From the NCBI RefSeq assembly GCF_000744655.1, contig NZ_JQMJ01000004.1, positions 4,526,001 through 4,590,000 on the forward strand: a stretch of DNA of 64,000 bases, read 5' to 3'. Position numbers and translations under genes: made by a program. This document shows positions 1 to 64,000 of this stretch, one piece after another. The first letter of the stretch is position 1. The number at the start of each line of letters is the position of its first letter. The DNA comes from Streptacidiphilus rugosus AM-16 (GTDB taxonomy: Bacteria > Actinomycetota > Actinomycetes > Streptomycetales > Streptomycetaceae). The notes beneath the pieces were generated by a model. The model did no database searches, was not told the DNA's origin, and worked only from the letters and a program-made list of their open reading frames with translations.

Positions 1-18
1 GCGGATGGTGCGGGTGGT

Positions 19-798
19 TCAGCGCGCGGTGGCGCCGGAGAGCTCCGGCTCGCGCGCGGGGGTCTCCGCGGCCTCGGGGGCCTCGGAAGTCCGGTGGGCG
101 GCACGTCGCGGAAGGACGCGCCCGCGGCGGCCGGCGGCGCCGCGCTTGTGGTCGAGCCGTCGGGCGAGCCCCTCGCCGAGCAGCTGGACCAGGGTGACCA
201 GGACGATCAGCTCGGCGGCGATGACCCACATGAAGGTGGTCTCGAAGCGCATGTAGCCGTAGTTGATGGCCAGGGTGCCGAGTCCGCCTCCGCCGACCGT
301 GCCGGCCATGGCGGAGTAGCCGATCAGCACGATCACGGTCGTGGTGACGGCCGAGACCAGCGCGGGTAGCGCCTCGGGCAGCAGCGCCTTGCGGACGACG
401 GTGGCGGCCGAGCCGCCCATCGCCTGCACGGCCTCGACCAGTCCCCCGTCGACCTCGCCGACGGCGGACTCGACCAGGCGCGCGAAGAAGGGGATCGCCC
501 CGACCGCGAGCGGCACGGTCGCCGCCTGCCAGCCGAGCGTCGTGCCGACGACCCAGCGGGTGAACGGGATGATCGCCACGATCAGGATGACGAAGGGCAG
601 CGAGCGGCCGATGTTCACGACTGTGCCGACGAGCTTGTTGACGGCGGCGTTCTGCAGCAGGCCGCCCCGACGGGTCAGGACGAGGAGCAGTCCGAGCGGC
701 AGGCCGACCAGTACGGTGGCGACGGCCGCCAGGCCGACCATCCAGAGCGTCTCCTGCGTGGCCTGCCAGAGCAGCGGCTGCATGTCGTTCCAGTTCAT
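19..798 (-). CDS. metI: Methionine-type ABC importer permease (MetI)
   Basis: Membrane permease of a MetNI-type ABC importer for methionine or related sulfur compounds. The 259-residue product begins MNWNDMQPLL and has about five hydrophobic helices plus the cytoplasmic EAA-type loop (EAVQAMGG, then LLPEALP) near residues 120-145 that docks on the ATPase. The last 40 or so residues are Arg/Ala/Glu-rich and longer than usual. Its ATG overlaps the end of metN by 4 bp, so the two are translationally coupled. No MetQ-type binding protein is visible; it would be expected beyond the left edge of the window. Confidence 0.9.
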   Translation of the reverse strand: MNWNDMQPLLWQATQETLWMVGLAAVATVLVGLPLGLLLVLTRRGGLLQNAAVNKLVGTVVNIGRSLPFVILIVAIIPFTRWVVGTTLGWQAATVPLAVGAIPFFARLVESAVGEVDGGLVEAVQAMGGSAATVVRKALLPEALPALVSAVTTTVIVLIGYSAMAGTVGGGGLGTLAINYGYMRFETTFMWVIAAELIVLVTLVQLLGEGLARRLDHKRGAAGRRGRVLPRRAAHRTSEAPEAAETPAREPELSGATAR

Positions 799-1844
799 GC
801 CGCCCCCCTCCCGGCTCGTGCTCCGTCTCGGCTCCGCGACTGCGCGCTCGGTGAGACCTCCACCTGAAGGCCCTGCTCGCGCAGGAACCCGATCGGGACC
901 ACGTTCTCCTCGAAGCGGCCGGGCAGCGCCACGCGCATCCGGCCCACCTGCCGGCCGGCGACGGTCTCGACGGCGGCGCCGATGATGTTCACGTCGACGT
1001 TGTAGGTGCGCGACAGCTGGGAGATGAACGGCTGGACGGCGGCGTCGCCCTGGAAGGTGATCTCCACGACGGTGCTGCCCTGCAGCGGGGCGTCCGGGTC
1101 CTCGGGCCCCGCGCCGAGCGGGAACAGTTCGCGGGCCAGCTCGGAGCCGGGCTGCGCCAGCAGCTCGCCGAGCGTGCCCGACTCGACCACGCGACCGCCC
1201 CGCATCAGCGCGGCGGAGTCGCAGACGGACTTGATCACTTCCATCTCGTGCGTGATGAGCAGGACGGTCAGCCCGAGCTGCTGGTTGAGCTCGCGCAGCA
1301 GCTGGAGGATGGAGCGGGTGGTCTCGGGGTCGAGCGCGGAGGTCGCCTCGTCGGAGAGCAGCACCTTCGGGTCGCCGGCCAGCGCCCTGGCGATGCCGAC
1401 GCGCTGCTTCTGGCCGCCGGAGAGCTGCGCCGGGTAGGCGCGGGCCTTGTCGGCGAGGCCGACGAGCTCCAGCAGCGAGGCCGCCTTGGCGCTGCGCTCG
1501 CGGCGGGAGAGGCCGGTGAGCTCCAGCGGCAGCTCGACGTTCTCGGCGACGGTGCGCCGGTCGAGCAGGTTGAAGTGCTGGAAGACCATGCCGATGGACC
1601 GGCGGGCCTCGCGCAGCTCGGCCGCGGAGAGCGCGGTCAGCTCACGGCCGTCGACACGGACGCTGCCCGAGCTGGGCCGCTCCAGCAGGTTCACGCAGCG
1701 GATGAGGGTGCTTTTGCCGGCACCGCTGGTGCCGACGACGCCGTAGACCTCGCCCTTGCGGACATGGAGGTCGACACCGTCGAGCGCGTGGGTTTCCCGG
1801 CCCTGGGCGCGGTAGACCTTGCGCAGGTCAGATGTGGTGATCAC
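795..1844 (-). CDS. metN: Methionine-type ABC importer ATPase (MetN)
   Basis: ATP-binding subunit of the MetNI importer, 349 residues. Walker A (GTSGAGKST) lies at residues 38-46 and the ABC signature (LSGGQKQR) near 141; the D-loop (SALDPE) follows an unusual Walker B LLSDEAT. Residues 265-345 form the NIL/ACT-like regulatory domain typical of MetN. The start is GTG, preceded by a weak ribosome site (GGAAA). Substrate could be methionine, or cystine/cysteine compounds given the Cys-rich leader upstream; the sequence cannot separate these. Confidence 0.92.
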   Translation of the reverse strand: MITTSDLRKVYRAQGRETHALDGVDLHVRKGEVYGVVGTSGAGKSTLIRCVNLLERPSSGSVRVDGRELTALSAAELREARRSIGMVFQHFNLLDRRTVAENVELPLELTGLSRRERSAKAASLLELVGLADKARAYPAQLSGGQKQRVGIARALAGDPKVLLSDEATSALDPETTRSILQLLRELNQQLGLTVLLITHEMEVIKSVCDSAALMRGGRVVESGTLGELLAQPGSELARELFPLGAGPEDPDAPLQGSTVVEITFQGDAAVQPFISQLSRTYNVDVNIIGAAVETVAGRQVGRMRVALPGRFEENVVPIGFLREQGLQVEVSPSAQSRSRDGARAGRGAA

Positions 1845-1952
1845 AGGATTTCCGTGGGTCGGCGCGCGAAATCGACCGATCGCGCGGGAGGAGATGTGCG
1901 GGAGCGACCCGGAGCTGGGCTCTACGGGCGCGGGAGGAACCGAGCGAAACGC

Positions 1953-1982
1953 TCAGCAGCCGCACATTCGACAACAGCGCAT
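1953..1982 (-). CDS. Candidate Cys-rich leader peptide of metNI
   Basis: A nine-codon reading frame, MRCCRMCGC, sits about 110 nt upstream of the metN start on the same strand; four of nine codons are Cys. Its TGA stop lies inside a 5-bp hairpin (1942-1954, GAGCG-TTT-CGCTC), followed by a CCTCCC tract able to pair with a ribosome-binding site. Short leaders with repeated Cys codons ahead of sulfur-uptake genes are known in actinobacteria and act through ribosome stalling when cysteine is scarce. Applying this here is inference; translation is not shown. Confidence 0.45.
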   Translation of the reverse strand: MRCCRMCGC

Positions 1983-2103
1983 GCCACGACCACCTGCCGG
2001 CATGGCGCCGGTGAGGTGTGCAGTCGTGTTCGCAGTCATGGCAGACAGTTAAGCAGACGATCCACAGAAGGCCCAAAACGGACGAGGAACCAGGCAACGC
2101 CTG

Positions 2104-2206
2104 AGGGGCGCGAGGAACGGCACGACAAGCCACCCTGTGCGGATCGTCCTCGACGCGCAGGGCCGTCCGCAGGTCAGTGGTTGCCCGCGCGGTTCCTCGC
2201 GCCCCT
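2104..2206. repeat. Interspersed inverted-repeat element, copy A
   Basis: A 15-bp perfect inverted repeat (arms 2104-2118 and 2192-2206, beginning AGGGGCGCGAGGAAC) flanks an interior with the words ACAAGCCACC and CAGTGGTTG. The same arms and interior words recur at 42.9 and 46.8 kb in this window. The element sits between the GNAT gene and the metNI leader. It resembles the palindromic intergenic repeats common in Streptomyces genomes. It could fold as a long RNA hairpin and end GNAT transcription. Confidence 0.7.
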
Positions 2207-2221
2207 GACGGTGCAACTACA

Positions 2222-2719
2222 TCAAGCCGAGACAGCGAGGTCGTCGACCCGCTTCTCCAGGCTGATGAAGCTCAGCTTGCTGTTGACCTCCTCCACCTCC
2301 GTCGGACGGTAGCCCAGGCGCTGGTAGAGGCGCAGATTGCCGACACTGCGGTGACCGGTGAAGAGGCGGTAGGCGACCACGTGGGCCTCGTTCGCCAGGC
2401 GGGTCTCCATCGCGCGCAGAAGCCGGCTGCCCAGCCCGTGACGCTGCATGCGCGGGTGGACGCAGAGACGCCCTATCCTGCCGACCCCGTCCGCGTCGAC
2501 CCAGCCGCGGACGCTGCCGACGACCTCCTCGCCGAGGCGGGCGACCAGGACGTGGCGCTCCTTCAGCTCCGTGCGGAGGCTGTCCAGACTCTGCGTCAGC
2601 GGCTCGATGTTCCAGTCGCCGTAGAGCTCGGCCTCGCCCTGGTAGCAGAGGTACTGCAGCTTCAGGATCCGTTCGGCGTCGTGCTCGGTGGCGACCGTGG
2701 TGGTCACGCTCATGCCCAT
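2222..2719 (-). CDS. GNAT-family N-acetyltransferase
   Basis: A 165-residue acetyltransferase of the GNAT superfamily. The acetyl-CoA site is the run VHPRMQRHGLGSRLLRAM near residues 95-112, matching the family R/Q-x-x-G-x-G/A motif A, with the supporting beta-strand GRIGRLCV before it. Start chosen at ATG 2719 because GGGAGG lies six bases upstream; a second Met follows two codons later. The acceptor substrate cannot be read from sequence. Confidence 0.82.
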   Translation of the reverse strand: MGMSVTTTVATEHDAERILKLQYLCYQGEAELYGDWNIEPLTQSLDSLRTELKERHVLVARLGEEVVGSVRGWVDADGVGRIGRLCVHPRMQRHGLGSRLLRAMETRLANEAHVVAYRLFTGHRSVGNLRLYQRLGYRPTEVEEVNSKLSFISLEKRVDDLAVSA

Positions 2720-3008
2720 CCGCGTCCTCCCTTTCTCGTGAGCCCGGCCGCGCGAGACTGAGGGGAGGGCGACCGGGTTGCCCTGACCGGAGGTGTGGTC
2801 TGCCTGACGATCATGCGTCGTCATCGGCGTACGTTCCAGAGCCCTTTACCCACCGGTCCCCGGATTGCAACCTTGGCCGCCGACCGAATCGGCGCCGCTA
2901 CCGGCCGGTTTCCCTGACGCCCCATGAGGATTGCGTCCATAGTGATCGGATTCACGGCACTCGAACGGACTTCGTACAGACGAGCGAGCAAGCGAGGATG
3001 CGAACAGC

Positions 3009-4640
3009 ATGGACATCAACAGGGACTACGACGTCCTCGTCGTCGGCGCCGGGCCCACCGGCCTGCTGCTGGCCGGGGACGTCGCCGCGGCCGGACTGCG
3101 CGTCGCGCTGCTCGAACGGCGCGCGGAGGAGTCCAACCTCACCCGGGCGTTCGCCGTGCACGCCAGGACCCTGGAGCAGCTCGACGCCCGCGGCCTGGCC
3201 GACGAACTGCTGGAGACCGGCGCCAGGCTCGACAGCCTGCGCGTCTTCGGCACGCTGCGGATCGACCTGGGGCGGCTGCCGAGCCGGTTCCCGCTGCTGC
3301 TGATCACGCCTCAGTACCACACCGAGCAGTTGCTGCTGCGGCGCGCGCTCGACGCGGGGGCGACCCTGCTGCGCGGCACCGAGGCCGTGGCGCTGCGCCA
3401 GGACCCCGAGGGGGTCGAGGTGGACGCGGAGATCGGCGGGGAGCGGATCACCTTCCGCGCCGCGTACGCCGTCGGCACGGACGGGGTGCGCAGCCGCGTC
3501 CGCGAGCTGCTGGGGGTGGACTTCCCCGGCGAGTCGGCGATCTCGTCGGTGATGCTGGCCGACGTGAAGGTGGAGCGTCCGCCCGCGGACGTGCTGACCG
3601 TCGGCGCGAACAGGTCCGGCTTCGCGTTCATGGCCCCGTTCGGAGACGGGTGGTACCGGGTCATCGCCTGGGACCGCTCCGACCAGCGGCCGGACGGCGA
3701 TCCGGTCGACTTCGACGCGCTGCGGCGTGTGGCGGCCGAGATCTTCGAGGAGGACCACGGCCTGCACGACCCACGCTGGCTCTCGCGCTTCCACAGCGAC
3801 GAGCGGCAGGCGCCCGACTACCGGGTGGGACGGGTCTTCCTCGCGGGCGACGCGGCGCACTGCCACTCCCCCGCGGGCGGGCAGGGCATGAACACCGGCC
3901 TGCAGGACGCGGCCAATCTGGGCTGGAAGCTGGTCGCCGCGGTGCGGGGCTGGGCGCCGCCCGGGCTGCTGGACAGCTACCAGGCCGAGCGTCACCCCGT
4001 CGGGCGGCAGGTGCTGCGCACCTCGGGCGGCATCCTGCGGGTCGCGCTGGGCGAGTCCCCCGCGCTGCGGGCGCTGCGCACGGTGCTGAAGACCCTCGGC
4101 AACCGGCTGCGGCCGCTGACGCGCCGCGGCGGGCTGGAGGTGTCCGGCATCGCCATCTCGTACCAGAAGCAGGCCCCGGAAGGCGCTCACCGTCTCGTCG
4201 GCCTGCGCGCGCCGGACGTCGAGCTGACCCTGGCGGACGACGGGAAGGGACCGGCCCGGCTGTACGAGGCGCTGCGTCAGGGCCGCTTCGTCCTGGTCGG
4301 CCCGGACGCGTCGGCGGCGGCCGACAGCTGGCCGGATCGCCTGGTCACAGCAGCCTCGGCGAAGGTGACGACGCGTACGGTGCTCGTCCGCCCGGACGGC
4401 TACGTGGCCTGGGCGGCCGAGGGCCCGACGGCGTCGGAGCTCCGCGAGGGCCTCACGGCCTGGCTCGGCGCCCCGGCCGCGGAGCCTACGCCGGGCGCCG
4501 AAGGTCGCGCAGCGGCTCGGGCCCGGATCCCCGACGAGGCCGAGACCGAGCCGACGGCGGCAGCCGAGGGCGACGGCCCGTCGCAGGCCGCGCCGGAGGC
4601 GGTGACCCCGGCCCCGGACGAGCCGGAGGCGGGACCGTGA
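3009..4640 (+). CDS. FAD-dependent aromatic monooxygenase
   Basis: A 543-residue class A flavoprotein monooxygenase of the p-hydroxybenzoate hydroxylase type, hydroxylating an aromatic or polyketide-like substrate with NADPH and O2. Seen: N-terminal FAD fold VVGAGPTGLLLAGD (residues 11-24), a DG-type motif GTDGVRSRVRELLG near 157-171, and the second FAD motif GRVFLAGDAAHCHSPAGG near 273-290. After the thioredoxin-like C-terminal part, the last 50 or so residues are low-complexity Ala/Glu/Pro. That tail comes from DNA duplicated just downstream. No biosynthetic cluster surrounds it, so the substrate is unknown. Confidence 0.88.
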   Translation: MDINRDYDVLVVGAGPTGLLLAGDVAAAGLRVALLERRAEESNLTRAFAVHARTLEQLDARGLADELLETGARLDSLRVFGTLRIDLGRLPSRFPLLLITPQYHTEQLLLRRALDAGATLLRGTEAVALRQDPEGVEVDAEIGGERITFRAAYAVGTDGVRSRVRELLGVDFPGESAISSVMLADVKVERPPADVLTVGANRSGFAFMAPFGDGWYRVIAWDRSDQRPDGDPVDFDALRRVAAEIFEEDHGLHDPRWLSRFHSDERQAPDYRVGRVFLAGDAAHCHSPAGGQGMNTGLQDAANLGWKLVAAVRGWAPPGLLDSYQAERHPVGRQVLRTSGGILRVALGESPALRALRTVLKTLGNRLRPLTRRGGLEVSGIAISYQKQAPEGAHRLVGLRAPDVELTLADDGKGPARLYEALRQGRFVLVGPDASAAADSWPDRLVTAASAKVTTRTVLVRPDGYVAWAAEGPTASELREGLTAWLGAPAAEPTPGAEGRAAARARIPDEAETEPTAAAEGDGPSQAAPEAVTPAPDEPEAGP

Positions 4641-4867
4641 CGAGCACGCCGGAGCCTGACGACGCGGCCCCGCCCGGCAGGCACGCCGGACCTTGGACCT
4701 GCTCCCGTCGGCTCCGACCGGTCGGCCCCTCCGTCCGCGTCACCCGTCGCAGGCCGCGCCGGAAGCGGTGACCCCGACCCCGGACGAGCCGGAGGCGGGA
4801 CCGTGACGAGCACGCCGGAGCCTGACGACGCGGCCCCGCCCGGCAGGCATGCCGGACCTTGGACCTG
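4577..4867 (+). repeat. 125-bp direct duplication with 166-bp period
   Basis: Positions 4577-4701 recur almost unchanged at 4743-4867 (a few substitutions), separated by 41 bp. The first copy covers the last codons and the TGA stop of the monooxygenase plus 61 bp downstream. The second carries the same stop context as non-coding DNA. This is a recent local tandem duplication: the tail of the protein is shared with its own 3' untranslated region. Confidence 0.85.
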
Positions 4868-4924
4868 CGCCTCACCCGTCGCCGGGCGCGCCTGGAGTGG
4901 CGAAGCCCCGCGCCGCGCGGGAGG

Positions 4925-4968
4925 CCGTGGAGGGCCCGGTCCGGGGGACGAGGCCGGGCCCTCCACGG
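4925..4968. terminator. Bidirectional terminator hairpin
   Basis: A 15-bp perfect stem (CCGTGGAGGGCCCGG, 4925-4939, pairing with 4954-4968) with a 14-nt loop sits between the convergent monooxygenase and NmrA-like genes. There is no clear U-tract, as is usual in Streptomyces. Confidence 0.8.
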
Positions 4969-4981
4969 GAGGGGAAGCCGG

Positions 4982-5881
4982 TCAGACGACCGGCTCGACC
5001 CCGGTAGGGAGGAAGTGCCGCAGGTGATCCTTGAGGAAGTCGCCGATGGCACGCGGCTCATGGCCGGTGATCCTCCGGACGTCGTCGGTGACCGGCTCGC
5101 CGACGCCCTGGCGGTAGAGGCCGAAGACGGCGGCGGCATGGTCGGTCTCCCACCGCGGCCGGTTCGCGCCCGCCATGTGGCGGGCGAACTCCTCGCCCGA
5201 CATGTCGTCACACCGCACCGGTCGGGACGTCAGCTCGGTGAGCAGCTGGGCGATCTCGCGGTAGGTCGGGGCGGTGGGACCGCTCAGGGTGTAGCTCTCT
5301 CCCTCGTGGCCCGGCTCGGTGAGGACCCGGGCCGCCACCTCGGCGACGTCACGGAGGTCGACCATGCTGATCCCCCGGTCCCCGGCCGGGCTCACCAGCA
5401 TGCCCCGTTCCCGCACCGATGCCGCGCACCGGTGCAGGAGCACCTGCATGAAGTAGTTGGGGAAGAGGACCGTGCTGGGGAGGCCGCGCTTGGCCAGGTA
5501 CTGCTGGGTGATCCAGTGCCGTCGCGCGCGGGCGTCCGGGCTGTCCTCGCGGACGGCGGGGCCCCAGGACGAGACCTTCACGACCCGTGCGCCCACGTCC
5601 GCGGCGACGTCCGCCGCGTTGTTCTGGAGCTCGACCTGGTCGGGCGCGTGCGGCGTCAGCACGAACATCGCCTCGCAGCCCCTGGCCCCGGCCGGCAGCG
5701 GTCCGGGATCCCTGAGATCGCCGTGCACCACCCGGACCCCGGGCTCCGTCAGCACGCTGCCGGACGGCAGCGGTCCTTCGGTCTCCGGGACCAGGGCGGT
5801 CACCTCCGCTCCCCGGTCCAGCAACGCGCGGACCACCAGCCCGCCCAGGTCTCCCGACGCGCCGATCACATAGACGGGCAT
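4982..5881 (-). CDS. NmrA-like NAD(P)-binding oxidoreductase (atypical SDR)
   Basis: A 299-residue Rossmann protein starting MPVYVIGASGDLGG, the glycine-rich dinucleotide motif of NmrA/HSCARG-type atypical short-chain dehydrogenases. Close relatives include NAD(P)H:quinone oxidoreductase-like QorB proteins. A canonical YxxxK is not evident. GAGGAGAA lies eight bases before the ATG at 5881. It sits 31 bp downstream of the FmdE gene on the same strand and could be a distal member of that operon. Confidence 0.82.
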   Translation of the reverse strand: MPVYVIGASGDLGGLVVRALLDRGAEVTALVPETEGPLPSGSVLTEPGVRVVHGDLRDPGPLPAGARGCEAMFVLTPHAPDQVELQNNAADVAADVGARVVKVSSWGPAVREDSPDARARRHWITQQYLAKRGLPSTVLFPNYFMQVLLHRCAASVRERGMLVSPAGDRGISMVDLRDVAEVAARVLTEPGHEGESYTLSGPTAPTYREIAQLLTELTSRPVRCDDMSGEEFARHMAGANRPRWETDHAAAVFGLYRQGVGEPVTDDVRRITGHEPRAIGDFLKDHLRHFLPTGVEPVV

Positions 5882-5912
5882 GGACAGGTTCTCCTCACCG
5901 CTCGCGTGCTCA

Positions 5913-6671
5913 TCAGTGCGTGTGTCCCTGGTGCTGGTGCCCCTCGCCGTGGGAGTGACCCTCGTGCTTGTGGCCCTCGCCGTGCTTGTGGCCCTCGCCG
6001 TGGGAGTGACCGCCGGCGTGCTTGTGGCTGTGCGGGTGGTGTCCGTGGTCGCCGTGGCCCTCGGGCAGCACGCCGCCGTGGGCGGCCAGGTGGCAGGCCG
6101 GGCAGACCATCCGGCCGCGGTGGTCGTGCAGCGTCTCCACGCTGGTCGGCTCGCCGCAGTCCACGCAGACGTCGACCGGCGCGAGCCGCTTCGGGCTCGG
6201 CGCGGCGGTGGCGACCTCGTCGACGACGAGGATCTCCTCGGCCGGCACCTCCAGCAGCTTGGCGATCCGCTCGGACTGGGCGAGGGCGAACCGCGTCTCG
6301 TCCTCGACGGTGGCCGTGCCGGCCTCGATGCGCTCGGCGAGCGCCCAGATCTCCTCGCTGCGGAAGACGATGCTGTCGGCCTTGGCGCGGATCCTGACAC
6401 CGGTGTCGGCGCCGCGCTCCCAGAAGGTGAAGACGTTGCGACCGGCGTCCTCGTGGATCAGGTTCCGCTTGCCGAAGGTGCAGCCGGTCAGCACCTGTAG
6501 GGCGTCGACCGCGCAGGCGTCGGTCTCGCTGACGATCATCAGCGCGGCGGCGGGCTCCTCCAGGCCGAGCCTGGACAGCGCGGCCTCCGCGACCCGCAGG
6601 CCGAAGGCGGCGCCCGGGCACTCGTGCTGGTGGAAGCGGATCACGTCGGCGAATGCCTCGGTGCGGTTCAT
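5913..6671 (-). CDS. FmdE-family protein with C4 zinc ribbon and His-rich tail
   Basis: A 252-residue protein in three parts. Residues 1-150 are an FmdE/FwdE domain with hallmark pieces HQHECPG (14-20) and DACAVDALQVLTGCTFGK (51-68). Residues 169-193 form a Cys4 zinc ribbon (C169, C172, C190, C193). From about 198 to the end is a His-rich tail of HGEGHKH-like units with more than twenty His, a likely Ni/Co/Zn-binding segment. FmdE is named from formylmethanofuran dehydrogenase but its free-standing role is poorly known. Shared operators with a NiCoT permease gene suggest a nickel or cobalt role; this is inference. Confidence 0.82.
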   Translation of the reverse strand: MNRTEAFADVIRFHQHECPGAAFGLRVAEAALSRLGLEEPAAALMIVSETDACAVDALQVLTGCTFGKRNLIHEDAGRNVFTFWERGADTGVRIRAKADSIVFRSEEIWALAERIEAGTATVEDETRFALAQSERIAKLLEVPAEEILVVDEVATAAPSPKRLAPVDVCVDCGEPTSVETLHDHRGRMVCPACHLAAHGGVLPEGHGDHGHHPHSHKHAGGHSHGEGHKHGEGHKHEGHSHGEGHQHQGHTH

Positions 6672-6758
6672 CGGTGGCTCCTAGTGGTGGGTCAGGTGGT
6701 CGGCCGGCTTCAGCCGGCTTCGGTCGGGGTCGAGCGGAACGGGTCGAGCGGAAGGCGG

Positions 6759-7376
6759 TCAGGCGGCCGCGGCCTGGACGCCGGGCAGCGAAGGGACCAG
6801 CCGCAGCGTGGCCTCGCGCCCGTTGTCGCCCTCGTGGAAGGCGCGCAGACGCGGGCGGTGCAGGTCGACGACGGAGAGGATGAAGGTCCACTGGTCCGTC
6901 TCGGCGGCGAGCACCCGGTCGAGTTCGGTGCAGGTGTCGCGCAGCGGATCGTGCGGCCAGGCGACCCGGTGGGTGTGGTAGTTGCCGAAGAGCACCCAGT
7001 CGGTGTGGTCACAGGCGCGTTCGATGTCGAGCAGTTCGCGCGGGTCGGCGATCCAGCCGCGCTGCTCCATCGGCGTCTCGGACGGGATGGCGTGGGCTCC
7101 GACGGCCTCGTCCATCATCCCGCGGTGGTCCGCGTCGTGACGCAGGTTGGCGATCAGCGGGAAGACGCCGGTGACCCGGAAGCCGTTCGCGGTCGGCCGA
7201 CCGGCGAGCATGCCGAAGGCCTTGCGTTCGGGGGTCTCGCCGTCCAGGTAGTGACCGGTCAGCTTGCGTACCGCGTGACCCACCACGCTGGCGTACAGGG
7301 CCCGGGGGAAGACGATCTCCGCGGCCGGGGAGAGGCCGCCGAGCGTCGCGGGGGAGCCGGTGGCGGTCGCCGTCAC
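6759..7376 (-). CDS. JAMM/MPN-like metal-site protein
   Basis: A 205-residue protein with a JAMM-like signature. H134-T-H136 is followed after seven residues by P144 and then D147, which fits H-x-H-x7-S-x2-D except that Ser is replaced by Pro. Glu50 before the FGMLAGR strand is a candidate catalytic Glu. True JAMM proteases cleave isopeptide or sulfur-carrier C-termini; loss of the Ser may mean altered or absent peptidase activity. The GTG start overlaps the lyase stop (GTGA), so the two are coupled. No ThiS/ubiquitin-like partner is present. Confidence 0.65.
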   Translation of the reverse strand: MTATATGSPATLGGLSPAAEIVFPRALYASVVGHAVRKLTGHYLDGETPERKAFGMLAGRPTANGFRVTGVFPLIANLRHDADHRGMMDEAVGAHAIPSETPMEQRGWIADPRELLDIERACDHTDWVLFGNYHTHRVAWPHDPLRDTCTELDRVLAAETDQWTFILSVVDLHRPRLRAFHEGDNGREATLRLVPSLPGVQAAAA

Positions 7377-8929
7377 CGCAGGTCGTCCGCGGCTCGGCGG
7401 GCGCCCGCGCCGCCCGGGGCGGGCCGCACGGCCAGGGCCTCCCGGGCCCGGGCCACGGCGCGACCGCTCAGCGCGACCGACTGTCCCAGGTAGGCGGTGG
7501 GGTCGAAGATCTGGTCGAGCTGCGCCTGGTCGATCGGCGCGCCGGCCAGGCCGTCCTGCTCGGCCAGGGTCCGCAGCGAGGTGCCGCTCTGCCTCGCGGA
7601 CTGGGCGAGTTCGTAGACGTACTCGTGCGCGGTCTGCTTGCCGATGTGCGCGCCGAGAGTCAGCATCAGCTTCTCCGTGGCGATCTGCTCGGCGACCTCG
7701 CTCACGTTCTCCCACATCCGCTCCGACCGGACGCTCAGGCTGTCGACGACGTGGCTGATGAGCTCGCAGGCCGAGAGCGCGAAGTGGGAGGCGTCCGGGA
7801 CGCACGCCCACTCGATGCGCAGGGTGCGGGAGTCCCTTTCGTTGTCGCCGCCGAGGCAGGCGAGGGCGTTGGTGACCTGGGCGGCCGTCAACCTGGCCAT
7901 CGCCACGGCCATCTCGCAGGCCTCGGGGTTGCGCTTGTGCGGCATCGTGCTGCTGCCCACCTGGCCGTGCCGCCAGCCGAGCGCCAGTTCGCCGAACTCG
8001 GGGCGGGCCAGCAGCCGCACCTCGTCGCCGATCCGGCCCATGGTGCCCGCCACCATGGCGAGGCAGGCCACGAACTCGACGACGCGGTCGCGGGAGACGT
8101 GCCAGGAGACGGCCGGGGCGTAGAGGCCGAGCCGTTCGGCGAAAGCGTCCAGCAGCGGGAGCGCCTGCTCGCCGAGGCCGGCCATGGTGCCGACCCCGCC
8201 GAAGAGCTGCACCGCCAGCACCCGCGGGCGCAGCTCGGAGATGCGCTCCAGGTGGCGGACCAGTTCGTCGATCCAGCTGCCGATCTTCACGCCCAGGCCC
8301 ATGGGCAGCGCGGGCTGGGCGTGCGTGCGGCCCAGGGCGACCGTGGCCGCGTGCTCGTCGGCCAGGTCGGACAGGCGCTCGACCAGGGAGCGCAGTTGGG
8401 ACTCCACCTCGTCCAGGACGTCGCGCATCTCCAGCGACTGGGCGGTGTCCTGGATGTCCTGGGTGGTCGCCCCGTAGTGGACGAACTCGCCGGCGCCACC
8501 GGGGCAGGCGGCCTGGAGGCCGCGCAGGAAGGCCACCAGCGAGTGGCTGGTGCGACGGATCTCGGCGCGGATGGCGGGTAAGTCCAGGTTCTCGACCTTC
8601 GCCGCCCCGGCGATGGCGTCCGCCGCCTCGCGCGGGATGATGCCCAGCTCGGCCTGACAGAGCGCCAGTGCGGACTCCACGTCCAGCCAGCGCTGGTAGC
8701 GACACTCGTCGCAGAAGATCCGGTGGCTGGCGGTGGTGCTGTACCGGTGACCGTAGAAGGCGGAGTCCGTGATGTGGCTGCGGGCGTGTCCGCATCTTTC
8801 CGAGGCCTCGGCCGGCCCGTGGCCGGGGGTCTGGTCCGGCGCGGCCGCGAAGGCGGGCGCGGCGGCTGCACCGGCGGCGGGCGAGGGAGCAGGGCCGCTC
8901 CTGACGATCGTCTCGCTGAACGCGTTCAT
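7373..8929 (-). CDS. Fumarase/aspartase-superfamily lyase (adenylosuccinate lyase-like)
   Basis: A 518-residue member of the fumarase/aspartase superfamily, which eliminates fumarate or an amine from a succinyl-type substrate. Seen: HYGATTQD (151-158), RTHAQPA (201-207) and the signature GSSTMPHKRNP (325-335) holding the catalytic Ser. It is closest in style to adenylosuccinate and carboxymuconate lyases, but residues 1-55 are an extra Ala/Pro-rich stretch. Coupled by 4-bp overlaps to the GDH-like gene before it and the JAMM gene after it, so it likely serves a dedicated pathway rather than purine synthesis. Confidence 0.82.
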   Translation of the reverse strand: MNAFSETIVRSGPAPSPAAGAAAAPAFAAAPDQTPGHGPAEASERCGHARSHITDSAFYGHRYSTTASHRIFCDECRYQRWLDVESALALCQAELGIIPREAADAIAGAAKVENLDLPAIRAEIRRTSHSLVAFLRGLQAACPGGAGEFVHYGATTQDIQDTAQSLEMRDVLDEVESQLRSLVERLSDLADEHAATVALGRTHAQPALPMGLGVKIGSWIDELVRHLERISELRPRVLAVQLFGGVGTMAGLGEQALPLLDAFAERLGLYAPAVSWHVSRDRVVEFVACLAMVAGTMGRIGDEVRLLARPEFGELALGWRHGQVGSSTMPHKRNPEACEMAVAMARLTAAQVTNALACLGGDNERDSRTLRIEWACVPDASHFALSACELISHVVDSLSVRSERMWENVSEVAEQIATEKLMLTLGAHIGKQTAHEYVYELAQSARQSGTSLRTLAEQDGLAGAPIDQAQLDQIFDPTAYLGQSVALSGRAVARAREALAVRPAPGGAGARRAADDLR

Positions 8930-10146
8930 CGTGTTTCCTCCTCGGTGGGCGGTGCGGGGACGACGGCTGCGCGACGGCCGCGCGGCGCGGCGCGCGAGAC
9001 GCGGTACGGACTGGTCCCGTAGGGGCGGTCCCCGGTAGGGCCCGCGGCGGCGGCGATGTCCAGGGCGATCCGACGGGCGCTGACCCCGCGGTCCCTGGCG
9101 CCGCAGAGGATGTCGCCGACCAGTTCGCGCATCATCGCGGCGAGCGTGTCGAGCACCTCGCGCGGGTCCGGGGTCGCGGTCGGGCCGAAGAGCGCCTCCA
9201 TCGAGGCGGACCCGCCGATGCCGCCGATGAAGTCGGGGACGACCAGCACCCCGCGGTCGGTGAGCAGTTGCTCCGCGGTCTCGCTCAGTCCGCAGTTGGC
9301 GCCGACCGCGACGATGGGCACCGGTACCACGGCTGCCTGCGCGGGGCTCATCGCGTCCTCGCCGCCGGCCAGGATCATCACGTCCGCCGGCAGGTCGAAG
9401 AGCGCCTCCTTGGGCAGCCGCATCGGGTCCCCCAGCAGGCCGGGCACCGGCCTGATCTGGTCGATGGTGAGCATCCGCGCGAGGTCGAGGCCGCGCGGGT
9501 CGATCGCGCAGCCGTACGCGTCGGTCACCGCGGTGACGCGCACCGCTTCGTCCAACAGGGCGGCCGCTGCGGCCCGTCCGAGATTCCCGAATCCCTGGAG
9601 CGCGACCGTCACCTGCGTCAGGCGGCGTCCGGAGTGCGTGGCGGCGGCGAGGGCCGCGTGGGCGAGGGCGTGTCCGGCCCGTCGCTGACCGAGCGTCAGC
9701 GGACCGACGGGGATGTCCAGCAGGCCCATCCTGGCCCGGAACTCGGTGTCGGTGATCTGCTGGGCGTGCCGGATCGCGACCTTCACCGAGCCGATGCCGG
9801 CGTCCGCGGCGATGCGCTCCAGCTCCTCGAACCTGGTGCCCATGTCGCACCCCATGCTGAACCGGGTGCGCAGCTCGCCCTCGAGGAACCGGACGAACCT
9901 GGCGAGCACGGCCGCCCGCTCGGGTCCCCTCGGGTCGTAGGCGATACCGCACTTGGCCCCGTCGACGCCGATCCCGAGGACCCGCTGCTTGAGCGTCATG
10001 CGGGCGGCGAGGGTGCGCAGGGTGTCGGCGGTGAGGTCGGCGCTCATCCGGCAGCCCCCTGCCGCGAGACGACTGTCCATCCGGTCGTAGACGAGGAAGC
10101 CGGGGCAGTTTTCAACAGGATCGCGGTATTCGATGACGCGGGTCAT
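8926..10146 (-). CDS. Glu/Leu/Phe/Val dehydrogenase-family protein
   Basis: About 406 residues of the amino-acid dehydrogenase family that interconverts amino and keto acids with NAD(P). Seen: GGCRMS near residue 26, ARMTLKQRVLGIGVDGAKCG with the active-site Lys, and the Rossmann motif ALQGFGNLG. The Lys-region and Asp-region sequences are divergent from textbook GDH, so substrate and even activity are uncertain. ATG 10146 was chosen for the GGGGGA just upstream, although spacing is tight; a GTG at 10173 is the alternative. First gene of the operon. Confidence 0.75.
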   Translation of the reverse strand: MTRVIEYRDPVENCPGFLVYDRMDSRLAAGGCRMSADLTADTLRTLAARMTLKQRVLGIGVDGAKCGIAYDPRGPERAAVLARFVRFLEGELRTRFSMGCDMGTRFEELERIAADAGIGSVKVAIRHAQQITDTEFRARMGLLDIPVGPLTLGQRRAGHALAHAALAAATHSGRRLTQVTVALQGFGNLGRAAAAALLDEAVRVTAVTDAYGCAIDPRGLDLARMLTIDQIRPVPGLLGDPMRLPKEALFDLPADVMILAGGEDAMSPAQAAVVPVPIVAVGANCGLSETAEQLLTDRGVLVVPDFIGGIGGSASMEALFGPTATPDPREVLDTLAAMMRELVGDILCGARDRGVSARRIALDIAAAAGPTGDRPYGTSPYRVSRAAPRGRRAAVVPAPPTEEETR

Positions 10147-10186
10147 CACTCCCCCAGGTCCTTGGGCGCTCACGCCATGGGCATAC

Positions 10187-10208
10187 TTGTCTGCTACGCT
10201 GACAATCA
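10187..10208. promoter_or_regulatory. Candidate MarR operator 1
   Basis: Sequence TTGTC-N9-GACAA, an imperfect palindrome ending CTGACAATCA, lies in the intergenic region between the GDH-like operon and the marR gene. It matches 17 of 22 positions with a second site before the NiCoT gene, which is strong evidence for one shared regulator. Which protein binds is inferred from position. Confidence 0.6.
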
Positions 10209-10347
10209 GCTGTGATGTCGAATTTCATCATGGGAGAGGCCCATTCGAGCGTCAAGGGGATCTCGGGCGGTCCTTGAAGGGCTCCAGCGGCGCTCCATCT
10301 CTCCTCGGTCGAAAGCCCACTGGTGATCGAGAGGCAGGTCGCGCAAC

Positions 10348-10809
10348 GTGGCACACAACACCCGCCAACACCCCGCCGATGAACCGCAGTTCGAGGGCCT
10401 GCAGGTCTGGCACGCGTTCCTGCTGCGCAAGGCCGGCCAGCTGGTGACCGAGCAGGCCGAAGGGGTTCTCGACCCCCTGGACATGACGCTGCGCCAGTTC
10501 GGCGTGCTGAACGTCGTGCAGAGCGAACCGGGTCTCAACCAGCGGGCCGTGGGCGAGAAACTCCGCATCGACCGGACCACGATCGTCGCGCTGGTCGACG
10601 CCCTGGAGCAGGCCGGAATGCTGGAGCGCCGACGCGGGACCGACCGGCGCAGCTTCGACCTCTTCCTCACCGAGCGCGGGGAGGACCGCCTTCGGGAGGC
10701 CAGGAAGCGCATGACCGAGGTCCACGAGCACTTCCTCCAGCCGCTCTCCCCCGCCGAGCGCGAGCTGCTGCGCGAACTGCTGCTCCGCGTGGCCACGGAG
10801 AGCCGCTGA
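10348..10809 (+). CDS. MarR-family transcriptional regulator
   Basis: A 153-residue winged-helix regulator. The recognition region GLNQRAVGEKLRIDRTTIV, then the wing RRRGTDRRSFDL, are typical of MarR. The start is GTG. Divergent from the GDH/lyase/JAMM/FmdE operon and followed by the nickel permease. Near-identical sites at 10187 and 10859 flank it, so it probably represses both sides and itself until a ligand or metal releases it. The ligand is unknown. Confidence 0.85.
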   Translation: MAHNTRQHPADEPQFEGLQVWHAFLLRKAGQLVTEQAEGVLDPLDMTLRQFGVLNVVQSEPGLNQRAVGEKLRIDRTTIVALVDALEQAGMLERRRGTDRRSFDLFLTERGEDRLREARKRMTEVHEHFLQPLSPAERELLRELLLRVATESR

Positions 10810-10858
10810 ACACACCCACCGCGCGCCCCTCGGCCGCCATTCTTGACAGGGAGCCAGA

Positions 10859-10880
10859 TAGTCAGCGAACCTGACAATCA
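10859..10880. promoter_or_regulatory. Candidate MarR operator 2
   Basis: A site beginning TAGTCAGCGAACCTGACAAT contains the perfect inverted repeat GTCAG-N5-CTGAC and shares CTGACAATCA with operator 1. It lies between marR and the NiCoT gene, 105 bp before the permease start. A TTGACA hexamer at 10843-10848 just upstream may be the -35 element of a promoter this site would block. Confidence 0.58.
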
Positions 10881-10985
10881 AGCAACTGCGACTCCTTTGC
10901 AAGAGCGCCGTGCGGGCGATCCGCCCCGCCGGCGACACCGGCCCGCGGCACGCGCCGCCGGCACGCCTCCGAGGAGCTGGCCGAT

Positions 10986-12290
10986 ATGGCGTCAACTTTG
11001 GGAAAGCGACTGAGAGCGTCCTTCGACCGCAGGGAACTGCTGCGGCTGGGATCGCTGTTGGGGGTCGTGGCGGCCCTGCACATCATCGGCTTCGGCCTGT
11101 TCGTCCACTACAACAGCATCCCCAAGTACCACTCGATCTCCGACGCGCACGGCACCCTGCTGTACGCGGGCGCCGCGGGCCTCGCCTACGTCTTCGGTTT
11201 ACGGCACGCCTTCGACGCCGACCACATCTCGGCGATCGACGACACCACCCGGCTGCTGCTGCAGAAGGGCAGGAAGCCGCTCGGCGTGGGGCTGGCCTTC
11301 TCGCTCGGCCACTCCACCGTCGTGCTCGCCCTCTCGGTCGGCGTCGCCTTCGCCGCGAACGCCGCCGCCCACTTCCAGCAGGGCTTCGCCGCCACCGGCG
11401 GACTGATCGGCACCCTGGTCTCCGGCACCTTCCTGTACATCGTGGCCATCTTCAACTTCGTGATCCTGGCCGGCATCTGGAAGGTCTGGCGGCAGGTCAA
11501 GTCCGGCAGCTACGAGGAACAGCACCTGGAGGAGCTGCTCGCCTCCCGCGGCTTCATGAACCGCATCTTCAAGGGCCGGTACAACCGGTTCATCAGCCAC
11601 TCGTGGCAGATGTACCCGGTCGGCGTCCTGTTCGGTCTCGGCTTCGACACGGCCACGGAGGTCGGCCTGCTCGGCATCTCCGCCTCTGCGGCCGCAGGCT
11701 CGGGCACCGGTGGGGCGACCCTGCCGCCACTGGCGATCATCGCGCTGCCGATCATCTTCGCGGCCGGGATGTCCCTGATGGACACGATCGACGGCGCGTT
11801 CATGGCCAAGGCCTACGACTGGGCGTTCGGCAACCCGGTCCGGAAGATCTACTACAACATCAGCACCACCGGGCTCTCCATCTTCGTCGCCTTCGTGGTG
11901 GGCACGCTCGAACTGATCGGGGTGGTCAGCGACCGGCTGGGCGTGGCCGACCAGGAGCCCTGGCGGACGATCGACGCCATCGACCTGAACCGGATCGGGT
12001 ACTTCATCGTCGGCATCTTCCTGCTCACCTGGATCGGCAGCGTGGTGTGGTGGAAGGTGCGCAAGCTGGAGGACCGCTACGCCTCCGCCATGGCCCCCTC
12101 GGCGACCGTGGCCGTGCTCGACCAGGTCAGCCTGGACCCCACCGCGATGACCGAGGAGCAGCTGGCCGGCATCCGCGCCACGATCCATCACGAACTGCAC
12201 CACCACGGCCTCCAGCACCGCCACCGCCCGGCAACCGCCGCCGCCCGCGTCGAGGAGCCGTCCGGCGTGGCACAGACCACCCCGGCCTGA
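10986..12290 (+). CDS. NiCoT-family nickel/cobalt permease
   Basis: A 434-residue inner-membrane transporter of the NiCoT family (HoxN/NixA/NicT type) that takes up Ni2+ and/or Co2+ at high affinity. Seen: signature RHAFDADHI (73-81), LGHS in the next helix, LGFDTATE and GMSLMDTIDG, with about eight hydrophobic helices. The C-terminal His-rich stretch HHELHHHGLQHRH is an extra metal-binding segment. It shares operator-like sites with the FmdE operon across marR, so nickel or cobalt supply is probably linked to that operon. Confidence 0.92.
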   Translation: MASTLGKRLRASFDRRELLRLGSLLGVVAALHIIGFGLFVHYNSIPKYHSISDAHGTLLYAGAAGLAYVFGLRHAFDADHISAIDDTTRLLLQKGRKPLGVGLAFSLGHSTVVLALSVGVAFAANAAAHFQQGFAATGGLIGTLVSGTFLYIVAIFNFVILAGIWKVWRQVKSGSYEEQHLEELLASRGFMNRIFKGRYNRFISHSWQMYPVGVLFGLGFDTATEVGLLGISASAAAGSGTGGATLPPLAIIALPIIFAAGMSLMDTIDGAFMAKAYDWAFGNPVRKIYYNISTTGLSIFVAFVVGTLELIGVVSDRLGVADQEPWRTIDAIDLNRIGYFIVGIFLLTWIGSVVWWKVRKLEDRYASAMAPSATVAVLDQVSLDPTAMTEEQLAGIRATIHHELHHHGLQHRHRPATAAARVEEPSGVAQTTPA

Positions 12291-12314
12291 CGGGCCGGCA
12301 GGCCGGGACCGGAC

Positions 12315-12599
12315 CTACCCGGCCTCGGCGGCCAGCCTGCGACGGAGACAGGCGAGGCAGCGGGAGCGGGTGGGGCCGAGGCTGCCGCGAGGCATGCGCA
12401 GGCGGACGGCGAGTTCGGCGTAGTCGGCGGGCGGGCCGTCCAGCAGCGCGCCGAGGAGCGCCGCGCACCGGGCGGGAAGTCGCGCCACAGCGGCGCGCAC
12501 CTGTGCCGCGCGCTCCCGCTGCAGCAGCAGCGTCTCCGGGCAGGGCGCGGCGCGCGGAAGCCGCAGGCCGGAGGGAATCTCATGGCGCGTCTGGTCCAT
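12315..12599 (-). CDS. Stand-alone sigma-70 region 4 protein
   Basis: A 94-residue protein consisting almost only of an ECF-type sigma region 4: ALLGALLDGPPADYAELAVR, then the recognition helix with MPRGSLGPTRSRCL, which binds -35 elements in full sigma factors. No region 2 exists; an in-frame stop lies about 50 bp upstream of the ATG, so this is not a missed start. It could be a sigma remnant, an anti-sigma-like competitor, or a partner supplying region 4 to a split sigma. Convergent with the NiCoT gene. Confidence 0.6.
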   Translation of the reverse strand: MDQTRHEIPSGLRLPRAAPCPETLLLQRERAAQVRAAVARLPARCAALLGALLDGPPADYAELAVRLRMPRGSLGPTRSRCLACLRRRLAAEAG

Positions 12600-12804
12600 G
12601 CCGTCGGGGACGCGGGCGGGGGCCGCAGCGGATGCGCTGCGGCGGCCGGATCACACGATCGGGTGCGGGCGGACGACAGCCGCGCGCAATCAAGCGGTCA
12701 ACAGAATGTAACCGGGGCCACGCCGCTGCGTGTACCAGTCGGTAACAGATCCGGACTAGGATCCACGCATCCCGCTCGCGCCAGGCCAAGACGACGGAGG
12801 CACG

Positions 12805-13548
12805 GTGTTCTACTGGACGCTCAAGAGGATCATTGTCGGCCCACTGGTCCGCGCGCTGTACCGGCCGCGGGTCACCGGGCTGGAGAACGTTCCCCTCGAC
12901 GGTCCCGCCATCATCGCGCCGAACCACCTCTCCTTCTGCGACTCCGTCTTCCTTCCGCTCGCGGCACCGCGTCAGGTCCACTACGTGGCCAAGGAGGAGT
13001 ACTTCACCGGCACCGGTCCCAAGGGCCGGCTGATGGCGTGGTTCTTCACCGGCGTCGGCGCCGTCCCGGTGGACCGCAGCGGTGGGCGGGCGTCGATGGC
13101 CGCGATCGACACCGGCATGGCGCAGCTGAAGGCGGGCCGGCTCTTCGGCATCTACCCGGAGGGCACCCGCTCCCCCGACGGCCGGCTGCACCGCGGCCGC
13201 ACCGGCGTGGCGCACCTGGCGCTGGCCAGCGGCGCGCCGGTGATCCCCGTCGGCCTGGTGCACACCGACGAGGTGCAGGCCAACGGGAGCATGCGGTGGC
13301 GCAGGCCGTTCCGCGCCCGGCCGGAGATCCACTTCGGCGCGCCGCTGACCTTCGAGCGCTACGAGGGCATGCAGCGGGACCGATTCGTGCTGCGCGCGGT
13401 GACCGACGAGATCGTCTCGGCGATCCTGGCCCTCTCCGGCCAGGAGTACGTGGACATGTACGCCACCAAGGCGAAGCTCCTCGCGGCCAAGGCCGAAAAG
13501 GCGGAGAAGGCCGGCAGCGCTGCGACGCCGCTGGACCGCGCGGCCTGA
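12805..13548 (+). CDS. 1-acyl-glycerol-3-phosphate acyltransferase (PlsC-like)
   Basis: A 247-residue membrane-associated acyltransferase that adds a second acyl chain to lysophosphatidate or a related lysolipid. Seen: the NHLSFCD box (an HX4D motif) near residues 39-45, the pocket motif FTGVGAVPVDR and EGTRSPDG near 118. The start is GTG behind ACGGAGG. Streptomyces have several PlsC paralogues, so this need not be the essential one. Confidence 0.88.
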   Translation: MFYWTLKRIIVGPLVRALYRPRVTGLENVPLDGPAIIAPNHLSFCDSVFLPLAAPRQVHYVAKEEYFTGTGPKGRLMAWFFTGVGAVPVDRSGGRASMAAIDTGMAQLKAGRLFGIYPEGTRSPDGRLHRGRTGVAHLALASGAPVIPVGLVHTDEVQANGSMRWRRPFRARPEIHFGAPLTFERYEGMQRDRFVLRAVTDEIVSAILALSGQEYVDMYATKAKLLAAKAEKAEKAGSAATPLDRAA

Positions 13549-13580
13549 GCGGCGGCGCCGGTGGTGGGTAGGCTGCGGCC

Positions 13581-14225
13581 ATGAGCCTGCCGCAGCCCTA
13601 CGAACCCGACCGCAACCGTCCGGAGGCACGGGCCTCCCATGAGGACCGCGACCGGGTGGCCGAGGTGCTGCGGGTGGCCGCGGGCGACGGGCGGCTCACC
13701 CTGGAGGAGCTGGACCAGCGGCTGGAGCTGTGCCTGTCGGCGCGCACCTTCGCCGACCTGGAGCCGCTGGTCGCCGACCTGCCCGTCTCGGCGCTGGACG
13801 CGGTCGCACCCGCGGCGCAGGCCAAGGACCTGGTCCAGTTCAGGAGCCGGGGCAGCACCAAGCGCTTCGAGGGCGTCTGGGTGGTGCCCCGACGGATGGA
13901 ACTGACCCTGCACGGGGGCGCGGTGGTGCTCGACTTCACGCGGGCGATCACCGCGTCCGGACCGGTGACGGAGCTGGCCGTCGAGCTCCACGGCAGCTCG
14001 ATCCGGATCATCGCCCCGCCGGGCTACCTGATCGACGCCGACGACATGGACCTTCGAGGCAGCGCGGTCGCCGACCGCCGCCGCGCGGGCGCGCCGAACC
14101 CCGCCGCGGTGACGCACCGGATCGTCCTCACCGGCGTCGCCAAGGGCAGCAGCGTCTCCGTCCGCGACCCGCGCGCTCCACGCGAACCCGGCCGCCTGCG
14201 CCGGTTCTTCGGCGGACGGCGCTGA
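13581..14225 (+). CDS. DUF1707 protein
   Basis: A 214-residue protein with an N-terminal DUF1707 domain (ASHEDRDRVAEVLRVAAGDG, then LEELDQRL), an actinobacterial module often fused to membrane or LiaF-like domains. The rest is a beta-rich soluble segment resembling the C-terminal part of cell-wall stress (LiaF-like) proteins, with no clear membrane helix. Starts 32 bp after plsC, so likely co-transcribed. Function unknown. Confidence 0.75.
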   Translation: MSLPQPYEPDRNRPEARASHEDRDRVAEVLRVAAGDGRLTLEELDQRLELCLSARTFADLEPLVADLPVSALDAVAPAAQAKDLVQFRSRGSTKRFEGVWVVPRRMELTLHGGAVVLDFTRAITASGPVTELAVELHGSSIRIIAPPGYLIDADDMDLRGSAVADRRRAGAPNPAAVTHRIVLTGVAKGSSVSVRDPRAPREPGRLRRFFGGRR

Positions 14226-14307
14226 CCCCTGCGCCCTCCTCGCCACGGCGGAGCGATCGGGGTCGCACGGGACCGCGGACAGTCCCGAGCGCTCGCGGAG
14301 AGACGTC

Positions 14308-14350
14308 AGGGGTGGGTGGGGTTCCACCGCGACGGACCCCACCCACCCCT
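14308..14350. terminator. Bidirectional terminator hairpin
   Basis: Perfect 15-bp stem (AGGGGTGGGTGGGGT, 14308-14322, with 14336-14350) and 13-nt loop, between the convergent DUF1707 gene and argH. Confidence 0.85.
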
Positions 14351-14375
14351 GTACGTCCGACCCACCGGCCCGGGC

Positions 14376-16124
<1,749 letters not shown>

Positions 16125-16769
16125 ATGTCCGCCGCCGAGCACCCGCGCCGTACCGCGGTGGCCGCCGCCGCGGGCCGCAGGCTGCGCGCGGACCGGGCCC
16201 GGCTGCTCGCGGACCTGCTGCGCAGGGAGGTGCTCGGCAGCGGCTATCCCGACGGTGTGCTGCCGCACGAGGACCGGCTGGCCGCCGAGTACGGCGCGAC
16301 CCGCAACGCCGTCCGGCAGGCGCTCGACCTGCTGCGCGGCGAAGGGCTGATCACCAGGGTGCCGGGCGTCGCGCTGCTCGACTGCGACCTGGAGCGCAGC
16401 GACGTCTTCCGGCTGCCGGCGCAGCTGACCGGGCAGCCGCTGGGCACGGCCGAGATCGCCCTGGAGGCGGTCAACGCCGACGCGGTACTGGAGGCCCCAC
16501 TTGGGGCCGCGCTGCTGATGCTGGAGCGACTGACCCACCTCGCCGACGGACGCCCGGTGGACCCGGAGTTCATCCGCTTCCGCGGAGACCGGATCACCAT
16601 GACAGGCGCGCTGCGGCGGGGCGGTGAGCCGCCGCTCGTCGCCCGGCTCCACGTGGACCTGGAGCGCCAGGCCGCCGCGGCGGTCCGCACGGCTCTCACC
16701 ACCGCCCCCACCGACGCCGACGCCGACGTCCGCGGCTACGCCCGCCGCGCCCTGGACGCGAACGCCTGA
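16125..16769 (+). CDS. GntR-family transcriptional regulator
   Basis: A 214-residue regulator. Residues 35-80 carry a GntR winged helix (LPHEDRLAAEYGATRNAVRQ, then LDLLRGEGLI). The C-terminal half is a shortened UTRA-like effector domain (ALLMLERLTHLADGRPVDPE). AAGGAG precedes the ATG by seven bases. Alone in its transcription unit, so targets and effector are unknown. Confidence 0.82.
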   Translation: MSAAEHPRRTAVAAAAGRRLRADRARLLADLLRREVLGSGYPDGVLPHEDRLAAEYGATRNAVRQALDLLRGEGLITRVPGVALLDCDLERSDVFRLPAQLTGQPLGTAEIALEAVNADAVLEAPLGAALLMLERLTHLADGRPVDPEFIRFRGDRITMTGALRRGGEPPLVARLHVDLERQAAAAVRTALTTAPTDADADVRGYARRALDANA

Positions 16770-16988
16770 GCCGGCGCCGCGCCGGGCCACGCGGCAGGGC
16801 ATCCGCGGCGCAGGTCGGCAGGGAGCAGCACCCCGGTCGCCGGGCCGGGCCGGCGGCGGAGTCGAATCCGGGCACGCGCCCGGGGACCCGACGACGGCCC
16901 GCGGGCGCCTGCGGCGGCCTGCAGGTCCCGGCCGGCCCCTTCGTCGACCCGGCCCTCGCCGGGCCCGACGCCGGGCCGGTCCCGCCGA

Positions 16989-18158
16989 CTACGCCAGGGC
17001 CTGGGCCAGGTCGGCGTAGAGGTCGTCGACGTCCTCCAGGCCGACCGAGACGCGCAGCAGCGACGGGTGCGGGCGGGCCTCGGGGGCGACCGGGCGGTGG
17101 GTGAGGGAGGCCGGGTGCTGGATGAGCGTGTCCACACCGCCGAGGGAGACGGCGTGGGTGATCAGCTCGCAGCGCTCCGCCGCCCGCGCCGCGGCGCCGA
17201 AGCCGTCGCGGAGCGAGAAGGCCAGGATCGATCCCGGCGCGGACATCTGGCGGCCGACCAGGCCCAGCGGGTCGCAGTCCTGCAGTCCCGGGTAGTAGAC
17301 GCGCTCGACCGCGGGCTGCTCGGCCAGCCACAGGGCGAGCTTGCCCGCGCTGTCGCTCTGGTGGCGGACCCGCAGCGGCAGCGTCTGCAGGCCGCGGTGG
17401 AGCAGGTAGGCCGCGAGCGGGTGCAGGATGCCGCCGGTGACCGCGCGGACCGGGCGGAGCTTCTGCGCCCACTCCGTGCTGGTGGCGACCACGCCGGCCA
17501 GCACGTCGCCATGGCCGCCCAGGTACTTGGTCGCACTGTGCACCACGATCGTGGCGCCGTGGCGCAGCGGCTGCTGCAGCACCGGGGTGGCGAAGGTGTT
17601 GTCCACCAGCAGCGGGACGTCGCCACAGCGGGCGGCCAGCGCGGCCAGGTCGATCAGTTCGAGCGTCGGGTTGGCCGGGGTCTCCACGATGACCAGGCCG
17701 GTGTCCGGGCGGATCGCCGCGTCGACCTCGTCTGCCGTGGCCCAGCTGACCTCGGTGCCGAGCAGGCCGGTGGCGAGCAGGTGGTCGGTGCCGCCGTAGA
17801 GCGGGCGGACCGCGACGACGTGGCCGCGTCCCTCGGCGCGCGCGGCGAGCAGGCAGGTGGTGATCGCCGCCATGCCCGAGCTGAACGCGACGGCCTGCTC
17901 GGCGCCCTCCAGCTCCGCCAGCGCCTCCTCGAAGCGGCCCGTCGTGGGGTTCCACAGCCGCTGGTAGACGGCGCTGCCGCCCTCGGGGATCAGCCCGCCG
18001 GTCGCCAGCGCCTCGTAGCTGTCGCCGCCGAGCTCGACACCGGGGAGCGGGTTGGTGGTCGACAGGTCGATCGGCGGCACGTGCACGCCCATTCCCCGCA
18101 GGTCGGCGCGGCCGGCGTGGACGGCTCGGGTGTCGGGTCGCGTGTCGGCGGACGGCAT
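16989..18158 (-). CDS. PLP-dependent cystathionine/methionine gamma-lyase family enzyme
   Basis: A 389-residue Cys/Met-metabolism PLP enzyme. Seen: TRAVHAG at the N-terminus, YQRLWNPTT, SSGMAAI, and the PLP-lysine motif HSATKYLGGH near residue 207. Such enzymes are cystathionine gamma-synthases or -lyases or methionine gamma-lyases. A divergent Lrp-type regulator matches the mdeR-mdeA arrangement known for methionine gamma-lyase, which favours a degradative role. The exact substrate cannot be fixed from motifs. Confidence 0.88.
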   Translation of the reverse strand: MPSADTRPDTRAVHAGRADLRGMGVHVPPIDLSTTNPLPGVELGGDSYEALATGGLIPEGGSAVYQRLWNPTTGRFEEALAELEGAEQAVAFSSGMAAITTCLLAARAEGRGHVVAVRPLYGGTDHLLATGLLGTEVSWATADEVDAAIRPDTGLVIVETPANPTLELIDLAALAARCGDVPLLVDNTFATPVLQQPLRHGATIVVHSATKYLGGHGDVLAGVVATSTEWAQKLRPVRAVTGGILHPLAAYLLHRGLQTLPLRVRHQSDSAGKLALWLAEQPAVERVYYPGLQDCDPLGLVGRQMSAPGSILAFSLRDGFGAAARAAERCELITHAVSLGGVDTLIQHPASLTHRPVAPEARPHPSLLRVSVGLEDVDDLYADLAQALA

Positions 18159-18203
18159 GGGGCTGGCCTCCTCGTTGAGGGCTCGGATCGGCTCCAGGAT
18201 GAA

Positions 18204-18243
18204 GATTCGCTGATCGAATCGCCACAGTTCCGAAGAAGATTCG
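18204..18243. promoter_or_regulatory. Candidate Lrp/AsnC operator
   Basis: The spacer between the gamma-lyase and the Lrp gene holds GATTCG-N5-CGAATC (18204-18220) and another GATTCG at 18238-18243. Inverted and repeated half-sites about 34 bp apart suit an Lrp-type multimer. Confidence 0.55.
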
Positions 18244-18289
18244 TCATGCTGCCGTCAGGCTGTGTACATCTTCGAGCTCGGGCCGCACC

Positions 18290-18769
18290 ATGGGTTCCGT
18301 GCCGAAGAATCCGCAGCCCGAGCTGGCCCCCGTCGACCGCGCGATCCTGCGCCTGCTGGCCGAGGACGCCAGGATGCCGAACAACGCGATCGCCGAGGCG
18401 GTCGGCATCGCGCCCTCGACCTGCCTGGCCCGGATGCGCGCGCTGCGCGAGCGCGGGGTGATCCGCGGGTACCACGCCGACGTCGACCCGGCCGCGCTCG
18501 GCCTCGGCATCCAGGCGATGATCGCGGTGCGGCTGCACGCGCACACCAAGGAGGGCATCTCCTCCTTCACCGCCGCGATCCCCCGTCTGCCCGGTGTGCT
18601 GGCCTCGTACCACCTGGCCGGGGCGGACGACTACCTGCTGCACATCGCCGTGCCCGACACCGACGCGCTGCGCGACTTCGTCCTCGACCACCTCACCGCG
18701 CACCCTGCGGTGGCCCACACCGAGACCAGCCTGATCTTCGGTCACATGCGGGGCCAGGTCGCGCCGTAG
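18290..18769 (+). CDS. Lrp/AsnC-family regulator
   Basis: A 159-residue regulator: N-terminal helix-turn-helix (LAEDARMPNNAIAEAVGIA, then STCLARMRAL) and C-terminal RAM/ligand domain (MIAVRLHAHTKEGI, then GADDYLLHIAV). Divergent from the gamma-lyase gene and likely its activator in response to methionine or a related amino acid, by analogy with MdeR. Confidence 0.88.
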   Translation: MGSVPKNPQPELAPVDRAILRLLAEDARMPNNAIAEAVGIAPSTCLARMRALRERGVIRGYHADVDPAALGLGIQAMIAVRLHAHTKEGISSFTAAIPRLPGVLASYHLAGADDYLLHIAVPDTDALRDFVLDHLTAHPAVAHTETSLIFGHMRGQVAP

Positions 18770-18828
18770 ACCGGTACTTCGGCGGAGTGCCCCTTGAGAG
18801 CTGCGGCGGTGCGGGTCACCATGGCCGC

Positions 18829-20205
18829 GTGACGTCAACTCTGGCTCCTGCGACCGGAACCACGCCCACCGCCCGCGGCCCGCGCGGACTGCCGCTGCTG
18901 GGCAACCTGCCCGCCTTCGCGCGGGATCCGCTGGCCTTCTTCTGCCGCCTGCGCGACGAGTACGGCGACTGGGTGCCCTGGGCGCTCGGCCCGCGCAAGG
19001 CCGTCTTCGCCTCCAGGCCGGAGGACGTGGGCGAGCTGATGGCCCAGGTCGAGATCAGCTTCAGCCCCGCCGAGCTGGGCTGGGCCTTCCGTCATGTGCT
19101 GGGCGACGGCGTGGTCACCAGCACCGGCCCTGACTGGCGCCGCAAGCGCGCGCTCGTCCAGCCCTCGGTGCGGCCCCGCCAGGTGCGCTCCTACGCGGCC
19201 ACCATGGTCGAGTGCGCCGACGCAACCGCCTCCGGCTGGTCGGACGGCCGGGCGGTCGACGTGGCGCAGGAGATGACCGCGCTGACGCAGCGGATCGCCG
19301 TGCGGACCCTGTTCGGCGTGGAGACGGCGGGACGGGAGCAGGTCATCGCGGACGCGATGGCGGTGGCCCAGCAGGAGATCGGCGCGGAGTTCCGCGGCGT
19401 CACCGTCTTCCTCCCGCCGTGGATCCCCACCCGGGGCCGGCGTCGGCTGCGCACGGCCGTGGCGACCCTGGACTCGGAGATCGAACGCATCATCGCCGAG
19501 CACCACGAGGCCGCCGCGGACGGCCGGGAGCGCGACGACCTGCTCAGCCGGCTGCTCGCGGCCAGGGACGAGAGCGGGCAGCCGCTGTCGGAGCGGGAGC
19601 TGCGCGACGAGTGCATCACCCTCTACATCGGCGGCCACGAGACCACCTCGACCACGCTGGCCTGGGCCTGGCACCTGCTCTCCGGCTCCCCCGGGGCGCG
19701 GGCCCGGCTGGACGCCGAGCTCGCGACCGTGCTGGAGGGCCGCCTGCCGACCTTCGACGACTATGCGCGGTTGCCGTTCACGCAGGCGATCGTCAAGGAG
19801 TCGCTGCGGCTCTACCCGCCGATCTGGCTGATCACCGCGGTCGCCAGGCCCGGCGCGACGATCGGCGGCCGACCGGTGGCGGAGGGCACGACGGTGTGGA
19901 CCAGCCAGTGGTCCGTCCACCGCGACCCGCGGCTCTTCCCCGCCCCTGACGCCTTCCGTCCGGAACGCTGGGACGAGGACGCGGCGGACCCGATACCGGA
20001 CCACGCCTGGTTCCCCTTCGGCGGCGGCCAGCGCACCTGCCTGGGCACCCGCTTCGCCCTGGTCGAGGCCGCGCTGGTGCTCGCCGTGCTGGCCCAGCGC
20101 TGGCGCGTCGAGACCGAGCCGGGGGAGATCAAGCCGTTCCCCGGTCTGACGCTCCAGCCGTCCCGTCCGATCCGTGCGGTGCTGCGGGCGGGGGCGGCCA
20201 GTTAG
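18829..20205 (+). CDS. Cytochrome P450
   Basis: A 458-residue P450 monooxygenase. Seen: I-helix GGHETTSTT near residue 267, K-helix KESLRL (ExxR) near 324, PERW, and the heme loop FPFGGGQRTCLG with Cys near 404. The style (GGHETT, PFGGGQRxCLG) is of the fatty-acid or terpenoid-oxidising clan rather than the usual short Streptomyces CYP105/107. The GTG start at 18829 is the only reasonable one. No ferredoxin gene is adjacent. Its 3' end overlaps the convergent membrane-protein gene by 77 bp. Confidence 0.9.
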   Translation: MTSTLAPATGTTPTARGPRGLPLLGNLPAFARDPLAFFCRLRDEYGDWVPWALGPRKAVFASRPEDVGELMAQVEISFSPAELGWAFRHVLGDGVVTSTGPDWRRKRALVQPSVRPRQVRSYAATMVECADATASGWSDGRAVDVAQEMTALTQRIAVRTLFGVETAGREQVIADAMAVAQQEIGAEFRGVTVFLPPWIPTRGRRRLRTAVATLDSEIERIIAEHHEAAADGRERDDLLSRLLAARDESGQPLSERELRDECITLYIGGHETTSTTLAWAWHLLSGSPGARARLDAELATVLEGRLPTFDDYARLPFTQAIVKESLRLYPPIWLITAVARPGATIGGRPVAEGTTVWTSQWSVHRDPRLFPAPDAFRPERWDEDAADPIPDHAWFPFGGGQRTCLGTRFALVEAALVLAVLAQRWRVETEPGEIKPFPGLTLQPSRPIRAVLRAGAAS

Positions 20206-21772
20206 CCCACGGGGGCGGCGGCGGGGGCGGGCGGAACCACGGGGGCGGTGGCGTCCCCGCCGCGCCGCGCTCGAACCGCGGGGTGTGGCGGGCGACGGCC
20301 ACCCCGAGCAGGAGGCTGAAGGCCAGACCGACCAGGCCTCCGCCCAGGGCGAGCCAGCTCGCCGTGGCGAAGCTGTCGGGAGCGGCCTCGGCCCAGCCCA
20401 GATAGGGCGCGAGCACCAGACCTCCGCCGACCAGACCGGCCAGCAGCATCCCGAGCACCCCTCGGTCGCCGATCGCGCTCTGCCGCGGGCGGCTGCAGAC
20501 GACCGCGACCACGTAGCCGACGGCGAGCAGGACCGCGACGAAGGGCAGCGTCAGGAAATCCACCCCGGTGTAGGTCCGGCACTCCAGCAGACCCAGCGCC
20601 GCCAGCGCCGCGCCGCCGCAGGGGATCAGCAGACCCGGCGAGCCGTGTCCGTCGATCCGCCACTGGACGGTCCGCCGCAGCAGCAGGGCGCAGACGAAGG
20701 CCCAGGCCAGGGCGTAGAGCTCCTCCAGGCCGATCCCGGTACCGCCTCCGGTGAGCGGGATGGGTTCGGCCGCCACCGCGAGGGTGGGGCGGCTCCAGTG
20801 CCCGGCCGCGTCGCGCAGCAGCAGTCCGTCTGCGTGGTCGTCCACCAGGACCGCGAAGCCGCCCGGGACCTGCTGCACCGCCACCCCGCGCGGGCCGAAG
20901 ACGGCGGCCTCGGCGGCGGTGGCCGTCCGGCCTCCGATCTGGCGTTGCCGGAACAGCTTCCGGCCCGGGCTCAGCTGCCAGACGACGTGCCAGTTCCGGC
21001 CGCCGTCGGCGGTCTCCTCCACGACGGGTCCGTGCTGGTCGCTCACCCGGAAGCAGTGCTGCTGCACGCCGGGGACGCAGGCCGTGGTCGTGGCCTCGGC
21101 GCTGCCCGGGAGCGCGGCGGTCGCTCCGGTCGGCTTCTGCCAGTGGCGTCCACCGTCGTCGGTGACGGCCTCGGGGGTCAGCGGTCCGCTCCGGTCCGCC
21201 TGCCCGCCGGTGACCAGGTAGATCCGCCCGTTCCGGTCGGCGAGCCGGCCGTGGTCCTCGATCGGCGCCTCCGACGTGGCCACCACCGCCGCGAGCAGCA
21301 GCGGCACCGCCACCAGCGCCCGGACCCGGCGGGCGCCGGCTGCCGGGACCGGCCGGTCACGGGCGCGACGCCACCCGTGCCAGGCCAGGGCCAGCGCCGG
21401 GAGCGCGATCAGGTCGGTGGGGTCGGCGACCATCCGCGAGGGCACGCCGCTGAGCGACCAGAGCCCGGAGGCCAGCTCCGCCCCCTGCGGGGGCGTCTTG
21501 GCCAGGGCGAAGCCGACACCCGTGGCCAGCAGGGCCGCCAGCGCCTGCCGGTCGGAGCAACGGCCGCGGACCCATGAGCAGAGCAGCGCCAGCAGCGGAG
21601 GGGCCACCAGCATCCCCGCGACGTCGCTCAGCTTCCCGCTGACCGGACCGGGCCAGGCCCGCTTGAGCACATGGTCGTTGACGACCAGCAACGCCAGCCC
21701 CGCCAGAGTCCCCGGCCGCACCGCCCAGGCCAGAGCTGCGCCGGCCCCATATCGCTCCCCCGCGATCCGCAT
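20129..21772 (-). CDS. Multi-pass membrane protein with Pro-rich tail
   Basis: A 547-residue protein of unknown function. N-terminal helices (about residues 15-150), a large extracytoplasmic region about 170-340 with WHVVWQ and a Cys pair (CVPGVQQHC), then helices at about 355-500, and a C-terminal poly-Pro segment with runs of 5-7 Pro. The soluble part with repeated GRxWxxP-like strands resembles sialidase or photosystem-assembly beta-propeller repeats, but only weakly. Its last 25 codons lie antisense to the P450. Confidence 0.7.
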   Translation of the reverse strand: MRIAGERYGAGAALAWAVRPGTLAGLALLVVNDHVLKRAWPGPVSGKLSDVAGMLVAPPLLALLCSWVRGRCSDRQALAALLATGVGFALAKTPPQGAELASGLWSLSGVPSRMVADPTDLIALPALALAWHGWRRARDRPVPAAGARRVRALVAVPLLLAAVVATSEAPIEDHGRLADRNGRIYLVTGGQADRSGPLTPEAVTDDGGRHWQKPTGATAALPGSAEATTTACVPGVQQHCFRVSDQHGPVVEETADGGRNWHVVWQLSPGRKLFRQRQIGGRTATAAEAAVFGPRGVAVQQVPGGFAVLVDDHADGLLLRDAAGHWSRPTLAVAAEPIPLTGGGTGIGLEELYALAWAFVCALLLRRTVQWRIDGHGSPGLLIPCGGAALAALGLLECRTYTGVDFLTLPFVAVLLAVGYVVAVVCSRPRQSAIGDRGVLGMLLAGLVGGGLVLAPYLGWAEAAPDSFATASWLALGGGLVGLAFSLLLGVAVARHTPRFERGAAGTPPPPWFRPPPPPPPWANWPPPPAAPHGSDGTAGASDRGTA

Positions 21773-21839
21773 GAGGTCGAGTCTCCGCCGTCGTGGTCAC
21801 GACGTGGACACCGGCCGGTATCGAAGGGTCAGGACTGCA

Positions 21840-22370
21840 TCACGATTGGGCCAGGCGCAGCAGATACGCGGCCAGGTCCTGGCCGCCGGCCGGGTCCCGG
21901 CTGATGATCAGCACCGTGTCGTCGCCCGCGATGGTGCCGATGATCTCCTCGACGCCCGACTGGTCGATGGCCGAGGCCAGGAACTGGGCCGCGCCCGGCG
22001 GGGTGCGCAGCACCACCAGGTTGCCGGACGCCGTCGCCGAGACCAGCAGTTCGGCGGCGAGCCTGGCCATCCGGCCCTCGCTCGCGGACTCGCCCATCGG
22101 GGCCAACGGCGTGCGGTCCCCGCCCTCCGCCGGCACGGCGTAGATCAGCGCGCCGTCGGAGTTACGGATCTTGACCGCGCCCAGCTCGTCCAGGTCGCGG
22201 GAGAGGGTGGCCTGAGTGACCATCAGCCCGTCGTCCGCGAGCAGCTTGGCCAGCTGGCTCTGCGAGCGAACGGGCTGACGGGTCAGCAGCTCCACGATCC
22301 GTCGGTGCCGCGCCGTCCGCGTCTGCGGCAGCTGGGCAGCCGCGGGCGCGTCGCGATGGGGTTCGGTCAT
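21840..22370 (-). CDS. argR: Arginine repressor
   Basis: A 176-residue ArgR. N-terminal winged helix ([33 protein letters not shown]) and C-terminal arginine-binding hexamerisation domain ([15 protein letters not shown]). Last gene of argCJBDR, 14 bp after argD. It should repress the argC and argH promoters when arginine is plentiful. Confidence 0.96.
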
Positions 22371-22384
22371 GGAGCAATTGTTCC

Positions 22385-23566
22385 TTACTTGATCGAGCGG
22401 AGCACACCCGGGAGCACGGCGAGGAAGGCGTCCACGTCCCGCTCGGTCAGGACGAGCGGCGGCGCGAGCCGGACGGTGTCCGGGGTGGCGGCGTTCACCA
22501 GGAAGCCCGCCCGCTGCAGCGCGGCCTGCACCTCGCCCGCGACCGGACGGGTGAGCACCACGCCCAGCAGCAGTCCCGCGCCGCGCACGTGGTCCACCAG
22601 GGGATCGCCGACCGCGGTGATGCCCGAACGCAGCCGCTCGCCCACCTTGGTGACCTGGTCCAGGAGGCCGTCCTGCTCGATGGTGTCGAGCACCGCGTTG
22701 GCCGCCGCGCAGACGACCGGGTTTCCGGAGAAGGTGCTGCCGTGGTGACCCGGCTTGAACAGCGTCGCCGCCTCGCCGAAGGCGAGCGTCGCACCGATCG
22801 GCAGACCGCCGCCGAGGCCCTTGGCCAGGGTCACCACGTCCGGCTCCACGCCCTCGAAGGCCTGGTGCGCGTACCAGTGCCCGCAGCGGCCGATGCCCGT
22901 CTGGATCTCGTCCAGGACCAGCAGCGTGCCGGTCGCCCGGGTGATCTCCCTGGCGGCGAGCAGGTAGTCGGCGGGCGGCACCACGACGCCGTTCTCGCCC
23001 TGGATCGGCTCCAGGAAGACCGCGGCGGTCTCCTCGGTGACAGCCGCGCGCAACGCCTCGACGTCGCCGTAGGGCACGTTGGTGACGTGGCCGGGCAGCG
23101 GGTGGAAGCCGTCCTGCTTCTTCGGCTGCGCGGTGAGCGAGAGAGCGCCCATGGTCCGGCCGTGGAAGGCGCCGACGGCGGAGACCAGGTGGGTGCGGCC
23201 GGTCAACCGGCTCAGCTTGAACGCGGCCTCGTTGGCCTCGGCGCCCGAGTTGGAGAAGTAGACCCGCCCGTCCCGGCGGCCGTCGAAGCCGATCAGCCGC
23301 TCGGCGAGCCGGACCGAGGGCTCGGCCAGGAACAGGTTGGAAACGTGCCCGAGGGTCCCGATCTGCCGCGTCACCGCCGCCACCACGGCCGGGTGCGCGT
23401 GGCCGAGCGAGTTGACCGCGATGCCGGCCAGGAAGTCGGTGTACCGCTTGCCGTCGGCGTCCCAGACGTGCACGCCCTCGCCGCGGACCAGCGGGATGCG
23501 GGGTGTGCCGAAGTTGTCCATCAGCGCGTGCTGCCAACGGGTCGTCAGTTCGGCGTTGCCGGTCAT
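22385..23566 (-). CDS. argD: Acetylornithine aminotransferase
   Basis: A 393-residue class III PLP aminotransferase converting N-acetylglutamate semialdehyde to N-acetylornithine. Seen: [27 protein letters not shown], and the Lys site [12 protein letters not shown]. Overlaps argB by 4 bp (ATGA), so coupled. Confidence 0.96.
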
Positions 23567-24507
23567 GCCAGTCCCCCCACGATCACGTTCTCGTCGATGT
23601 CGGTCCGGTCGGGCACGACCATGGTGCCGATGCCCTCGTCGGTGAAGATCTCCAGCAGCAGGCTGTGGTGCACCCGGCCGTCGAGCACGCGGGCGGTGCC
23701 GACGCCCTCGCGGACGGCCCGCAGGCAGCCCTCCATCTTCGGCAGCATGCCGCTGGCCAGGCTCGGCAGCAGCTTCTCCAGCTCGCTCGTGCTGAGCTGG
23801 CTGATCACGTCGTCGGAGTTCGGCCAGTCGGCGTAGAGGCCTTCGACGTCGGTGAGCACCACCAGCATCTCGGCCTGCAGCGCGACGGCCATGGCGCTGG
23901 CCGCGGTGTCGGCGTTGACGTTGTAGACGTGGCCGTCCGCGCCGCGGGCGACCGAGGAGATGACGGGGATCCGCCCGTCCTCGATCAGCGCCTTGACCGC
24001 GCCGGCCTCGACCCTGGCGATGTCGCCGACCAGGCCGATGTCGACCTGCTCGCCGTCGACCTCGGCGTAGCGCTTGACGGCCGTCATGGTGTGCGCGTCC
24101 TCGCCGGTCATGCCGACCGCGAAGGGGCCGTGCTCGTTGAGCAGCCCGACCAGGTCGCGCTGGACCTGCCCGGCGAGCACCATGCGGACCACGTCCATGG
24201 TCTCCGGCGTGGTCACCCGCAGGCCGTTGGTGAAGGTCGACTCCAGCCCCAGCTTGGCGAGTTGGGCGCTGATCTGCGGGCCTCCGCCGTGCACGATCAC
24301 CGGGCGCAGCCCGGCGTAGCGCAGGAAGACGACGTCCTGGGCGAAGGCGGCCTTGAGCTCGTCGTCGACCATGGCGTTGCCGCCGAACTTGATCACGACG
24401 GTCTTGCCGTGGAAGCGCTCCAGCCAGGGCAGCGCCTCCACGAGGGTCAGCGCCTTGGGCAGGGCGGTGTTGTTGCGGGCCTGTTCGCCCTTGGGTGCGA
24501 TCTGCAC
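23563..24507 (-). CDS. argB: Acetylglutamate kinase
   Basis: A 314-residue amino-acid kinase phosphorylating N-acetylglutamate, usually the arginine-inhibited step. Seen: [22 protein letters not shown] and VLTDVEGLY. The GTG start (VQIAPKGEQ) is 44 bp after argJ. The N-terminal helix seen in arginine-sensitive NAGKs is present, so feedback inhibition is likely. Confidence 0.96.
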
Positions 24508-24550
24508 GACGGGTCCAGTCCTCCGGTTCCGGCAGGGAGCTGTGCGCTGG

Positions 24551-26874
<2,324 letters not shown>

Positions 26875-26984
26875 ACGGCCCGAAGGCCCGTGGGCCCCGC
26901 TCCGAGGCGGTGGCGAGCCCGGCGGCGGGCCGGGCTGACGAGGCGGTTCGCACGCGGGTGGGCCATAGATGTCAAGATGTCCGC

Positions 26985-27482
26985 ATGACGACCAAGGTTT
27001 TCTTCGACATCACCATTGACGGCGAGGACGCGGGCCGGATCGCGTTCAACCTGTTCGACGAGGTGGTCCCCAAGACCGCCGAGAACTTCCGCGCGCTCGC
27101 CACCGGCGAGCACGGCTTCGGCTACGCCGGCTCCGGCTTCCACCGCGTCATCCCGCAGTTCATGCTCCAGGGCGGCGACTTCACCCGCGGCAACGGCACC
27201 GGCGGCAAGAGCATCTACGGCGAGAAGTTCGCCGACGAGAACTTCCAGCTCAAGCACGACCGTCCGTTCCTGCTCTCGATGGCCAACGCCGGCCCGAACA
27301 CCAACGGCTCGCAGTTCTTCATCACCACCGTGGTCACCCCGTGGCTGGACGGCAAGCACGTGGTCTTCGGCGAGGTCGTCGAGGGCAAGGAGCTGGTCGA
27401 GCGCATCGAGTCGCTGGGCTCCAACAGCGGCGCGACCCGCGCCAAGATCGTGATCAAGGAGTCCGGCGTCGTCGAGGGCTGA
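26985..27482 (+). CDS. Cyclophilin-type peptidyl-prolyl isomerase
   Basis: A 165-residue cytosolic cyclophilin catalysing proline isomerisation during folding. Seen: [25 protein letters not shown], and [12 protein letters not shown], the complete active-site set. No signal peptide. No ribosome site precedes the ATG and a TAGATG lies about 17 bases before it, so a leaderless transcript is possible. Confidence 0.95.
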
Positions 27483-27504
27483 GCCCTCGCTGGACCGAGC
27501 AGGC

Positions 27505-28332
27505 TCAGGCGTACTTCGCCAGGGGGTCCTCGTCGCCGTAGGTGCGCAGCCTGAGCGTGCGGGCATCCCGCTCGCGGATCAGCTCGGCGTCGCGCAGCAG
27601 CGCCTCGAGGTCGTCCCGACCCAGGTGGACGAACCGCCCGTGGAGCGCGTCGAAGCGCCCACGGGCGGCGTCCACGACCGTGCTGACCAGGTACGGGATG
27701 CTGCCCCAGTGGACCATGTCGGCGAACATCGGCATGCTCGCCGTCATGTCGGTGGCGACGGCTCCCGGACTGATGTCCAGCACGGTGACGCCGTGCGGGC
27801 GGAGCGAGTCGGCGATGTTGTCGCTGAGTCGCAGCAGCGCGGCCTTGGACGTGGCGTAGGCGGTGTAGCGGCCCTCGGGCCGCACCGCGAATCCGGAGTT
27901 CAGGTTCACCACCCGGCCCGCGCCGCGCTCGACCATGCCCGGCAGGACCGAGCGCAGCATGTTGAACGGTCCGCGCAGGTTGGTCTCCATCACCTGCCAC
28001 CACTGGGTCTGGTCGGCCTCCCAGAGCGGCACCTCCTCGCGGTCCACCTGCCCCGCGTTGTTGACCAGCAGGTCGATCCCGCCGAGATCGCGCTGCATGC
28101 TTGTCACGGCGGACTTCACCTGTCCCGGATGCGCGACGTCCGCGGCCAGGGCGACGCATTTCACACCGTGCCGGGCACAGTGGCGCAGCGTCTCGGTCAG
28201 CGAGTCGCGATGGCGGCCCAGCAGCCCGAGATTCATCCCCTCCTCGGCCAGCCCGAGGGCGATCTCCCTCCCGATCCCCCGCCCCGCGCCGGTGACCAGC
28301 GCCGACCGTCCCTGCAGACTGCGCACTCCCAC
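27505..28332 (-). CDS. Short-chain dehydrogenase/reductase
   Basis: A 275-residue classical SDR: cofactor motif TGAGRGIG, NNAG, and catalytic Tyr-Lys in YTAYATSKAA. GTG 28332 chosen because GGAGG lies six bases upstream and LQGRSALVTG follows at once; an ATG at 28395 with GGAG would add 21 residues. Substrate unknown. Confidence 0.85.
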   Translation of the reverse strand: MGVRSLQGRSALVTGAGRGIGREIALGLAEEGMNLGLLGRHRDSLTETLRHCARHGVKCVALAADVAHPGQVKSAVTSMQRDLGGIDLLVNNAGQVDREEVPLWEADQTQWWQVMETNLRGPFNMLRSVLPGMVERGAGRVVNLNSGFAVRPEGRYTAYATSKAALLRLSDNIADSLRPHGVTVLDISPGAVATDMTASMPMFADMVHWGSIPYLVSTVVDAARGRFDALHGRFVHLGRDDLEALLRDAELIRERDARTLRLRTYGDEDPLAKYA

Positions 28333-28496
28333 GATCCGCCTCCACTCCCGCTCCAGCCCTGTGCGGGCGCCGTTTGGCATGTTCGACCAGCCCATCCTGA
28401 TCCGCTCCTGTCGGGTCCGGCGACGGACACGCGGAAGGGCAGGGGGTAACGTCGGGCCGTTGCAGTGAACTGATCGAGGAACTGAGGAAGCCACAC

Positions 28497-29354
28497 GTGA
28501 GCGACATCGCGCGAGTTGGAGTGGTGGGCTGCGGCCTGATGGGGTCGGGCATCGCGGAGGTCTTCGCACGCTCGGGGCTGGACGTGAAGGTCTCCGAGGC
28601 GAGCGGCGAGGCCCTGGAACTGGGCCGCACCCGGATCACGACCTCCTTCGACACCGCGGTCAAGCGCGGCAAGCTGAGCGTGGAGGAGCGGGACGCGGCA
28701 CTCTCGCGCATCTCCTTCACCACCGAGCTGGCCGACTTCGCCGACCGCGACCTGACCGTGGAGGCGGTGGCCGAGCGGGAGGACATCAAGGTCGCCATCT
28801 TCGAGACGCTGGACCGCGTGGTCGAGCGCCGCGACGCGATCCTGGCCTCCAACACCTCCTCCATCCCGATCGTGAAGCTGGCCTCGGCGACGAGCCGCCC
28901 GGAGCAGGTCCTGGGCGTCCACTTCTTCAACCCGGCCCCGGTCCAGAAGCTGGTCGAGATCGTTCCGACCCTCACGACCTCCGCCGAGACCGTCGCCCGC
29001 GCCGAGGCCCTCACCCGCGAGATCCTCGGCAAGGACCCGATCCGCGCGCGCGACCGCGCCGGCTTCGTGGTCAACGCCCTCCTGGTGCCGTACCTCCTCT
29101 CTGCGGTCCGCATGTTCGAGTCGGGCATCGCGACGGCCGAGGACATCGACAAGGGCATGGAGGCCGGCTGCGCCCACCCCATGGGCCCGCTGCGCCTGTG
29201 CGACCTCATCGGCCTGGACACGATCGTCTCGATCGCCGACTCGATGTACCAGGAGTACAAGGAGCAGCTGTACGCGGCTCCGCCGCTGCTCCAGCGCATG
29301 GTCGACGCGGGCCTGCTCGGCCGCAAGTCGGGGCGCGGCTTCTACCAGTACTGA
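28497..29354 (+). CDS. 3-hydroxybutyryl-CoA dehydrogenase family enzyme
   Basis: A 285-residue 3-hydroxyacyl-CoA dehydrogenase oxidising 3-hydroxyacyl-CoA with NAD(P), in butyrate/PHB or fatty-acid metabolism. Seen: GVVGCGLMGSGIAE Rossmann motif, ASNTSSIPI, HFFNPAPVQKLVEI with the catalytic His, and HPMGPLRLCDLIGLD. The start is GTG. Stand-alone. Confidence 0.92.
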   Translation: MSDIARVGVVGCGLMGSGIAEVFARSGLDVKVSEASGEALELGRTRITTSFDTAVKRGKLSVEERDAALSRISFTTELADFADRDLTVEAVAEREDIKVAIFETLDRVVERRDAILASNTSSIPIVKLASATSRPEQVLGVHFFNPAPVQKLVEIVPTLTTSAETVARAEALTREILGKDPIRARDRAGFVVNALLVPYLLSAVRMFESGIATAEDIDKGMEAGCAHPMGPLRLCDLIGLDTIVSIADSMYQEYKEQLYAAPPLLQRMVDAGLLGRKSGRGFYQY

Positions 29355-29452
29355 CGCGCCGGGACGGCAGGGCCCGGCGCAGCCGCCGGGTTCTGGCCGC
29401 ACGTTCAGGCGCCTCTCACGCTTCTCCCATCCGGCCGGCGGAGGGTGGGGGC

Positions 29453-29584
29453 ATGAGACACCGGAAACGGGGCCCTCGGGCCGCCGGCACCCTTGAGCTG
29501 CTCCTGCTTCTCGTGAGCGTTCTGGTCGGCCGTGCCCGGTCCGGGCGTGGGCGCGAGCCGTGGGCGCTGCCCGTCCGCGGGTGA
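29453..29584 (+). CDS. Small hydrophobic protein (43 aa)
   Basis: Possible 43-residue gene starting MRHRKRGPRAAG with one short hydrophobic stretch (LELLLLLVSVLVG) and an Arg-rich tail, preceded by GGAGGGTGGGGGC. Too short to classify; it may be a spurious frame. Confidence 0.35.
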   Translation: MRHRKRGPRAAGTLELLLLLVSVLVGRARSGRGREPWALPVRG

Positions 29585-29656
29585 GGCCGCCGCGCCGGGC
29601 AACGGCCTCGGGGTGACACTGGAAGCGGGGCCCGGCGCTACCCCGTGGAGCGGACC

Positions 29657-29839
29657 ATGCTTGTCCTTCTCGTGATCCTGGTGTTGATCGCCATCGCGTT
29701 CGGTGTTCTGGGCGCGATCGTGAAGGGTCTGTTCTGGCTGCTGATCATCGGGTGTGTGGTGTTCGTCGGGGCGGTCCTGTACGGGTTCTACCGGTTCGGC
29801 AAGCGGGTCGGCCGCGGCTCGAAGTCGAGCACCGAGTAG
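29657..29839 (+). CDS. Small two-helix membrane protein (60 aa)
   Basis: A 60-residue protein with two hydrophobic helices (MLVLLVILVLIAIAFGVLG and FWLLIIGCVVFVGAVLYGF) and a basic Ser-rich tail. ATG follows GGAGCGGACC. Small hydrophobic proteins of this type are common in Streptomyces and uncharacterised. First of two tandem small membrane genes. Confidence 0.7.
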   Translation: MLVLLVILVLIAIAFGVLGAIVKGLFWLLIIGCVVFVGAVLYGFYRFGKRVGRGSKSSTE

Positions 29840-29894
29840 CGAGTCAACCGGCGGTATCCGGGCAGGTGCCCAACACCACACCCTGGAGGGCCGG

Positions 29895-30101
29895 ATGACC
29901 AACCACACGGAACACCCCGTCCGCCGGCACGCCTGGGACGCCCTCGCCGTGCTGCTCACCGTCACCGCCGGACTCTGCGCCCTTTTCCTCGACGTCGAGT
30001 ACGCGGCGCTGACGGTGGTCTCCCGCCTCGCGCTGGGCGGGATCATCGTCGGCGCGATCGGCGTCATCCTCGCGAAGCGCCTGATCGAGCACCGCGGGTG
30101 A
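29895..30101 (+). CDS. Small two-helix membrane protein (68 aa)
   Basis: A 68-residue protein with helices at about residues 14-32 and 42-60 and a charged end (KRLIEHRG). Good ribosome site (GGAGG) seven bases before the ATG. Probably co-transcribed with the 60-residue gene. Function unknown. Confidence 0.65.
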   Translation: MTNHTEHPVRRHAWDALAVLLTVTAGLCALFLDVEYAALTVVSRLALGGIIVGAIGVILAKRLIEHRG

Positions 30102-30118
30102 GAAGCTGACGGCCGGGC

Positions 30119-30664
30119 TCACGAGCGCTCGGACTGCTCCAGGCAGTGGCTCTTGACGTTCGCAGCGAACTCCGACGGGTACAGGCCGTGATAATAGGCG
30201 GCGTTCGCCACCGCGATCACGTACGCCCGCAGTTCGGCGTGGTTCAAGCCGGCGGGCATCTGCTGCCACTCCACGGCACTCCGGTACTCACTCCAGAAGC
30301 TGCCGCCCGGAACCGAGTCGGCGGTCACCTTGCTGGGCGGAACGGACGTCAGCACGACGAACGTGCGGTCGTACACGTCGCCGTAGAGAGCGGCGGCAGG
30401 ATCGGTCCATGCGGTGTCGACACACCAGCGCAGGTAGGGATCGCTCAGCGACGCGACCGCGGTCGGCCTGGACCGGGCGGCGGTGTCAACTCCCGCTGCG
30501 ACGACGGTGACTGCGAACGCGGCAGCCGCTGTGCCCAAGGCCACGGCGAGGCCCGTCAGGAGGAACGTCCTTCCCCCGGGGAGGCGGCTGTACGGGCGAG
30601 GCACAGCCGGTGACTGTACGTCCGGGTCGAAGCCGGCGTCGGGCGGGTGCCCGGGTGTGGTCAT
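30119..30664 (-). CDS. Membrane-anchored protein of unknown function
   Basis: A 181-residue protein with a Pro-rich cytoplasmic N-terminus, one helix near residues 34-58 (FLLTGLAVALG, then AVTVVAAG) and an extracytoplasmic domain of about 120 residues with two Cys (CVDTAW, SHCLEQS). Family not recognised. ATG 30664 follows AGGGA. Confidence 0.6.
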   Translation of the reverse strand: MTTPGHPPDAGFDPDVQSPAVPRPYSRLPGGRTFLLTGLAVALGTAAAAFAVTVVAAGVDTAARSRPTAVASLSDPYLRWCVDTAWTDPAAALYGDVYDRTFVVLTSVPPSKVTADSVPGGSFWSEYRSAVEWQQMPAGLNHAELRAYVIAVANAAYYHGLYPSEFAANVKSHCLEQSERS

Positions 30665-30711
30665 GACGGTCCCTGGGGTGTGGTTCGTGAGGGCCGTCAA
30701 GATAGCGCATT

Positions 30712-30735
30712 CCCCGGCGACGAAGATCGCCGGGG
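30712..30735. other. Strong hairpin (CCCCGGCGA / TCGCCGGGG)
   Basis: A perfect 9-bp stem with a 6-nt loop in the spacer between divergent genes. It may be a transcription-control or processing element. Confidence 0.5.
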
Positions 30736-30870
30736 CCAGGGCGGGGCTCGTGCGGCGGCCGAGCGGGGGTCAGGGCTCGGTCGCGGTTCAAGGCGTCTTC
30801 GACGGCGGGCGCGTATCCCAGGAACTGCAGACGTTCCGACAGGTGATGCGTGAGCACGAGGAGCAGCGCC

Positions 30871-31005
30871 GTGACCGACACGACGATCGAGGACCTGGCG
30901 ACCCTGAACCGCCTCGCGGAGGAGGCTCGGCACTGGCGGGCGCTGGAGGAACTCCGCGAGCACATGGCCGAACTACGGGCCCGGCAGGCCGACCGCAGCG
31001 AATGA
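30871..31005 (+). CDS. Small helical protein (44 aa)
   Basis: A 44-residue charged helical protein (VTDTTIEDLATLN, ending RARQADRSE) with an AGGAG ribosome site eight bases before GTG. It ends 15 bp before the next gene, so they form a small operon. GTG 30850 is an alternative start. Unknown function. Confidence 0.5.
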   Translation: MTDTTIEDLATLNRLAEEARHWRALEELREHMAELRARQADRSE

Positions 31006-31020
31006 AACGGAGCAGTGCCA

Positions 31021-31550
31021 TGACCGACGACCGCATCCGCGCCCCGTGGGACGAAGCCGATGTCGCCGCCCTCAACGCCTTTCAGCGCTCGGGCCGCGGG
31101 CACCCGTTCACCTGCGGCGCCCCGCACCGGCTGCACCAGACCCTGATCGCCGAGCCGGACGGCTGGCACTGCCCCGACGACAGCTGCGACTTCCGACAGG
31201 AGTGGGCGTACGCGGCGATGGCCGCCGCGCCCGGCTTCCCGCCCGCGCTCGTCCGCCCCGTCGTCCCGGAATACCGGGACGGCAGTCCGGTCGCGGCCGA
31301 GCTGACAAAGGTCCGGCAGCAGCTGCGGGCGACGGAGTTCGACCTCGGGCAGGAGCGGCAGCGGAACGTCGTTCTGGCCGAGCGTCTCGCGGCGGAGAAG
31401 AGGCTGTCGGAGACGCTGCGCTTCGAGCTGCAGATGATCGGGGCAACGCGCCCGGTGCCCGCCACGGTGCCGGACCCCGACGGCGGCCTCTGCGACGCGG
31501 ATCCGTACGTCCGCGCCGTCGCCGACGTGCCCACCAGGGGCTGGCTGTAG
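31021..31550 (+). CDS. Actinophage-like zinc-binding protein
   Basis: A 176-residue protein. Residues 1-60 hold RAPWDEADVAALNAFQRSG, then HPFTCG and WHCPDDSCDFRQEWAY. This Cys/His arrangement (C, then CxxxxC) is frequent in small proteins of actinophages and integrated elements. The middle is a coiled coil (about residues 90-140) and the end is acidic. It may mark old phage-derived DNA next to the Y RNA region. Function unknown. Confidence 0.6.
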
Positions 31551-31556
31551 GCGCTG

Positions 31557-31838
31557 TCAGCTCCGCCGGACCCCGGTCGCGCGTTCCACCCGCCGCCACC
31601 GCACCGCCCCGACCACGATCAGGCCGAGGGCCACGACCGCGAGGGGGATCACCACAGCGGCCGGGGCGCCGAGCGCGGAGCTGCCCCGGGCGACTGCGCC
31701 GAGCCCGAGTCCGCCGTAGACGCCCGCCGCCGCCCTCGCACCCGCGAAGCGACCGCGGGCGAGGACGAACAAGGCGACGACGCCGAGCAGGAATGCCGCG
31801 GCGAGGTCGAAGACTGCGTAGAGCGGGTGGTGTCCCAT
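31557..31838 (-). CDS. Small membrane protein (93 aa)
   Basis: A 93-residue protein with two or three hydrophobic helices (AVFDLAAAFLLGVVALFVLA, VVIPLAVVALGLIVVGAV) and a basic C-terminus. Unknown family; convergent with the phage-like gene. Confidence 0.55.
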   Translation of the reverse strand: MGHHPLYAVFDLAAAFLLGVVALFVLARGRFAGARAAAGVYGGLGLGAVARGSSALGAPAAVVIPLAVVALGLIVVGAVRWRRVERATGVRRS

Positions 31839-31940
31839 CGTGGCCCCCTTGGGACCCGATGGTAGGGGGACGACCCGACGCGCGACAGGGACCAGATCGC
31901 GCAGAATATTCGCTGCCCACGCGCGGTGGTCGTGGGCTAC

Positions 31941-32103
31941 GGTGGCGGCGTCCAGGTGTGCAGGTCGGGGATACTTCCACTGTCAATGGGGATGTCGCGG
32001 GTTCGAATCCCGTCGCCGACTCGTCGGTGTAGCTCAGTTGGCCAGAGCGCCTACGTCTCCTCGGCCGACCTTGATCTCTGGACCGCCTCCCGCTCGCGGG
32101 AGG
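31941..32103 (+). ncRNA. YrlA-type Y RNA 1 with permuted tRNA-like module
   Basis: Outer stem GGCGG-TCCAG (31944-31955, two bases bulged) pairs with 32078-32087. Core words GGTGTGCAG and ATACTTCC follow, and TTGATCTC precedes the 3' strand. The tRNA-like part runs in permuted order: T-arm GCGGG-TTCGAAT-CCCGT (31997-32013), acceptor 3' strand CGCCGAC, 2-nt joint, acceptor 5' strand GTCGGTG, TA, D-arm GCTC-N9-GAGC (32032-32048). A further 8-bp stem (ACGTCTCC with GGGGATGT) sits where the anticodon stem would be. Hairpin 32086-32103 may end it. This is the known YrlA layout for RNAs bound by bacterial Ro60. Confidence 0.75.
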
Positions 32104-32105
32104 AC

Positions 32106-32266
32106 AGGCAGTGGGGTGCCCGGTGCGCAGACCGCGGTTACTTCCCGTTGGAGGACGAGGGTCCAGGTTCGAATCCTGGTCGCCGACCGTCGTGTCGGCG
32201 GTAGCTCAATGGACAGAGCGCGTTGTGTGCCCGCAGTCGACCTGGATCTCGGACACCCCACTGCCT
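32106..32266 (+). ncRNA. YrlA-type Y RNA 2 with permuted tRNA-like module
   Basis: Ends pair strongly: GGCAGTGGGGTGCCCG (32107-32122) with CGGACACCCCACTGCC near 32250-32265, one mismatch. Core CCGGTGCGCAG, then CGGTTACTTCC; 3' core GACCTGGATCTCGG. Permuted tRNA-like part: T-arm CCAGG-TTCGAAT-CCTGG (32163-32179), acceptor CGCCGAC (32181-32187) with GTCGGCG (32194-32200) across a 6-nt loop, TA, D-arm GCTC-N8-GAGC (32204-32219). It ends 12 bp before the convergent NUDIX stop codon. Confidence 0.8.
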
Positions 32267-32277
32267 TCGGGCCCCGG

Positions 32278-32703
32278 TCAGGGCAGGTGCTCGTCGAGGT
32301 AGCGCTGGACCGGGGCGAACAGCCCGTGCGGGACGTAGGCCGGCAGCTCGGCGCGGGTGACCCAGGCGACCTCGGACAGTTCCTCGTCGTCCGCGGCGTA
32401 GGCGTCGCCCGAGATCAGCGCGCAGACCACGTAGGACACATGGCGGCCCGTCACCGGGTGAACCCGAGCCCCTAGCAGCAGGATGCCGTCCACGTCGAGG
32501 CCGGTCTCCTCGTAGGTCTCCCTGGCCGCGGCCTCCGCCGGGCTCTCGTCGTCCTCGATGCCGCCGCCCGGGAACTGCCACGACAGCTCACCTTCCGTGA
32601 CCCGGCGCCGCACGAGCAGCACCTTGCCGTTGGAGACCACGACCGCGACGGCGACGCCCTGCTGCTCGGTGGCCGACTGCTCGGTGACTGGCTGCTCGCT
32701 CAC
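32278..32703 (-). CDS. NUDIX hydrolase
   Basis: A 141-residue NUDIX pyrophosphohydrolase. The full NUDIX box is present at about residues 47-69 (PGGGIEDDESPAEAA, then RETYEETGL). The substrate class (nucleotide sugar, ADP-ribose, damaged NTP or RNA cap) cannot be told. It is 89 bp downstream of the RNA ligase gene on the same strand and is surrounded by Y RNAs. A role in removing nucleotide by-products or 5' caps during RNA repair is speculative. The GTG start follows GGGGGAG. Confidence 0.88.
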   Translation of the reverse strand: MSEQPVTEQSATEQQGVAVAVVVSNGKVLLVRRRVTEGELSWQFPGGGIEDDESPAEAAARETYEETGLDVDGILLLGARVHPVTGRHVSYVVCALISGDAYAADDEELSEVAWVTRAELPAYVPHGLFAPVQRYLDEHLP

Positions 32704-32792
32704 TGCTCCGCTCCCCCAGGGCCGACGGGACCGTACCGTACGAACAGATCTTGTCCCGAACCGGCGACCGCGACACGTGCGAGGAGCGGCCT

Positions 32793-33365
32793 CTACGAGC
32801 GGAAGTCCCGCGCCTTGATCTTGGCCATACGGCCGTCCTCGTGGTGCCAGACGATGCCCTCGCAGCCGTCCGCCTCGGCGGCGGCCAGCACGACGGTGCG
32901 CACGCCCTCGAAACTGAGGTCCTTCACCGCGATCGACTCGGCGGTGGCATGGGCGACGAGCCCGTGGGCCCGGCGGCGCTCGGGGTTGCCGTTGATCTTC
33001 GGGCCCACGAGCTCGTAGCTGCCCGGCCGCCAACCCCCGTGACTCTCGCCGGCGAGCGCCTCGGCGTGGAACTTCGCGAAGGCGGACTGCCCGACCGGCT
33101 CCCAGCCCATCGTCTTGCCGGTGACCTCGTCGGTCTGCACCGGGACGTAGTTCGGCGGCGGGGTCTTGCCGGGCTTCACCTCGCGCCTGGCCCACCACGC
33201 GCCCTGCTCGTCGAGCCGCACGCAGGTGCCGTCGTACTTGCGGGTGGCCCGGCCCTCGCCGGCCAGCACCCAGGCGCAGTCGGGGTGGACCTCGGACAGG
33301 ACGTGGGCGCGGTCGTCGGGATCACGCCGGAACAGGGTCGGGATCTTCTGCACGAGGGTCTCCAT
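32793..33365 (-). CDS. RNA ligase (RLIG1/DUF5565-type nucleotidyltransferase)
   Basis: A 190-residue ATP-dependent RNA ligase. Motif I KYDGT with the adenylated Lys at residue 43; WWARREVKPGK corresponds to the family WAR-KP element; motif III YELVGPKINGNP near 117-128; motif IV CEGIVWHHEDG near 168-178; motif V AKIKARDF near 181-188. This order matches the RLIG1 (C12orf29/DUF5565) RNA ligases that join 5'-phosphate and 3'-OH ends. No C-terminal extra domain. ATG 33365 is preferred; ATG 33407 is possible. Setting among Y RNAs and Ro60 points to RNA repair or maturation. Confidence 0.85.
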   Translation of the reverse strand: METLVQKIPTLFRRDPDDRAHVLSEVHPDCAWVLAGEGRATRKYDGTCVRLDEQGAWWARREVKPGKTPPPNYVPVQTDEVTGKTMGWEPVGQSAFAKFHAEALAGESHGGWRPGSYELVGPKINGNPERRRAHGLVAHATAESIAVKDLSFEGVRTVVLAAAEADGCEGIVWHHEDGRMAKIKARDFRS

Positions 33366-33640
33366 GGGGTCGGCGCCACGGTCGTTGCGTGGCGCGGAGT
33401 ATGACATCAGATCAGGGGACGGTCCCGCGAACCGATTTGTCGCGGGTGGGGTGGAATGGCGGCTGCGGGGAGCTCCCCGGGCAGGATCGCGTCGTCCCTG
33501 GCAGTCGATGGTCTTCGCGCGTTGATTTCGCGTCGGATTCGACGCCACATGTTCACTCCGCGACCCTGTTCCGCTCCCACTGCCGTGCGCTGTCATGTTC
33601 ACAGCCCCCGGGTCCGCCGGGGCGAGCCAGGGAGACCAGC

Positions 33641-34198
33641 ATGAGACGCACACTCGCCATCACCGCGGCGCTCGGCCTCGCGACCGGCGCGCTCACCCTC
33701 GCGACCGGCGGCTCCGCGCACGCCGCCCGGACCACGGCCGCCGTCCACCCCGCAGCCGCCACCACGTCGACCTGCTCGACCGCCCGGCTGCCGCTGCCCG
33801 ACCCGACCTGCACCCCTGGCGCGTTCAACCCCGCCGTCACGCAGGCCACCATCCACTCGACCATCTGCGTCTCCGGCTGGACCGCCACGGTCCGCCCGCC
33901 CACCTCGTACACCAACACGCTCAAGGCGCAGGGCATCATCGACTACGGCTACGCCGACACCAATCTGAGCGACTACGAGGAGGACCACTTCATCCCCCTC
34001 GAGCTCGGCGGCGCCCCGCGCGACCCGCGGAACCTCTGGCCCGAGCCCTACAGCGGCATGCTCACCGCGCACAGCAAGGACGGGGTGGAGACCAAGCTCA
34101 AGAACGCCGTCTGCGCCGGAACCGTCACCCTCGCGGCGGCCCGCTCGGCGATGCAGACCGACTGGACCACCGCCGAGCAGGTCCTCGGCCTGGGCTGA
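33641..34198 (+). CDS. Secreted HNH-like protein
   Basis: A 185-residue exported protein: signal peptide MRRTLAITAALGLATGALTL, ending near AHA. The mature part carries an HNH-type core (YEEDHFIPLELGG, then PRNLWPEP), the style of small secreted HNH nucleases and their inactive relatives in Streptomyces. Four or more Cys may form disulfides. It sits inside the Y RNA region but, being secreted, is probably not part of that system. AGGGAGACCAGC precedes the ATG. Confidence 0.75.
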   Translation: MRRTLAITAALGLATGALTLATGGSAHAARTTAAVHPAAATTSTCSTARLPLPDPTCTPGAFNPAVTQATIHSTICVSGWTATVRPPTSYTNTLKAQGIIDYGYADTNLSDYEEDHFIPLELGGAPRDPRNLWPEPYSGMLTAHSKDGVETKLKNAVCAGTVTLAAARSAMQTDWTTAEQVLGLG

Positions 34199-34349
34199 GC
34201 GGAGCCGCTGAGCCGACAGGCCGGGCGGACGCCGTCCGGCCGACCACGCCCGCCCGCCGAAAACTCGGCTGCGCGACGATCACTCCCCTGGATACCGTGA
34301 TCAGGTCGAGGTGCACGGGCGGGGGGCCGCCGCACCTGACACGTTCTCC

Positions 34350-34427
34350 TCGCATCTCCCGGTGCGAAGGCCCGCGGCTACTTCTCCGACAAGCCGCCGC
34401 AGGCCGTCACTGATCTCGGGAGGACAC
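34350..34427 (+). ncRNA. Short Y RNA 3 (no tRNA-like module)
   Basis: A compact RNA with the same 5' core as the YrlA copies (CCCGGTGCGAAGG, then GCGGCTACTTC) and the same 3' core (CACTGATCTCGGG). Its ends pair (CTCCCG 34356-34361 with CGGGAG 34417-34422). A simple hairpin GCGGC-N14-GCCGC fills the middle where others carry a tRNA-like module. Immediately followed by Y RNA 4. Confidence 0.65.
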
Positions 34428-34428
34428 G

Positions 34429-34578
34429 TGTGGGGTGCCCGGTGCGCAGGCAACGGTTCCTTCTTGGTCTGGGGGTTGCGGGTTCGAGTCCCGTCCTTCG
34501 CTTCGGGCGGAGGTAGCTCAATCGGTAGAGCATCAGAGTGCGTACCGTCGCCGCTTCCTGATCTCGGGCACCCACCGC
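34429..34578 (+). ncRNA. YrlA-type Y RNA 4 with permuted tRNA-like module
   Basis: Ends pair as GTGGG-TGCCCG (34430-34441, one G bulged) with CGGGCACCCAC (34565-34575). Core CCGGTGCGCAGG, then CGGTTCCTTC; 3' core TCCTGATCTCGGG. Permuted tRNA-like part: T-arm GCGGG-TTCGAGT-CCCGT (34478-34494), acceptor CCTTCGC (34495-34501) with GCGGAGG (34507-34513) across TTCGG, TA, D-arm GCTC-N8-GAGC (34516-34531). It ends about 36 bp before the rsr start, so RNA and gene may share a transcript. Confidence 0.78.
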
Positions 34579-34585
34579 GTCTCCT

Positions 34586-34607
34586 CCCCCCGACACCCTC
34601 AGGGGGG
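34586..34607 (+). promoter_or_regulatory. Hairpin covering the rsr ribosome-binding site
   Basis: CCCCCC (34586-34591) pairs with GGGGGG (34602-34607) across a 10-nt loop. The G run is the only Shine-Dalgarno-like sequence, six bases before the rsr ATG. The hairpin could stop transcription after Y RNA 4 or hold rsr translation low. Confidence 0.5.
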
Positions 34608-34613
34608 TTCTCC

Positions 34614-36233
34614 ATGTCCAGGTTCAACACCAAGGCCGCCCGTCCCGCGGGCTCCTCGCCGGTGACCACCACCGGCGAACGCGCCACCACCCACCAGGGC
34701 GGCGAGGGCCACCTGCGCGATCCCCGGTCGGAGCTGTTCCTGCTCGCCGTCACCAACATGGTCGGCCAGGACACCTTCTACGAGTCCGGCGGCCGACGCG
34801 ACGACCGCTTCACGCAGCTGGTCCGGAAGCTCGCCGTCGAGGATCCGGCCTGGACCTCCGGTCTCCTCTCCTGGCTGCGCGGCGACGCCGACATGCGCAC
34901 CGCCGCGCTGGTCGGCGCCGCGGAGTTCACCAGGGCGCGGCTCGACGCCGGGCTCGACGGCCGGTCCCGGCAGGCCGTCGACTCGGTCCTGCAGCGCCCC
35001 GACGAGCCCGGCGAGCTGATCGCCTACTGGACCGGCCGCTACGGGCGCAACCTGCCCAAGCCGGTCAAGCGGGGTGTCGCCGACGCCGTGGCGCGGCTCT
35101 ACACCGAGCGGGGCCTGCTGAAGTACGACACCGACAGCAAGGGCTACCGCTTCGGCGACGTCCTGGAGCTCGTCCACGCCGCACCGGCCAAGCCGTACCA
35201 GCACGACCTGTTCAAGCACGCCATCGACCGTCGGCACAACCGCGAGGACACGATCCCCGCGTCGCTCGGCACGATCCGGCGTCGCGCCGAACTGTTCGCG
35301 CTGCCGGTCGCCGAGCGGCGGGCCGTGCTCACGGCCGAGGGCGGCGCGGAGCGGCTGGCGGAGGCGGGAGTCACCTGGGAGGCGCTGGCGGGCTGGCTGC
35401 AGGGGCCGATGGACACGGCGGCGTGGGAGGCCGTGATCCCCTCGATGGGGTACATGGCGCTGCTGCGGAACCTGCGGAACTTCGACGAGGCCGACGTCTC
35501 GGACGAGGTGGCCCGTGCGGTCGCGGCGCGCCTCGCCGATCCGGCCGAGGTCGCGCGGTCGCGGCAGCTGCCGATGCGCTTCTACTCCGCGTTCCGGGCC
35601 GCGCCGTCGCTCCGCTGGGGCTGGGCGCTGGAGCAGGCCCTCGGGCACTCCCTCGCGAACGTGCCCGCGCTGCGGGGCCGGACGCTGATCCTGGTCGACA
35701 CCTCCGGGTCCATGCACGCCGGGTTCAGCAAGGACGGCACCGTCATGCGGTGGGACGCCGCCGTCGTGTTCGGACTCGCGCTCGGCCACCGCTGCGCGAA
35801 CGCGGACGTCGTGTCGTTCTCGGACTCCGGCTACACCTGGGCGGGCCGTCAGCCGGCTACCGCGCCGGACCGCGTGTTCCCACTCGCCAAGGGCGGCTCG
35901 GTGCTCGCGGAGGTGAGGCGCTGGAGCGAGGAGGGCTACTTCATCGGTGGCGGCACGGACACCGCCGGGGCGATCCGGCGACACTACCGGGGCCACGACC
36001 GGGTGGTGATCCTGACGGACGAGCAGGCGAACGGCCACGCGTCCGTCGACCAGGCGGTGCCGGGGAACGTGCCGCTGTACACCTGGAACCTGGCGGGGTA
36101 CCGGGTCGGGCACGCCCCCTCGGGCTCGGCGCACAGGCACGCCTTCGGCGGCCTGACCGACCAGGGATTCCGCATGATCCCGCTCCTGGAGAGCGGCGCC
36201 GACACCGCCTGGCCGTGGGAGAGCCGGGGCTGA
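34614..36233 (+). CDS. rsr: Ro60/Rsr ring protein (TROVE and vWA domains)
   Basis: A 539-residue ortholog of the Ro60 autoantigen. Residues about 20-340 form the TROVE HEAT-repeat ring that holds misfolded or damaged RNA ends and binds Y RNA on its outer face (LFLLAVTNMVGQDTFYESG, GYMALLRNLRNFDEADV). Residues about 355-539 are a vWA domain with a MIDAS motif DTSGSMH at 362 and GGGTDTAGAI. Bacterial Rsr works with Y RNAs, and with PNPase through YrlA, in rRNA maturation and RNA decay under stress. Y RNAs lie directly upstream; an RNA ligase is nearby. Confidence 0.95.
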   Translation: MSRFNTKAARPAGSSPVTTTGERATTHQGGEGHLRDPRSELFLLAVTNMVGQDTFYESGGRRDDRFTQLVRKLAVEDPAWTSGLLSWLRGDADMRTAALVGAAEFTRARLDAGLDGRSRQAVDSVLQRPDEPGELIAYWTGRYGRNLPKPVKRGVADAVARLYTERGLLKYDTDSKGYRFGDVLELVHAAPAKPYQHDLFKHAIDRRHNREDTIPASLGTIRRRAELFALPVAERRAVLTAEGGAERLAEAGVTWEALAGWLQGPMDTAAWEAVIPSMGYMALLRNLRNFDEADVSDEVARAVAARLADPAEVARSRQLPMRFYSAFRAAPSLRWGWALEQALGHSLANVPALRGRTLILVDTSGSMHAGFSKDGTVMRWDAAVVFGLALGHRCANADVVSFSDSGYTWAGRQPATAPDRVFPLAKGGSVLAEVRRWSEEGYFIGGGTDTAGAIRRHYRGHDRVVILTDEQANGHASVDQAVPGNVPLYTWNLAGYRVGHAPSGSAHRHAFGGLTDQGFRMIPLLESGADTAWPWESRG

Positions 36234-36249
36234 GCGCCGGCCCGCTCGC

Positions 36250-36759
36250 TCAGCGCCCGGACCGCTTCTTCCGGTCCGGGCGCCGGCGGCGGTTCGGGCG
36301 CGCCCGGCGGACCACGCTGTCGAGTTCGCCCACCGCCGCGCGGACGTGCTCGGGACCCCCGTGGGGGCGCTCCCCCGCACACCACCAGACCAGTCGGCCG
36401 TCGGACGCGCGCGGATGCATGCCGAGGTCGTGTTCCCCGCAGAGCGGCCAGGCGCGCCAGAGGCGTTCGGTGACGGTCTCCTGCGCGGCGTCGGCGACGG
36501 CGGCCAGCGCGGACAAGGGGTCGGCGACCGACTGCGGCTGGAGCGCGTTGCCGTGCCACTCGCCGTTGGCCAGCGCGACGTGGACCCATTCCCTGCCCGC
36601 CGCCTCGTCGTCCGACCGCAGCGCGAACAGCTGCAGCGGCCGCTCTCCCGGCAGGGTGGCCGCCAGGTCGCGGTTGAGCAGGGCCAGGGCCTGGTCCCAG
36701 GCCGGGAACTCCCCCGGTTCGACCTGACGGGGCTTCGGTTGCTCGAAGGGAGAACGCAT
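36250..36759 (-). CDS. Conserved protein of unknown function, Arg-rich tail
   Basis: A 169-residue soluble protein, no family recognised. It has WPLCGEHDLGMHPR, then WWCAGERPHGG (a possible C/H metal site near residues 100-130) and a strongly basic C-terminus (RRARPNRRRRPDRKK) that could contact RNA. Convergent with rsr. A 12-bp hairpin (GCGCCCGGACCG, 36253-36264 with 36272-36283) lies over its last codons and may be the rsr terminator. Confidence 0.55.
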   Translation of the reverse strand: MRSPFEQPKPRQVEPGEFPAWDQALALLNRDLAATLPGERPLQLFALRSDDEAAGREWVHVALANGEWHGNALQPQSVADPLSALAAVADAAQETVTERLWRAWPLCGEHDLGMHPRASDGRLVWWCAGERPHGGPEHVRAAVGELDSVVRRARPNRRRRPDRKKRSGR

Positions 36760-36855
36760 GCGCCCATCCTGCCGTGTCCGGGGCCGACCGCGTGGTCGTC
36801 ACCGGGGCGGCTCACCCCGGTCGCGGGTGGCACGGAACCCGTACAGGCTGGGGCC

Positions 36856-37053
36856 ATGCAGGAATTCCACGGGCAGGGCGTCGTCTACACGCAGGGCCGG
36901 GTCAGCCCCGACCATCAGCCGGAGATCGTCTCGCACCCCGGCTACATCTGGTTCGACGGGCCGTGGGTCCACATCGAATCACCCCCGGACTCGGGACGGT
37001 TCAAGACCTTCCCGATGCGCGAGGTGACCAAGGTGACCTGGGCGCGGTCCTGA
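36856..37053 (+). CDS. Small conserved protein (65 aa)
   Basis: A 65-residue protein (MQEFHGQGVVYTQGRVS, ending EVTKVTWARS) with alternating beta-type residues and two Trp (WFDGPWVHIESP). Unknown family and function. Followed by a 12-bp hairpin at 37076-37107. Confidence 0.55.
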   Translation: MQEFHGQGVVYTQGRVSPDHQPEIVSHPGYIWFDGPWVHIESPPDSGRFKTFPMREVTKVTWARS

Positions 37054-37075
37054 CACCGTCCTCGGTCCGCGCGGA

Positions 37076-37107
37076 CCGGCGGGCGGGAGGGAGCGCCCGC
37101 CCGCCGG
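37076..37107. terminator. Bidirectional terminator hairpin
   Basis: Perfect 12-bp stem CCGGCGGGCGGG (37076-37087) with 37096-37107, between convergent small genes. Confidence 0.7.
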
Positions 37108-37126
37108 CCTGACGCGGCGTCGGTGA

Positions 37127-37495
37127 TCAGCCCGGCACGGCGACCAGGAAGTACCGGCGGCCGTCGGCGCCGACGACCGGCACGGGCGAGTCGGGCAGGC
37201 GGGTGAAGACCGCCTCCGCTATGTCCTCCGGCGCGTCCCCCGCACCGAGCGGACGACGCAGCGCGGCCCGGATGGCCTCCTGCGTGGCCGGCGAGAGGGG
37301 GCGCCCTGCGTCCTCGTCCCTGACCACCTGGGCCAATCCGGTCATCTGCTCGACGGTCAGGTCGGCGCCGAGCCCGAGCGCGGCCGCCCGGACGGCGACC
37401 TGCGCCGCCAGCGCGGCGCGGTTCCAACTGCGTGCGACGTGCCCCGGCGTGCCCGGGGGAAGAAAGAAGACAGCGGATCCGAGGGAGCTCTTCAA
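37127..37495 (-). CDS. Conserved hypothetical protein with TTG start
   Basis: About 122 residues, starting LKSSLGSAVFFLPPG (L read as fMet). GGAGG lies five bases before a TTG at 37495; no ATG or GTG with a ribosome site fits, as upstream codons look non-coding. Contains a helical middle (SWNRAALAAQVAVRAAALGL, VEQMTGLAQVV) and ends PVVGADGRRYFLVAVPG. Family not recognised. Confidence 0.5.
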   Translation of the reverse strand: MKSSLGSAVFFLPPGTPGHVARSWNRAALAAQVAVRAAALGLGADLTVEQMTGLAQVVRDEDAGRPLSPATQEAIRAALRRPLGAGDAPEDIAEAVFTRLPDSPVPVVGADGRRYFLVAVPG

Positions 37496-37838
37496 AGGGG
37501 CCTCCTGGAGAGATGGCTCGACGAGCCGGCCGGCGTCCGCGCCGACCGGCAGGACGCGGCGCCCCGCCCTGTGGCGCCCCGCCCTGACAACGTCCATTCT
37601 CTCGCCCGGCACTGACAATTCCGGGGCCCCGGGACCCGTCCCACCAGGCACTTCCGTCGCCGGGGCCCTCGACCGCCGACCTGCGGAGCGCGTCGCTTCG
37701 CGCACGTCCGGCCAACGCCGCCACGCCGGGTCGGCCCGGGTCGGCTCCGAGCCGCCGAACGGGTGAAGGAAATTCGGTGGCCCGGGCCTCGCCCTGCTCC
37801 CTAGTCTCATGGCAGCGGGGGGAGACCTCCCGCACCGA
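37496..37838. other. Intergenic region before the tRNA-Tyr-like RNA
   Basis: About 340 bp of GC-rich DNA with several short palindromes (for example GGGGCCCCGG near 37622) and a TAGTCT hexamer at 37802. No convincing gene; it probably holds the promoter of the RNA at 37839. Confidence 0.4.
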
Positions 37839-37920
37839 GCGTCGAGTGCTGGGACACACGTGGGCCTGTAAAGCCCGCGCCCGCAGGGCTGGCGAGGTTC
37901 GATTCCTCGGCGACGCACCA
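37839..37920 (+). ncRNA. tRNA-Tyr(GTA)-like RNA with encoded CCA
   Basis: An 82-nt RNA in normal tRNA order. Acceptor GCGTCG pairs with CGACGC (6 bp), then ACCA. D-arm is only 3 bp (GTG/CAC) with loop CTGGGACA. Anticodon arm TGGGC-CTGTAAA-GCCCG gives anticodon GTA at 37868-37870 with T33 and A37. A variable arm GCCC-GCA-GGGC follows, as in type II tRNAs including Tyr. T-arm CGAGG-TTCGATT-CCTCG. The usual T8 is missing and the D-arm is weak, so it is tRNA-like rather than a standard decoding tRNA. It ends 29 bp before the next gene. Confidence 0.6.
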
Positions 37921-37949
37921 CGAGAGACACAGACCCAGGGGGATCCGTC

Positions 37950-38684
37950 ATGGCCACCAAGCTGAACCAGATCATCGCCGTGGAGAAGGGCGTCAAGGCC
38001 AAGGCCTTCGCGGACCTGACCCAGGCTCACCACGACGTGCAGAAGACCGCGCTGCTCACCGGCATCGCGCGGACGTACCAGCCGCGCGACGAGGAGGGCG
38101 AGATGTTCCCGCCCGAGTCGACGCGGGTGCAGGTGCACGCCGAGGACGTCCTGCGCGGCACCGCCGCGTCGCTGACCCGCCTCTTCGACGTGACCGCCAC
38201 CAAGGACTGGGCCAACTGCCACGCGCGCGCCGAGGTGAAGGTCGACGGACGGGTGCTGCTGACGGGCGTGCCGGTCGGCTATCTGCTCTTCCTGGAGAAG
38301 CAGTTGGTGGATCTGCACACCTTCGTCAAGAAGCTGCCGGTGCTGGACGCGGCCGAGTCCTGGAGCCGTGACGAGTCCACCGACAGCTGGCGGACCGAGG
38401 CGGTGCGGACCAACCGCACCAAGAAGGTCTACCGCAACCACGTCAAGGCCGAGGCCACCGAGAAGCACCCGGCCCAGGTCGAGGTGTACACCGAGGACGT
38501 GACGATCGGTTACTGGACCACCGTCAAGTTCTCCGGTGCGCTGCCGGCCCGTCGGGTCAACGAACTGCTGGAGCGGGTGGAGAAGCTGCAGCAGGCGGTC
38601 AAGTTCGCCCGCGAGGAGGCCAACGCCACGGAGATCGTCGACCAGCGGATCGGCGACGCCGTCTTCGGCTACCTTTTCGAGTAG
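37950..38684 (+). CDS. Conserved actinobacterial protein of unknown function (tentatively DUF7873-like)
   Basis: A 244-residue soluble, charged protein: helix-rich N-terminus (KLNQIIAVEKGVKAKAFADL, HHDVQKTALLTGIART), a beta middle with LLTGVPVGYLLFLEKQLVDLHTF, and a C-terminal coiled coil (VNELLERVEKLQQAVKFA). No catalytic motif seen. It is flanked by a tRNA-like RNA on the 5' side and two permuted tRNA-like RNAs on the 3' side, so an RNA-binding or RNA-handling role is a reasonable guess. The family name is from memory and should be checked. Confidence 0.65.
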   Translation: MATKLNQIIAVEKGVKAKAFADLTQAHHDVQKTALLTGIARTYQPRDEEGEMFPPESTRVQVHAEDVLRGTAASLTRLFDVTATKDWANCHARAEVKVDGRVLLTGVPVGYLLFLEKQLVDLHTFVKKLPVLDAAESWSRDESTDSWRTEAVRTNRTKKVYRNHVKAEATEKHPAQVEVYTEDVTIGYWTTVKFSGALPARRVNELLERVEKLQQAVKFAREEANATEIVDQRIGDAVFGYLFE

Positions 38685-38697
38685 CCACACACAGACT

Positions 38698-38715
38698 CCC
38701 CGTCTTCGGGCGGGG
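38698..38715 (+). other. Hairpin after the tRNA-flanked gene
   Basis: CCCCG (38698-38702) pairs with CGGGG (38711-38715) across TCTTCGGG, 14 bp after the stop codon. It is either a weak terminator or the 5' boundary of the next tRNA-like RNA. Confidence 0.4.
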
Positions 38716-38758
38716 TGCGCCAGGAGCGCAAGCTGAAGCTGAAGCTTGTCGTGACGAA

Positions 38759-38834
38759 CGCGGTCCAGCGGAGGTTCGACTCCTCCCCCCGGCACCACGC
38801 GCCGGGGTAGCCCAAGAAGGGTAGAGGCGCCGCG
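38759..38834 (+). ncRNA. Permuted tRNA-like RNA 5 with internal ACCA
   Basis: In order: anticodon-stem-like strand CGCGG (38759-38763), variable TCCAGC, T-arm GGAGG-TTCGACT-CCTCC (38770-38786), acceptor 3' strand CCCCGGC, ACCA, CGC, acceptor 5' strand GCCGGGG (38801-38807), TA, D-arm GCC...GGC (38810-38828), G, then CCGCG (38830-38834), which pairs with the first strand. All stems of a tRNA close, with the 3' half before the 5' half, and the encoded ACCA sits at the joint. The GGTGYGCAG/TGATCTCGG Y core is not clearly present. Confidence 0.65.
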
Positions 38835-38891
38835 ATCAATCTCAGACTCTCGCTCCAGACTCAGCATTCGCCATCCAGCATCGGATCGACC

Positions 38892-38977
38892 GAGTGCGGG
38901 CAACACTCGCCGGATGCCGGTTCAACTCCGGCTCCCCGCTCCAGCGTGCGGGGGTAGTTCAAAGGCAGAACACGGCG
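38892..38977 (+). ncRNA. Permuted tRNA-Gly-like RNA 6 with internal TCCA
   Basis: In order: hairpin GAGTG-N7-CACTC, anticodon-stem strand CGCCG (38908-38912), GAT, T-arm GCCGG-TTCAACT-CCGGC (38916-38932), acceptor 3' strand TCCCCGC, TCCA, GCGT, acceptor 5' strand GCGGGGG (38948-38954), TA, D-arm GTTC-AAAGGCA-GAAC (38957-38971), A, then CGGCG (38973-38977), which pairs with CGCCG. Acceptor, U73-CCA and D-arm match bacterial tRNA-Gly closely. Normal-order tRNA genes do not fit here. Confidence 0.7.
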
Positions 38978-39037
38978 ACCTGAGAATGACCCGGGCTCTT
39001 AAACGTGCCGGCGCGTCCGCAGGTGGCAAAGACGAGG

Positions 39038-39062
39038 CCCGGGAGCCGGATATGCTCCCGGG
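39038..39062. terminator. Terminator hairpin
   Basis: CCCGGGAGC (39038-39046) pairs with GCTCCCGGG (39054-39062), 7-nt loop. It closes the tRNA-like RNA region and faces the convergent methyltransferase gene. Confidence 0.75.
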
Positions 39063-39074
39063 TCTCACTGGCGC

Positions 39075-39896
39075 TCAGCGGGTGCCGGTGACCGGGCCGC
39101 CTCCCGTGCGGGCCCAGCACTGGACCATGGTGAAGCTGGTCCCCCAGCGTTCGGGATCCGTCAACTCCTGCTCGGCGTCGGCGATCAGGGCGTCCAGCGC
39201 GGCCTCGTCGCCGATCAGCTCGAGCAGCCGCGGACGCAACGCCGCGGCGAACTGCAGTGGCAGGCGGAGGTACGGGTGGTCGTGTTCGAGGGCCAGGACC
39301 TCGGTGCGGACCCGCGGGGTCAGCCCCCGGTCGTGGAGCAGGGCGGGCAGGGACCGACCCGCGTTGAAGTCGCCGCCCGCGGCGTCGAAGGCCTCGCCGA
39401 TCAGGGCGACCAGCCGTTCTGCGGCCGGGGCGGGGGCGTTGAAGCGCCAGGAGGCGCAGTCCGGCTCCTCCAGGACCAGCGTGCCGCCGGGCGCCAGCAG
39501 CGCCAGATGGCTGGTGAGTTGCTCCTCGGCGCGGCCCAGCGGGGCGATCATGAGTCGGGCGTGGATCAGGTCGAAACCACGCCGTTCCAGGCCGGACGCG
39601 AAGAGGTCGTCGTACATGAGGCGGACGTTGACCAGGCTGTCCTCCTCGGCCAGGCCCGCCGCGCGTTCCAGCATCTTCGTGTCGATGTCCGAGCCGAGGA
39701 CCGCGCCGAGTTCGCCGACCCAGTCGCTGAGCAGCCGCAGCCAGCCCAGGCAGCCGCAGCCCACGTCGAGTGCGCGTCTGCCGCGCCCGTCGCCGACGAG
39801 TTCGAGCAGTCGGCGTCCGGCGGGCTCCCAGACGATCGACTGCAGGCGCAGCCGATCGATCTCGCTCTCCTGACCCGCCAACAGATACTCGCTCAT
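39075..39896 (-). CDS. SAM-dependent class I methyltransferase
   Basis: A 273-residue methyltransferase. Motif I ALDVGCGCLGWLRLL, acidic end of strand 2 GSDIDTKML, and motif IV FDLIHARLMIAPL fit small-molecule methyltransferases. Substrate unknown. ATG 39896 follows a G-rich ribosome site. Confidence 0.85.
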   Translation of the reverse strand: MSEYLLAGQESEIDRLRLQSIVWEPAGRRLLELVGDGRGRRALDVGCGCLGWLRLLSDWVGELGAVLGSDIDTKMLERAAGLAEEDSLVNVRLMYDDLFASGLERRGFDLIHARLMIAPLGRAEEQLTSHLALLAPGGTLVLEEPDCASWRFNAPAPAAERLVALIGEAFDAAGGDFNAGRSLPALLHDRGLTPRVRTEVLALEHDHPYLRLPLQFAAALRPRLLELIGDEAALDALIADAEQELTDPERWGTSFTMVQCWARTGGGPVTGTR

Positions 39897-40027
39897 CGCG
39901 CCCCCGAACCGAACGGCACCGGCGTCCTGCTCTGTTCCGACCACGGTAGCAACGCGATGCCGTACGGCGCGGGCGCTTTCTTTACATACTTGGGCTGCGG
40001 TTTACCCCCCGGGCCCCGGCCGTCCTC

Positions 40028-41002
40028 CTACGCGCGGCAGGCCGCCGCGAGGCGGGTGAGGCCGAGGATCGCGTCGACGGACGGTGTGGGGACGCCGACC
40101 GCCTGCCCGATCTCGCGCACGGCGCCGACCAGCGCGTCGAGTTCGAGCTCCCGGCCGGCCTCCATGTCCTGCAGCATCGAGGTGCGGAAGGCGCCGAGCT
40201 TGCGGGTGACGACGGTCCGGTCCGCCGGGGTCTCCGCGATCGGGCAGCCGATCCTGGCGCCGATCTCGGCGGCCTCGCGCATCGCGGCGTGGCAGAAGGC
40301 GAGGACGAGCTCGTCGTCGAGGATCCGATCGGCGGTGGCGCGGGTGAGGGCGGAGACCGGATTGGTCGTCATGTTGCCCCAGAGCTTGTACCAGATGTCG
40401 GCGTGGATCGAGCCGGAGGCGGTCGCGTCCAGATCGGCGGAGCGCATCAGCGCGGCCAGGTCGCGCACGCGGGCCGAGTCGCCGCGGTCGGGCTCGCCGA
40501 GGATCAGCCCCGTCCCCGCCACGTGCCGCACCAGGCCGGGCTCCGGCGTCGCGCAGCTCATGTGCACGACGCTGCCGACGACATGGCGGGTCGGGATCGC
40601 GGCGGCGATCACCCCACCGGGGTCGACGCAGGCGAGGGTGCGGCCCTCGCAGGGGCCGCCGAAGCCGTCGAAGAACCACCACGGCACGCCGTTGAGCAGG
40701 GCCAGGACCATGGTGTCGGGGCCCAGCAGCGGGGTGACCGCGGGCAGCGCGGCAGGCAGGGCCTGCGCCTTCACCGCGAGGACGACCAGATCCTGCGGGC
40801 CCAGTTCCGCGGCGTCGGCCGGGGCGACGGCGCGGACGGGCGCGGTGACCAGCCCGTCCTGCTGCTGGACCCGCCAGCCGTGGGCGCGCAGCGCGTCGAG
40901 CGTCGCGCCACGGGCGACCGCGTCGACGGTCGCGCCCGTCGCCGCGAGCCGCGTGCCGATGAACCCGCCGATTGCCCCTGCGCCTACGACTGTGATCCGC
41001 AT
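40028..41002 (-). CDS. Ketopantoate reductase-family protein (PanE/ApbA)
   Basis: A 324-residue NADP enzyme of the 2-dehydropantoate 2-reductase family. Seen: MRITVVGAGAIGGFIG, VLAVKAQAL, the conserved Lys in IWYKLWGNMTTNPVSAL, and a C-terminal Asp/Glu-rich substrate helix. Bacteria often have several paralogues; the true substrate may be another 2-oxo acid. No panB or panC nearby. Confidence 0.85.
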   Translation of the reverse strand: MRITVVGAGAIGGFIGTRLAATGATVDAVARGATLDALRAHGWRVQQQDGLVTAPVRAVAPADAAELGPQDLVVLAVKAQALPAALPAVTPLLGPDTMVLALLNGVPWWFFDGFGGPCEGRTLACVDPGGVIAAAIPTRHVVGSVVHMSCATPEPGLVRHVAGTGLILGEPDRGDSARVRDLAALMRSADLDATASGSIHADIWYKLWGNMTTNPVSALTRATADRILDDELVLAFCHAAMREAAEIGARIGCPIAETPADRTVVTRKLGAFRTSMLQDMEAGRELELDALVGAVREIGQAVGVPTPSVDAILGLTRLAAACRA

Positions 41003-41076
41003 GCCGTGAACCTACCCGACACCGGGCGCGTACCCCCCATGAGAACTGTGTCAGGAGACGAGAGGGAGGAGCAGAG

Positions 41077-41358
41077 ATGCGACGCATCATCGCGGCGGCG
41101 TCCCTCACGGCGCTGCTGAGCCTGGCAGGAACGGTGCCGGCCTGGGCCGGAGCCGGCAACCCCAGCGGGACCGGCCTGCCGGGGCAGAGCTGCCAGACGA
41201 TCGAGTCCACCGGAGGCACCACGCCCGGCCATGCGGCGGGCTCGCCGGGCTCGCCGTTCGACGAGCCGGGCATCAACACGCCGCTGGGCGGCACGGGTGG
41301 CCAGCACTACAGCCAGACGTCCCAGTACGACGTCGCGTGCTACCACGTTTCGCGCTAG
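41077..41358 (+). CDS. Small secreted protein (93 aa)
   Basis: A 93-residue exported protein: signal peptide to about residue 25 (LTALLSLAGTVPAWAGA) and a Gly/Ser/Pro-rich mature part with two Cys (SCQTIE, VACYHVS) able to form a disulfide. This is a common Streptomyces type without known function. GGAGG-like sequence precedes the ATG. Confidence 0.7.
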   Translation: MRRIIAAASLTALLSLAGTVPAWAGAGNPSGTGLPGQSCQTIESTGGTTPGHAAGSPGSPFDEPGINTPLGGTGGQHYSQTSQYDVACYHVSR

Positions 41359-41365
41359 GAGCGAC

Positions 41366-41392
41366 GGGCACGGGGCCTCCGACCCCGTGCCC
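41366..41392. terminator. Bidirectional terminator hairpin
   Basis: GGGCACGGGG (41366-41375) pairs with 41383-41392 between convergent genes. Confidence 0.75.
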
Positions 41393-41398
41393 CCGCCG

Positions 41399-42331
41399 TC
41401 AGCGCACGTGCTGGAGCCAGGCCGGCCGGCCCGCCAGGGTCGCGGCGCGCTTCGCCGCCTCGGCCGCGGCCAGCTCCTCCGGGGAGGCGAAGCAGCGCGG
41501 CAGCCACTCCGTGGAGCGGGCGACCCGGGCGGCGAGGTGGTGCACGTAGGCGTCGCGCAGCGTCTCCGGCGTCGGGTAACCCGGCTCGGGGACGAGCCAC
41601 AGGTCGGGCACCTCGGCCACGACCTCGCGCAGCAGCGCCTCGGTGACCAGCGGCGCGAGCGCGGTGTCGGCGGCCACGACGTCGGGGGCATAGCCGCCGA
41701 GCGCGTGCGCGGAGAAGTCGTAGACCTTGGCGACGGCCTCGTCGGCCGTCTCCCAGCGGTGGTGGAAGATCAGCGCGGCCCCGTGGTCGATCAGCCAGAG
41801 GCGACGGTGCCAGACCATCAGGTTCGGGCTGTGGACGGTCCGGTCCACGTTGCCGACCAGGGCGTCGAACCAGACGACCCGGCCCGCCTCGACGGAGTCG
41901 AGGTCGACGCCTGCCTGGCCGGGGACGAAGTCGCGGGCTCCGGGGAGGTAGTCGAGGCCGAGGTTCAGTCCGGCGCTGGCCCGGTGCAGGTCCTGCACCT
42001 CCTGGTCCGGCTCGGCGGCGGAGACCGCGGGGTCGAAGCGGACCAGCACCAGCTCCGGCACCCGCAGCCCGAGGCGGCGCGCCAGCTCTCCCACGATCAC
42101 CTCGGCGACCAGCGCCTTGTGGCCCTGCGCGGCGGCGTGGAATTTGACCACGTAGGTGCCGAAGTCGTCGGTCTCCACGACGGCGGGCAGCGAACCGCCG
42201 GTGCGCAGCGGCTCCACGTAGTCGAGCGCCGTGACCTCGGCGAGCTCACCGTGCGTCGTCACCGTCGCCGCCTCCCTTCGTCGGTCCGGCCACAGGCATG
42301 GGCCGAACAGCAGGTCCACCCAGTCAAGCAT
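41399..42331 (-). CDS. HipA-like kinase-fold protein
   Basis: A 310-residue protein related to HipA kinases but with no HipB partner. Seen: substrate-like strand GTYVVKFHAAAQGHKALVAE, FDALVGNVDRTVHSPN (catalytic-loop-like N-x-D-R), and LWLIDHGAALIFHH (metal-binding D). HipA toxins phosphorylate aminoacyl-tRNA synthetases; stand-alone members are uncharacterised. It overlaps the marR gene by 8 bp and is downstream of pheST on the same strand. Confidence 0.8.
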   Translation of the reverse strand: MLDWVDLLFGPCLWPDRRREAATVTTHGELAEVTALDYVEPLRTGGSLPAVVETDDFGTYVVKFHAAAQGHKALVAEVIVGELARRLGLRVPELVLVRFDPAVSAAEPDQEVQDLHRASAGLNLGLDYLPGARDFVPGQAGVDLDSVEAGRVVWFDALVGNVDRTVHSPNLMVWHRRLWLIDHGAALIFHHRWETADEAVAKVYDFSAHALGGYAPDVVAADTALAPLVTEALLREVVAEVPDLWLVPEPGYPTPETLRDAYVHHLAARVARSTEWLPRCFASPEELAAAEAAKRAATLAGRPAWLQHVR

Positions 42332-42794
42332 CCGTCGGCCCCGGTGGACTCGTCGTGGCCGGACGCCCGGTGCCGCCGAGCCCGGCCAGCAGCGTCGCCA
42401 GCGTGGCGACCTCGCCCTCGCCCCAGCGGGCGGTCTCGAACCAGTCGGCCGCGACCTCCTCGGCGCTGAGGGTCATGTCGGCGAGCATCGTCCGCCCGGT
42501 CGCGGTCAGCGCGGCGTAGGCGACCCGCGCGTCGCGCGGGTCCTTCTCCCGCTCCACCAGCCCGATCCGCTCCAGCGGTCCGAGCCCGCGGGTCACCCCC
42601 GACGCGGTCAGCCCCAGCGCCGCGGCGAGATCCACCCGCCGGAGCCGCCCGCCGGGCGCGGCGCCGAGGTGCAGCAGTACCTGGAAGTCGGCGTAGCTGA
42701 TCCCGTGGCGGTTGGAGAGCACGGCGTCGAAGCGCTTGGCGAGCGCGGCCTGCGCGCGGGTGAGGCGCAGCGCGGTGTCGAGGGGGTCCGGCAT
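42324..42794 (-). CDS. MarR-family transcriptional regulator
   Basis: A 156-residue MarR regulator with recognition helix RVDLAAALGLTASGVTRGL and wing VEREKDPRDARVAYAAL. Translationally coupled to the HipA-like gene by an 8-bp overlap. A TACTTGAGTACTCAAG palindrome lies about 15-30 bases before its start and is a good autoregulatory operator candidate. Confidence 0.88.
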   Translation of the reverse strand: MPDPLDTALRLTRAQAALAKRFDAVLSNRHGISYADFQVLLHLGAAPGGRLRRVDLAAALGLTASGVTRGLGPLERIGLVEREKDPRDARVAYAALTATGRTMLADMTLSAEEVAADWFETARWGEGEVATLATLLAGLGGTGRPATTSPPGPTDA

Positions 42795-42809
42795 GGGATG
42801 AGCTTAACA

Positions 42810-42827
42810 GATACTTGAGTACTCAAG
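42810..42827. promoter_or_regulatory. Palindromic operator upstream of marR/HipA-like pair
   Basis: CTTGAGTACTCAAG is a perfect 14-bp palindrome just before the MarR start, the size and symmetry expected for a MarR dimer. Confidence 0.6.
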
Positions 42828-42844
42828 AATTGGCAGAGAGGCCA

Positions 42845-42974
42845 GTTGCAACGCCAAAGGGGCGCGAGGAACTGCGCGACGAGCCACCCTGAGTGGTGAC
42901 TCGCCGAACGAGCAGGCCATCCGCGGTGGATGGTTGCTCGCGCAGTTCCTCGCGCCCCTGGAGGAAGGCGCAAC
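42845..42974. repeat. Interspersed inverted-repeat element, copy B
   Basis: Best-preserved copy. A perfect 22-bp inverted repeat (42858-42879 with 42938-42959) and outer GTTGC/GCAAC ends enclose words shared with copies A and C (GAGCCACC, CCGAACGAGCAGG, CCATCCGC). Lies between pheT and the marR gene. Confidence 0.8.
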
Positions 42975-42993
42975 CGGCCCGAGGGCTCGGCGG

Positions 42994-45513
42994 TCAGCCT
43001 CGGAGTACCGCGTTCACGCGGGACGACGCCTCCGCCACGGCGGACTCGCGGGCCGCCGAGGCCTCGTCCGCGGTGAGGGTGCGGTCCGCCGCGCGGAAGC
43101 GGAGGGCGTAGGCCAGGGACTTCTTGCCCTCGCCGACGCTCTCGCCCCGGTAGACGTCGAACAGCCGCAGGGACTCCAGCAGCTCGCCCGCGCCCTCACG
43201 CAGCGCGGACTCCACGTCCGCCGCCGCGACGTCCGCGTCGACGATGAGGGCCACGTCCTGCGTCGCCACCGGGAAGGTGGAGATCTTCGGGCCCTCGGGC
43301 TTGGCCGCGCCGTCCTCGGTGAGGAGGTCGAGGTCGAGCTCCATCGCGCAGGTGCGCTCCGGCAGGTGCAGCGCCTTGACCACGCGCGGGTGCAGCTCGC
43401 CGGCGTGGCCGACCAGGCGGTCGGCGACGTACAGCGCCGCGCAGCGGCCCGGGTGGAACGGGGCGTGCTGGTCCTGGCGGACCGTCAGCCGGGCGCCCGC
43501 CGCGTCCGCGACCGTCCGCGCGGCCTCGATCGCGTCGGCCCAGGTCCAGGCCTCCGCCTTGCCCCACCAGCCGTCGGCGACGCGGTTGCCCGCGAGCACC
43601 GCGGCCACGCGGTACGGCTGACGCGGCAGCGCCGCGTCCAGCTGCGCGATCTCGTCCTCGGTGGGACGGCGGTCCACCGGCAGGCGCGGCGCGTTGTACA
43701 GCGTGTCCGCCGTACCGTCGACGCGGAAGACCCGGCCGAGCTCGAACAGCGCGACGTCGGTCGAGCCGCGGCCGATGTTCCGGCGCAACGCGCCGAGCAG
43801 GCCCGGCAGCATCGTGGTGCGGAGCGAAGGCTCCTCGTCGGAGATCGGGTTGGCGAGCTTGACCGTCTGCCGGCGCGCGTCGCCCGCCTCGATGCCGAGG
43901 CCGTCCAGGACCGCCTCGCCGATGAACGGGTAGTTCAGCACCTCGACGTAGCCCGCCGCGGCGAGCGCGAGGCCCAGGCGGCGGCGCAGCCGCTGCGCGT
44001 CCGTCAGGCCGCGACCGGCCGGGACGTTCGGCAGCGTGGAGGGCAGGTTCTCGTAGCCCTCCAGCCGGATGACCTCCTCGGCCAGGTCGTTCGGGTCGGT
44101 CAGGTCGGGCCGCCAGGTGGGCGGGGTGACGACCAGCACGTCCGTGCCGACGACGGTGCAGCCGACCTCCTGGAGGCGGCGGACGACCGTCTCCCGCCCG
44201 TACTCCTGGCCCGCGACGCGGTCGGGAAGGTCGGCGGCGATGGCGATGGAGTGCACCGGGCGCGGGGCCACGACGTCGGTGACGCCCGCCTCGGCGGTGC
44301 CGCCCGCGACGATGACCAGCAGGTCCACCGCGCGCTGCGCGGCGGCCTTGGTGGCCTCGGGGTCGACGCCGCGCTCGAAGCGCTTGGCCGCCTCGGAGGG
44401 CAGCTTGTGGCGACGCGCGCTGCGGGCGATCGGGACCGGCGCGAAGTGCGCGGCCTCGATGACGACCTCGGTCGTGCCGGAGGCCAGGCCCGTCTCCGGG
44501 TCGACGACCGGGTCGGCGATCTCGGTCCCGGCACCGCCCATGACGCCGGCGATGCCGATCGGGCCGCTGTTGTCGCAGATCAGCAGGTCCTCGGCGTCGA
44601 GGGTGCGCTCCACGCCGTCCAGCGTGCGCAGCTTCTCGCCCTGCGCGGCGCGGCGGACCGTGATCGCGCCGTCGATGCGGTGCCGGTCGTAGGCGTGCAG
44701 CGGCTGACCGAGCTCCAGCATCACGTAGTTGGTGATGTCGACGGCCAGCGAGATCGGGCGCATGCCCGCCTTCTGGATCCGGCGCTGCATCCAGATCGGC
44801 GACCTTGCGCGCGGGTCGAGGCCGATGACGCTGCGGGCGACGAAGCGGTCGCAGCCGACCTGGTCCTCGACCTTGACCAGCGGGCCGTAGGAGTTGGCCG
44901 GCGGCACGTCGATCAGGGCCGGGTCGCGCAGCGGCAGCCCGTACGCGATCGCGGTCTCGCGCGCGACGCCGCGGACCGAGAGGCAGTAGCCGCGGTCGGC
45001 GGTGACGGCGATGTCCAGGACCTCGTCGACCAGCTCCAGCAGCTCGATCGCGTCGGTGCCGGGCTCGTACTCCGGCGGCAGCACGATGATGCCGTCGTGG
45101 TCGTCGCCCATGCCCAGCTCGCGGGCGGAGCAGATCATGCCCTCGGAGGTCTTGCCGTAGGTGGCGCGCGCCGCGATCGGGAACGGGCCGGGCAGCACCG
45201 CGCCGGGCAGCACGACGACGACCTTGTCGCCCACGGCGAAGTTGCGGGCGCCGCAGACGATGTTCTGCGGCTCGCCGGTGCCGTTCGCGTCGCCGACGTC
45301 CACCTGGCAGTAGCGGATCGGCTTCTTGAACTCGGTCAGCTCCTCGATGGCGAGGACCTTGCCGACGACCAGCGGGCCCTTGAGGTCCGAGCCGAGCTGC
45401 TCGACGGTCTCGACCTCGAGGCCGGCCCGGATCAGCTTCGTCTGGATGTCTCGGCCGGTCTCACCGGCGGGGAGGTCGACGTACTCCCGCAGCCAGGAAA
45501 GCGGGACGCGCAT
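42994..45513 (-). CDS. pheT: Phenylalanyl-tRNA synthetase beta subunit
   Basis: An 839-residue beta chain that pairs with PheS to charge tRNA-Phe. Domains in order: B1/tRNA-binding OB fold, B3/B4 editing domain, B5, synthetase-like core, and C-terminal anticodon-binding FDX-ACB domain ([18 protein letters not shown]). Length is normal. Overlaps pheS by one base (TGATG), coupling the subunits. Confidence 0.97.
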
Positions 45514-46622
45514 CAGATCTCCATCCCGAACGGAAGGGTGAAACGGACGTCACCCTCGACGATGTCTCGCATGTCCTCGACGTTGTGCCGGAACATGAGC
45601 ATGCGCTCGATGCCGAAGCCGAACGCGAAGCCGCTGTACTTGTTGGGGTCGATGCCGCAGGCGACCAGCACCCGCGGGTTGACCATGCCGCAGCCGCCGA
45701 GCTCGATCCAGCCCTCGGAGGAGCAGGTCCGGCAGGGACGGTCCGGGTTGCCGACGGACTCGCCGCGGCAAACGAAGCACACCATGTCCATCTCGGCGGA
45801 CGGCTCGGTGAAGGGGAAGTAGTTCGGGCGCAGGCGGGTGCTGATGCCCTCGCCGAACAGGCTGGCGACCATGTGGTCGAGAGTGCCCTTGAGGTCCGCC
45901 ATGGTCAGGCCCTCGTCGACGGCCAGCAGCTCGACCTGGCTGAAGACGGGGGTGTGCGTGGCGTCGAGCTCGTCGCTGCGGAAGACCCGACCCGGGCAGA
46001 TCACGTAGACCGGCGGCTCGGCGGCGGCCAACAGCGAGCGGATCTGCACGCCGGAGGTGTGGGTGCGCAGGACGACGGAGTCGGCGTCCTTGAGGAAGAA
46101 GGTGTCCTGGGTCGAGCGCGCGGGGTGGTCCGGGCCCATGTTCAGGGCGTCGAAGTTGAGCCACTCGGCCTCGACCTCGGGGCCCTCGGCGACGGAGTAG
46201 CCCATGGCCGTGAAGACGTCCATCAGCCGCTCGGCGAAGGTCGTCAGCGGGTGCCGGCCGCCGCGCGGGGCGCGGTCGTAGGGCAGCGTGACGTCCACGG
46301 CCTCCTCGACCAGCACACGCGCGTCCCGCTCGGCCTCCAGCTCGACACGGCGGTCGGCGAACGCCTTGTTGACCGCGCCGCGGGCTGCGCCGACGCGCTT
46401 GCCGGCCTCGGCCTTGGCCGCCGGGGGCAGCGCGCCGATCTCACGGTTGGCGAGCGCGAGGGGCGAGCGGTCGCTCATGTGCGCGACCTTGGCCTCGTGC
46501 AGGGCGTCGAGATCCGCGGCGGCGGCGAAGGCGGCGAGAGCCTCGTCGCGCAGGCGCTCGATCTCCTCCGGCTTCAGGGCCTCGACCTCCACGGGGTCGT
46601 ACGACTTGTTGGGTGCGGACAT
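45513..46622 (-). CDS. pheS: Phenylalanyl-tRNA synthetase alpha subunit
   Basis: A 369-residue class II synthetase alpha chain. Seen: coiled-coil N-terminus, motif 2 ([19 protein letters not shown]), and motif 3 ([13 protein letters not shown]). GGGAAGAGAG precedes the ATG. No Phe-rich leader or T-box structure was found upstream. Confidence 0.97.
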
Positions 46623-46790
46623 CTCTCTCTTCCCATATGCGACGACGCCTGACCAAAGGTCGAGTCTACTGTGCGGAAGAGGCCGGACACGCAGCGGTTA
46701 TTCACCGCGGAGCCGGTTGCGGCCACCCCAGGACCGCGGGGCCCTGCTGATGTGCGCCTCCGGCGCGAGGCTCTGCTCGATTCACCGCGT

Positions 46791-46890
46791 GCGCGACAAG
46801 CCACCCACGCAGGTAGGGCGCCGAACGAGCAGGGCCATCCGCATGTCAGTGGTTTCTCGCGCAGTTCCCCGGGCCCCTGCGGGGTGCAAC
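46791..46890. repeat. Interspersed inverted-repeat element, copy C (left arm decayed)
   Basis: Shares GCGCGACAAGCCACC, CGAACGAGCAGG, CCATCCGCATGTCAGTGG and CGCGCAGTTCC with the other copies. The left AGGGGCGCG arm is lost, so only part of the inverted repeat remains. Lies between pheS and the kinase gene. Confidence 0.7.
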
Positions 46891-46904
46891 TGAGCCGTCC
46901 GCCG

Positions 46905-48032
46905 TTACTGGAGCAGGACCTCCGGCACGCCCGCAGGGAGGACGAGGCGGAAGCTGGCCCCACCCGAGGGCCCGCGGTCGACGCGGATCGTGCCGCCGTG
47001 CGCCTCGACGATGCCCTTGACGATGTACAGGCCGAGACCCGTGCCGCCGCGCTTGCTGCCGCGCCAGAAGCGGGTGAAGACGCGCGGGATGGACTCCTCG
47101 GGAATGCCGGGGCCCTGGTCGCTGACGGTCACCGCCGTGCCCTCGCGGACGCGACCGGACGCGGCCTCCGCCTTCTCGGGTTCGACCTCGATGGTGACCG
47201 TGCCCTCGCCGTGGCGGACCGCGTTCTCCAGCAGGTTGCCGAGCACCTGGTCCAGCTTGTCCGCGTCCGCCCACAGCAGCGGCAGCGGGTCCCCGATCCG
47301 CACCACGAACCGCTCGGCCGGGACGCCCGCCGCGACCAGTCCGTCCACGTGCCGGCGCACGGCGACGTCCAGCCGGACCGGCTGCCGGTGGCACTCCAGG
47401 CGGCCGGAGTCGATCCGGGAGATGTCGAGCAGTTCCGCGATCAGGCGGGTGACCCGGTTGGCGTCGGCGTCGACGGTCTCCAGCATGAGCTTCTTCTGGT
47501 CCTCGGTGAACCGCTCCCACTTCTGCAGGAGGGTCGCCGTGAAGCCCTTCACGCTGGTCAGCGGGGAGCGCAACTCGTGGGCGACGGTGGCGATCAGCTC
47601 GGCGTGGCTGCGTTCGGTGCGGCGGCGCGCCTCGGTTCCGCGCAGCGCCACGACCACCTTCCGCACCGGCCCCGTCCGGCCGTCCGCACGGATGTAGCGG
47701 GCCGAGACCAGGACCTCACGGCCGCCGGGGCCCGGCAGCAGCAGATTGCGCTCGGGCTGGCGGGTGCGGATGTCGAGGCCGCCGTAGGGGTCGGTCAGCT
47801 GCCACCAGCGGCGACCCTCCAGGTCCTCCAGCGGCAGCGCCTCCGCCAGCGGGCGGCCGAGGACGGCCGCGGGCCGCAGGCCGGTGATCCGGGCGGCGGC
47901 GGCGTTGAAGACCACGACCAGCCCGCCCTCGTCCGCGACGAGGAGCCCGTCGGGCAGGTCCTCGGGATCGACCGGTCCGCCCGCCTCCGCCCCGGCGGAC
48001 GCGCGCCGCTGCTGCGGCACCGGACTCGCCAT
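46905..48032 (-). CDS. PAS-domain sensor histidine kinase
   Basis: About 375 residues. N-terminal PAS domain (residues 25-120: GLLVADEGGLVVVFNAAAA), HisKA box IATVAHELRSPLTSVKGF with the phosphorylated His near 150, then HATPase motifs NLLENAVRHG, DQGPGIPEE, and GGTGLGLYIVKG. No membrane helix, so it senses a cytoplasmic signal. No response regulator is adjacent (orphan). A GTG at 48038 with GGAGG is an equally good start. Confidence 0.88.
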   Translation of the reverse strand: MASPVPQQRRASAGAEAGGPVDPEDLPDGLLVADEGGLVVVFNAAAARITGLRPAAVLGRPLAEALPLEDLEGRRWWQLTDPYGGLDIRTRQPERNLLLPGPGGREVLVSARYIRADGRTGPVRKVVVALRGTEARRRTERSHAELIATVAHELRSPLTSVKGFTATLLQKWERFTEDQKKLMLETVDADANRVTRLIAELLDISRIDSGRLECHRQPVRLDVAVRRHVDGLVAAGVPAERFVVRIGDPLPLLWADADKLDQVLGNLLENAVRHGEGTVTIEVEPEKAEAASGRVREGTAVTVSDQGPGIPEESIPRVFTRFWRGSKRGGTGLGLYIVKGIVEAHGGTIRVDRGPSGGASFRLVLPAGVPEVLLQ

Positions 48033-48097
48033 GGCCACGCTCCCTCCCCCGGGGCTCCGAATGGCCACCCTAGCGAAGGAGGCCCCACCCGCGTCAG

Positions 48098-48964
48098 TCA
48101 GGAACGACACCCTCCGGGAGCACGCTGGGCGCGCGCGGAGGCGTAGAGGCAGACGGCGGCGGCCGTGGCGAGGTTCAGACTCTCCGCGTGGCCGTGGATC
48201 GGGACCCTGACCACCTCGTCGGCGAGAGCGCGCGTGGCCTCCGGCAGGCCCCAGGCCTCGTTGCCGAACAGCCAGGCGGTCGGCGCGCCGAGGGTGCCCT
48301 CGTCCAGTTCGGCGTCGAGGTCGCGCTCGCCCGCGCCGTCGGCGGCCACGACCCTGATGCCGGCCTCGCGGAGACCGGCGACGGCCTGCTCGACCGGCAC
48401 GCCGACGGCCACCGGCAGGTGGTAGAGGCTGCCGACCGAGGCGCGGACGGCCTTGGGGTTGTAGAGGTCGACGGAGGCGTCGGTCAGCACGACGGCGTCG
48501 GCGCCCGCGGCGTCGGCGGTGCGCAGCACGGTGCCGGCGTTGCCGGGGTCGCGGACGTTGGCGAGCAGGGCGACCAGGCGCGGCTTCGCGGCGAGCACCG
48601 CGGCGAAGGACCGGTCGACGAAGCGGCACACGGCCACGATCCCCTGCGGCGTGACCGTCTCGCTGACGGCCGCGACGACCTCGTCCGTGGCGGTCAGCAC
48701 CGGCACCCGCTCGGCCCGGGCCCGGGCGATCAGGTCGGCGTGGCGCTCGGCGGCCTCGAAGGTGGTGTAGATCTCCACGACGGAGTGGCTGCCGTCCGCG
48801 AGCGTCCCGAAGGCGACCGCCTCGCGCACGGCCTGCGGGCCCTCCGCGACGAAGCGCCGCTCCTTGCTCCGCTGGGCGCGCCGGGAGAGTCGCCGGGCGG
48901 CGTTGACCCGCGGGGAGCGGAGCGAGGTGAGCTCGGGCTGGGTCTGCGACTGCGGCAGGGACAT
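48098..48964 (-). CDS. TrmH/SpoU-family RNA 2'-O-methyltransferase
   Basis: A 288-residue SPOUT methyltransferase likely acting on rRNA or tRNA ribose. Seen: N-terminal substrate-binding domain (SKERRFVAEGPQAVREAV), motif 1 ANVRDPGNAGTVLRTADAAG, and motifs 2-3 WLFGNEAWGLP and IPIHGHAESLNLATAAAVCLY-like trefoil knot (VRVPIHGHAESLN). Commonly found next to rplT in actinobacteria, as here. Confidence 0.92.
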   Translation of the reverse strand: MSLPQSQTQPELTSLRSPRVNAARRLSRRAQRSKERRFVAEGPQAVREAVAFGTLADGSHSVVEIYTTFEAAERHADLIARARAERVPVLTATDEVVAAVSETVTPQGIVAVCRFVDRSFAAVLAAKPRLVALLANVRDPGNAGTVLRTADAAGADAVVLTDASVDLYNPKAVRASVGSLYHLPVAVGVPVEQAVAGLREAGIRVVAADGAGERDLDAELDEGTLGAPTAWLFGNEAWGLPEATRALADEVVRVPIHGHAESLNLATAAAVCLYASARAQRAPGGCRS

Positions 48965-48997
48965 CGCGGTGGTCACTCCAGGGATCTGTCCAAAGAA

Positions 48998-49029
48998 CGG
49001 GCCCGCAGGGGTTACCCCCTGCGGGCCCG
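48998..49029 (-). terminator. Terminator of the infC-rpmI-rplT operon
   Basis: A perfect 14-bp stem (CGGGCCCGCAGGGG and its complement) with loop TTAC, followed on the minus strand by TTCTTT. Lies between rplT and the methyltransferase gene. Confidence 0.88.
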
Positions 49030-49058
49030 GTGCACTACCTACGTGCGATGCCTGTCAC

Positions 49059-49454
49059 TCAGGCGGCGTCAGCGGCGGCCTTCGGCGCGTTGACGTCGGC
49101 CGGGAGAGCCTTGCGAGCGGCCTCGACCAGCGCCTCGAACGCGGCGATGTCGTTGACGGCCAGCTCGGCCAGCATCTTGCGGTCGATCTCGATGTTGGCA
49201 GCCTTCAGGCCCTGGATCAGGCGGTTGTAGGTCATGCCGTTCGCGCGCGCCGCAGCGTTGATGCGCTGGATCCACAGCTGACGGAAGTCGCCCTTGCGCT
49301 TCTTCCGGTCGTTGTAGTTGTAGACGAACGAGTGGGTGACCTGCTCCTTCGCCTTGCGGTACAGGCGCGAGCGCTGGCCGCGGTAGCCGCTGGCGAGCTC
49401 GAGGACGACCCGGCGCTTCTTGTGGGCGTTGACTGCCCGCTTGACGCGTGCCAC
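49059..49454 (-). CDS. rplT: Ribosomal protein L20
   Basis: A 131-residue L20 of the large subunit, needed early in assembly: basic N-terminus ([15 protein letters not shown]), conserved [15 protein letters not shown], and [19 protein letters not shown]. Last gene of infC-rpmI-rplT. The start is GTG. Confidence 0.98.
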
Positions 49455-49546
49455 GTGATTACTCCTTGATGAGGACCGCGGTGGGAGTCACACGGTCCGG
49501 TTACGAATGTGGTCGAAAGGATCTGCGTGCCCGGGGAGGGCAGCGA

Positions 49547-49741
49547 TCACTTGCCGAGAAGCTTCTTGATCTTCTTCGCGTCGGCGGGGGACGCCTCGAC
49601 AGTGCCGGCCAGACGGCGGGTCAGCGTGGACGACTTGTGCTCAAGCAGGTGACGGCGGCCGGCGCGCTGACGCAGCACCTTGCCGGAGCCGGTGAGCTTG
49701 AAGCGCTTGCTGGCACCGGAGTGCGTCTTGTTCTTCGGCAT
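49547..49741 (-). CDS. rpmI: Ribosomal protein L35
   Basis: A 64-residue L35: [20 protein letters not shown], then [17 protein letters not shown]. Small, very basic. Between infC and rplT, the universal order. Confidence 0.98.
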
Positions 49742-49877
49742 GTCGCCGTACTCTCCTCGTCGTTCCGCTCCCGCCCGTGTTCGCCTCGGAAGAGGCGACG
49801 CGAGCGGGAGCGCTCCGTGATGACAGGGGCTTCCGGGCGGTGTTGCCCGGGAGCCGGGTGGTGCAGGCGCGGCAGCG

Positions 49878-50615
49878 TCAGCTGGCCGCGGCCTCCGTGC
49901 CGGCCTCGGCCTCGTCGGCGGCGGCAGCCTCGGGCTGCGCCTCGACCGGGGCCTCGGTGACCTCTTCGGTCTCGACGACCTCGTCGGTCGCCTCCACGTC
50001 GTCGGCCTCGTCGGCAGCCGAGCGGCGGCCGTGCGTCGGCTCACTGGCCAGCGCGGCCTTGCGCGCGGCCTGGGCCTCGCGTGCCTCGGCCATGGCCTCG
50101 GTCTTCTTCTTGTGCGGCCCGAGGACCATGATCATGTTGCGGCCGTCCTGCTTCGGGTTCGACTCGACGAACCCGAGCTCCTGGACGTCCTCCGCGAGAC
50201 GCTGCAGCAGTCGGAAGCCCAGCTCGGGGCGGGACTGCTCACGACCGCGGAACATGATCGTGATCTTGACCTTGTCGCCCTGCTTGAGGAACCGAACGAC
50301 GTGACCCTTCTTGGTGTCGTAGTCGTGCGGGTCGATCTTCGGCCGGAGCTTCATCTCCTTGATGACCGTGTGCGCCTGGTTCTTGCGCGCCTCACGAGCC
50401 TTCATGGCGGACTCGTACTTGAACTTGCCGTAGTCCATGAGCTTGCACACGGGCGGACGCGCCGTCGCCGCGACCTCGACCAGGTCAAGGTCGTACTCCT
50501 GCGCGAGCTCAAGGGCCTTGGCCAGCGGCACGATGCCGACCTGCTCGCCGCTGGGACCGACGAGTCGCACCTCGGGGACGCGAATCCGGTCGTTGATGCG
50601 GGGCTCGGTGCTGAT
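49878..50615 (-). CDS. infC: Translation initiation factor IF-3 (apparent ATC start)
   Basis: About 245 residues: N-domain ([17 protein letters not shown]), linker, C-domain ([30 protein letters not shown]), then an acidic Ala/Glu tail of about 60 residues typical of Streptomyces. The mature sequence begins [15 protein letters not shown] is five bases before an ATC codon and no ATG/GTG fits, so initiation at AUC is inferred, matching the AUU autoregulation known for E. coli infC. An ATG 23 codons upstream has no ribosome site. Confidence 0.95.
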
Positions 50616-50705
50616 GGATCCTCCTCGGTTGCACCCCGCGACTGCCGGGTTGGCAGCCGCGATGCTGGCTGGGTACCGCCACACAGAGCTTCATTCGGGC
50701 CGCGG

Positions 50706-50765
50706 TTACAGAAGTGCACCGCGGGCACGAAAAAAGCCCCGCATGACGCGCAGGCGGAGCTCCAT
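50706..50765 (-). CDS. Possible infC leader peptide (19 aa)
   Basis: A small frame, MELRLRVMRGFFRARGALL, overlaps the attenuator hairpin in the infC leader. If translated, ribosomes would open the stem. No clear ribosome site precedes it, so this may be chance. Confidence 0.3.
   Translation of the reverse strand: MELRLRVMRGFFRARGALL
50730..50761 (-). terminator. Intrinsic attenuator in the infC leader
   Basis: On the infC strand AGCTCCGC pairs with GCGGGGCT (8 bp) across an 11-nt loop and is followed by six T. It lies 115 bp before the infC start, so transcripts may stop before the operon unless antiterminated. Confidence 0.75.
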
Positions 50766-51052
50766 GGCACAACGAACAACGTCGAACGCGACGCCTGCTG
50801 TCGTGGACAGCGCGGCGCAGCGCCTCGTCGGACCGTTGACCCGACGACCGTGAGGTCGATGCGGGTGGGAGCTTGGAGCCTCCACTTGCGGGCCGGGACT
50901 GCGTACGCCTGGCGGCATAGCGGTACCTGGCCGGTCTCAGTCTGCAAGCATAGCAGCGTCCGGCGATACCGCAGAATTCCCGCTCGCGGGGGTGATTCCG
51001 GCAGACTGCGGGGAGACATCCGAGCGTAGACCCCGCGAAGTGAGACCCACGC

Positions 51053-51400
51053 ATGAACGGCGAGACCCCCGAATTCGACGACCTCACCCGCGACATCGCG
51101 GACGTGCCGGCGGTGGAGGTCATCACGACCGTCGCCGTGCACCTGATGAGCGCGGCCGCGGTGAACCTGGGCCTGGCCGAGGGCGGCGAGGACCACAAGG
51201 ACCTGGACGAGGCCCGCAAGCTCATCACCGCGCTGGCCGGCCTGGTGACGGCGGGCGCGCCGGAGATCAGCAACTTCCACGCCGCCCCGCTGCGGGACGG
51301 CCTCAAGTCCCTCCAGCTCGCCTTCCGCGAGGCCTCCCTCGTCCCCGACGCCCCGGGCGCCGGCCCCGGCGAGAAGTTCACCGGCCCGGTCTACAGCTGA
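51053..51400 (+). CDS. DUF1844 protein
   Basis: A 115-residue cytoplasmic helical protein, DUF1844 family (VITTVAVHLMSAAAVNLGLAE, DLDEARKLITALAGLV). Conserved next to infC in actinobacteria, function unknown. Divergent from infC. Confidence 0.9.
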   Translation: MNGETPEFDDLTRDIADVPAVEVITTVAVHLMSAAAVNLGLAEGGEDHKDLDEARKLITALAGLVTAGAPEISNFHAAPLRDGLKSLQLAFREASLVPDAPGAGPGEKFTGPVYS

Positions 51401-51408
51401 CGCGCGTC

Positions 51409-51444
51409 GCCCCGTTCCACACCCCCACAGGCGCGGAACGGGGC
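51409..51444. terminator. Bidirectional terminator hairpin
   Basis: GCCCCGTTCC (51409-51418) pairs with 51435-51444 between convergent genes. Confidence 0.75.
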
Positions 51445-51455
51445 TCGGCCGGGGG

Positions 51456-52304
51456 TCAGGCTCCGGGCGCGGTCGGCGGGTAGCCGGGCGGCTGCGGCTG
51501 CTGGAACTGCTGCGGCGGGGCCGCCTGGGGCGGGACTCCGGGAGCGGACTGCGTGGGCTGCTGGGCGACCGGGTCCCGGGGAGGCGGGGGCTGCTGGAAC
51601 CCGCCGGGCTGCCCGGGTGCGGGGGCAGGGTGCTGCGGGTAGCCCGCCACCGGCTGCTGGTGCGGGAACGGCTGCGGGGGCATCGGCTGCGCGGGCGTCG
51701 GCTGCACCGGCGCGCCGGGGACGGGCCGGCCGGGCGCGGGCATCGCCCCGGGCGGGACGGGACCCGCACCGAACGGCGCCGGAGTGCCGGGCTTGCGGGC
51801 CGAGAGCGAGGTCACCGCCACCGCGACGATCGTCGCCACCCCGACCAGGATCTCCGCGATCATGATCAGGTTGAAGTAGAGGTTGTGGCCCCGCGAGAAG
51901 TAGGACGCGTCACTCCCGGTCAGCTGCATCAGCACCTGCGTCGTGTCCGGGTAGGTGATCAGGACCGCCCCCGCGAGGATCGTGGGCCGACCCCAGTCGC
52001 GTCCTCCGAAGACCCCGATCGCGCCGGCCAGCAGGACCCCGCACAACGCCACGTCCCAGGCGCCGAACTGGATCGGCGCGTCGATGAAGTGCTCGCCGAA
52101 CCCCACGAGGTTGGCGAAGACGCCGAGGTGGTCCGAGGCCACCGCGACCGTGGCGATGAGCAGCACCAGCTCCAGCAGCAGCAGTCCCAGCGCGCCGACG
52201 CCGGCGATCACCGCGCCGACGCCGCCGGGCCGCCCCGGCGCTCCTGCGGGGGGCGGCGGCATGACACCGGGCGGAGCGGCCTGGTAGCGCGGGTCGAACG
52301 ACAT
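51456..52304 (-). CDS. Membrane protein with long Pro/Gln-rich tail
   Basis: A 282-residue protein: about four hydrophobic helices in residues 30-175 and a disordered C-terminal third rich in Pro, Gln and Gly (QPMPPQPFPHQQP). This layout is frequent among Streptomyces envelope proteins; no family was recognised. Confidence 0.7.
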   Translation of the reverse strand: MSFDPRYQAAPPGVMPPPPAGAPGRPGGVGAVIAGVGALGLLLLELVLLIATVAVASDHLGVFANLVGFGEHFIDAPIQFGAWDVALCGVLLAGAIGVFGGRDWGRPTILAGAVLITYPDTTQVLMQLTGSDASYFSRGHNLYFNLIMIAEILVGVATIVAVAVTSLSARKPGTPAPFGAGPVPPGAMPAPGRPVPGAPVQPTPAQPMPPQPFPHQQPVAGYPQHPAPAPGQPGGFQQPPPPRDPVAQQPTQSAPGVPPQAAPPQQFQQPQPPGYPPTAPGA

Positions 52305-52438
52305 CCGGGAGTCCCCCAGTCTGCGGCCCGACCGTCGCGCCGCATCGGCTGACGAGCCTAGGCCCTGACGTCCGGCCTCGACAGCCCGCACGGGTGGAAC
52401 CCCGAACGCGCGCGCCGTCCGCGCAGGGTGGCGCGCCG

Positions 52439-53173
52439 TCAGCGACTGTAGAACGCCGGCGGCTCGTTCCCGCTCGGCGCGAGGACGGCCAGGTCGAGGC
52501 CGCGGTCGAGGCGGATGCGGAGGAGCTCGCTGTCGGCCAGCGCCGCGGCGACCGACTGGAAGGTCTCCGGCGGGGTGCCAGGCTCGGCGATGAGGACGAG
52601 CTGGGCGTCCGTCTGCGCGCCCGCGAGCAGATGCGCGCGGAGGACGGCCGGATGCCCGGCCAGCACGCGGCGGAGTTCGTCGGCGACCGCGGGGTCGGCG
52701 AGCGCCGACACGTGCGCGCGGCCCTCGGCGACCGCCCGCAGCGCCGCGCCGCGCAGTTCGAAGAAGACCGGACCTGCCAGGTCGATCAGCAGCGCGTCCG
52801 CGCCCTCGCTCCACGCCGCCTGCACCGCCTGCGGGGCGGGGACCGGCGCCGGGCGGGCGTCGGCCCGCCAGCGGGCGAGGGCGTCGATGGACGTGAAGGC
52901 CGGCAGGCCCTTGCGGCCGTCGGGGGTCTGGATGGTGGGGACGGCCATGTCGCTGGTCTTCTCGTGGCGGTGACCGTGCTCGTCCGTCTCGACCTCGCCG
53001 AGGACCGCCACGATCGGGACCATCAGCCGCGCGGTCGCCAGCAGCGCCAGCACCGCCTCTTCGGTCTCGGGCGTCCGCTCCGCGGCGTACGCCGCGAGCG
53101 CCGCCGCCAGCTCGGGCTCTGCCGATCCGTCGTCACCCGCGAACCCCGGGTCAGGGATGTTCTTGCGCTGCAC
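52439..53173 (-). CDS. SseB-family protein
   Basis: A 244-residue protein with an N-terminal SseB domain (ALLATARLMVPIVAVLGE, then DMAVPTIQTPDGRKGLPAFTS) and a C-terminal SseB_C-like half (RAHLLAGAQTDAQLVLIAEP). In E. coli SseB is linked to enhanced serine sensitivity; in actinobacteria the function is unknown. The start is GTG. Confidence 0.82.
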   Translation of the reverse strand: MQRKNIPDPGFAGDDGSAEPELAAALAAYAAERTPETEEAVLALLATARLMVPIVAVLGEVETDEHGHRHEKTSDMAVPTIQTPDGRKGLPAFTSIDALARWRADARPAPVPAPQAVQAAWSEGADALLIDLAGPVFFELRGAALRAVAEGRAHVSALADPAVADELRRVLAGHPAVLRAHLLAGAQTDAQLVLIAEPGTPPETFQSVAAALADSELLRIRLDRGLDLAVLAPSGNEPPAFYSR

Positions 53174-53286
53174 CCCGTGAGCCTACGCGACGCCCGCCCG
53201 ACGCCCGCGCGGGCGTCATGGTCGGCCGACCAACTAGTGCCTCCGAACCCCTACCCGCAGGTAAGTCCTTGTGGCAGGCTTCGGCC

Positions 53287-54492
53287 ATGGTGACCCGCTC
53301 CCTCGCCGACGACCGCGCACGCTACGACCGTGCCACCGCCCACCTCGACGCGCCGCTGGCGATCGTCGACCTGGAGGCCTTCGACGCGAACGCCGCCGAC
53401 CTGGTGCGCCGGGCGAGCGGCAAGCCGATCCGGGTCGCCAGCAAGTCGGTGCGCTGCCGCGCGCTGCTGGAGCGGGTGCTGGCGATGGACGGCTTCCAGG
53501 GGATCATGAGCTTCACCCTGGCCGAGTCGGTCTGGCTGGCCCGCGAGGGCTTCGACGACATCCTGCTGGCCTACCCCTCCGCCGACCGCGCGGCCTTCGC
53601 GGAGCTCGCCGCCGACCCCAAGTTGGCCGGGGCGATCAGCGTCCTGGTCGACGACCCGGCCCAACTGGACCTGATCGACGCGGCCCGCAGCTCCGGCACC
53701 GAGGAGATCCGGGTCTGCCTGGAGCTGGACACCGCGCTGCAGCTGCTCGGCGGTCGGGTCAGGATCGGCGCGCGGCGCTCCCCGCTGCGCACCCCGGAGG
53801 CGCTGCGCGCCTTCGCCGAGCTGGTCGGAGAGCGGCCGGGCTTCCGCGTGGTCGGTCTGATGGCGTACGAGGGACACATCGCGGGCGTCGGCGACAGCAT
53901 CGCCGGGCGGCCGCTCCGCTCCCGCATGATCCAGGCGATGCAGCGGACCGCGCGGCGTGAGCTGGCGCAGCGGCGCGAGGCCGTGGTCCGCGCGGTCCGG
54001 GAGGTCGCGGAGCTGGAGTTCGTGAACGGCGGCGGCACCGGAAGTGTGGAGAGCACGGTCGCGGAGAGCTGCGTGACCGAGGTCGCGGCGGGCTCGGGCC
54101 TGTACGTGCCGCGCCTCTTCGACAACTACCGGGTCTTCAGCGGCCGCCCGGCGGCGCTCTTCGCCCAGCCGGTGGTGCGGCGTCCGGGCGTCGGCGTGGT
54201 GACGGTCCTCGGCGGCGGTTACCCCGCCTCCGGCGCGGCCGGCCCCGACCGCTCCCCCGTCCCCTACCTCCCCGAAGGCCTCCACTACGACGCCCAGGAG
54301 GGCGCCGGCGAGGTCCAGACCCCGCTGCTCGGCTCCCCCGCCGACGACCTCCGCATCGGCGACCGCGTCTGGTTCCGCCACGCCAAGGCGGGCGAACTGT
54401 GCGAGCGCTTCGACCAGCTCCAGCTGGTCGAGGGCGACCGCGTGGCGGCGACCGTCCCGACGTACCGCGGCGAGGGGCGCACCTTCCTCTGA
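53287..54492 (+). CDS. PLP-dependent amino-acid deaminase/aldolase (alanine-racemase fold)
   Basis: A 401-residue enzyme of the D-threonine aldolase/D-serine dehydratase group, with an alanine-racemase-type barrel. Seen: PLP-Lys region KPIRVASKSVRC near residues 53-64, NGGGTGS, and the C-terminal metal motif near H-A-K (WFRHAKAGELCERF). Acts on D-amino or beta-hydroxy amino acids; exact substrate uncertain. Confidence 0.82.
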   Translation: MVTRSLADDRARYDRATAHLDAPLAIVDLEAFDANAADLVRRASGKPIRVASKSVRCRALLERVLAMDGFQGIMSFTLAESVWLAREGFDDILLAYPSADRAAFAELAADPKLAGAISVLVDDPAQLDLIDAARSSGTEEIRVCLELDTALQLLGGRVRIGARRSPLRTPEALRAFAELVGERPGFRVVGLMAYEGHIAGVGDSIAGRPLRSRMIQAMQRTARRELAQRREAVVRAVREVAELEFVNGGGTGSVESTVAESCVTEVAAGSGLYVPRLFDNYRVFSGRPAALFAQPVVRRPGVGVVTVLGGGYPASGAAGPDRSPVPYLPEGLHYDAQEGAGEVQTPLLGSPADDLRIGDRVWFRHAKAGELCERFDQLQLVEGDRVAATVPTYRGEGRTFL

Positions 54493-54502
54493 GCGCGCAC
54501 CA

Positions 54503-54550
54503 CATGGGCCGAGGGCCGGGAACCGCGCGGTTCCCGGCCCTCGGCCCATG
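54503..54550. terminator. Very stable bidirectional terminator
   Basis: A perfect 22-bp stem (54503-54524 with 54529-54550) and GCGC loop between convergent genes. Among the strongest hairpins in the window. Confidence 0.88.
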
Positions 54551-54558
54551 TCGTCGGG

Positions 54559-55524
54559 TCAGCTGGTGCCGGGGAGCGTGCCGGTGGTGCCGCCGTTGAG
54601 GGAGGAGGCGGAGAAGTCGGCGACGCCGGAGACGATCTGGTCCATGACCGAGAGGGCGGGCGCCTTGGTGGCGATGTCGAAGCCGAGGTGGAGGGCGAGG
54701 AGCTTGTCGCCGGCCTTGTTCGGGAAGACGACGGTCTCGACGGTGCCGTTGTTGCCGGTCTTGGCGTCGACCTGCCAGCGGACCAGGTAGCCCTGGCGGC
54801 CGGCCACGGTGACGCTCTTGGTGAGCAGCACCTGGTGGCCCGTCACGTCGCCGTAGGACTCCTTGACGGCCGCCGAGATGTCCGCCTCCGCCGCGGCCTG
54901 GACGCCGGTGCCGACCGGGGCGGTCAGGGTGGTGGTGTTCGCCCCGGCGAGGGAGCAGGTGTCGCCGGAGCCCGAGGTGGCGCCGGGGCAGGTGTAGCTG
55001 CCGAAGGTGGCGACGCCGTGGCCGGTCTTGGTGGTGCCGCCGGTCCAGCCGCTGGGCAGCGGGAAGCTGACCCCGTCGGTGAGGCCGACGACGAGGCCCG
55101 ACAGCGTGCCGCCGCCACTGCCGTTGCCGCTCCCGCCGTTGCCGCCGCTCCCGCCGCCACTGCCGTTGCCGCCGGCGCCCCCGAAGGGGTTGAGGCCGTC
55201 GCCGCCGTTGCCGCCACCGCCGTTGCCGTTCGGGCGGGTGACCGCCGTCGCGGACTTGGTGTCGCCGTGGTCCATCGCCAGGAAGGTCGCCAGCGAGCCC
55301 ACGCCCAGGCCGAGCACCGCCGCCGTCACGCCGACGAGCAGCGGGCCGCGTCGGCGCGGCCGGGGCTTGGGCGGCAGCTCCCCGGAGATGAACACCGTGG
55401 TCGCGTCGCTGCGGGTGCTGACGGTCCACTCGGAACCGTTCCACCAGCGTTCTCCCGGCCGGGCGGCGTCGGCGGGCTTGGGGTCCGGGTACCAGCCCGC
55501 GGGCGGGGGCGAAGTCTCACTCAC
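54559..55524 (-). CDS. DUF2510 membrane protein with Gly/Asn-rich linker
   Basis: A 321-residue protein: N-terminal DUF2510 domain (PPPAGWYPDPKPA, RWWNGSEWT), one helix near residues 64-86, a Gly/Asn/Ser linker of about 45 residues, then an extracytoplasmic domain with two Cys. GTG 55524 chosen because DUF2510 begins right after it. Unknown function. Confidence 0.78.
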   Translation of the reverse strand: MSETSPPPAGWYPDPKPADAARPGERWWNGSEWTVSTRSDATTVFISGELPPKPRPRRRGPLLVGVTAAVLGLGVGSLATFLAMDHGDTKSATAVTRPNGNGGGGNGGDGLNPFGGAGGNGSGGGSGGNGGSGNGSGGGTLSGLVVGLTDGVSFPLPSGWTGGTTKTGHGVATFGSYTCPGATSGSGDTCSLAGANTTTLTAPVGTGVQAAAEADISAAVKESYGDVTGHQVLLTKSVTVAGRQGYLVRWQVDAKTGNNGTVETVVFPNKAGDKLLALHLGFDIATKAPALSVMDQIVSGVADFSASSLNGGTTGTLPGTS

Positions 55525-55560
55525 AGTGCGCAACGTACCCTTTCGGCGATAAGCATCCGA

Positions 55561-56757
55561 TCAGCCCGCGCTGTCGACGATCAGATGAGGGACGAAACGG
55601 GCGTACTCGTCCGTGACGAGTCCGGCCGACTCCCTGATGCCCAGGCCCGCCGGCTCACCGTCGACGACCCAGGCCCCGAGAACGGTGCGGTTGCCTTCGA
55701 AGTCGGGCAGCGGAGCGAACTCCTGCCAGCAGTACCGCTCCCCCGGATCGAGCGGAACGGGCCCCGGCGCACCGTCGGCCCCGCCGATCAGCACGCCCGC
55801 ACCCTCGCGGCCGAGCAGGGGCTTGGCCACGTACCGACGCATCGGGCCCGGCCCGTCCAGCCGGGCGGGCAGCAGGTTCGGGTGGCCCGGGTTGAGCTCC
55901 CACAGGACGGCCAGCAGCGCCTTGTTGGAGAGCAGCATCTTCCACGGCGGTTCGATCCAGCAGGTGCCCCCGGTACCGCCACCCAGGTCGGCGGTGTCGA
56001 TGACGTGCCCGCCGAAGGCGTCGCTCGCCAGCCACTCCCAGGGGTAGAGCTTGAAGACCGTGCGCATGAAGCGCAGCTGCTCGTCCACGAAGCGGCCGGA
56101 GAGCGAGTCCCAGCCGATGTCCTCGACCGCGATCGGCACCGTGGTCAGGCCCGCCTGCTGCGCCGTCTCCAGGAGGTAGGCGCAGGTCAGCTGGTCCTCG
56201 CCGAGCGCGTCGGCACTGGAGTGGGCGAAGTGGACCGGGCCGGGCGCGAGCAAGGCGGCCTGGCGGCGCCAGGCGTCGACGAGGCGCTCGTGCAGCGAGT
56301 TCCACTGGTCCGCGCCGGGAAAGCGGTCCTCCATCCAGAACCACTGCGGCCCGGCGGCCTCCAGCAGGCTGGTCGGGGTGTCCGCGTTGTACTCGAGCAG
56401 CTTGGCCGGGCCGGTGCCGTCGTAGCGCAGGTCGAAGCGGCCGTAGAGGCTGGGCTGCTCGTCCCTGCGCCGCCAGGAGCGGCGCACCAGGGCGGCCAGG
56501 GTGGGATCGGTGATGCCGAGCTCGCCGAGGCGGTTCTGCTCGACGATGTGGTCGGCCGCCTGGAGGCAGAGCTCGTGCAGCTCGGCGACGGTCTCCTCCA
56601 GCGCCTCGACCTCGGGCAGCGTGAAGGAGTAGTAGGCGGACTCGTCCCAGTAGGGGCGCAGGCTGTCGTCGGGGAAGCGGGTGAGCGGGTAGACGAGACC
56701 CTGCTCCTCGACGATCCGCTGCCAGTCGGGGCGCGGGGTGATCGTGTGGCGTCGCAT
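55561..56757 (-). CDS. Glutathionylspermidine synthase-like ATP-grasp protein
   Basis: A 398-residue protein with the ATP-grasp fold of the glutathionylspermidine synthase C-domain, like E. coli YgiC. Seen: FDLRYDGTGPAKLLEYNADTP, VAKPLLGREGAGV, and YCWQEFAPLPDF. Probably forms an amide bond, partner substrate unknown. Followed upstream by a lipoprotein gene, as YgiC pairs with YgiB. Confidence 0.85.
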   Translation of the reverse strand: MRRHTITPRPDWQRIVEEQGLVYPLTRFPDDSLRPYWDESAYYSFTLPEVEALEETVAELHELCLQAADHIVEQNRLGELGITDPTLAALVRRSWRRRDEQPSLYGRFDLRYDGTGPAKLLEYNADTPTSLLEAAGPQWFWMEDRFPGADQWNSLHERLVDAWRRQAALLAPGPVHFAHSSADALGEDQLTCAYLLETAQQAGLTTVPIAVEDIGWDSLSGRFVDEQLRFMRTVFKLYPWEWLASDAFGGHVIDTADLGGGTGGTCWIEPPWKMLLSNKALLAVLWELNPGHPNLLPARLDGPGPMRRYVAKPLLGREGAGVLIGGADGAPGPVPLDPGERYCWQEFAPLPDFEGNRTVLGAWVVDGEPAGLGIRESAGLVTDEYARFVPHLIVDSAG

Positions 56758-56766
56758 GACGGGCGC

Positions 56767-57135
56767 TCAGCCGCCGTGCGAGCCGGAGCCGTGACCGCCC
56801 AGGCCGCCACGGGTGACACCGTGACCGGTGCCGTCGTTGCTGCCGGTGCCGCCGCGGGAACCGCTGCCGCGGTAGGAGCGGTGGTATCCCCCCACGTGGC
56901 TGGTGGAGCTGGAACCGGACTCGTACCACTGGTAGCGGTCGGTGTCTGCCCAGCCGCGGCCGGGGGTGTTGTCGCAGTACTTGTCCGCGACGGTCTTGTA
57001 GTTCGTGGTGTCCACGCAGCGCTCGTCGGGGCTGCTGTCGCAGGAGGTGAGCGAGAGCGCGAGCGCGCCGACCACGCCGAGGGCGACGCCGCCCGACCTC
57101 ATGCGTCGGGGTCCGCCTGAGCCGCTGCCTGCCAT
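56767..57135 (-). CDS. Lipoprotein (YgiB-like partner)
   Basis: A 122-residue lipoprotein with lipobox LSLTSC near residue 32, a short Cys-containing domain (CVDTTNYKTVADKYC) and a Gly/Ser/His-rich C-terminus. It ends 9 bp before the ATP-grasp gene. The pair resembles YgiB-YgiC by arrangement, not by clear sequence. Confidence 0.7.
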   Translation of the reverse strand: MAGSGSGGPRRMRSGGVALGVVGALALSLTSCDSSPDERCVDTTNYKTVADKYCDNTPGRGWADTDRYQWYESGSSSTSHVGGYHRSYRGSGSRGGTGSNDGTGHGVTRGGLGGHGSGSHGG

Positions 57136-57164
57136 GTAAGAACCCTTACCTCTTGCTTACCTGT

Positions 57165-57197
57165 CGGGGACGGCGGCGATCCTATCCGCCGTCCCCG
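57165..57197. terminator. Terminator hairpin after the SDR
   Basis: Perfect 12-bp stem CGGGGACGGCGG (57165-57176) with 57186-57197. Ends the GlnA3-like/ALDH/SDR operon. Confidence 0.8.
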
Positions 57198-57224
57198 CAG
57201 GAGCGGGCTCAGGGCTGCCGACGA

Positions 57225-58034
57225 TTACACGGGCGTGACATACGCGCCCGAGATGCCGCCGTCCACCAGGAACTCGCTCGCCGTGATGAAGGCCGAGTCG
57301 TCGCTCGCGAGGAAGGCGACCGCGGCCGCGATCTCCTCAGGATGGGCGAAGCGGCCGACCGGAATGTGCACCAGGCGGCGCGCGGCGCGCTCCGGGTCCT
57401 TGGCGAACAGCTCCTGCAGCAGCGGGGTGTTCACCGGCCCCGGGCAGAGCGCGTTGACGCGGATCCCCTCGCGGGCGAACTGCACGCCCAGCTCGCGCGA
57501 CATGGCCAGCACCCCGCCCTTGGAAGCGGTGTAGGAGATCTGCGAGGTGGCCGCGCCCATCTTCGCGACGAAGCTGGCGGTGTTGATGATCGAGCCCTTG
57601 CCCTGCTGCTGCATGTACGGCAGCGCCGCCTTGCAGCACAGGTAGACGGAGGTGAGGTTGACCTCCTGGACCCGGCGCCAGGCGTCTAGGCCGGTGGTGA
57701 GGATCGAGTCGTCGTCGGGCGGCGAGATGCCGGCGTTGTTGAAGGCGACGTCGACACTGCCGTAGGTGTCGAACGCGGCCTTGAACAGCGCGTCGACCTG
57801 CTCGGCGTCGGTGACGTCGACCTTGACGAAGAGCCCGCCGACCTCCTCGGCGGCGGCCTTGCCCGCCGTCTCGTCGACGTCGGCGCAGACGACGTTCGCG
57901 CCCTCGGCCGCCAGACGGCGGGCGGTGGCCAGGCCGATGCCGGAGCCGGCGCCGGTGATCACGGCGGTGCGGCCGACCAGGCGGCGGCAGACGGCCTCTT
58001 CCTGCGGGGCCTTGCCCTGGGATGCTTCGGTCAC
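57225..58034 (-). CDS. Short-chain dehydrogenase (glucose-1-dehydrogenase/FabG-like)
   Basis: A 269-residue classical SDR: TGAGSGIG, NNAGISPP, catalytic Tyr-Lys in YTASKGG, and PGPVNTPL. Third gene of the GlnA3-like operon, six bp after the aldehyde dehydrogenase. In related clusters an SDR accompanies polyamine or amino-alcohol breakdown. The start is GTG. Confidence 0.88.
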   Translation of the reverse strand: MTEASQGKAPQEEAVCRRLVGRTAVITGAGSGIGLATARRLAAEGANVVCADVDETAGKAAAEEVGGLFVKVDVTDAEQVDALFKAAFDTYGSVDVAFNNAGISPPDDDSILTTGLDAWRRVQEVNLTSVYLCCKAALPYMQQQGKGSIINTASFVAKMGAATSQISYTASKGGVLAMSRELGVQFAREGIRVNALCPGPVNTPLLQELFAKDPERAARRLVHIPVGRFAHPEEIAAAVAFLASDDSAFITASEFLVDGGISGAYVTPV

Positions 58035-58040
58035 GGCTCT

Positions 58041-59456
58041 CTACTCCTCGGTGCTGATGAAGACGTTCTTGGTCTCGGTGAAGTGCGCGAGGGCCTCCGG
58101 GCCCAGCTCGCGGCCCAGGCCCGACTCGCCGAAGCCGCCGAAGGGCGTCCAGTAGCGGACTGAGCTGTGCGAGTTGACGGAGAGGTTGCCCGCGTTGACA
58201 CCCCTGGCCATCCGCAGCGCCCGGCCCACGTCGCGGGTCCACAACGAGCCGGACAGGCCGTAGCGGGTGGCGTTGGCCAGACGCAGCGCGTCGGCCTCGT
58301 CGGTGAAGGGCAGTACCACGGCGACCGGGCCGAAGATCTCCTCGGTGGCCACCCTGCTGCCGGGATCCTCGGGCGCGAGCAGCGTCGGCGCCTGCCAGAA
58401 GCCGGGGCCCTCCGGTGCGGTGCCGCGGGCGAGCACCGGCACGTCGTCCGTCAGGTAGGAACGGACGCGATCGCGCTGGAGGGCGGAGATGAGCGGACCC
58501 ATCTCGGTCGCCGCGTCGCGCGGGTCGCCGACCCTGACCGCCTCGATCGCGGGGGCGACCAGGGCCAGGAACTCGTCGTAGACCTCGCGCTGGACCAGGA
58601 TCCTGGTGCGGGCGCAGCAGTCCTGGCCGCTGTTGTCGAGGAAGGACATCGGCGCCGCGGCGGCGGCCCGCTGCAGGTCGGCGTCGGCGAAGACGATGTT
58701 CGGGCTCTTGCCGCCGAGTTCCAGGGTGACCCGCTTCAGCTGCGACGCGCAGCGGGACATGATCTGCTTGCCGACCGCCGTGGAACCGGTGAAGACGATC
58801 TTCCTGACCCCGGGGTGGTCGACCAGCGCCTGCCCGGTGATCCGGCCGTGACCCGGCAGCACCTGGAAGAGGCCTTCGGGGAGCCCGGCGGCCAGGGCGA
58901 TCTCCTGGAGCAGCTGCGCGGTCAGCGGGGTGGTCTCGGCGGGCTTGAGCAGGACCGCGTTGCCGGCGGCGAGCGCGGGGGCGAAGCCCCAGGCGGCGAT
59001 CGGCATCGGGAAGTTCCACGGCGCGATGACGCCGACGACGCCGAGCGGCTCGTGGAAGGTGACGTCCAGGCCGCCGGCGACCGGGATCTGCCGGCCCATC
59101 AGCCGCTCGACCCCGCCGGCGGCGTACTCGAGCAGGTCGCGGGCATTGCCCGCCTCCCAGCGGGCGTTGCCGAGGGTGTGGCCCGCCTCGGCGACCTCCA
59201 GGTCGGCGAGTTCGTCCAGGCGCGCGTCGACGCCGTCGGCGAAGCGGCGCAGCAGCCGGGCCCGGTCGCCGGGGGCGAGCGCGGCCCAGCCCTGCTGGGC
59301 CTTGGCGGCGCGTTCGACCGCCGCGTCCACCTGTTCGGGTGAAACGGTCGGAACTTCCGCCACCAGCTCCTCGGTGGCGGGGTTCAACACCCGCAGGGAG
59401 TCGGGGAGATCCGTGAGTTCGGAGAGTTCGGGCAGTTCGGGCATCGGGCGGCTCAC
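58041..59456 (-). CDS. Aldehyde dehydrogenase (PuuC-like)
   Basis: A 471-residue NAD(P) aldehyde dehydrogenase. Seen: APWNFPMP, FTGSTAVGK, LELGGKSPN with the catalytic Glu, and the nucleophile Cys in SGQDCCARTR. Likely oxidises an omega-aminoaldehyde or gamma-glutamyl-aminobutyraldehyde. GTG 59456 overlaps the GlnA3-like stop (GTGA); ATG 59444 is the alternative. Confidence 0.9.
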   Translation of the reverse strand: MSRPMPELPELSELTDLPDSLRVLNPATEELVAEVPTVSPEQVDAAVERAAKAQQGWAALAPGDRARLLRRFADGVDARLDELADLEVAEAGHTLGNARWEAGNARDLLEYAAGGVERLMGRQIPVAGGLDVTFHEPLGVVGVIAPWNFPMPIAAWGFAPALAAGNAVLLKPAETTPLTAQLLQEIALAAGLPEGLFQVLPGHGRITGQALVDHPGVRKIVFTGSTAVGKQIMSRCASQLKRVTLELGGKSPNIVFADADLQRAAAAAPMSFLDNSGQDCCARTRILVQREVYDEFLALVAPAIEAVRVGDPRDAATEMGPLISALQRDRVRSYLTDDVPVLARGTAPEGPGFWQAPTLLAPEDPGSRVATEEIFGPVAVVLPFTDEADALRLANATRYGLSGSLWTRDVGRALRMARGVNAGNLSVNSHSSVRYWTPFGGFGESGLGRELGPEALAHFTETKNVFISTEE

Positions 59457-60826
59457 ATGCGCTCGAAGGAGCGGAATCGCTCCCAGTCGGTGACGGCGGT
59501 GTCGTAGGCGTCCTGCTCGACCTGGGCCATCGTCAGGTAGTGCTGGACGACGTCGGGGCCGAAGGCGGCCTTGGCCAGATCGCTGGCGGCCCACAGCTCG
59601 GCGGCCTCGCGCAGCGTGGTCGGCAGGTGGGCGTAGTCGCCCGCGTAGGCGTTGCCCGCGCAGGCCTCGGGCAGCTCGAGGCGATGCTCTATGCCGTGCA
59701 GCCCGGCGGCGATCATGCCCGCGACGGCGAGGTAGGGGTTGACGTCCCCGCCCGGCGCGCGGTTCTCGAAGCGCAGCGAGGGGCCGTGCCCCACGACGCG
59801 GAGCGAGCAGGTGCGGTTGTCACGCCCCCAGGCGACGGCGGTGGGCGCGAAGGATCCGGGGCGGAACCGCTTGTAGGAGTTGATGTTGGGGGCGTAGAGC
59901 AGGGTCAGCTCGCGCATCGCCGCGAGCTGACCGGCGAGGAAGTGCCGCATCAGTTCGGACATGTGCCCGTGCTCGTCGGCGAAGGCGGGCCGGCCCTCGG
60001 CGTCGCGCAGCGAGAGGTGGACGTGGCAGCTGTTGCCCTCGCGCTCGTTGTACTTCGCCATGAAGGTGAGCGCCATGCCCTCCTGGGAGGCGATCTCCTT
60101 GGCGCCGGTCTTGTAGACGCTGTGCTGGTCGCAGGTGGTCAGCGCCTGGTCGTAGCGGAAGGCGATCTCGTGCTGGCCGAGGTTGCACTCGCCCTTGGCG
60201 GACTCGACGACCAGTCCGGCGGCGCCCATCTCGTTGCGGATGCGGGCCAGCAGCGGCTCGATCCTGGCGGTGGCCAGGAGGGAGTAGTCGGCGTTGTACT
60301 GGTTGGCCGGGGTGAGCCCGCGGTAGCCGCGGTCCCAGGCCTGCTCGTAGGTGTCGCGGAAGACGATGAACTCGAGCTCGGTCCCGGCCCAGGCGGTCAG
60401 ACCCAGCTCGGCGAGGCGGTCCAGCTGCTGCCGCAGGATCTGGCGCGGCGAGGCGGCGACGGGCGAGCCGTCCTCCCAGGCCAGGTCGGCGGTGACGAGC
60501 GCGGTACCGGGCTGCCAGGGCACCAGGCGCAGCGTGTCGAAGTCGGGGAGCAGGGCGAAGTCGCCGTAGCCGCTCTCCCAGGAGGCCATGGCGTAGCCGT
60601 CGACGGTGTTGAGCTCCACGTCCACGGCGAGCAGGTAGGCGCAGCCCTCGGTGCCGTGTGCGACGACCTCGTCGAGGAAGTGGCCGGCCGCGAAGCGCTT
60701 GCCCTGGAGCCTGCCCTGCATGTCCGTGAAGGCCAGGGCTACGGTGTGGATCTCTCCTGACGCGACCAGGTCGCGCAGCGCGTCGAGGGTCAGCCGCCCT
60801 CGGGGGGCGGGCGCTTGTGAAGTCAT
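59453..60826 (-). CDS. Glutamine synthetase-like (gamma-glutamylpolyamine synthetase, GlnA3 type)
   Basis: A 457-residue GS-fold ligase. Seen: metal and substrate motifs TELEFIVF, KGECNLGQHEI, GNSCHVHLSL, and RFRPGSFAPTAVAWGRDNR. It lacks the adenylylation site of GlnA. GlnA3 of Streptomyces gamma-glutamylates putrescine and other polyamines; the aldehyde dehydrogenase and PuuD-like neighbours support this role. Divergent from a GntR regulator. Confidence 0.88.
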   Translation of the reverse strand: MTSQAPAPRGRLTLDALRDLVASGEIHTVALAFTDMQGRLQGKRFAAGHFLDEVVAHGTEGCAYLLAVDVELNTVDGYAMASWESGYGDFALLPDFDTLRLVPWQPGTALVTADLAWEDGSPVAASPRQILRQQLDRLAELGLTAWAGTELEFIVFRDTYEQAWDRGYRGLTPANQYNADYSLLATARIEPLLARIRNEMGAAGLVVESAKGECNLGQHEIAFRYDQALTTCDQHSVYKTGAKEIASQEGMALTFMAKYNEREGNSCHVHLSLRDAEGRPAFADEHGHMSELMRHFLAGQLAAMRELTLLYAPNINSYKRFRPGSFAPTAVAWGRDNRTCSLRVVGHGPSLRFENRAPGGDVNPYLAVAGMIAAGLHGIEHRLELPEACAGNAYAGDYAHLPTTLREAAELWAASDLAKAAFGPDVVQHYLTMAQVEQDAYDTAVTDWERFRSFERM

Positions 60827-60871
60827 GGGTAGTGCCTCCGGGTGCATCTGGACCGGGTCGGGCGCTTTAAA

Positions 60872-60889
60872 GGTATGGCCTTGTACCAT
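60872..60889. promoter_or_regulatory. GntR operator candidate
   Basis: Between the GlnA3-like and GntR genes, ATGG-N7-CCAT and overlapping GGTA-N8-TACC form a compact palindrome, a TTGTACCA-like FadR/GntR site. Confidence 0.55.
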
Positions 60890-60908
60890 TGGAAGGGAAG
60901 GGGGTGCC

Positions 60909-61697
60909 ATGATCGAAAATGGCGCGTCGGACGAGGCCGCGGCGGGTGCGCACCCGGACGCGGTCCCAGGCGCCGACCCGTACGCCGCCGTGCTGCGTCC
61001 CGTTCGTTCAGGGAACACCTTCGAGGAGACCGTGCAGAAGGTGCTGCAGCTGGTCCGGCTGGGCCTGGTCCCGGTCGGCGAGCGGCTGCCGCCCGAGCGC
61101 GAGCTGGCCGAACGGCTGCAGATCAGCCGGGTGACGCTGCGTGAGGCGCTGAAGGTGCTGCAGGACGCGGGCGTGCTGGAGGTCCGGCGCGGCCGGTACG
61201 GCGGCGCCTTCGTGCTGGCCCCGGCCCCCGCGCCGACCGCCGCCGACCGCGGCGAGGAGCTGCGCCGCCGCGCCGTGGAGCTGGGCGACCGCCTGGAGGA
61301 CACCCTGCTATTCCGTGAGGTGCTGGAGGTCGGCGCGGCCGAGCTGTGCGCGGCGCGCCCGCCGACCGGCGCCGAGGCCGAGCGGCTGCGCGAGCTGCTC
61401 GCCGCCACCGGCAGCGCGTCGCTGGAGGAGTACCGGCGGCTCGACACCCTGCTGCACCTGGCCGTCGCCGAGCTCAGCGGCTCCGCGTCGGTCGCGGCCC
61501 AGTACGCGGCGGTCCGCGCCACCGTGAACGACCTGCTGGACTGCATACCGCTGCTCCCGCCCAACCTGCACCACTCGCAGCGCCAGCACGAGGAACTGGT
61601 CGAGGCCATCCTGACCGGCGACCAGGACCGCGCCCGCACGGCCATGCGCCAGCACCTCGCCGGCACGGCGGCCCTGCTCCGCGGCTTCCTCGCCTGA
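60909..61697 (+). CDS. FadR-type GntR regulator
   Basis: A 262-residue GntR regulator of the FadR subfamily: winged helix LPPERELAERLQISRVTLRE, then FCD ligand domain with metal-type His (HLAVAELSG, RQHEELVEAI, RTAMRQHL). Probably controls the divergent polyamine operon, like EpuRI near GlnA3. Confidence 0.87.
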   Translation: MIENGASDEAAAGAHPDAVPGADPYAAVLRPVRSGNTFEETVQKVLQLVRLGLVPVGERLPPERELAERLQISRVTLREALKVLQDAGVLEVRRGRYGGAFVLAPAPAPTAADRGEELRRRAVELGDRLEDTLLFREVLEVGAAELCAARPPTGAEAERLRELLAATGSASLEEYRRLDTLLHLAVAELSGSASVAAQYAAVRATVNDLLDCIPLLPPNLHHSQRQHEELVEAILTGDQDRARTAMRQHLAGTAALLRGFLA

Positions 61698-61794
61698 CGA
61701 CGCACCCCCGCCCACGCTCCCGGCCACCGACCCGACCCGCCAGCCCGACCCGACCGAGCCCGACCCGCGCCACACCGACCCCGGAGGTCCGCCC

Positions 61795-62517
61795 GTGCCC
61801 CGCCCGCTGATCGGCATCACCACCTACGTCGCGCCCGCGAGCTGGGGAGTCTGGCGGGACACGCCCGCCGACCTGGTGCCGCGCCGCTACCCCGCGTTCG
61901 TGCAGTCGGGCGGCGGCCTCGCGACGCTGCTGCCGCCGGACGACCACCCCGCCGCCGCGGCGGAGGCCGTCGCCCGGCTGGACGGCCTGATCATCGCGGG
62001 CGGCCCGGACGTGGCCCCCGACCGCTACGGCGCGCCCGCCCATCCGCACACCCAGATCCCCACCCCCGAGTCACGCGTCCGCGACGCCTGGGAGCTGGCC
62101 TGCATCGACGCCGCACTCGACCGCGGACTGCCGCTGCTCGGCGTCTGCCGCGGCATGCAGCTGCTCAACATCGCCCTCGGCGGTGACCTGACACAGCATC
62201 TGCCCGACCTGCTGAACGGCAGCCTGGAGCACTCGCCGGTCCCCGGCGTCTACGGTCGGCACGCCGTCACCGCGCTGCCCGACACCCGGACCGCGGCGAT
62301 CCTCGGCACCGAGAAGCTCGACGTGCCGACCTACCACCACCAGGGCGTCGCCAGGCTCGGCCGCGGTCTGCGCGCCTCCGCGCACGCCTTCGACGGCACG
62401 GTCGAGGCCGTGGAGGGCGAGGGCCCCGGCTTCCTGCTCGCGGTCCAGTGGCACCCGGAGCAGGGCGACGACTTCCGGCTGGCCCGGGCCCTGGTGGACG
62501 CGGCGGCCGCGAACTGA
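61795..62517 (+). CDS. Class I glutamine amidotransferase-like hydrolase (PuuD-like)
   Basis: A 240-residue hydrolase: nucleophile Cys in GVCRGMQLLNI and His-Glu in VQWHPEQGDD. PuuD releases GABA or the amine from gamma-glutamyl-GABA, completing the pathway begun by the GlnA3-like ligase. GTG start behind GGAGG. Confidence 0.9.
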   Translation: MPRPLIGITTYVAPASWGVWRDTPADLVPRRYPAFVQSGGGLATLLPPDDHPAAAAEAVARLDGLIIAGGPDVAPDRYGAPAHPHTQIPTPESRVRDAWELACIDAALDRGLPLLGVCRGMQLLNIALGGDLTQHLPDLLNGSLEHSPVPGVYGRHAVTALPDTRTAAILGTEKLDVPTYHHQGVARLGRGLRASAHAFDGTVEAVEGEGPGFLLAVQWHPEQGDDFRLARALVDAAAAN

Positions 62518-62601
62518 GGGGTAAGGGGCACGCCGCTCCGCTGCGCGCGAACAACGCGTGATCCCCTGGTCGCGACCGTGCCTCTTGGCGAGACTGACCG
62601 C

Positions 62602-64000
62602 ATGCCAACCGATGAAACGCAGCGTCCCTCACTCTTCCACGACCTGGATGACTTCCTCGCTGTCCCCCGCGTCTCCGGCCTCGCCCTGTCGCCGGACGGG
62701 TCGCGCCTGGTGACCACCGTCGCCGAACTCGCCTCGGACCGCACCCGGTTCATCTCCGCGCTCTGGGAGCTCGACCCCCAGGGCGTCCGGCCGGCCCGCC
62801 GGCTCACCCGGTCCGGCAAGGGCGAGTCCGCGCCCGCCTTCCGGGCCGACGGCACCCTGCTCTTCGTGTCCGCGCGCCCGGAGGCCGACCCGGCCAAGGG
62901 CGAGCCGGAGGCGAAGGACGCGGCGCTGTGGGCGCTGCCCACCGGCGGCGGCGAGGCGCAGCGGGTGCTCAGCCGCCCCGGCGGCGTCGGCGGCTACGTC
63001 GCCGCGCGCGCCTCGGACCGGCTCGCGTTCACCTCGGCCCTGCTCCCGGGCGCCGAGGACACCGAGGCGGACACGAAGCTGCGCACCGCCCGCGAGGAGG
63101 CCAAGGTCAGCGCGCTGCTGCACGAGGGCAACTCCCTGGTGCGGTACTGGGACCAGGATCTGGGACCGGACATCCCGCACGTCTACTCCGTCGCGGGCGA
63201 GACCGAAGGGCTGACCGCCGCCGCGGCCCAGGCCGTCGACTGCGGCGTCAGCGACCCGATGGAGTCCGCCACCGCGGTCTCCCCCGACGGCACGCTGATC
63301 GCCTACTCGGTCCTCGTCGGCGCGGAGAGCGGCGACTTCCGCGACGCCGTCGTGGTCGTCGACGCCGCGACGGGCAAACAGCTGCGCCGGATCGAGGCGG
63401 CCGACGCCGAGTTCGGCGCGCCGGTCTTCACCGCCGACTCGCGCTCGGTGATCGTCCATCGCCAGAGCGTGGGCGACTGGGAGCAGAGCTCGGCCACCAC
63501 GCTCTGGCTGGTCTCCGCCACCGACGAGCAGGACACCGGTCACGACCTGCTCCCCGACTTCGACAACTGGCCGCTCACCGCCGTCGTCTCGCCCGTCGAG
63601 GGCGCCCCCGTCGTCTTCTTCGTCGCGGACGAGCGCGGCCACTCCCCCGTCTTCCGCCTCGACACCGCCGACGGCACGGTCACCCGGCTCACCGCCTCCG
63701 GCGCCTACACCGACGTCGTGGTCTCCCCCGACGGCGAGACGCTGTACGCGCTCCGCAACGGCATCGACAGCCCGCCCGCCCCGGTGCGCCTCGACGCGCG
63801 TCGCGCGGACCAGAGCGAGCCGGTCGCCCTGCCCGCCCCCGGCTCCGTCGGCACGCTCCCGGGCCGGCTGACCGAGGTGCACACCACCGCCGAGGACGGC
63901 ACCGCGCTGCGCGCCTGGCTGGTGCTGCCCGAGGGCGCCTCCGCCGAGCGGCCTGCCCCGTTCCTGCTCTGGGTGCACGGCGGCCCGCAGGGCAGCTGGA
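62602..64000 (+). CDS. S9-family serine peptidase (partial)
   Basis: First about 466 codons of a prolyl-oligopeptidase/S9 protein, cut by the window end. Visible: beta-propeller repeats (VSPDGTLIAYSV, VSPDGETLYAL) and the start of the alpha/beta-hydrolase domain, ending HGGPQGSW, the oxyanion-hole HGGP motif. The catalytic GxSxGG lies beyond the window. No signal peptide. Ribosome site is weak. Confidence 0.88.
   Translation, partial: MPTDETQRPSLFHDLDDFLAVPRVSGLALSPDGSRLVTTVAELASDRTRFISALWELDPQGVRPARRLTRSGKGESAPAFRADGTLLFVSARPEADPAKGEPEAKDAALWALPTGGGEAQRVLSRPGGVGGYVAARASDRLAFTSALLPGAEDTEADTKLRTAREEAKVSALLHEGNSLVRYWDQDLGPDIPHVYSVAGETEGLTAAAAQAVDCGVSDPMESATAVSPDGTLIAYSVLVGAESGDFRDAVVVVDAATGKQLRRIEAADAEFGAPVFTADSRSVIVHRQSVGDWEQSSATTLWLVSATDEQDTGHDLLPDFDNWPLTAVVSPVEGAPVVFFVADERGHSPVFRLDTADGTVTRLTASGAYTDVVVSPDGETLYALRNGIDSPPAPVRLDARRADQSEPVALPAPGSVGTLPGRLTEVHTTAEDGTALRAWLVLPEGASAERPAPFLLWVHGGPQGSW

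What the first reader, a model, noticed from the sequence alone, without database searches (positions are those of the whole stretch)
31941..39062. Ro60 (Rsr) island with an RNA ligase, Y RNAs and permuted tRNA-like RNAs
Within 7 kb lie rsr (TROVE-vWA, MIDAS DTSGSMH), an RLIG1-type RNA ligase, a NUDIX gene, a conserved unknown protein framed by tRNA-like RNAs, and at least six structured RNAs. Bacterial Rsr with one or two Y RNAs is known. A cluster joining Rsr, an RLIG1 ligase, four Y RNAs and further permuted tRNA-like RNAs is not something I know as a described system. It could seal broken tRNAs, mature permuted RNAs, or recycle RNA after damage. Co-function is inferred from proximity.
Basis: partly seen in the sequence, partly recalled or inferred. 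Interest (0 to 1): 0.92.

Follow-up and report, generated by a model that had tools for sequence, protein, structure and literature searches.

The report
Phage-shared protein with permuted tRNA mimics
Beside an ordinary bacterial Ro60 gene and its Y RNAs lies a separate, apparently undescribed gene pair, an unknown protein (DUF7873) followed by a long folded RNA carrying two scrambled-order copies of a tRNA's body, which recurs in Streptomyces relatives and in very different phages and so probably works as one RNA-protein machine.

Summary
The structured RNAs are real, but the 7-kb "island" is not one system. Three RNAs (Y1-Y3) share the stem of Y RNAs found upstream of rsr in relatives: ordinary Rsr/Y RNA. 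The RLIG1-type ligase and NUDIX gene look like mere neighbours (no ligase or DUF7873 in 20 fetched rsr loci; no such RNA in 14 fetched ligase loci). The new thing is the "conserved unknown protein": DUF7873 (PF25283) with a proposed ~370-nt RNA just downstream (38698-39066). It carries two circularly permuted tRNA-like modules (T-arm, acceptor, D-arm), conserved linkers and a terminal CNGGNUAYG hairpin. A covariance model of module 2 finds it beside 50 of 50 DUF7873 loci in 100 relatives, and all 50 strong matches lie there. At least one permuted module follows DUF7873 in 111 of 111 actinobacterial loci and 18 of 19 phage loci tested (actinophages, cyanophages, Klebsiella, Vibrio, Rhizobium phages). 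Covariation is strong (32 of 36 pairs). DUF7873 has no TROVE domain and no confident fold match. Best reading: a second, Rsr-independent RNP presenting tRNA mimics as scaffold or decoy. Target unknown; no expression data; in a third of loci a competing unpermuted fold is possible.

The parts
37950..38684 (+). DUF7873 protein gene (244 aa), proposed RNA-binding partner
   Evidence: PF25283 390.4 bits; found in 69 of 150 relatives and 73 phage records; AF2 model pLDDT 87.1, pTM 0.60
38698..39066 (+). whole proposed DUF7873-associated RNA (that it is one transcript is inferred)
   Evidence: 38696-39072 folds better than 99 of 100 dinucleotide shuffles, z -2.99; aligned and covarying in relatives
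38698..38729 (+). 5' hairpins: CCCCG..CGGGG and GCGC-cagga-GCGC
   Evidence: coordinates; consensus
38759..38834 (+). permuted tRNA-like module 1: anticodon-stem-like strand CGCGG 38759-38763, T-arm 38770-38786, acceptor 3' strand, ACCACGC linker and acceptor 5' strand 38787-38807, D-arm 38810-38828, CCGCG 38830-38834
   Evidence: scanner; coordinates; 97.7% of cells paired, 10 of 20 pairs changed on both sides, 0/500 shuffles reach it
38838..38865 (+). conserved linker AATCTCAGACTCTCGCTCCAGACTCAGC between the modules
   Evidence: strongly conserved in the consensus of 93 and 95 sequences
38870..39027 (+). module 2 with its two-step basal stem: outer stem and GGATCGACCG / CTTAAACGTGCC internal loop, T-arm 38916-38932, acceptor + TCCAGCGT linker 38933-38954, D-arm 38957-38971
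   Evidence: covariance model R1; 94.7% of cells paired, 32 of 36 pairs changed on both sides, 0/500 shuffles
39034..39066 (+). terminal hairpin with CCGGATATG loop
   Evidence: GGNTAYG-type loop on >=6 bp in 69 of 93 actinobacterial sequences against 2 of 930 resampled and 0 of 93 upstream stretches; 9 of 13 phage sequences tested, one of them cyanophage Pam2
37839..37923 (+). non-permuted tRNA-like element (ARAGORN: tRNA-Tyr GUA) with T-arm, acceptor and CCA; companion in a few close relatives only
   Evidence: same element about 110-140 nt upstream of DUF7873 in L097-L100, where the anticodon arm is not kept; 2 of 92 non-redundant loci, L097 and L099, have it
34614..36233 (+). rsr (TROVE Ro60 orthologue), separate known-type system
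   Evidence: 30 of 61 relatives match, some by fragments only
34430..34576 (+). Y RNA Y3, directly upstream of rsr (ends read by eye from the stem)
32108..32265 (+). Y RNA Y2 (ends read by eye)
31950..32083 (+). Y RNA Y1 (ends read by eye)
32793..33365 (-). RLIG1-type RNA ligase (KYDG motif read from the sequence); judged a chance neighbour
   Evidence: PF17720; RLIG1 chains 9c6l and 9c6m, E 4e-9 and 2e-8; not found beside rsr in 20 loci, nor beside such RNAs, rsr or DUF7873 in 14 ligase loci
32278..32703 (-). NUDIX hydrolase; judged a chance neighbour
   Evidence: PF00293; no match in 14 ligase loci of relatives

Best explanation
The novel object is a two-part locus: DUF7873 plus a ~370-nt non-coding RNA downstream on the same strand. 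Each of two modules in the RNA reproduces a tRNA's T-arm, acceptor stem and D-arm in permuted order; module 1 is closed by an anticodon-stem-like helix, and module 2 sits on a two-step stem with a conserved internal loop, as a Y RNA does. Proposed mechanism (inferred): DUF7873 binds the conserved non-tRNA parts (module-2 internal loop, inter-module linker, terminal hairpin), and the modules present tRNA surfaces to a tRNA-binding partner such as a nuclease, modification enzyme or the ribosome. In phages this would serve as decoy or sensor against attack on tRNA; in Streptomyces and relatives as a resident RNP analogous to, but separate from, Rsr/Y RNA. Shown: RNA structure by covariation, near-obligate linkage, occurrence without rsr. 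Inferred: transcription as one RNA, protein binding, mimicry, biological role.
For: Linkage: R1 finds 50 matches of >=55 bits in 100 genomes (cut set by me after seeing the list; the next match was 51.1); 50 of 50 lie -19 to 288 nt downstream of DUF7873 on its strand, and 50 of 50 DUF7873 loci there have one (by locus id 9 of the 50 were in R1's training alignment). 111 of 111 actinobacterial loci have one (40) or two (71) permuted modules downstream at score >=17 (some loci may be one species fetched twice, 93 of 110 compared are below 85% identical). Phages: 18 of 19 loci by a stricter scanner, 28 modules, 0 in 380 resampled stretches, 1 in 26,984 nt of their CDS plus upstream DNA (19 of 31 distinct viral loci fetched; the other 12 each had at least one module at the laxer cut). 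In the 19th (Microcoleus phage) R2 matches module 1 over its length (42.2 bits) further downstream, behind an RRXRR/HNH gene with HEARO RNA; R1 matches weakly there, its basal stems unpaired. Proteins are down to 28% identical. Most held-out actinophages and cyanophages match R1 over full length. Covariation. Terminal hairpin: 69 of 93 against 2 of 930 resampled. DUF7873 and rsr are each found without the other. No neighbour cluster exceeded 21 of 53 loci.
Confidence: 0.6

Rival explanations
1. The permuted modules are precursors of real tRNA-like molecules: RNase P and a 3' nuclease open the linker, giving a two-piece RNA with a free, chargeable CCA end (as in two-piece tmRNA), or a ligase joins the outer ends as with permuted tRNA genes.
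For: NCCA follows the acceptor in 14 of 28 phage modules (my count; related phages count apart), 19 of 58 module-1 and 8 of 93 module-2 linkers of Actinobacteria, against 1 in 64 by chance; long hairpin-bearing linkers in Vibrio, Rhizobium, Klebsiella and IMG/VR copies; beta_tmRNA partial hits of 24-25 bits, gathering 84; the window's own linkers are ACCACGC and TCCAGCGT.
Against: Most actinobacterial linkers lack CCA and some are only 4 nt (ACGG), too short for two cleavages; no anticodon loop can be read; no ligase is linked. CCA may be a relic of tRNA ancestry.
Confidence: 0.15
2. The two modules are extra Y RNAs that serve Rsr in trans; DUF7873 is an auxiliary Rsr-pathway protein.
For: Same permuted core as YrlA; positive co-occurrence of rsr and DUF7873 (25 both, 5 rsr only, 8 DUF7873 only, 23 neither); low-scoring full-length R2 alignments to some Y RNAs.
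Against: 8 of 33 DUF7873 genomes lack a detected rsr, and some of the other 25 have only rsr fragments; the rsr-type stem (GUGCCCGGUGCGCAG .. UGAUCUCGGGCAC) of the rsr-linked elements is not in the modules' consensus.
Confidence: 0.1
3. The RNA is a 3' UTR or terminator element that regulates the DUF7873 mRNA, for example by autoregulation or as an antitoxin-like RNA.
For: Downstream on the same strand in the loci examined; ends in a strong hairpin.
Against: A ~370-nt RNA with two tRNA-like modules is far more than such a role needs; in the Microcoleus phage module 1 lies about 1.8 kb from the gene, behind an inserted element.
Confidence: 0.1
4. One RNA-repair island: Rsr, the RLIG1 ligase and all RNAs act together.
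For: Proximity in this window; 13 of 15 ligase genomes also match rsr.
Against: No linkage of ligase with rsr, DUF7873 or RNAs in the relatives' loci fetched.
Confidence: 0.04
5. The modules are artefacts of tandem tRNA genes (3' half of one, 5' half of the next) or chance.
For: Tandem tRNA-Asn and tRNA-Gly pairs do mimic the pattern: 17 of 20 weaker R1 loci that I fetched were such pairs.
Against: ARAGORN finds no tRNA pair around either module; in 57 loci with both modules the acceptor strands pair across modules (>=6 of 7) in only 5, whereas tandem tRNAs would pair so always (pairing within modules is imposed by the scanner); the conserved non-tRNA parts covary.
Confidence: 0.02

Closest known systems
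Bacterial Y RNA YrlA (Rfam RF02553) with Rsr/Ro60
   Same: Permuted tRNA-like domain (T-arm, acceptor closed by a loop, D-arm) on a stem with an internal loop (tRNA-like domain and stem described in passages of PMC8394870; alignment to the family)
   Different: Partner gene is DUF7873, without TROVE domain; two modules in one proposed RNA; conserved linker, different stem and terminal CNGGNUAYG hairpin; below YrlA's gathering score
Two-piece (permuted) tmRNA
   Same: Permuted gene order with CCA followed by a spacer in many phage copies
   Different: CCA not conserved; beta_tmRNA only 24-25 bits against 84; a tag reading frame was not looked for
Circularly permuted tRNA genes (algae and an archaeon; recalled; PMC3978253 and PMC3218864 seen only in a search listing with start of abstract)
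   Same: 3' half, spacer, 5' half order
   Different: Long conserved insert in place of the anticodon loop; short loop-closed acceptor in most bacterial copies
GOLLD / ROOL / OLE ornate RNAs (PMC12286853, listing and start of abstract only)
   Same: Large structured RNAs; GOLLD often near phage tRNAs (recalled)
   Different: No Rfam match to any of them at E <= 1 in the window stretch or ten phage loci; tied to one protein family
RNA-repair operon rsr-yrlBA-rtcBA (PMC7790460, passages)
   Same: rsr beside Y RNAs and, here probably by chance, an RNA ligase
   Different: Ligase is RLIG1-type, not RtcB, and not linked in the relatives' loci fetched

Membership tests
Bacterial Y RNA (YrlA) | Score above Rfam gathering threshold (69 bits) | tested here: not met
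   Modules 23.7 and 21.1 bits in the window, up to 37.6 bits in phages; the rsr-linked Y1-Y3 fail it as well (24.2-38.5)
Bacterial Y RNA (YrlA) | Permuted tRNA-like domain | tested here: met
Bacterial Y RNA (YrlA) | Linked to and bound by Rsr/Ro60 | tested here: not met
   Linkage only: in 100 genomes all 50 strong module-2 matches lie beside DUF7873; binding not testable. Y1-Y3 share the stem of rsr-linked elements
Rsr/Ro60 (TROVE) protein, for DUF7873 | TROVE domain by sequence | tested here: not met
   Pfam at E <= 0.01: only DUF7873
Rsr/Ro60 (TROVE) protein, for DUF7873 | TROVE ring fold | tested here: inconclusive
   No confident fold match, TROVE not listed
Rsr/Ro60 (TROVE) protein, for window rsr | TROVE domain with a Y RNA beside the gene | tested here: met
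   PF05731 over its cut-off; VWA_2 18.2 bits is below its cut-off of 27; Y3 directly upstream
RLIG1-type RNA ligase | PF17720 over cut-off | tested here: met
   31.7 bits, cut-off 25; RLIG1 chains
Two-piece tmRNA | Rfam tmRNA score over gathering | tested here: not met
   Only partial beta_tmRNA hits at 24-25 bits, gathering 84, in three phage loci, none in the window stretch
Two-piece tmRNA | Tag reading frame | not tested
   No search for a tag was made
Permuted tRNA gene | Decodable anticodon after rejoining the halves | tested here: inconclusive
   Stem CGCGG/CCGCG exists but long inserts replace the loop; no processing data

The most novel reading that the evidence does not exclude
DUF7873 and its RNA are an undescribed class of ribonucleoprotein shared by phages and Actinobacteria: one long RNA holding two permuted tRNA mimics, drawn from changing tRNA types (Leu- and Gly-like by eye), that lures or senses tRNA-attacking defence enzymes; in phages whose linkers keep CCA the modules are opened into two-piece, chargeable tRNA mimics, and in some hosts module 1 may switch between a permuted and an unpermuted fold.
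Probability: 0.2. Interest if true: 0.95.

Novelty: categorically new. Interest (0 to 1): 0.85.

Why it matters
It gives a protein family of unknown function (DUF7873) a specific RNA partner to test, and suggests that tRNA-mimicking permuted RNAs are not confined to Ro60/Y RNA particles. Because the pair occurs in cultured phages of Gordonia, Rhodococcus and Arthrobacter and in many named Streptomyces, pull-down and deletion tests are feasible at once. The variety of acceptor stems with conserved tRNA shape points to a conflict over tRNAs, which is inferred and untested.

Tried and rejected
Rejected or set aside: (1) one Rsr-ligase island. (2) Unpermuted tRNA at 38709-38797 (ARAGORN): not rejected outright. 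Such calls occur in 29 of 93 loci and not in resampled DNA; 18 of 56 loci have a matching upstream strand, 38 of 56 do not; kept as a possible competing fold. (3) A conserved protein neighbour of DUF7873: best cluster 21 of 53 loci, many clusters being spurious high-GC reading frames. (4) Weaker R1 matches as further RNA families: of 20 fetched, 12 were tandem tRNA-Asn and 5 tandem tRNA-Gly pairs, 1 rsr-linked, 2 unexplained. (5) PHROGs: no family for DUF7873 or three phage homologues at E <= 0.01; PDB by sequence: nothing meaningful; PADLOC: nothing for rsr, ligase or DUF7873, one NUDIX hit PDC-S07. (6) Fold searches without a confident match; TROVE not among the listed chains. (7) Literature: DUF7873/PF25283 in 0 papers; the titles and starts of abstracts listed show nothing on this locus; passages only were seen. 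Four key papers were not held, so prior description cannot be excluded.
Full report
WHAT WAS CHECKED. The window lies in a 9.0-Mb genome (G000) whose closest named DUF7873 loci are Streptacidiphilus (91-93% identical protein). Pfam confirms rsr (34614-36233), an RLIG1-type ligase (32793-33365, minus strand), a NUDIX gene (32278-32703, minus strand) and DUF7873 (37950-38684). A scanner for the order T-arm, acceptor 3' strand, loop, acceptor 5' strand, D-arm finds five high-scoring elements, all on the plus strand, at 31997, 32163, 34478, 38770 and 38916; five Markov-resampled windows never exceed 17.4 while these score 17.6 to 20.8. Rfam YrlA hits all five below its gathering score.

THE RSR PART IS A KNOWN KIND. 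Of 20 fetched rsr loci (17 genomes), 12 have one or two permuted elements just upstream of rsr by the scanner; model R1 adds L031 and L032 (run on 19 of the 20). Aligned with Y1-Y3 of the window (20 elements, of which L039b is an outlier that I kept), they share a basal stem, GUGCCCGGUGCGCAG on the 5' side and UGAUCUCGGGCAC on the 3' side, and covarying T, acceptor and D arms. I take these for ordinary Y RNAs in the sense of the bacterial Rsr literature (passages). I find three here, not four. None of the 20 loci carries the ligase or DUF7873. None of 14 ligase loci in relatives (1.5 kb flanks; one, L095, with only a weak ligase match) has a permuted RNA at score 17.5 or a match to the NUDIX gene, rsr or DUF7873. 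The ligase is thus most simply a neighbour.

THE NEW PART. DUF7873 is present in 69 of 150 relatives but in only 6 of 296 genomes drawn from the phylum, all 6 in the window's own family, and in 73 phage records of Arthrobacter, Rhodococcus, Gordonia, Pseudanabaena, Microcoleus, Klebsiella, Serratia, Vibrio and Rhizobium phages, at 28-55% identity to the window's protein in the copies aligned. In 111 of 111 actinobacterial loci (30, 80, and the window; some may be the same species twice) the scanner finds two (71) or one (40) permuted modules downstream of the stop codon. In the annotated phage loci the region after DUF7873 is mostly free of annotated coding genes (the Vibrio and Gordonia Ronaldovirus records have short ones). 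A stricter scanner finds modules in 18 of 19 phage loci, 28 modules in all, with none in 380 resampled stretches and 1 in 26,984 nt of their coding plus upstream DNA. These were 19 of the 31 distinct viral loci fetched; the other 12 each had at least one module at the laxer cut. The exception, a Microcoleus phage, has an RRXRR/HNH gene with HEARO RNA at 129 bits after DUF7873; beyond it R2 matches module 1 over its length (42.2 bits), while R1 matches only around the tRNA-like core, its basal stems being unpaired (36.5 bits).

ANATOMY (coordinates). Two 5' hairpins (38698-38715, 38717-38729); module 1 with an anticodon-stem-like helix CGCGG/CCGCG (38759-38834); a strongly conserved linker (38838-38865); module 2 on a two-step stem whose internal loop reads GGATCGACCG and CTTAAACGTGCC (38870-39027); a terminal hairpin with loop CCGGATATG (39034-39066). 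The latter type occurs in 69 of 93 actinobacterial sequences against 2 of 930 resampled and 0 of 93 upstream stretches and in 9 of 13 tested phage sequences. Whether this is one transcript is inferred. Module 2: 94.7% of cells paired and 32 of 36 pairs with changes on both sides in 21 sequences; no slid version exceeds 47% paired; 0 of 500 shuffles reach the observed values. Module 1: 97.7% and 10 of 20 in 13 sequences. The loci were picked with the scanner, which requires near-complete acceptor pairing, so the acceptor counts lean towards the structure; the basal stems of module 2 were not part of the scan. The stem below module 1 is conserved but hardly varies, so it is not demonstrated.

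A RESULT THAT DOES NOT FIT NEATLY. ARAGORN reads an unpermuted tRNA that uses module 1's T-arm in 29 of 93 actinobacterial loci, the window included, and in 0 of 93 resampled stretches; an upstream strand before a GCGC hairpin pairs with module 1's acceptor 3' strand at 6-7 of 7 in 18 of 56 loci, against 2 of 336 slid controls. In the other 38 of 56 it does not. The upstream strand also pairs within its own hairpin. This may be a competing fold, or a trace of ancestry; I cannot tell.

LINKAGE. Model R1 (module 2) was run on 100 relatives. All 50 matches of 55 bits or more lie -19 to 288 nt downstream of DUF7873 on its strand, and all 50 DUF7873 loci of these genomes (one a fragment) have one; the cut of 55 was set after seeing the list, where the next match has 51.1. 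By locus id nine of the 50 were among R1's 21 training rows. Weaker matches fall on rsr-linked Y RNAs, on module 1 and on tandem tRNA genes; of 20 weaker loci fetched, 17 are tandem tRNA-Asn or tRNA-Gly pairs. That confounder does not explain the modules: in 57 loci with both, acceptor strands pair across modules in only 5. Against rsr-linked Y RNAs R1 aligns the tRNA-like core only, except L042 (full length, 30.8 bits); R2 aligns several over full length at 22-37 bits.

RELATION TO RSR. Among 61 genomes, 25 have both, 5 rsr only, 8 DUF7873 only, 23 neither (rsr calls include fragments). The association is significant by Fisher's test (p 8e-6) but phylogenetically confounded; the exceptions both ways suggest that neither needs the other. 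The 1.7-kb distance looks particular to this genome: where both lie on one contig elsewhere they are far apart (for example G035, about 68 kb; G026, about 350 kb), and draft contigs leave many untestable.

HOW IT MAY WORK. By anatomy it resembles a Y RNA particle: a protein-binding stem and a tRNA-mimicking head. I propose that DUF7873 replaces Rsr as the bound protein and that two heads present tRNA surfaces to a tRNA-binding target. The position inside tRNA clusters of several phages and changing acceptor stems with conserved tRNA shape fit decoys or sensors in tRNA-directed conflict. CCA after the acceptor, in 14 of 28 phage modules (my count), 19 of 58 module-1 and 8 of 93 module-2 linkers, is far above chance and fits descent from tRNA genes; in phages with long hairpin linkers a processed two-piece form remains possible.

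NOVELTY. No Rfam family reached its cut-off on the window, and on ten phage loci only tRNA, tRNA-Sec, tmRNA and HEARO did. DUF7873 is in no paper of the held library, and the listings of nine other literature searches showed nothing on such an RNA. Four key papers were not held, among them a survey of RNA-repair systems, so an earlier mention cannot be ruled out. I rate it categorically new as a gene-RNA system, noting that its tRNA-like module is of the same kind as YrlA's.

Noticed in passing
L182:3941-5452: In Microcoleus phage My-WqHQDG an RRXRR/HNH gene (of the IsrB type, recalled) with a HEARO RNA lies between DUF7873 and its RNA.
   Followed up: partly
window 38696-38807: Module 1's T-arm and acceptor 3' strand could also fold with an upstream strand into an unpermuted tRNA-like shape; ARAGORN calls it in 29 of 93 loci, 0 of 93 resampled.
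   Followed up: partly
window 37839-37923; L097-L100 about 110-140 nt upstream of DUF7873: A non-permuted tRNA-like element with AGUGCUGG where a D-arm would be, T-arm, acceptor and mostly CCA; the anticodon arm is not kept, so it is probably not a tRNA-Tyr. Present in the window and four Streptacidiphilus loci, not found in a fifth (L131); a similar element follows DUF7873 in L182.
   Followed up: partly
L228:3937-3990 and L229:3925-3977: Two permuted tRNA-like elements with neither rsr nor DUF7873 nor tRNA genes found in the 8 kb fetched.
   Followed up: no
G029:C62:58725-59046: Only a fragment of DUF7873 (profile positions 82-145) is matched but the RNA still scores 60.8 bits with R1.
   Followed up: no
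L041:11216-11270: An rsr-linked Y RNA whose acceptor loop is ACCACAC, that is with a CCA, and which scores highest of the rsr-linked elements with R1 and R2.
   Followed up: no
L043, L044, L045 (second rsr copies of G006, G021, G050) and L040, L046, L047: rsr loci in which no permuted element was found upstream by the scanner.
   Followed up: no
L179:1075-1603: Gordonia phage Phendrix carries a tmRNA (89 bits, cut-off 47) in its tRNA cluster.
   Followed up: no
window 41399-42331 and 42994-45513: A HipA-like kinase gene and pheT (phenylalanyl-tRNA synthetase beta) lie further downstream; no link to the finding was tested.
   Followed up: no
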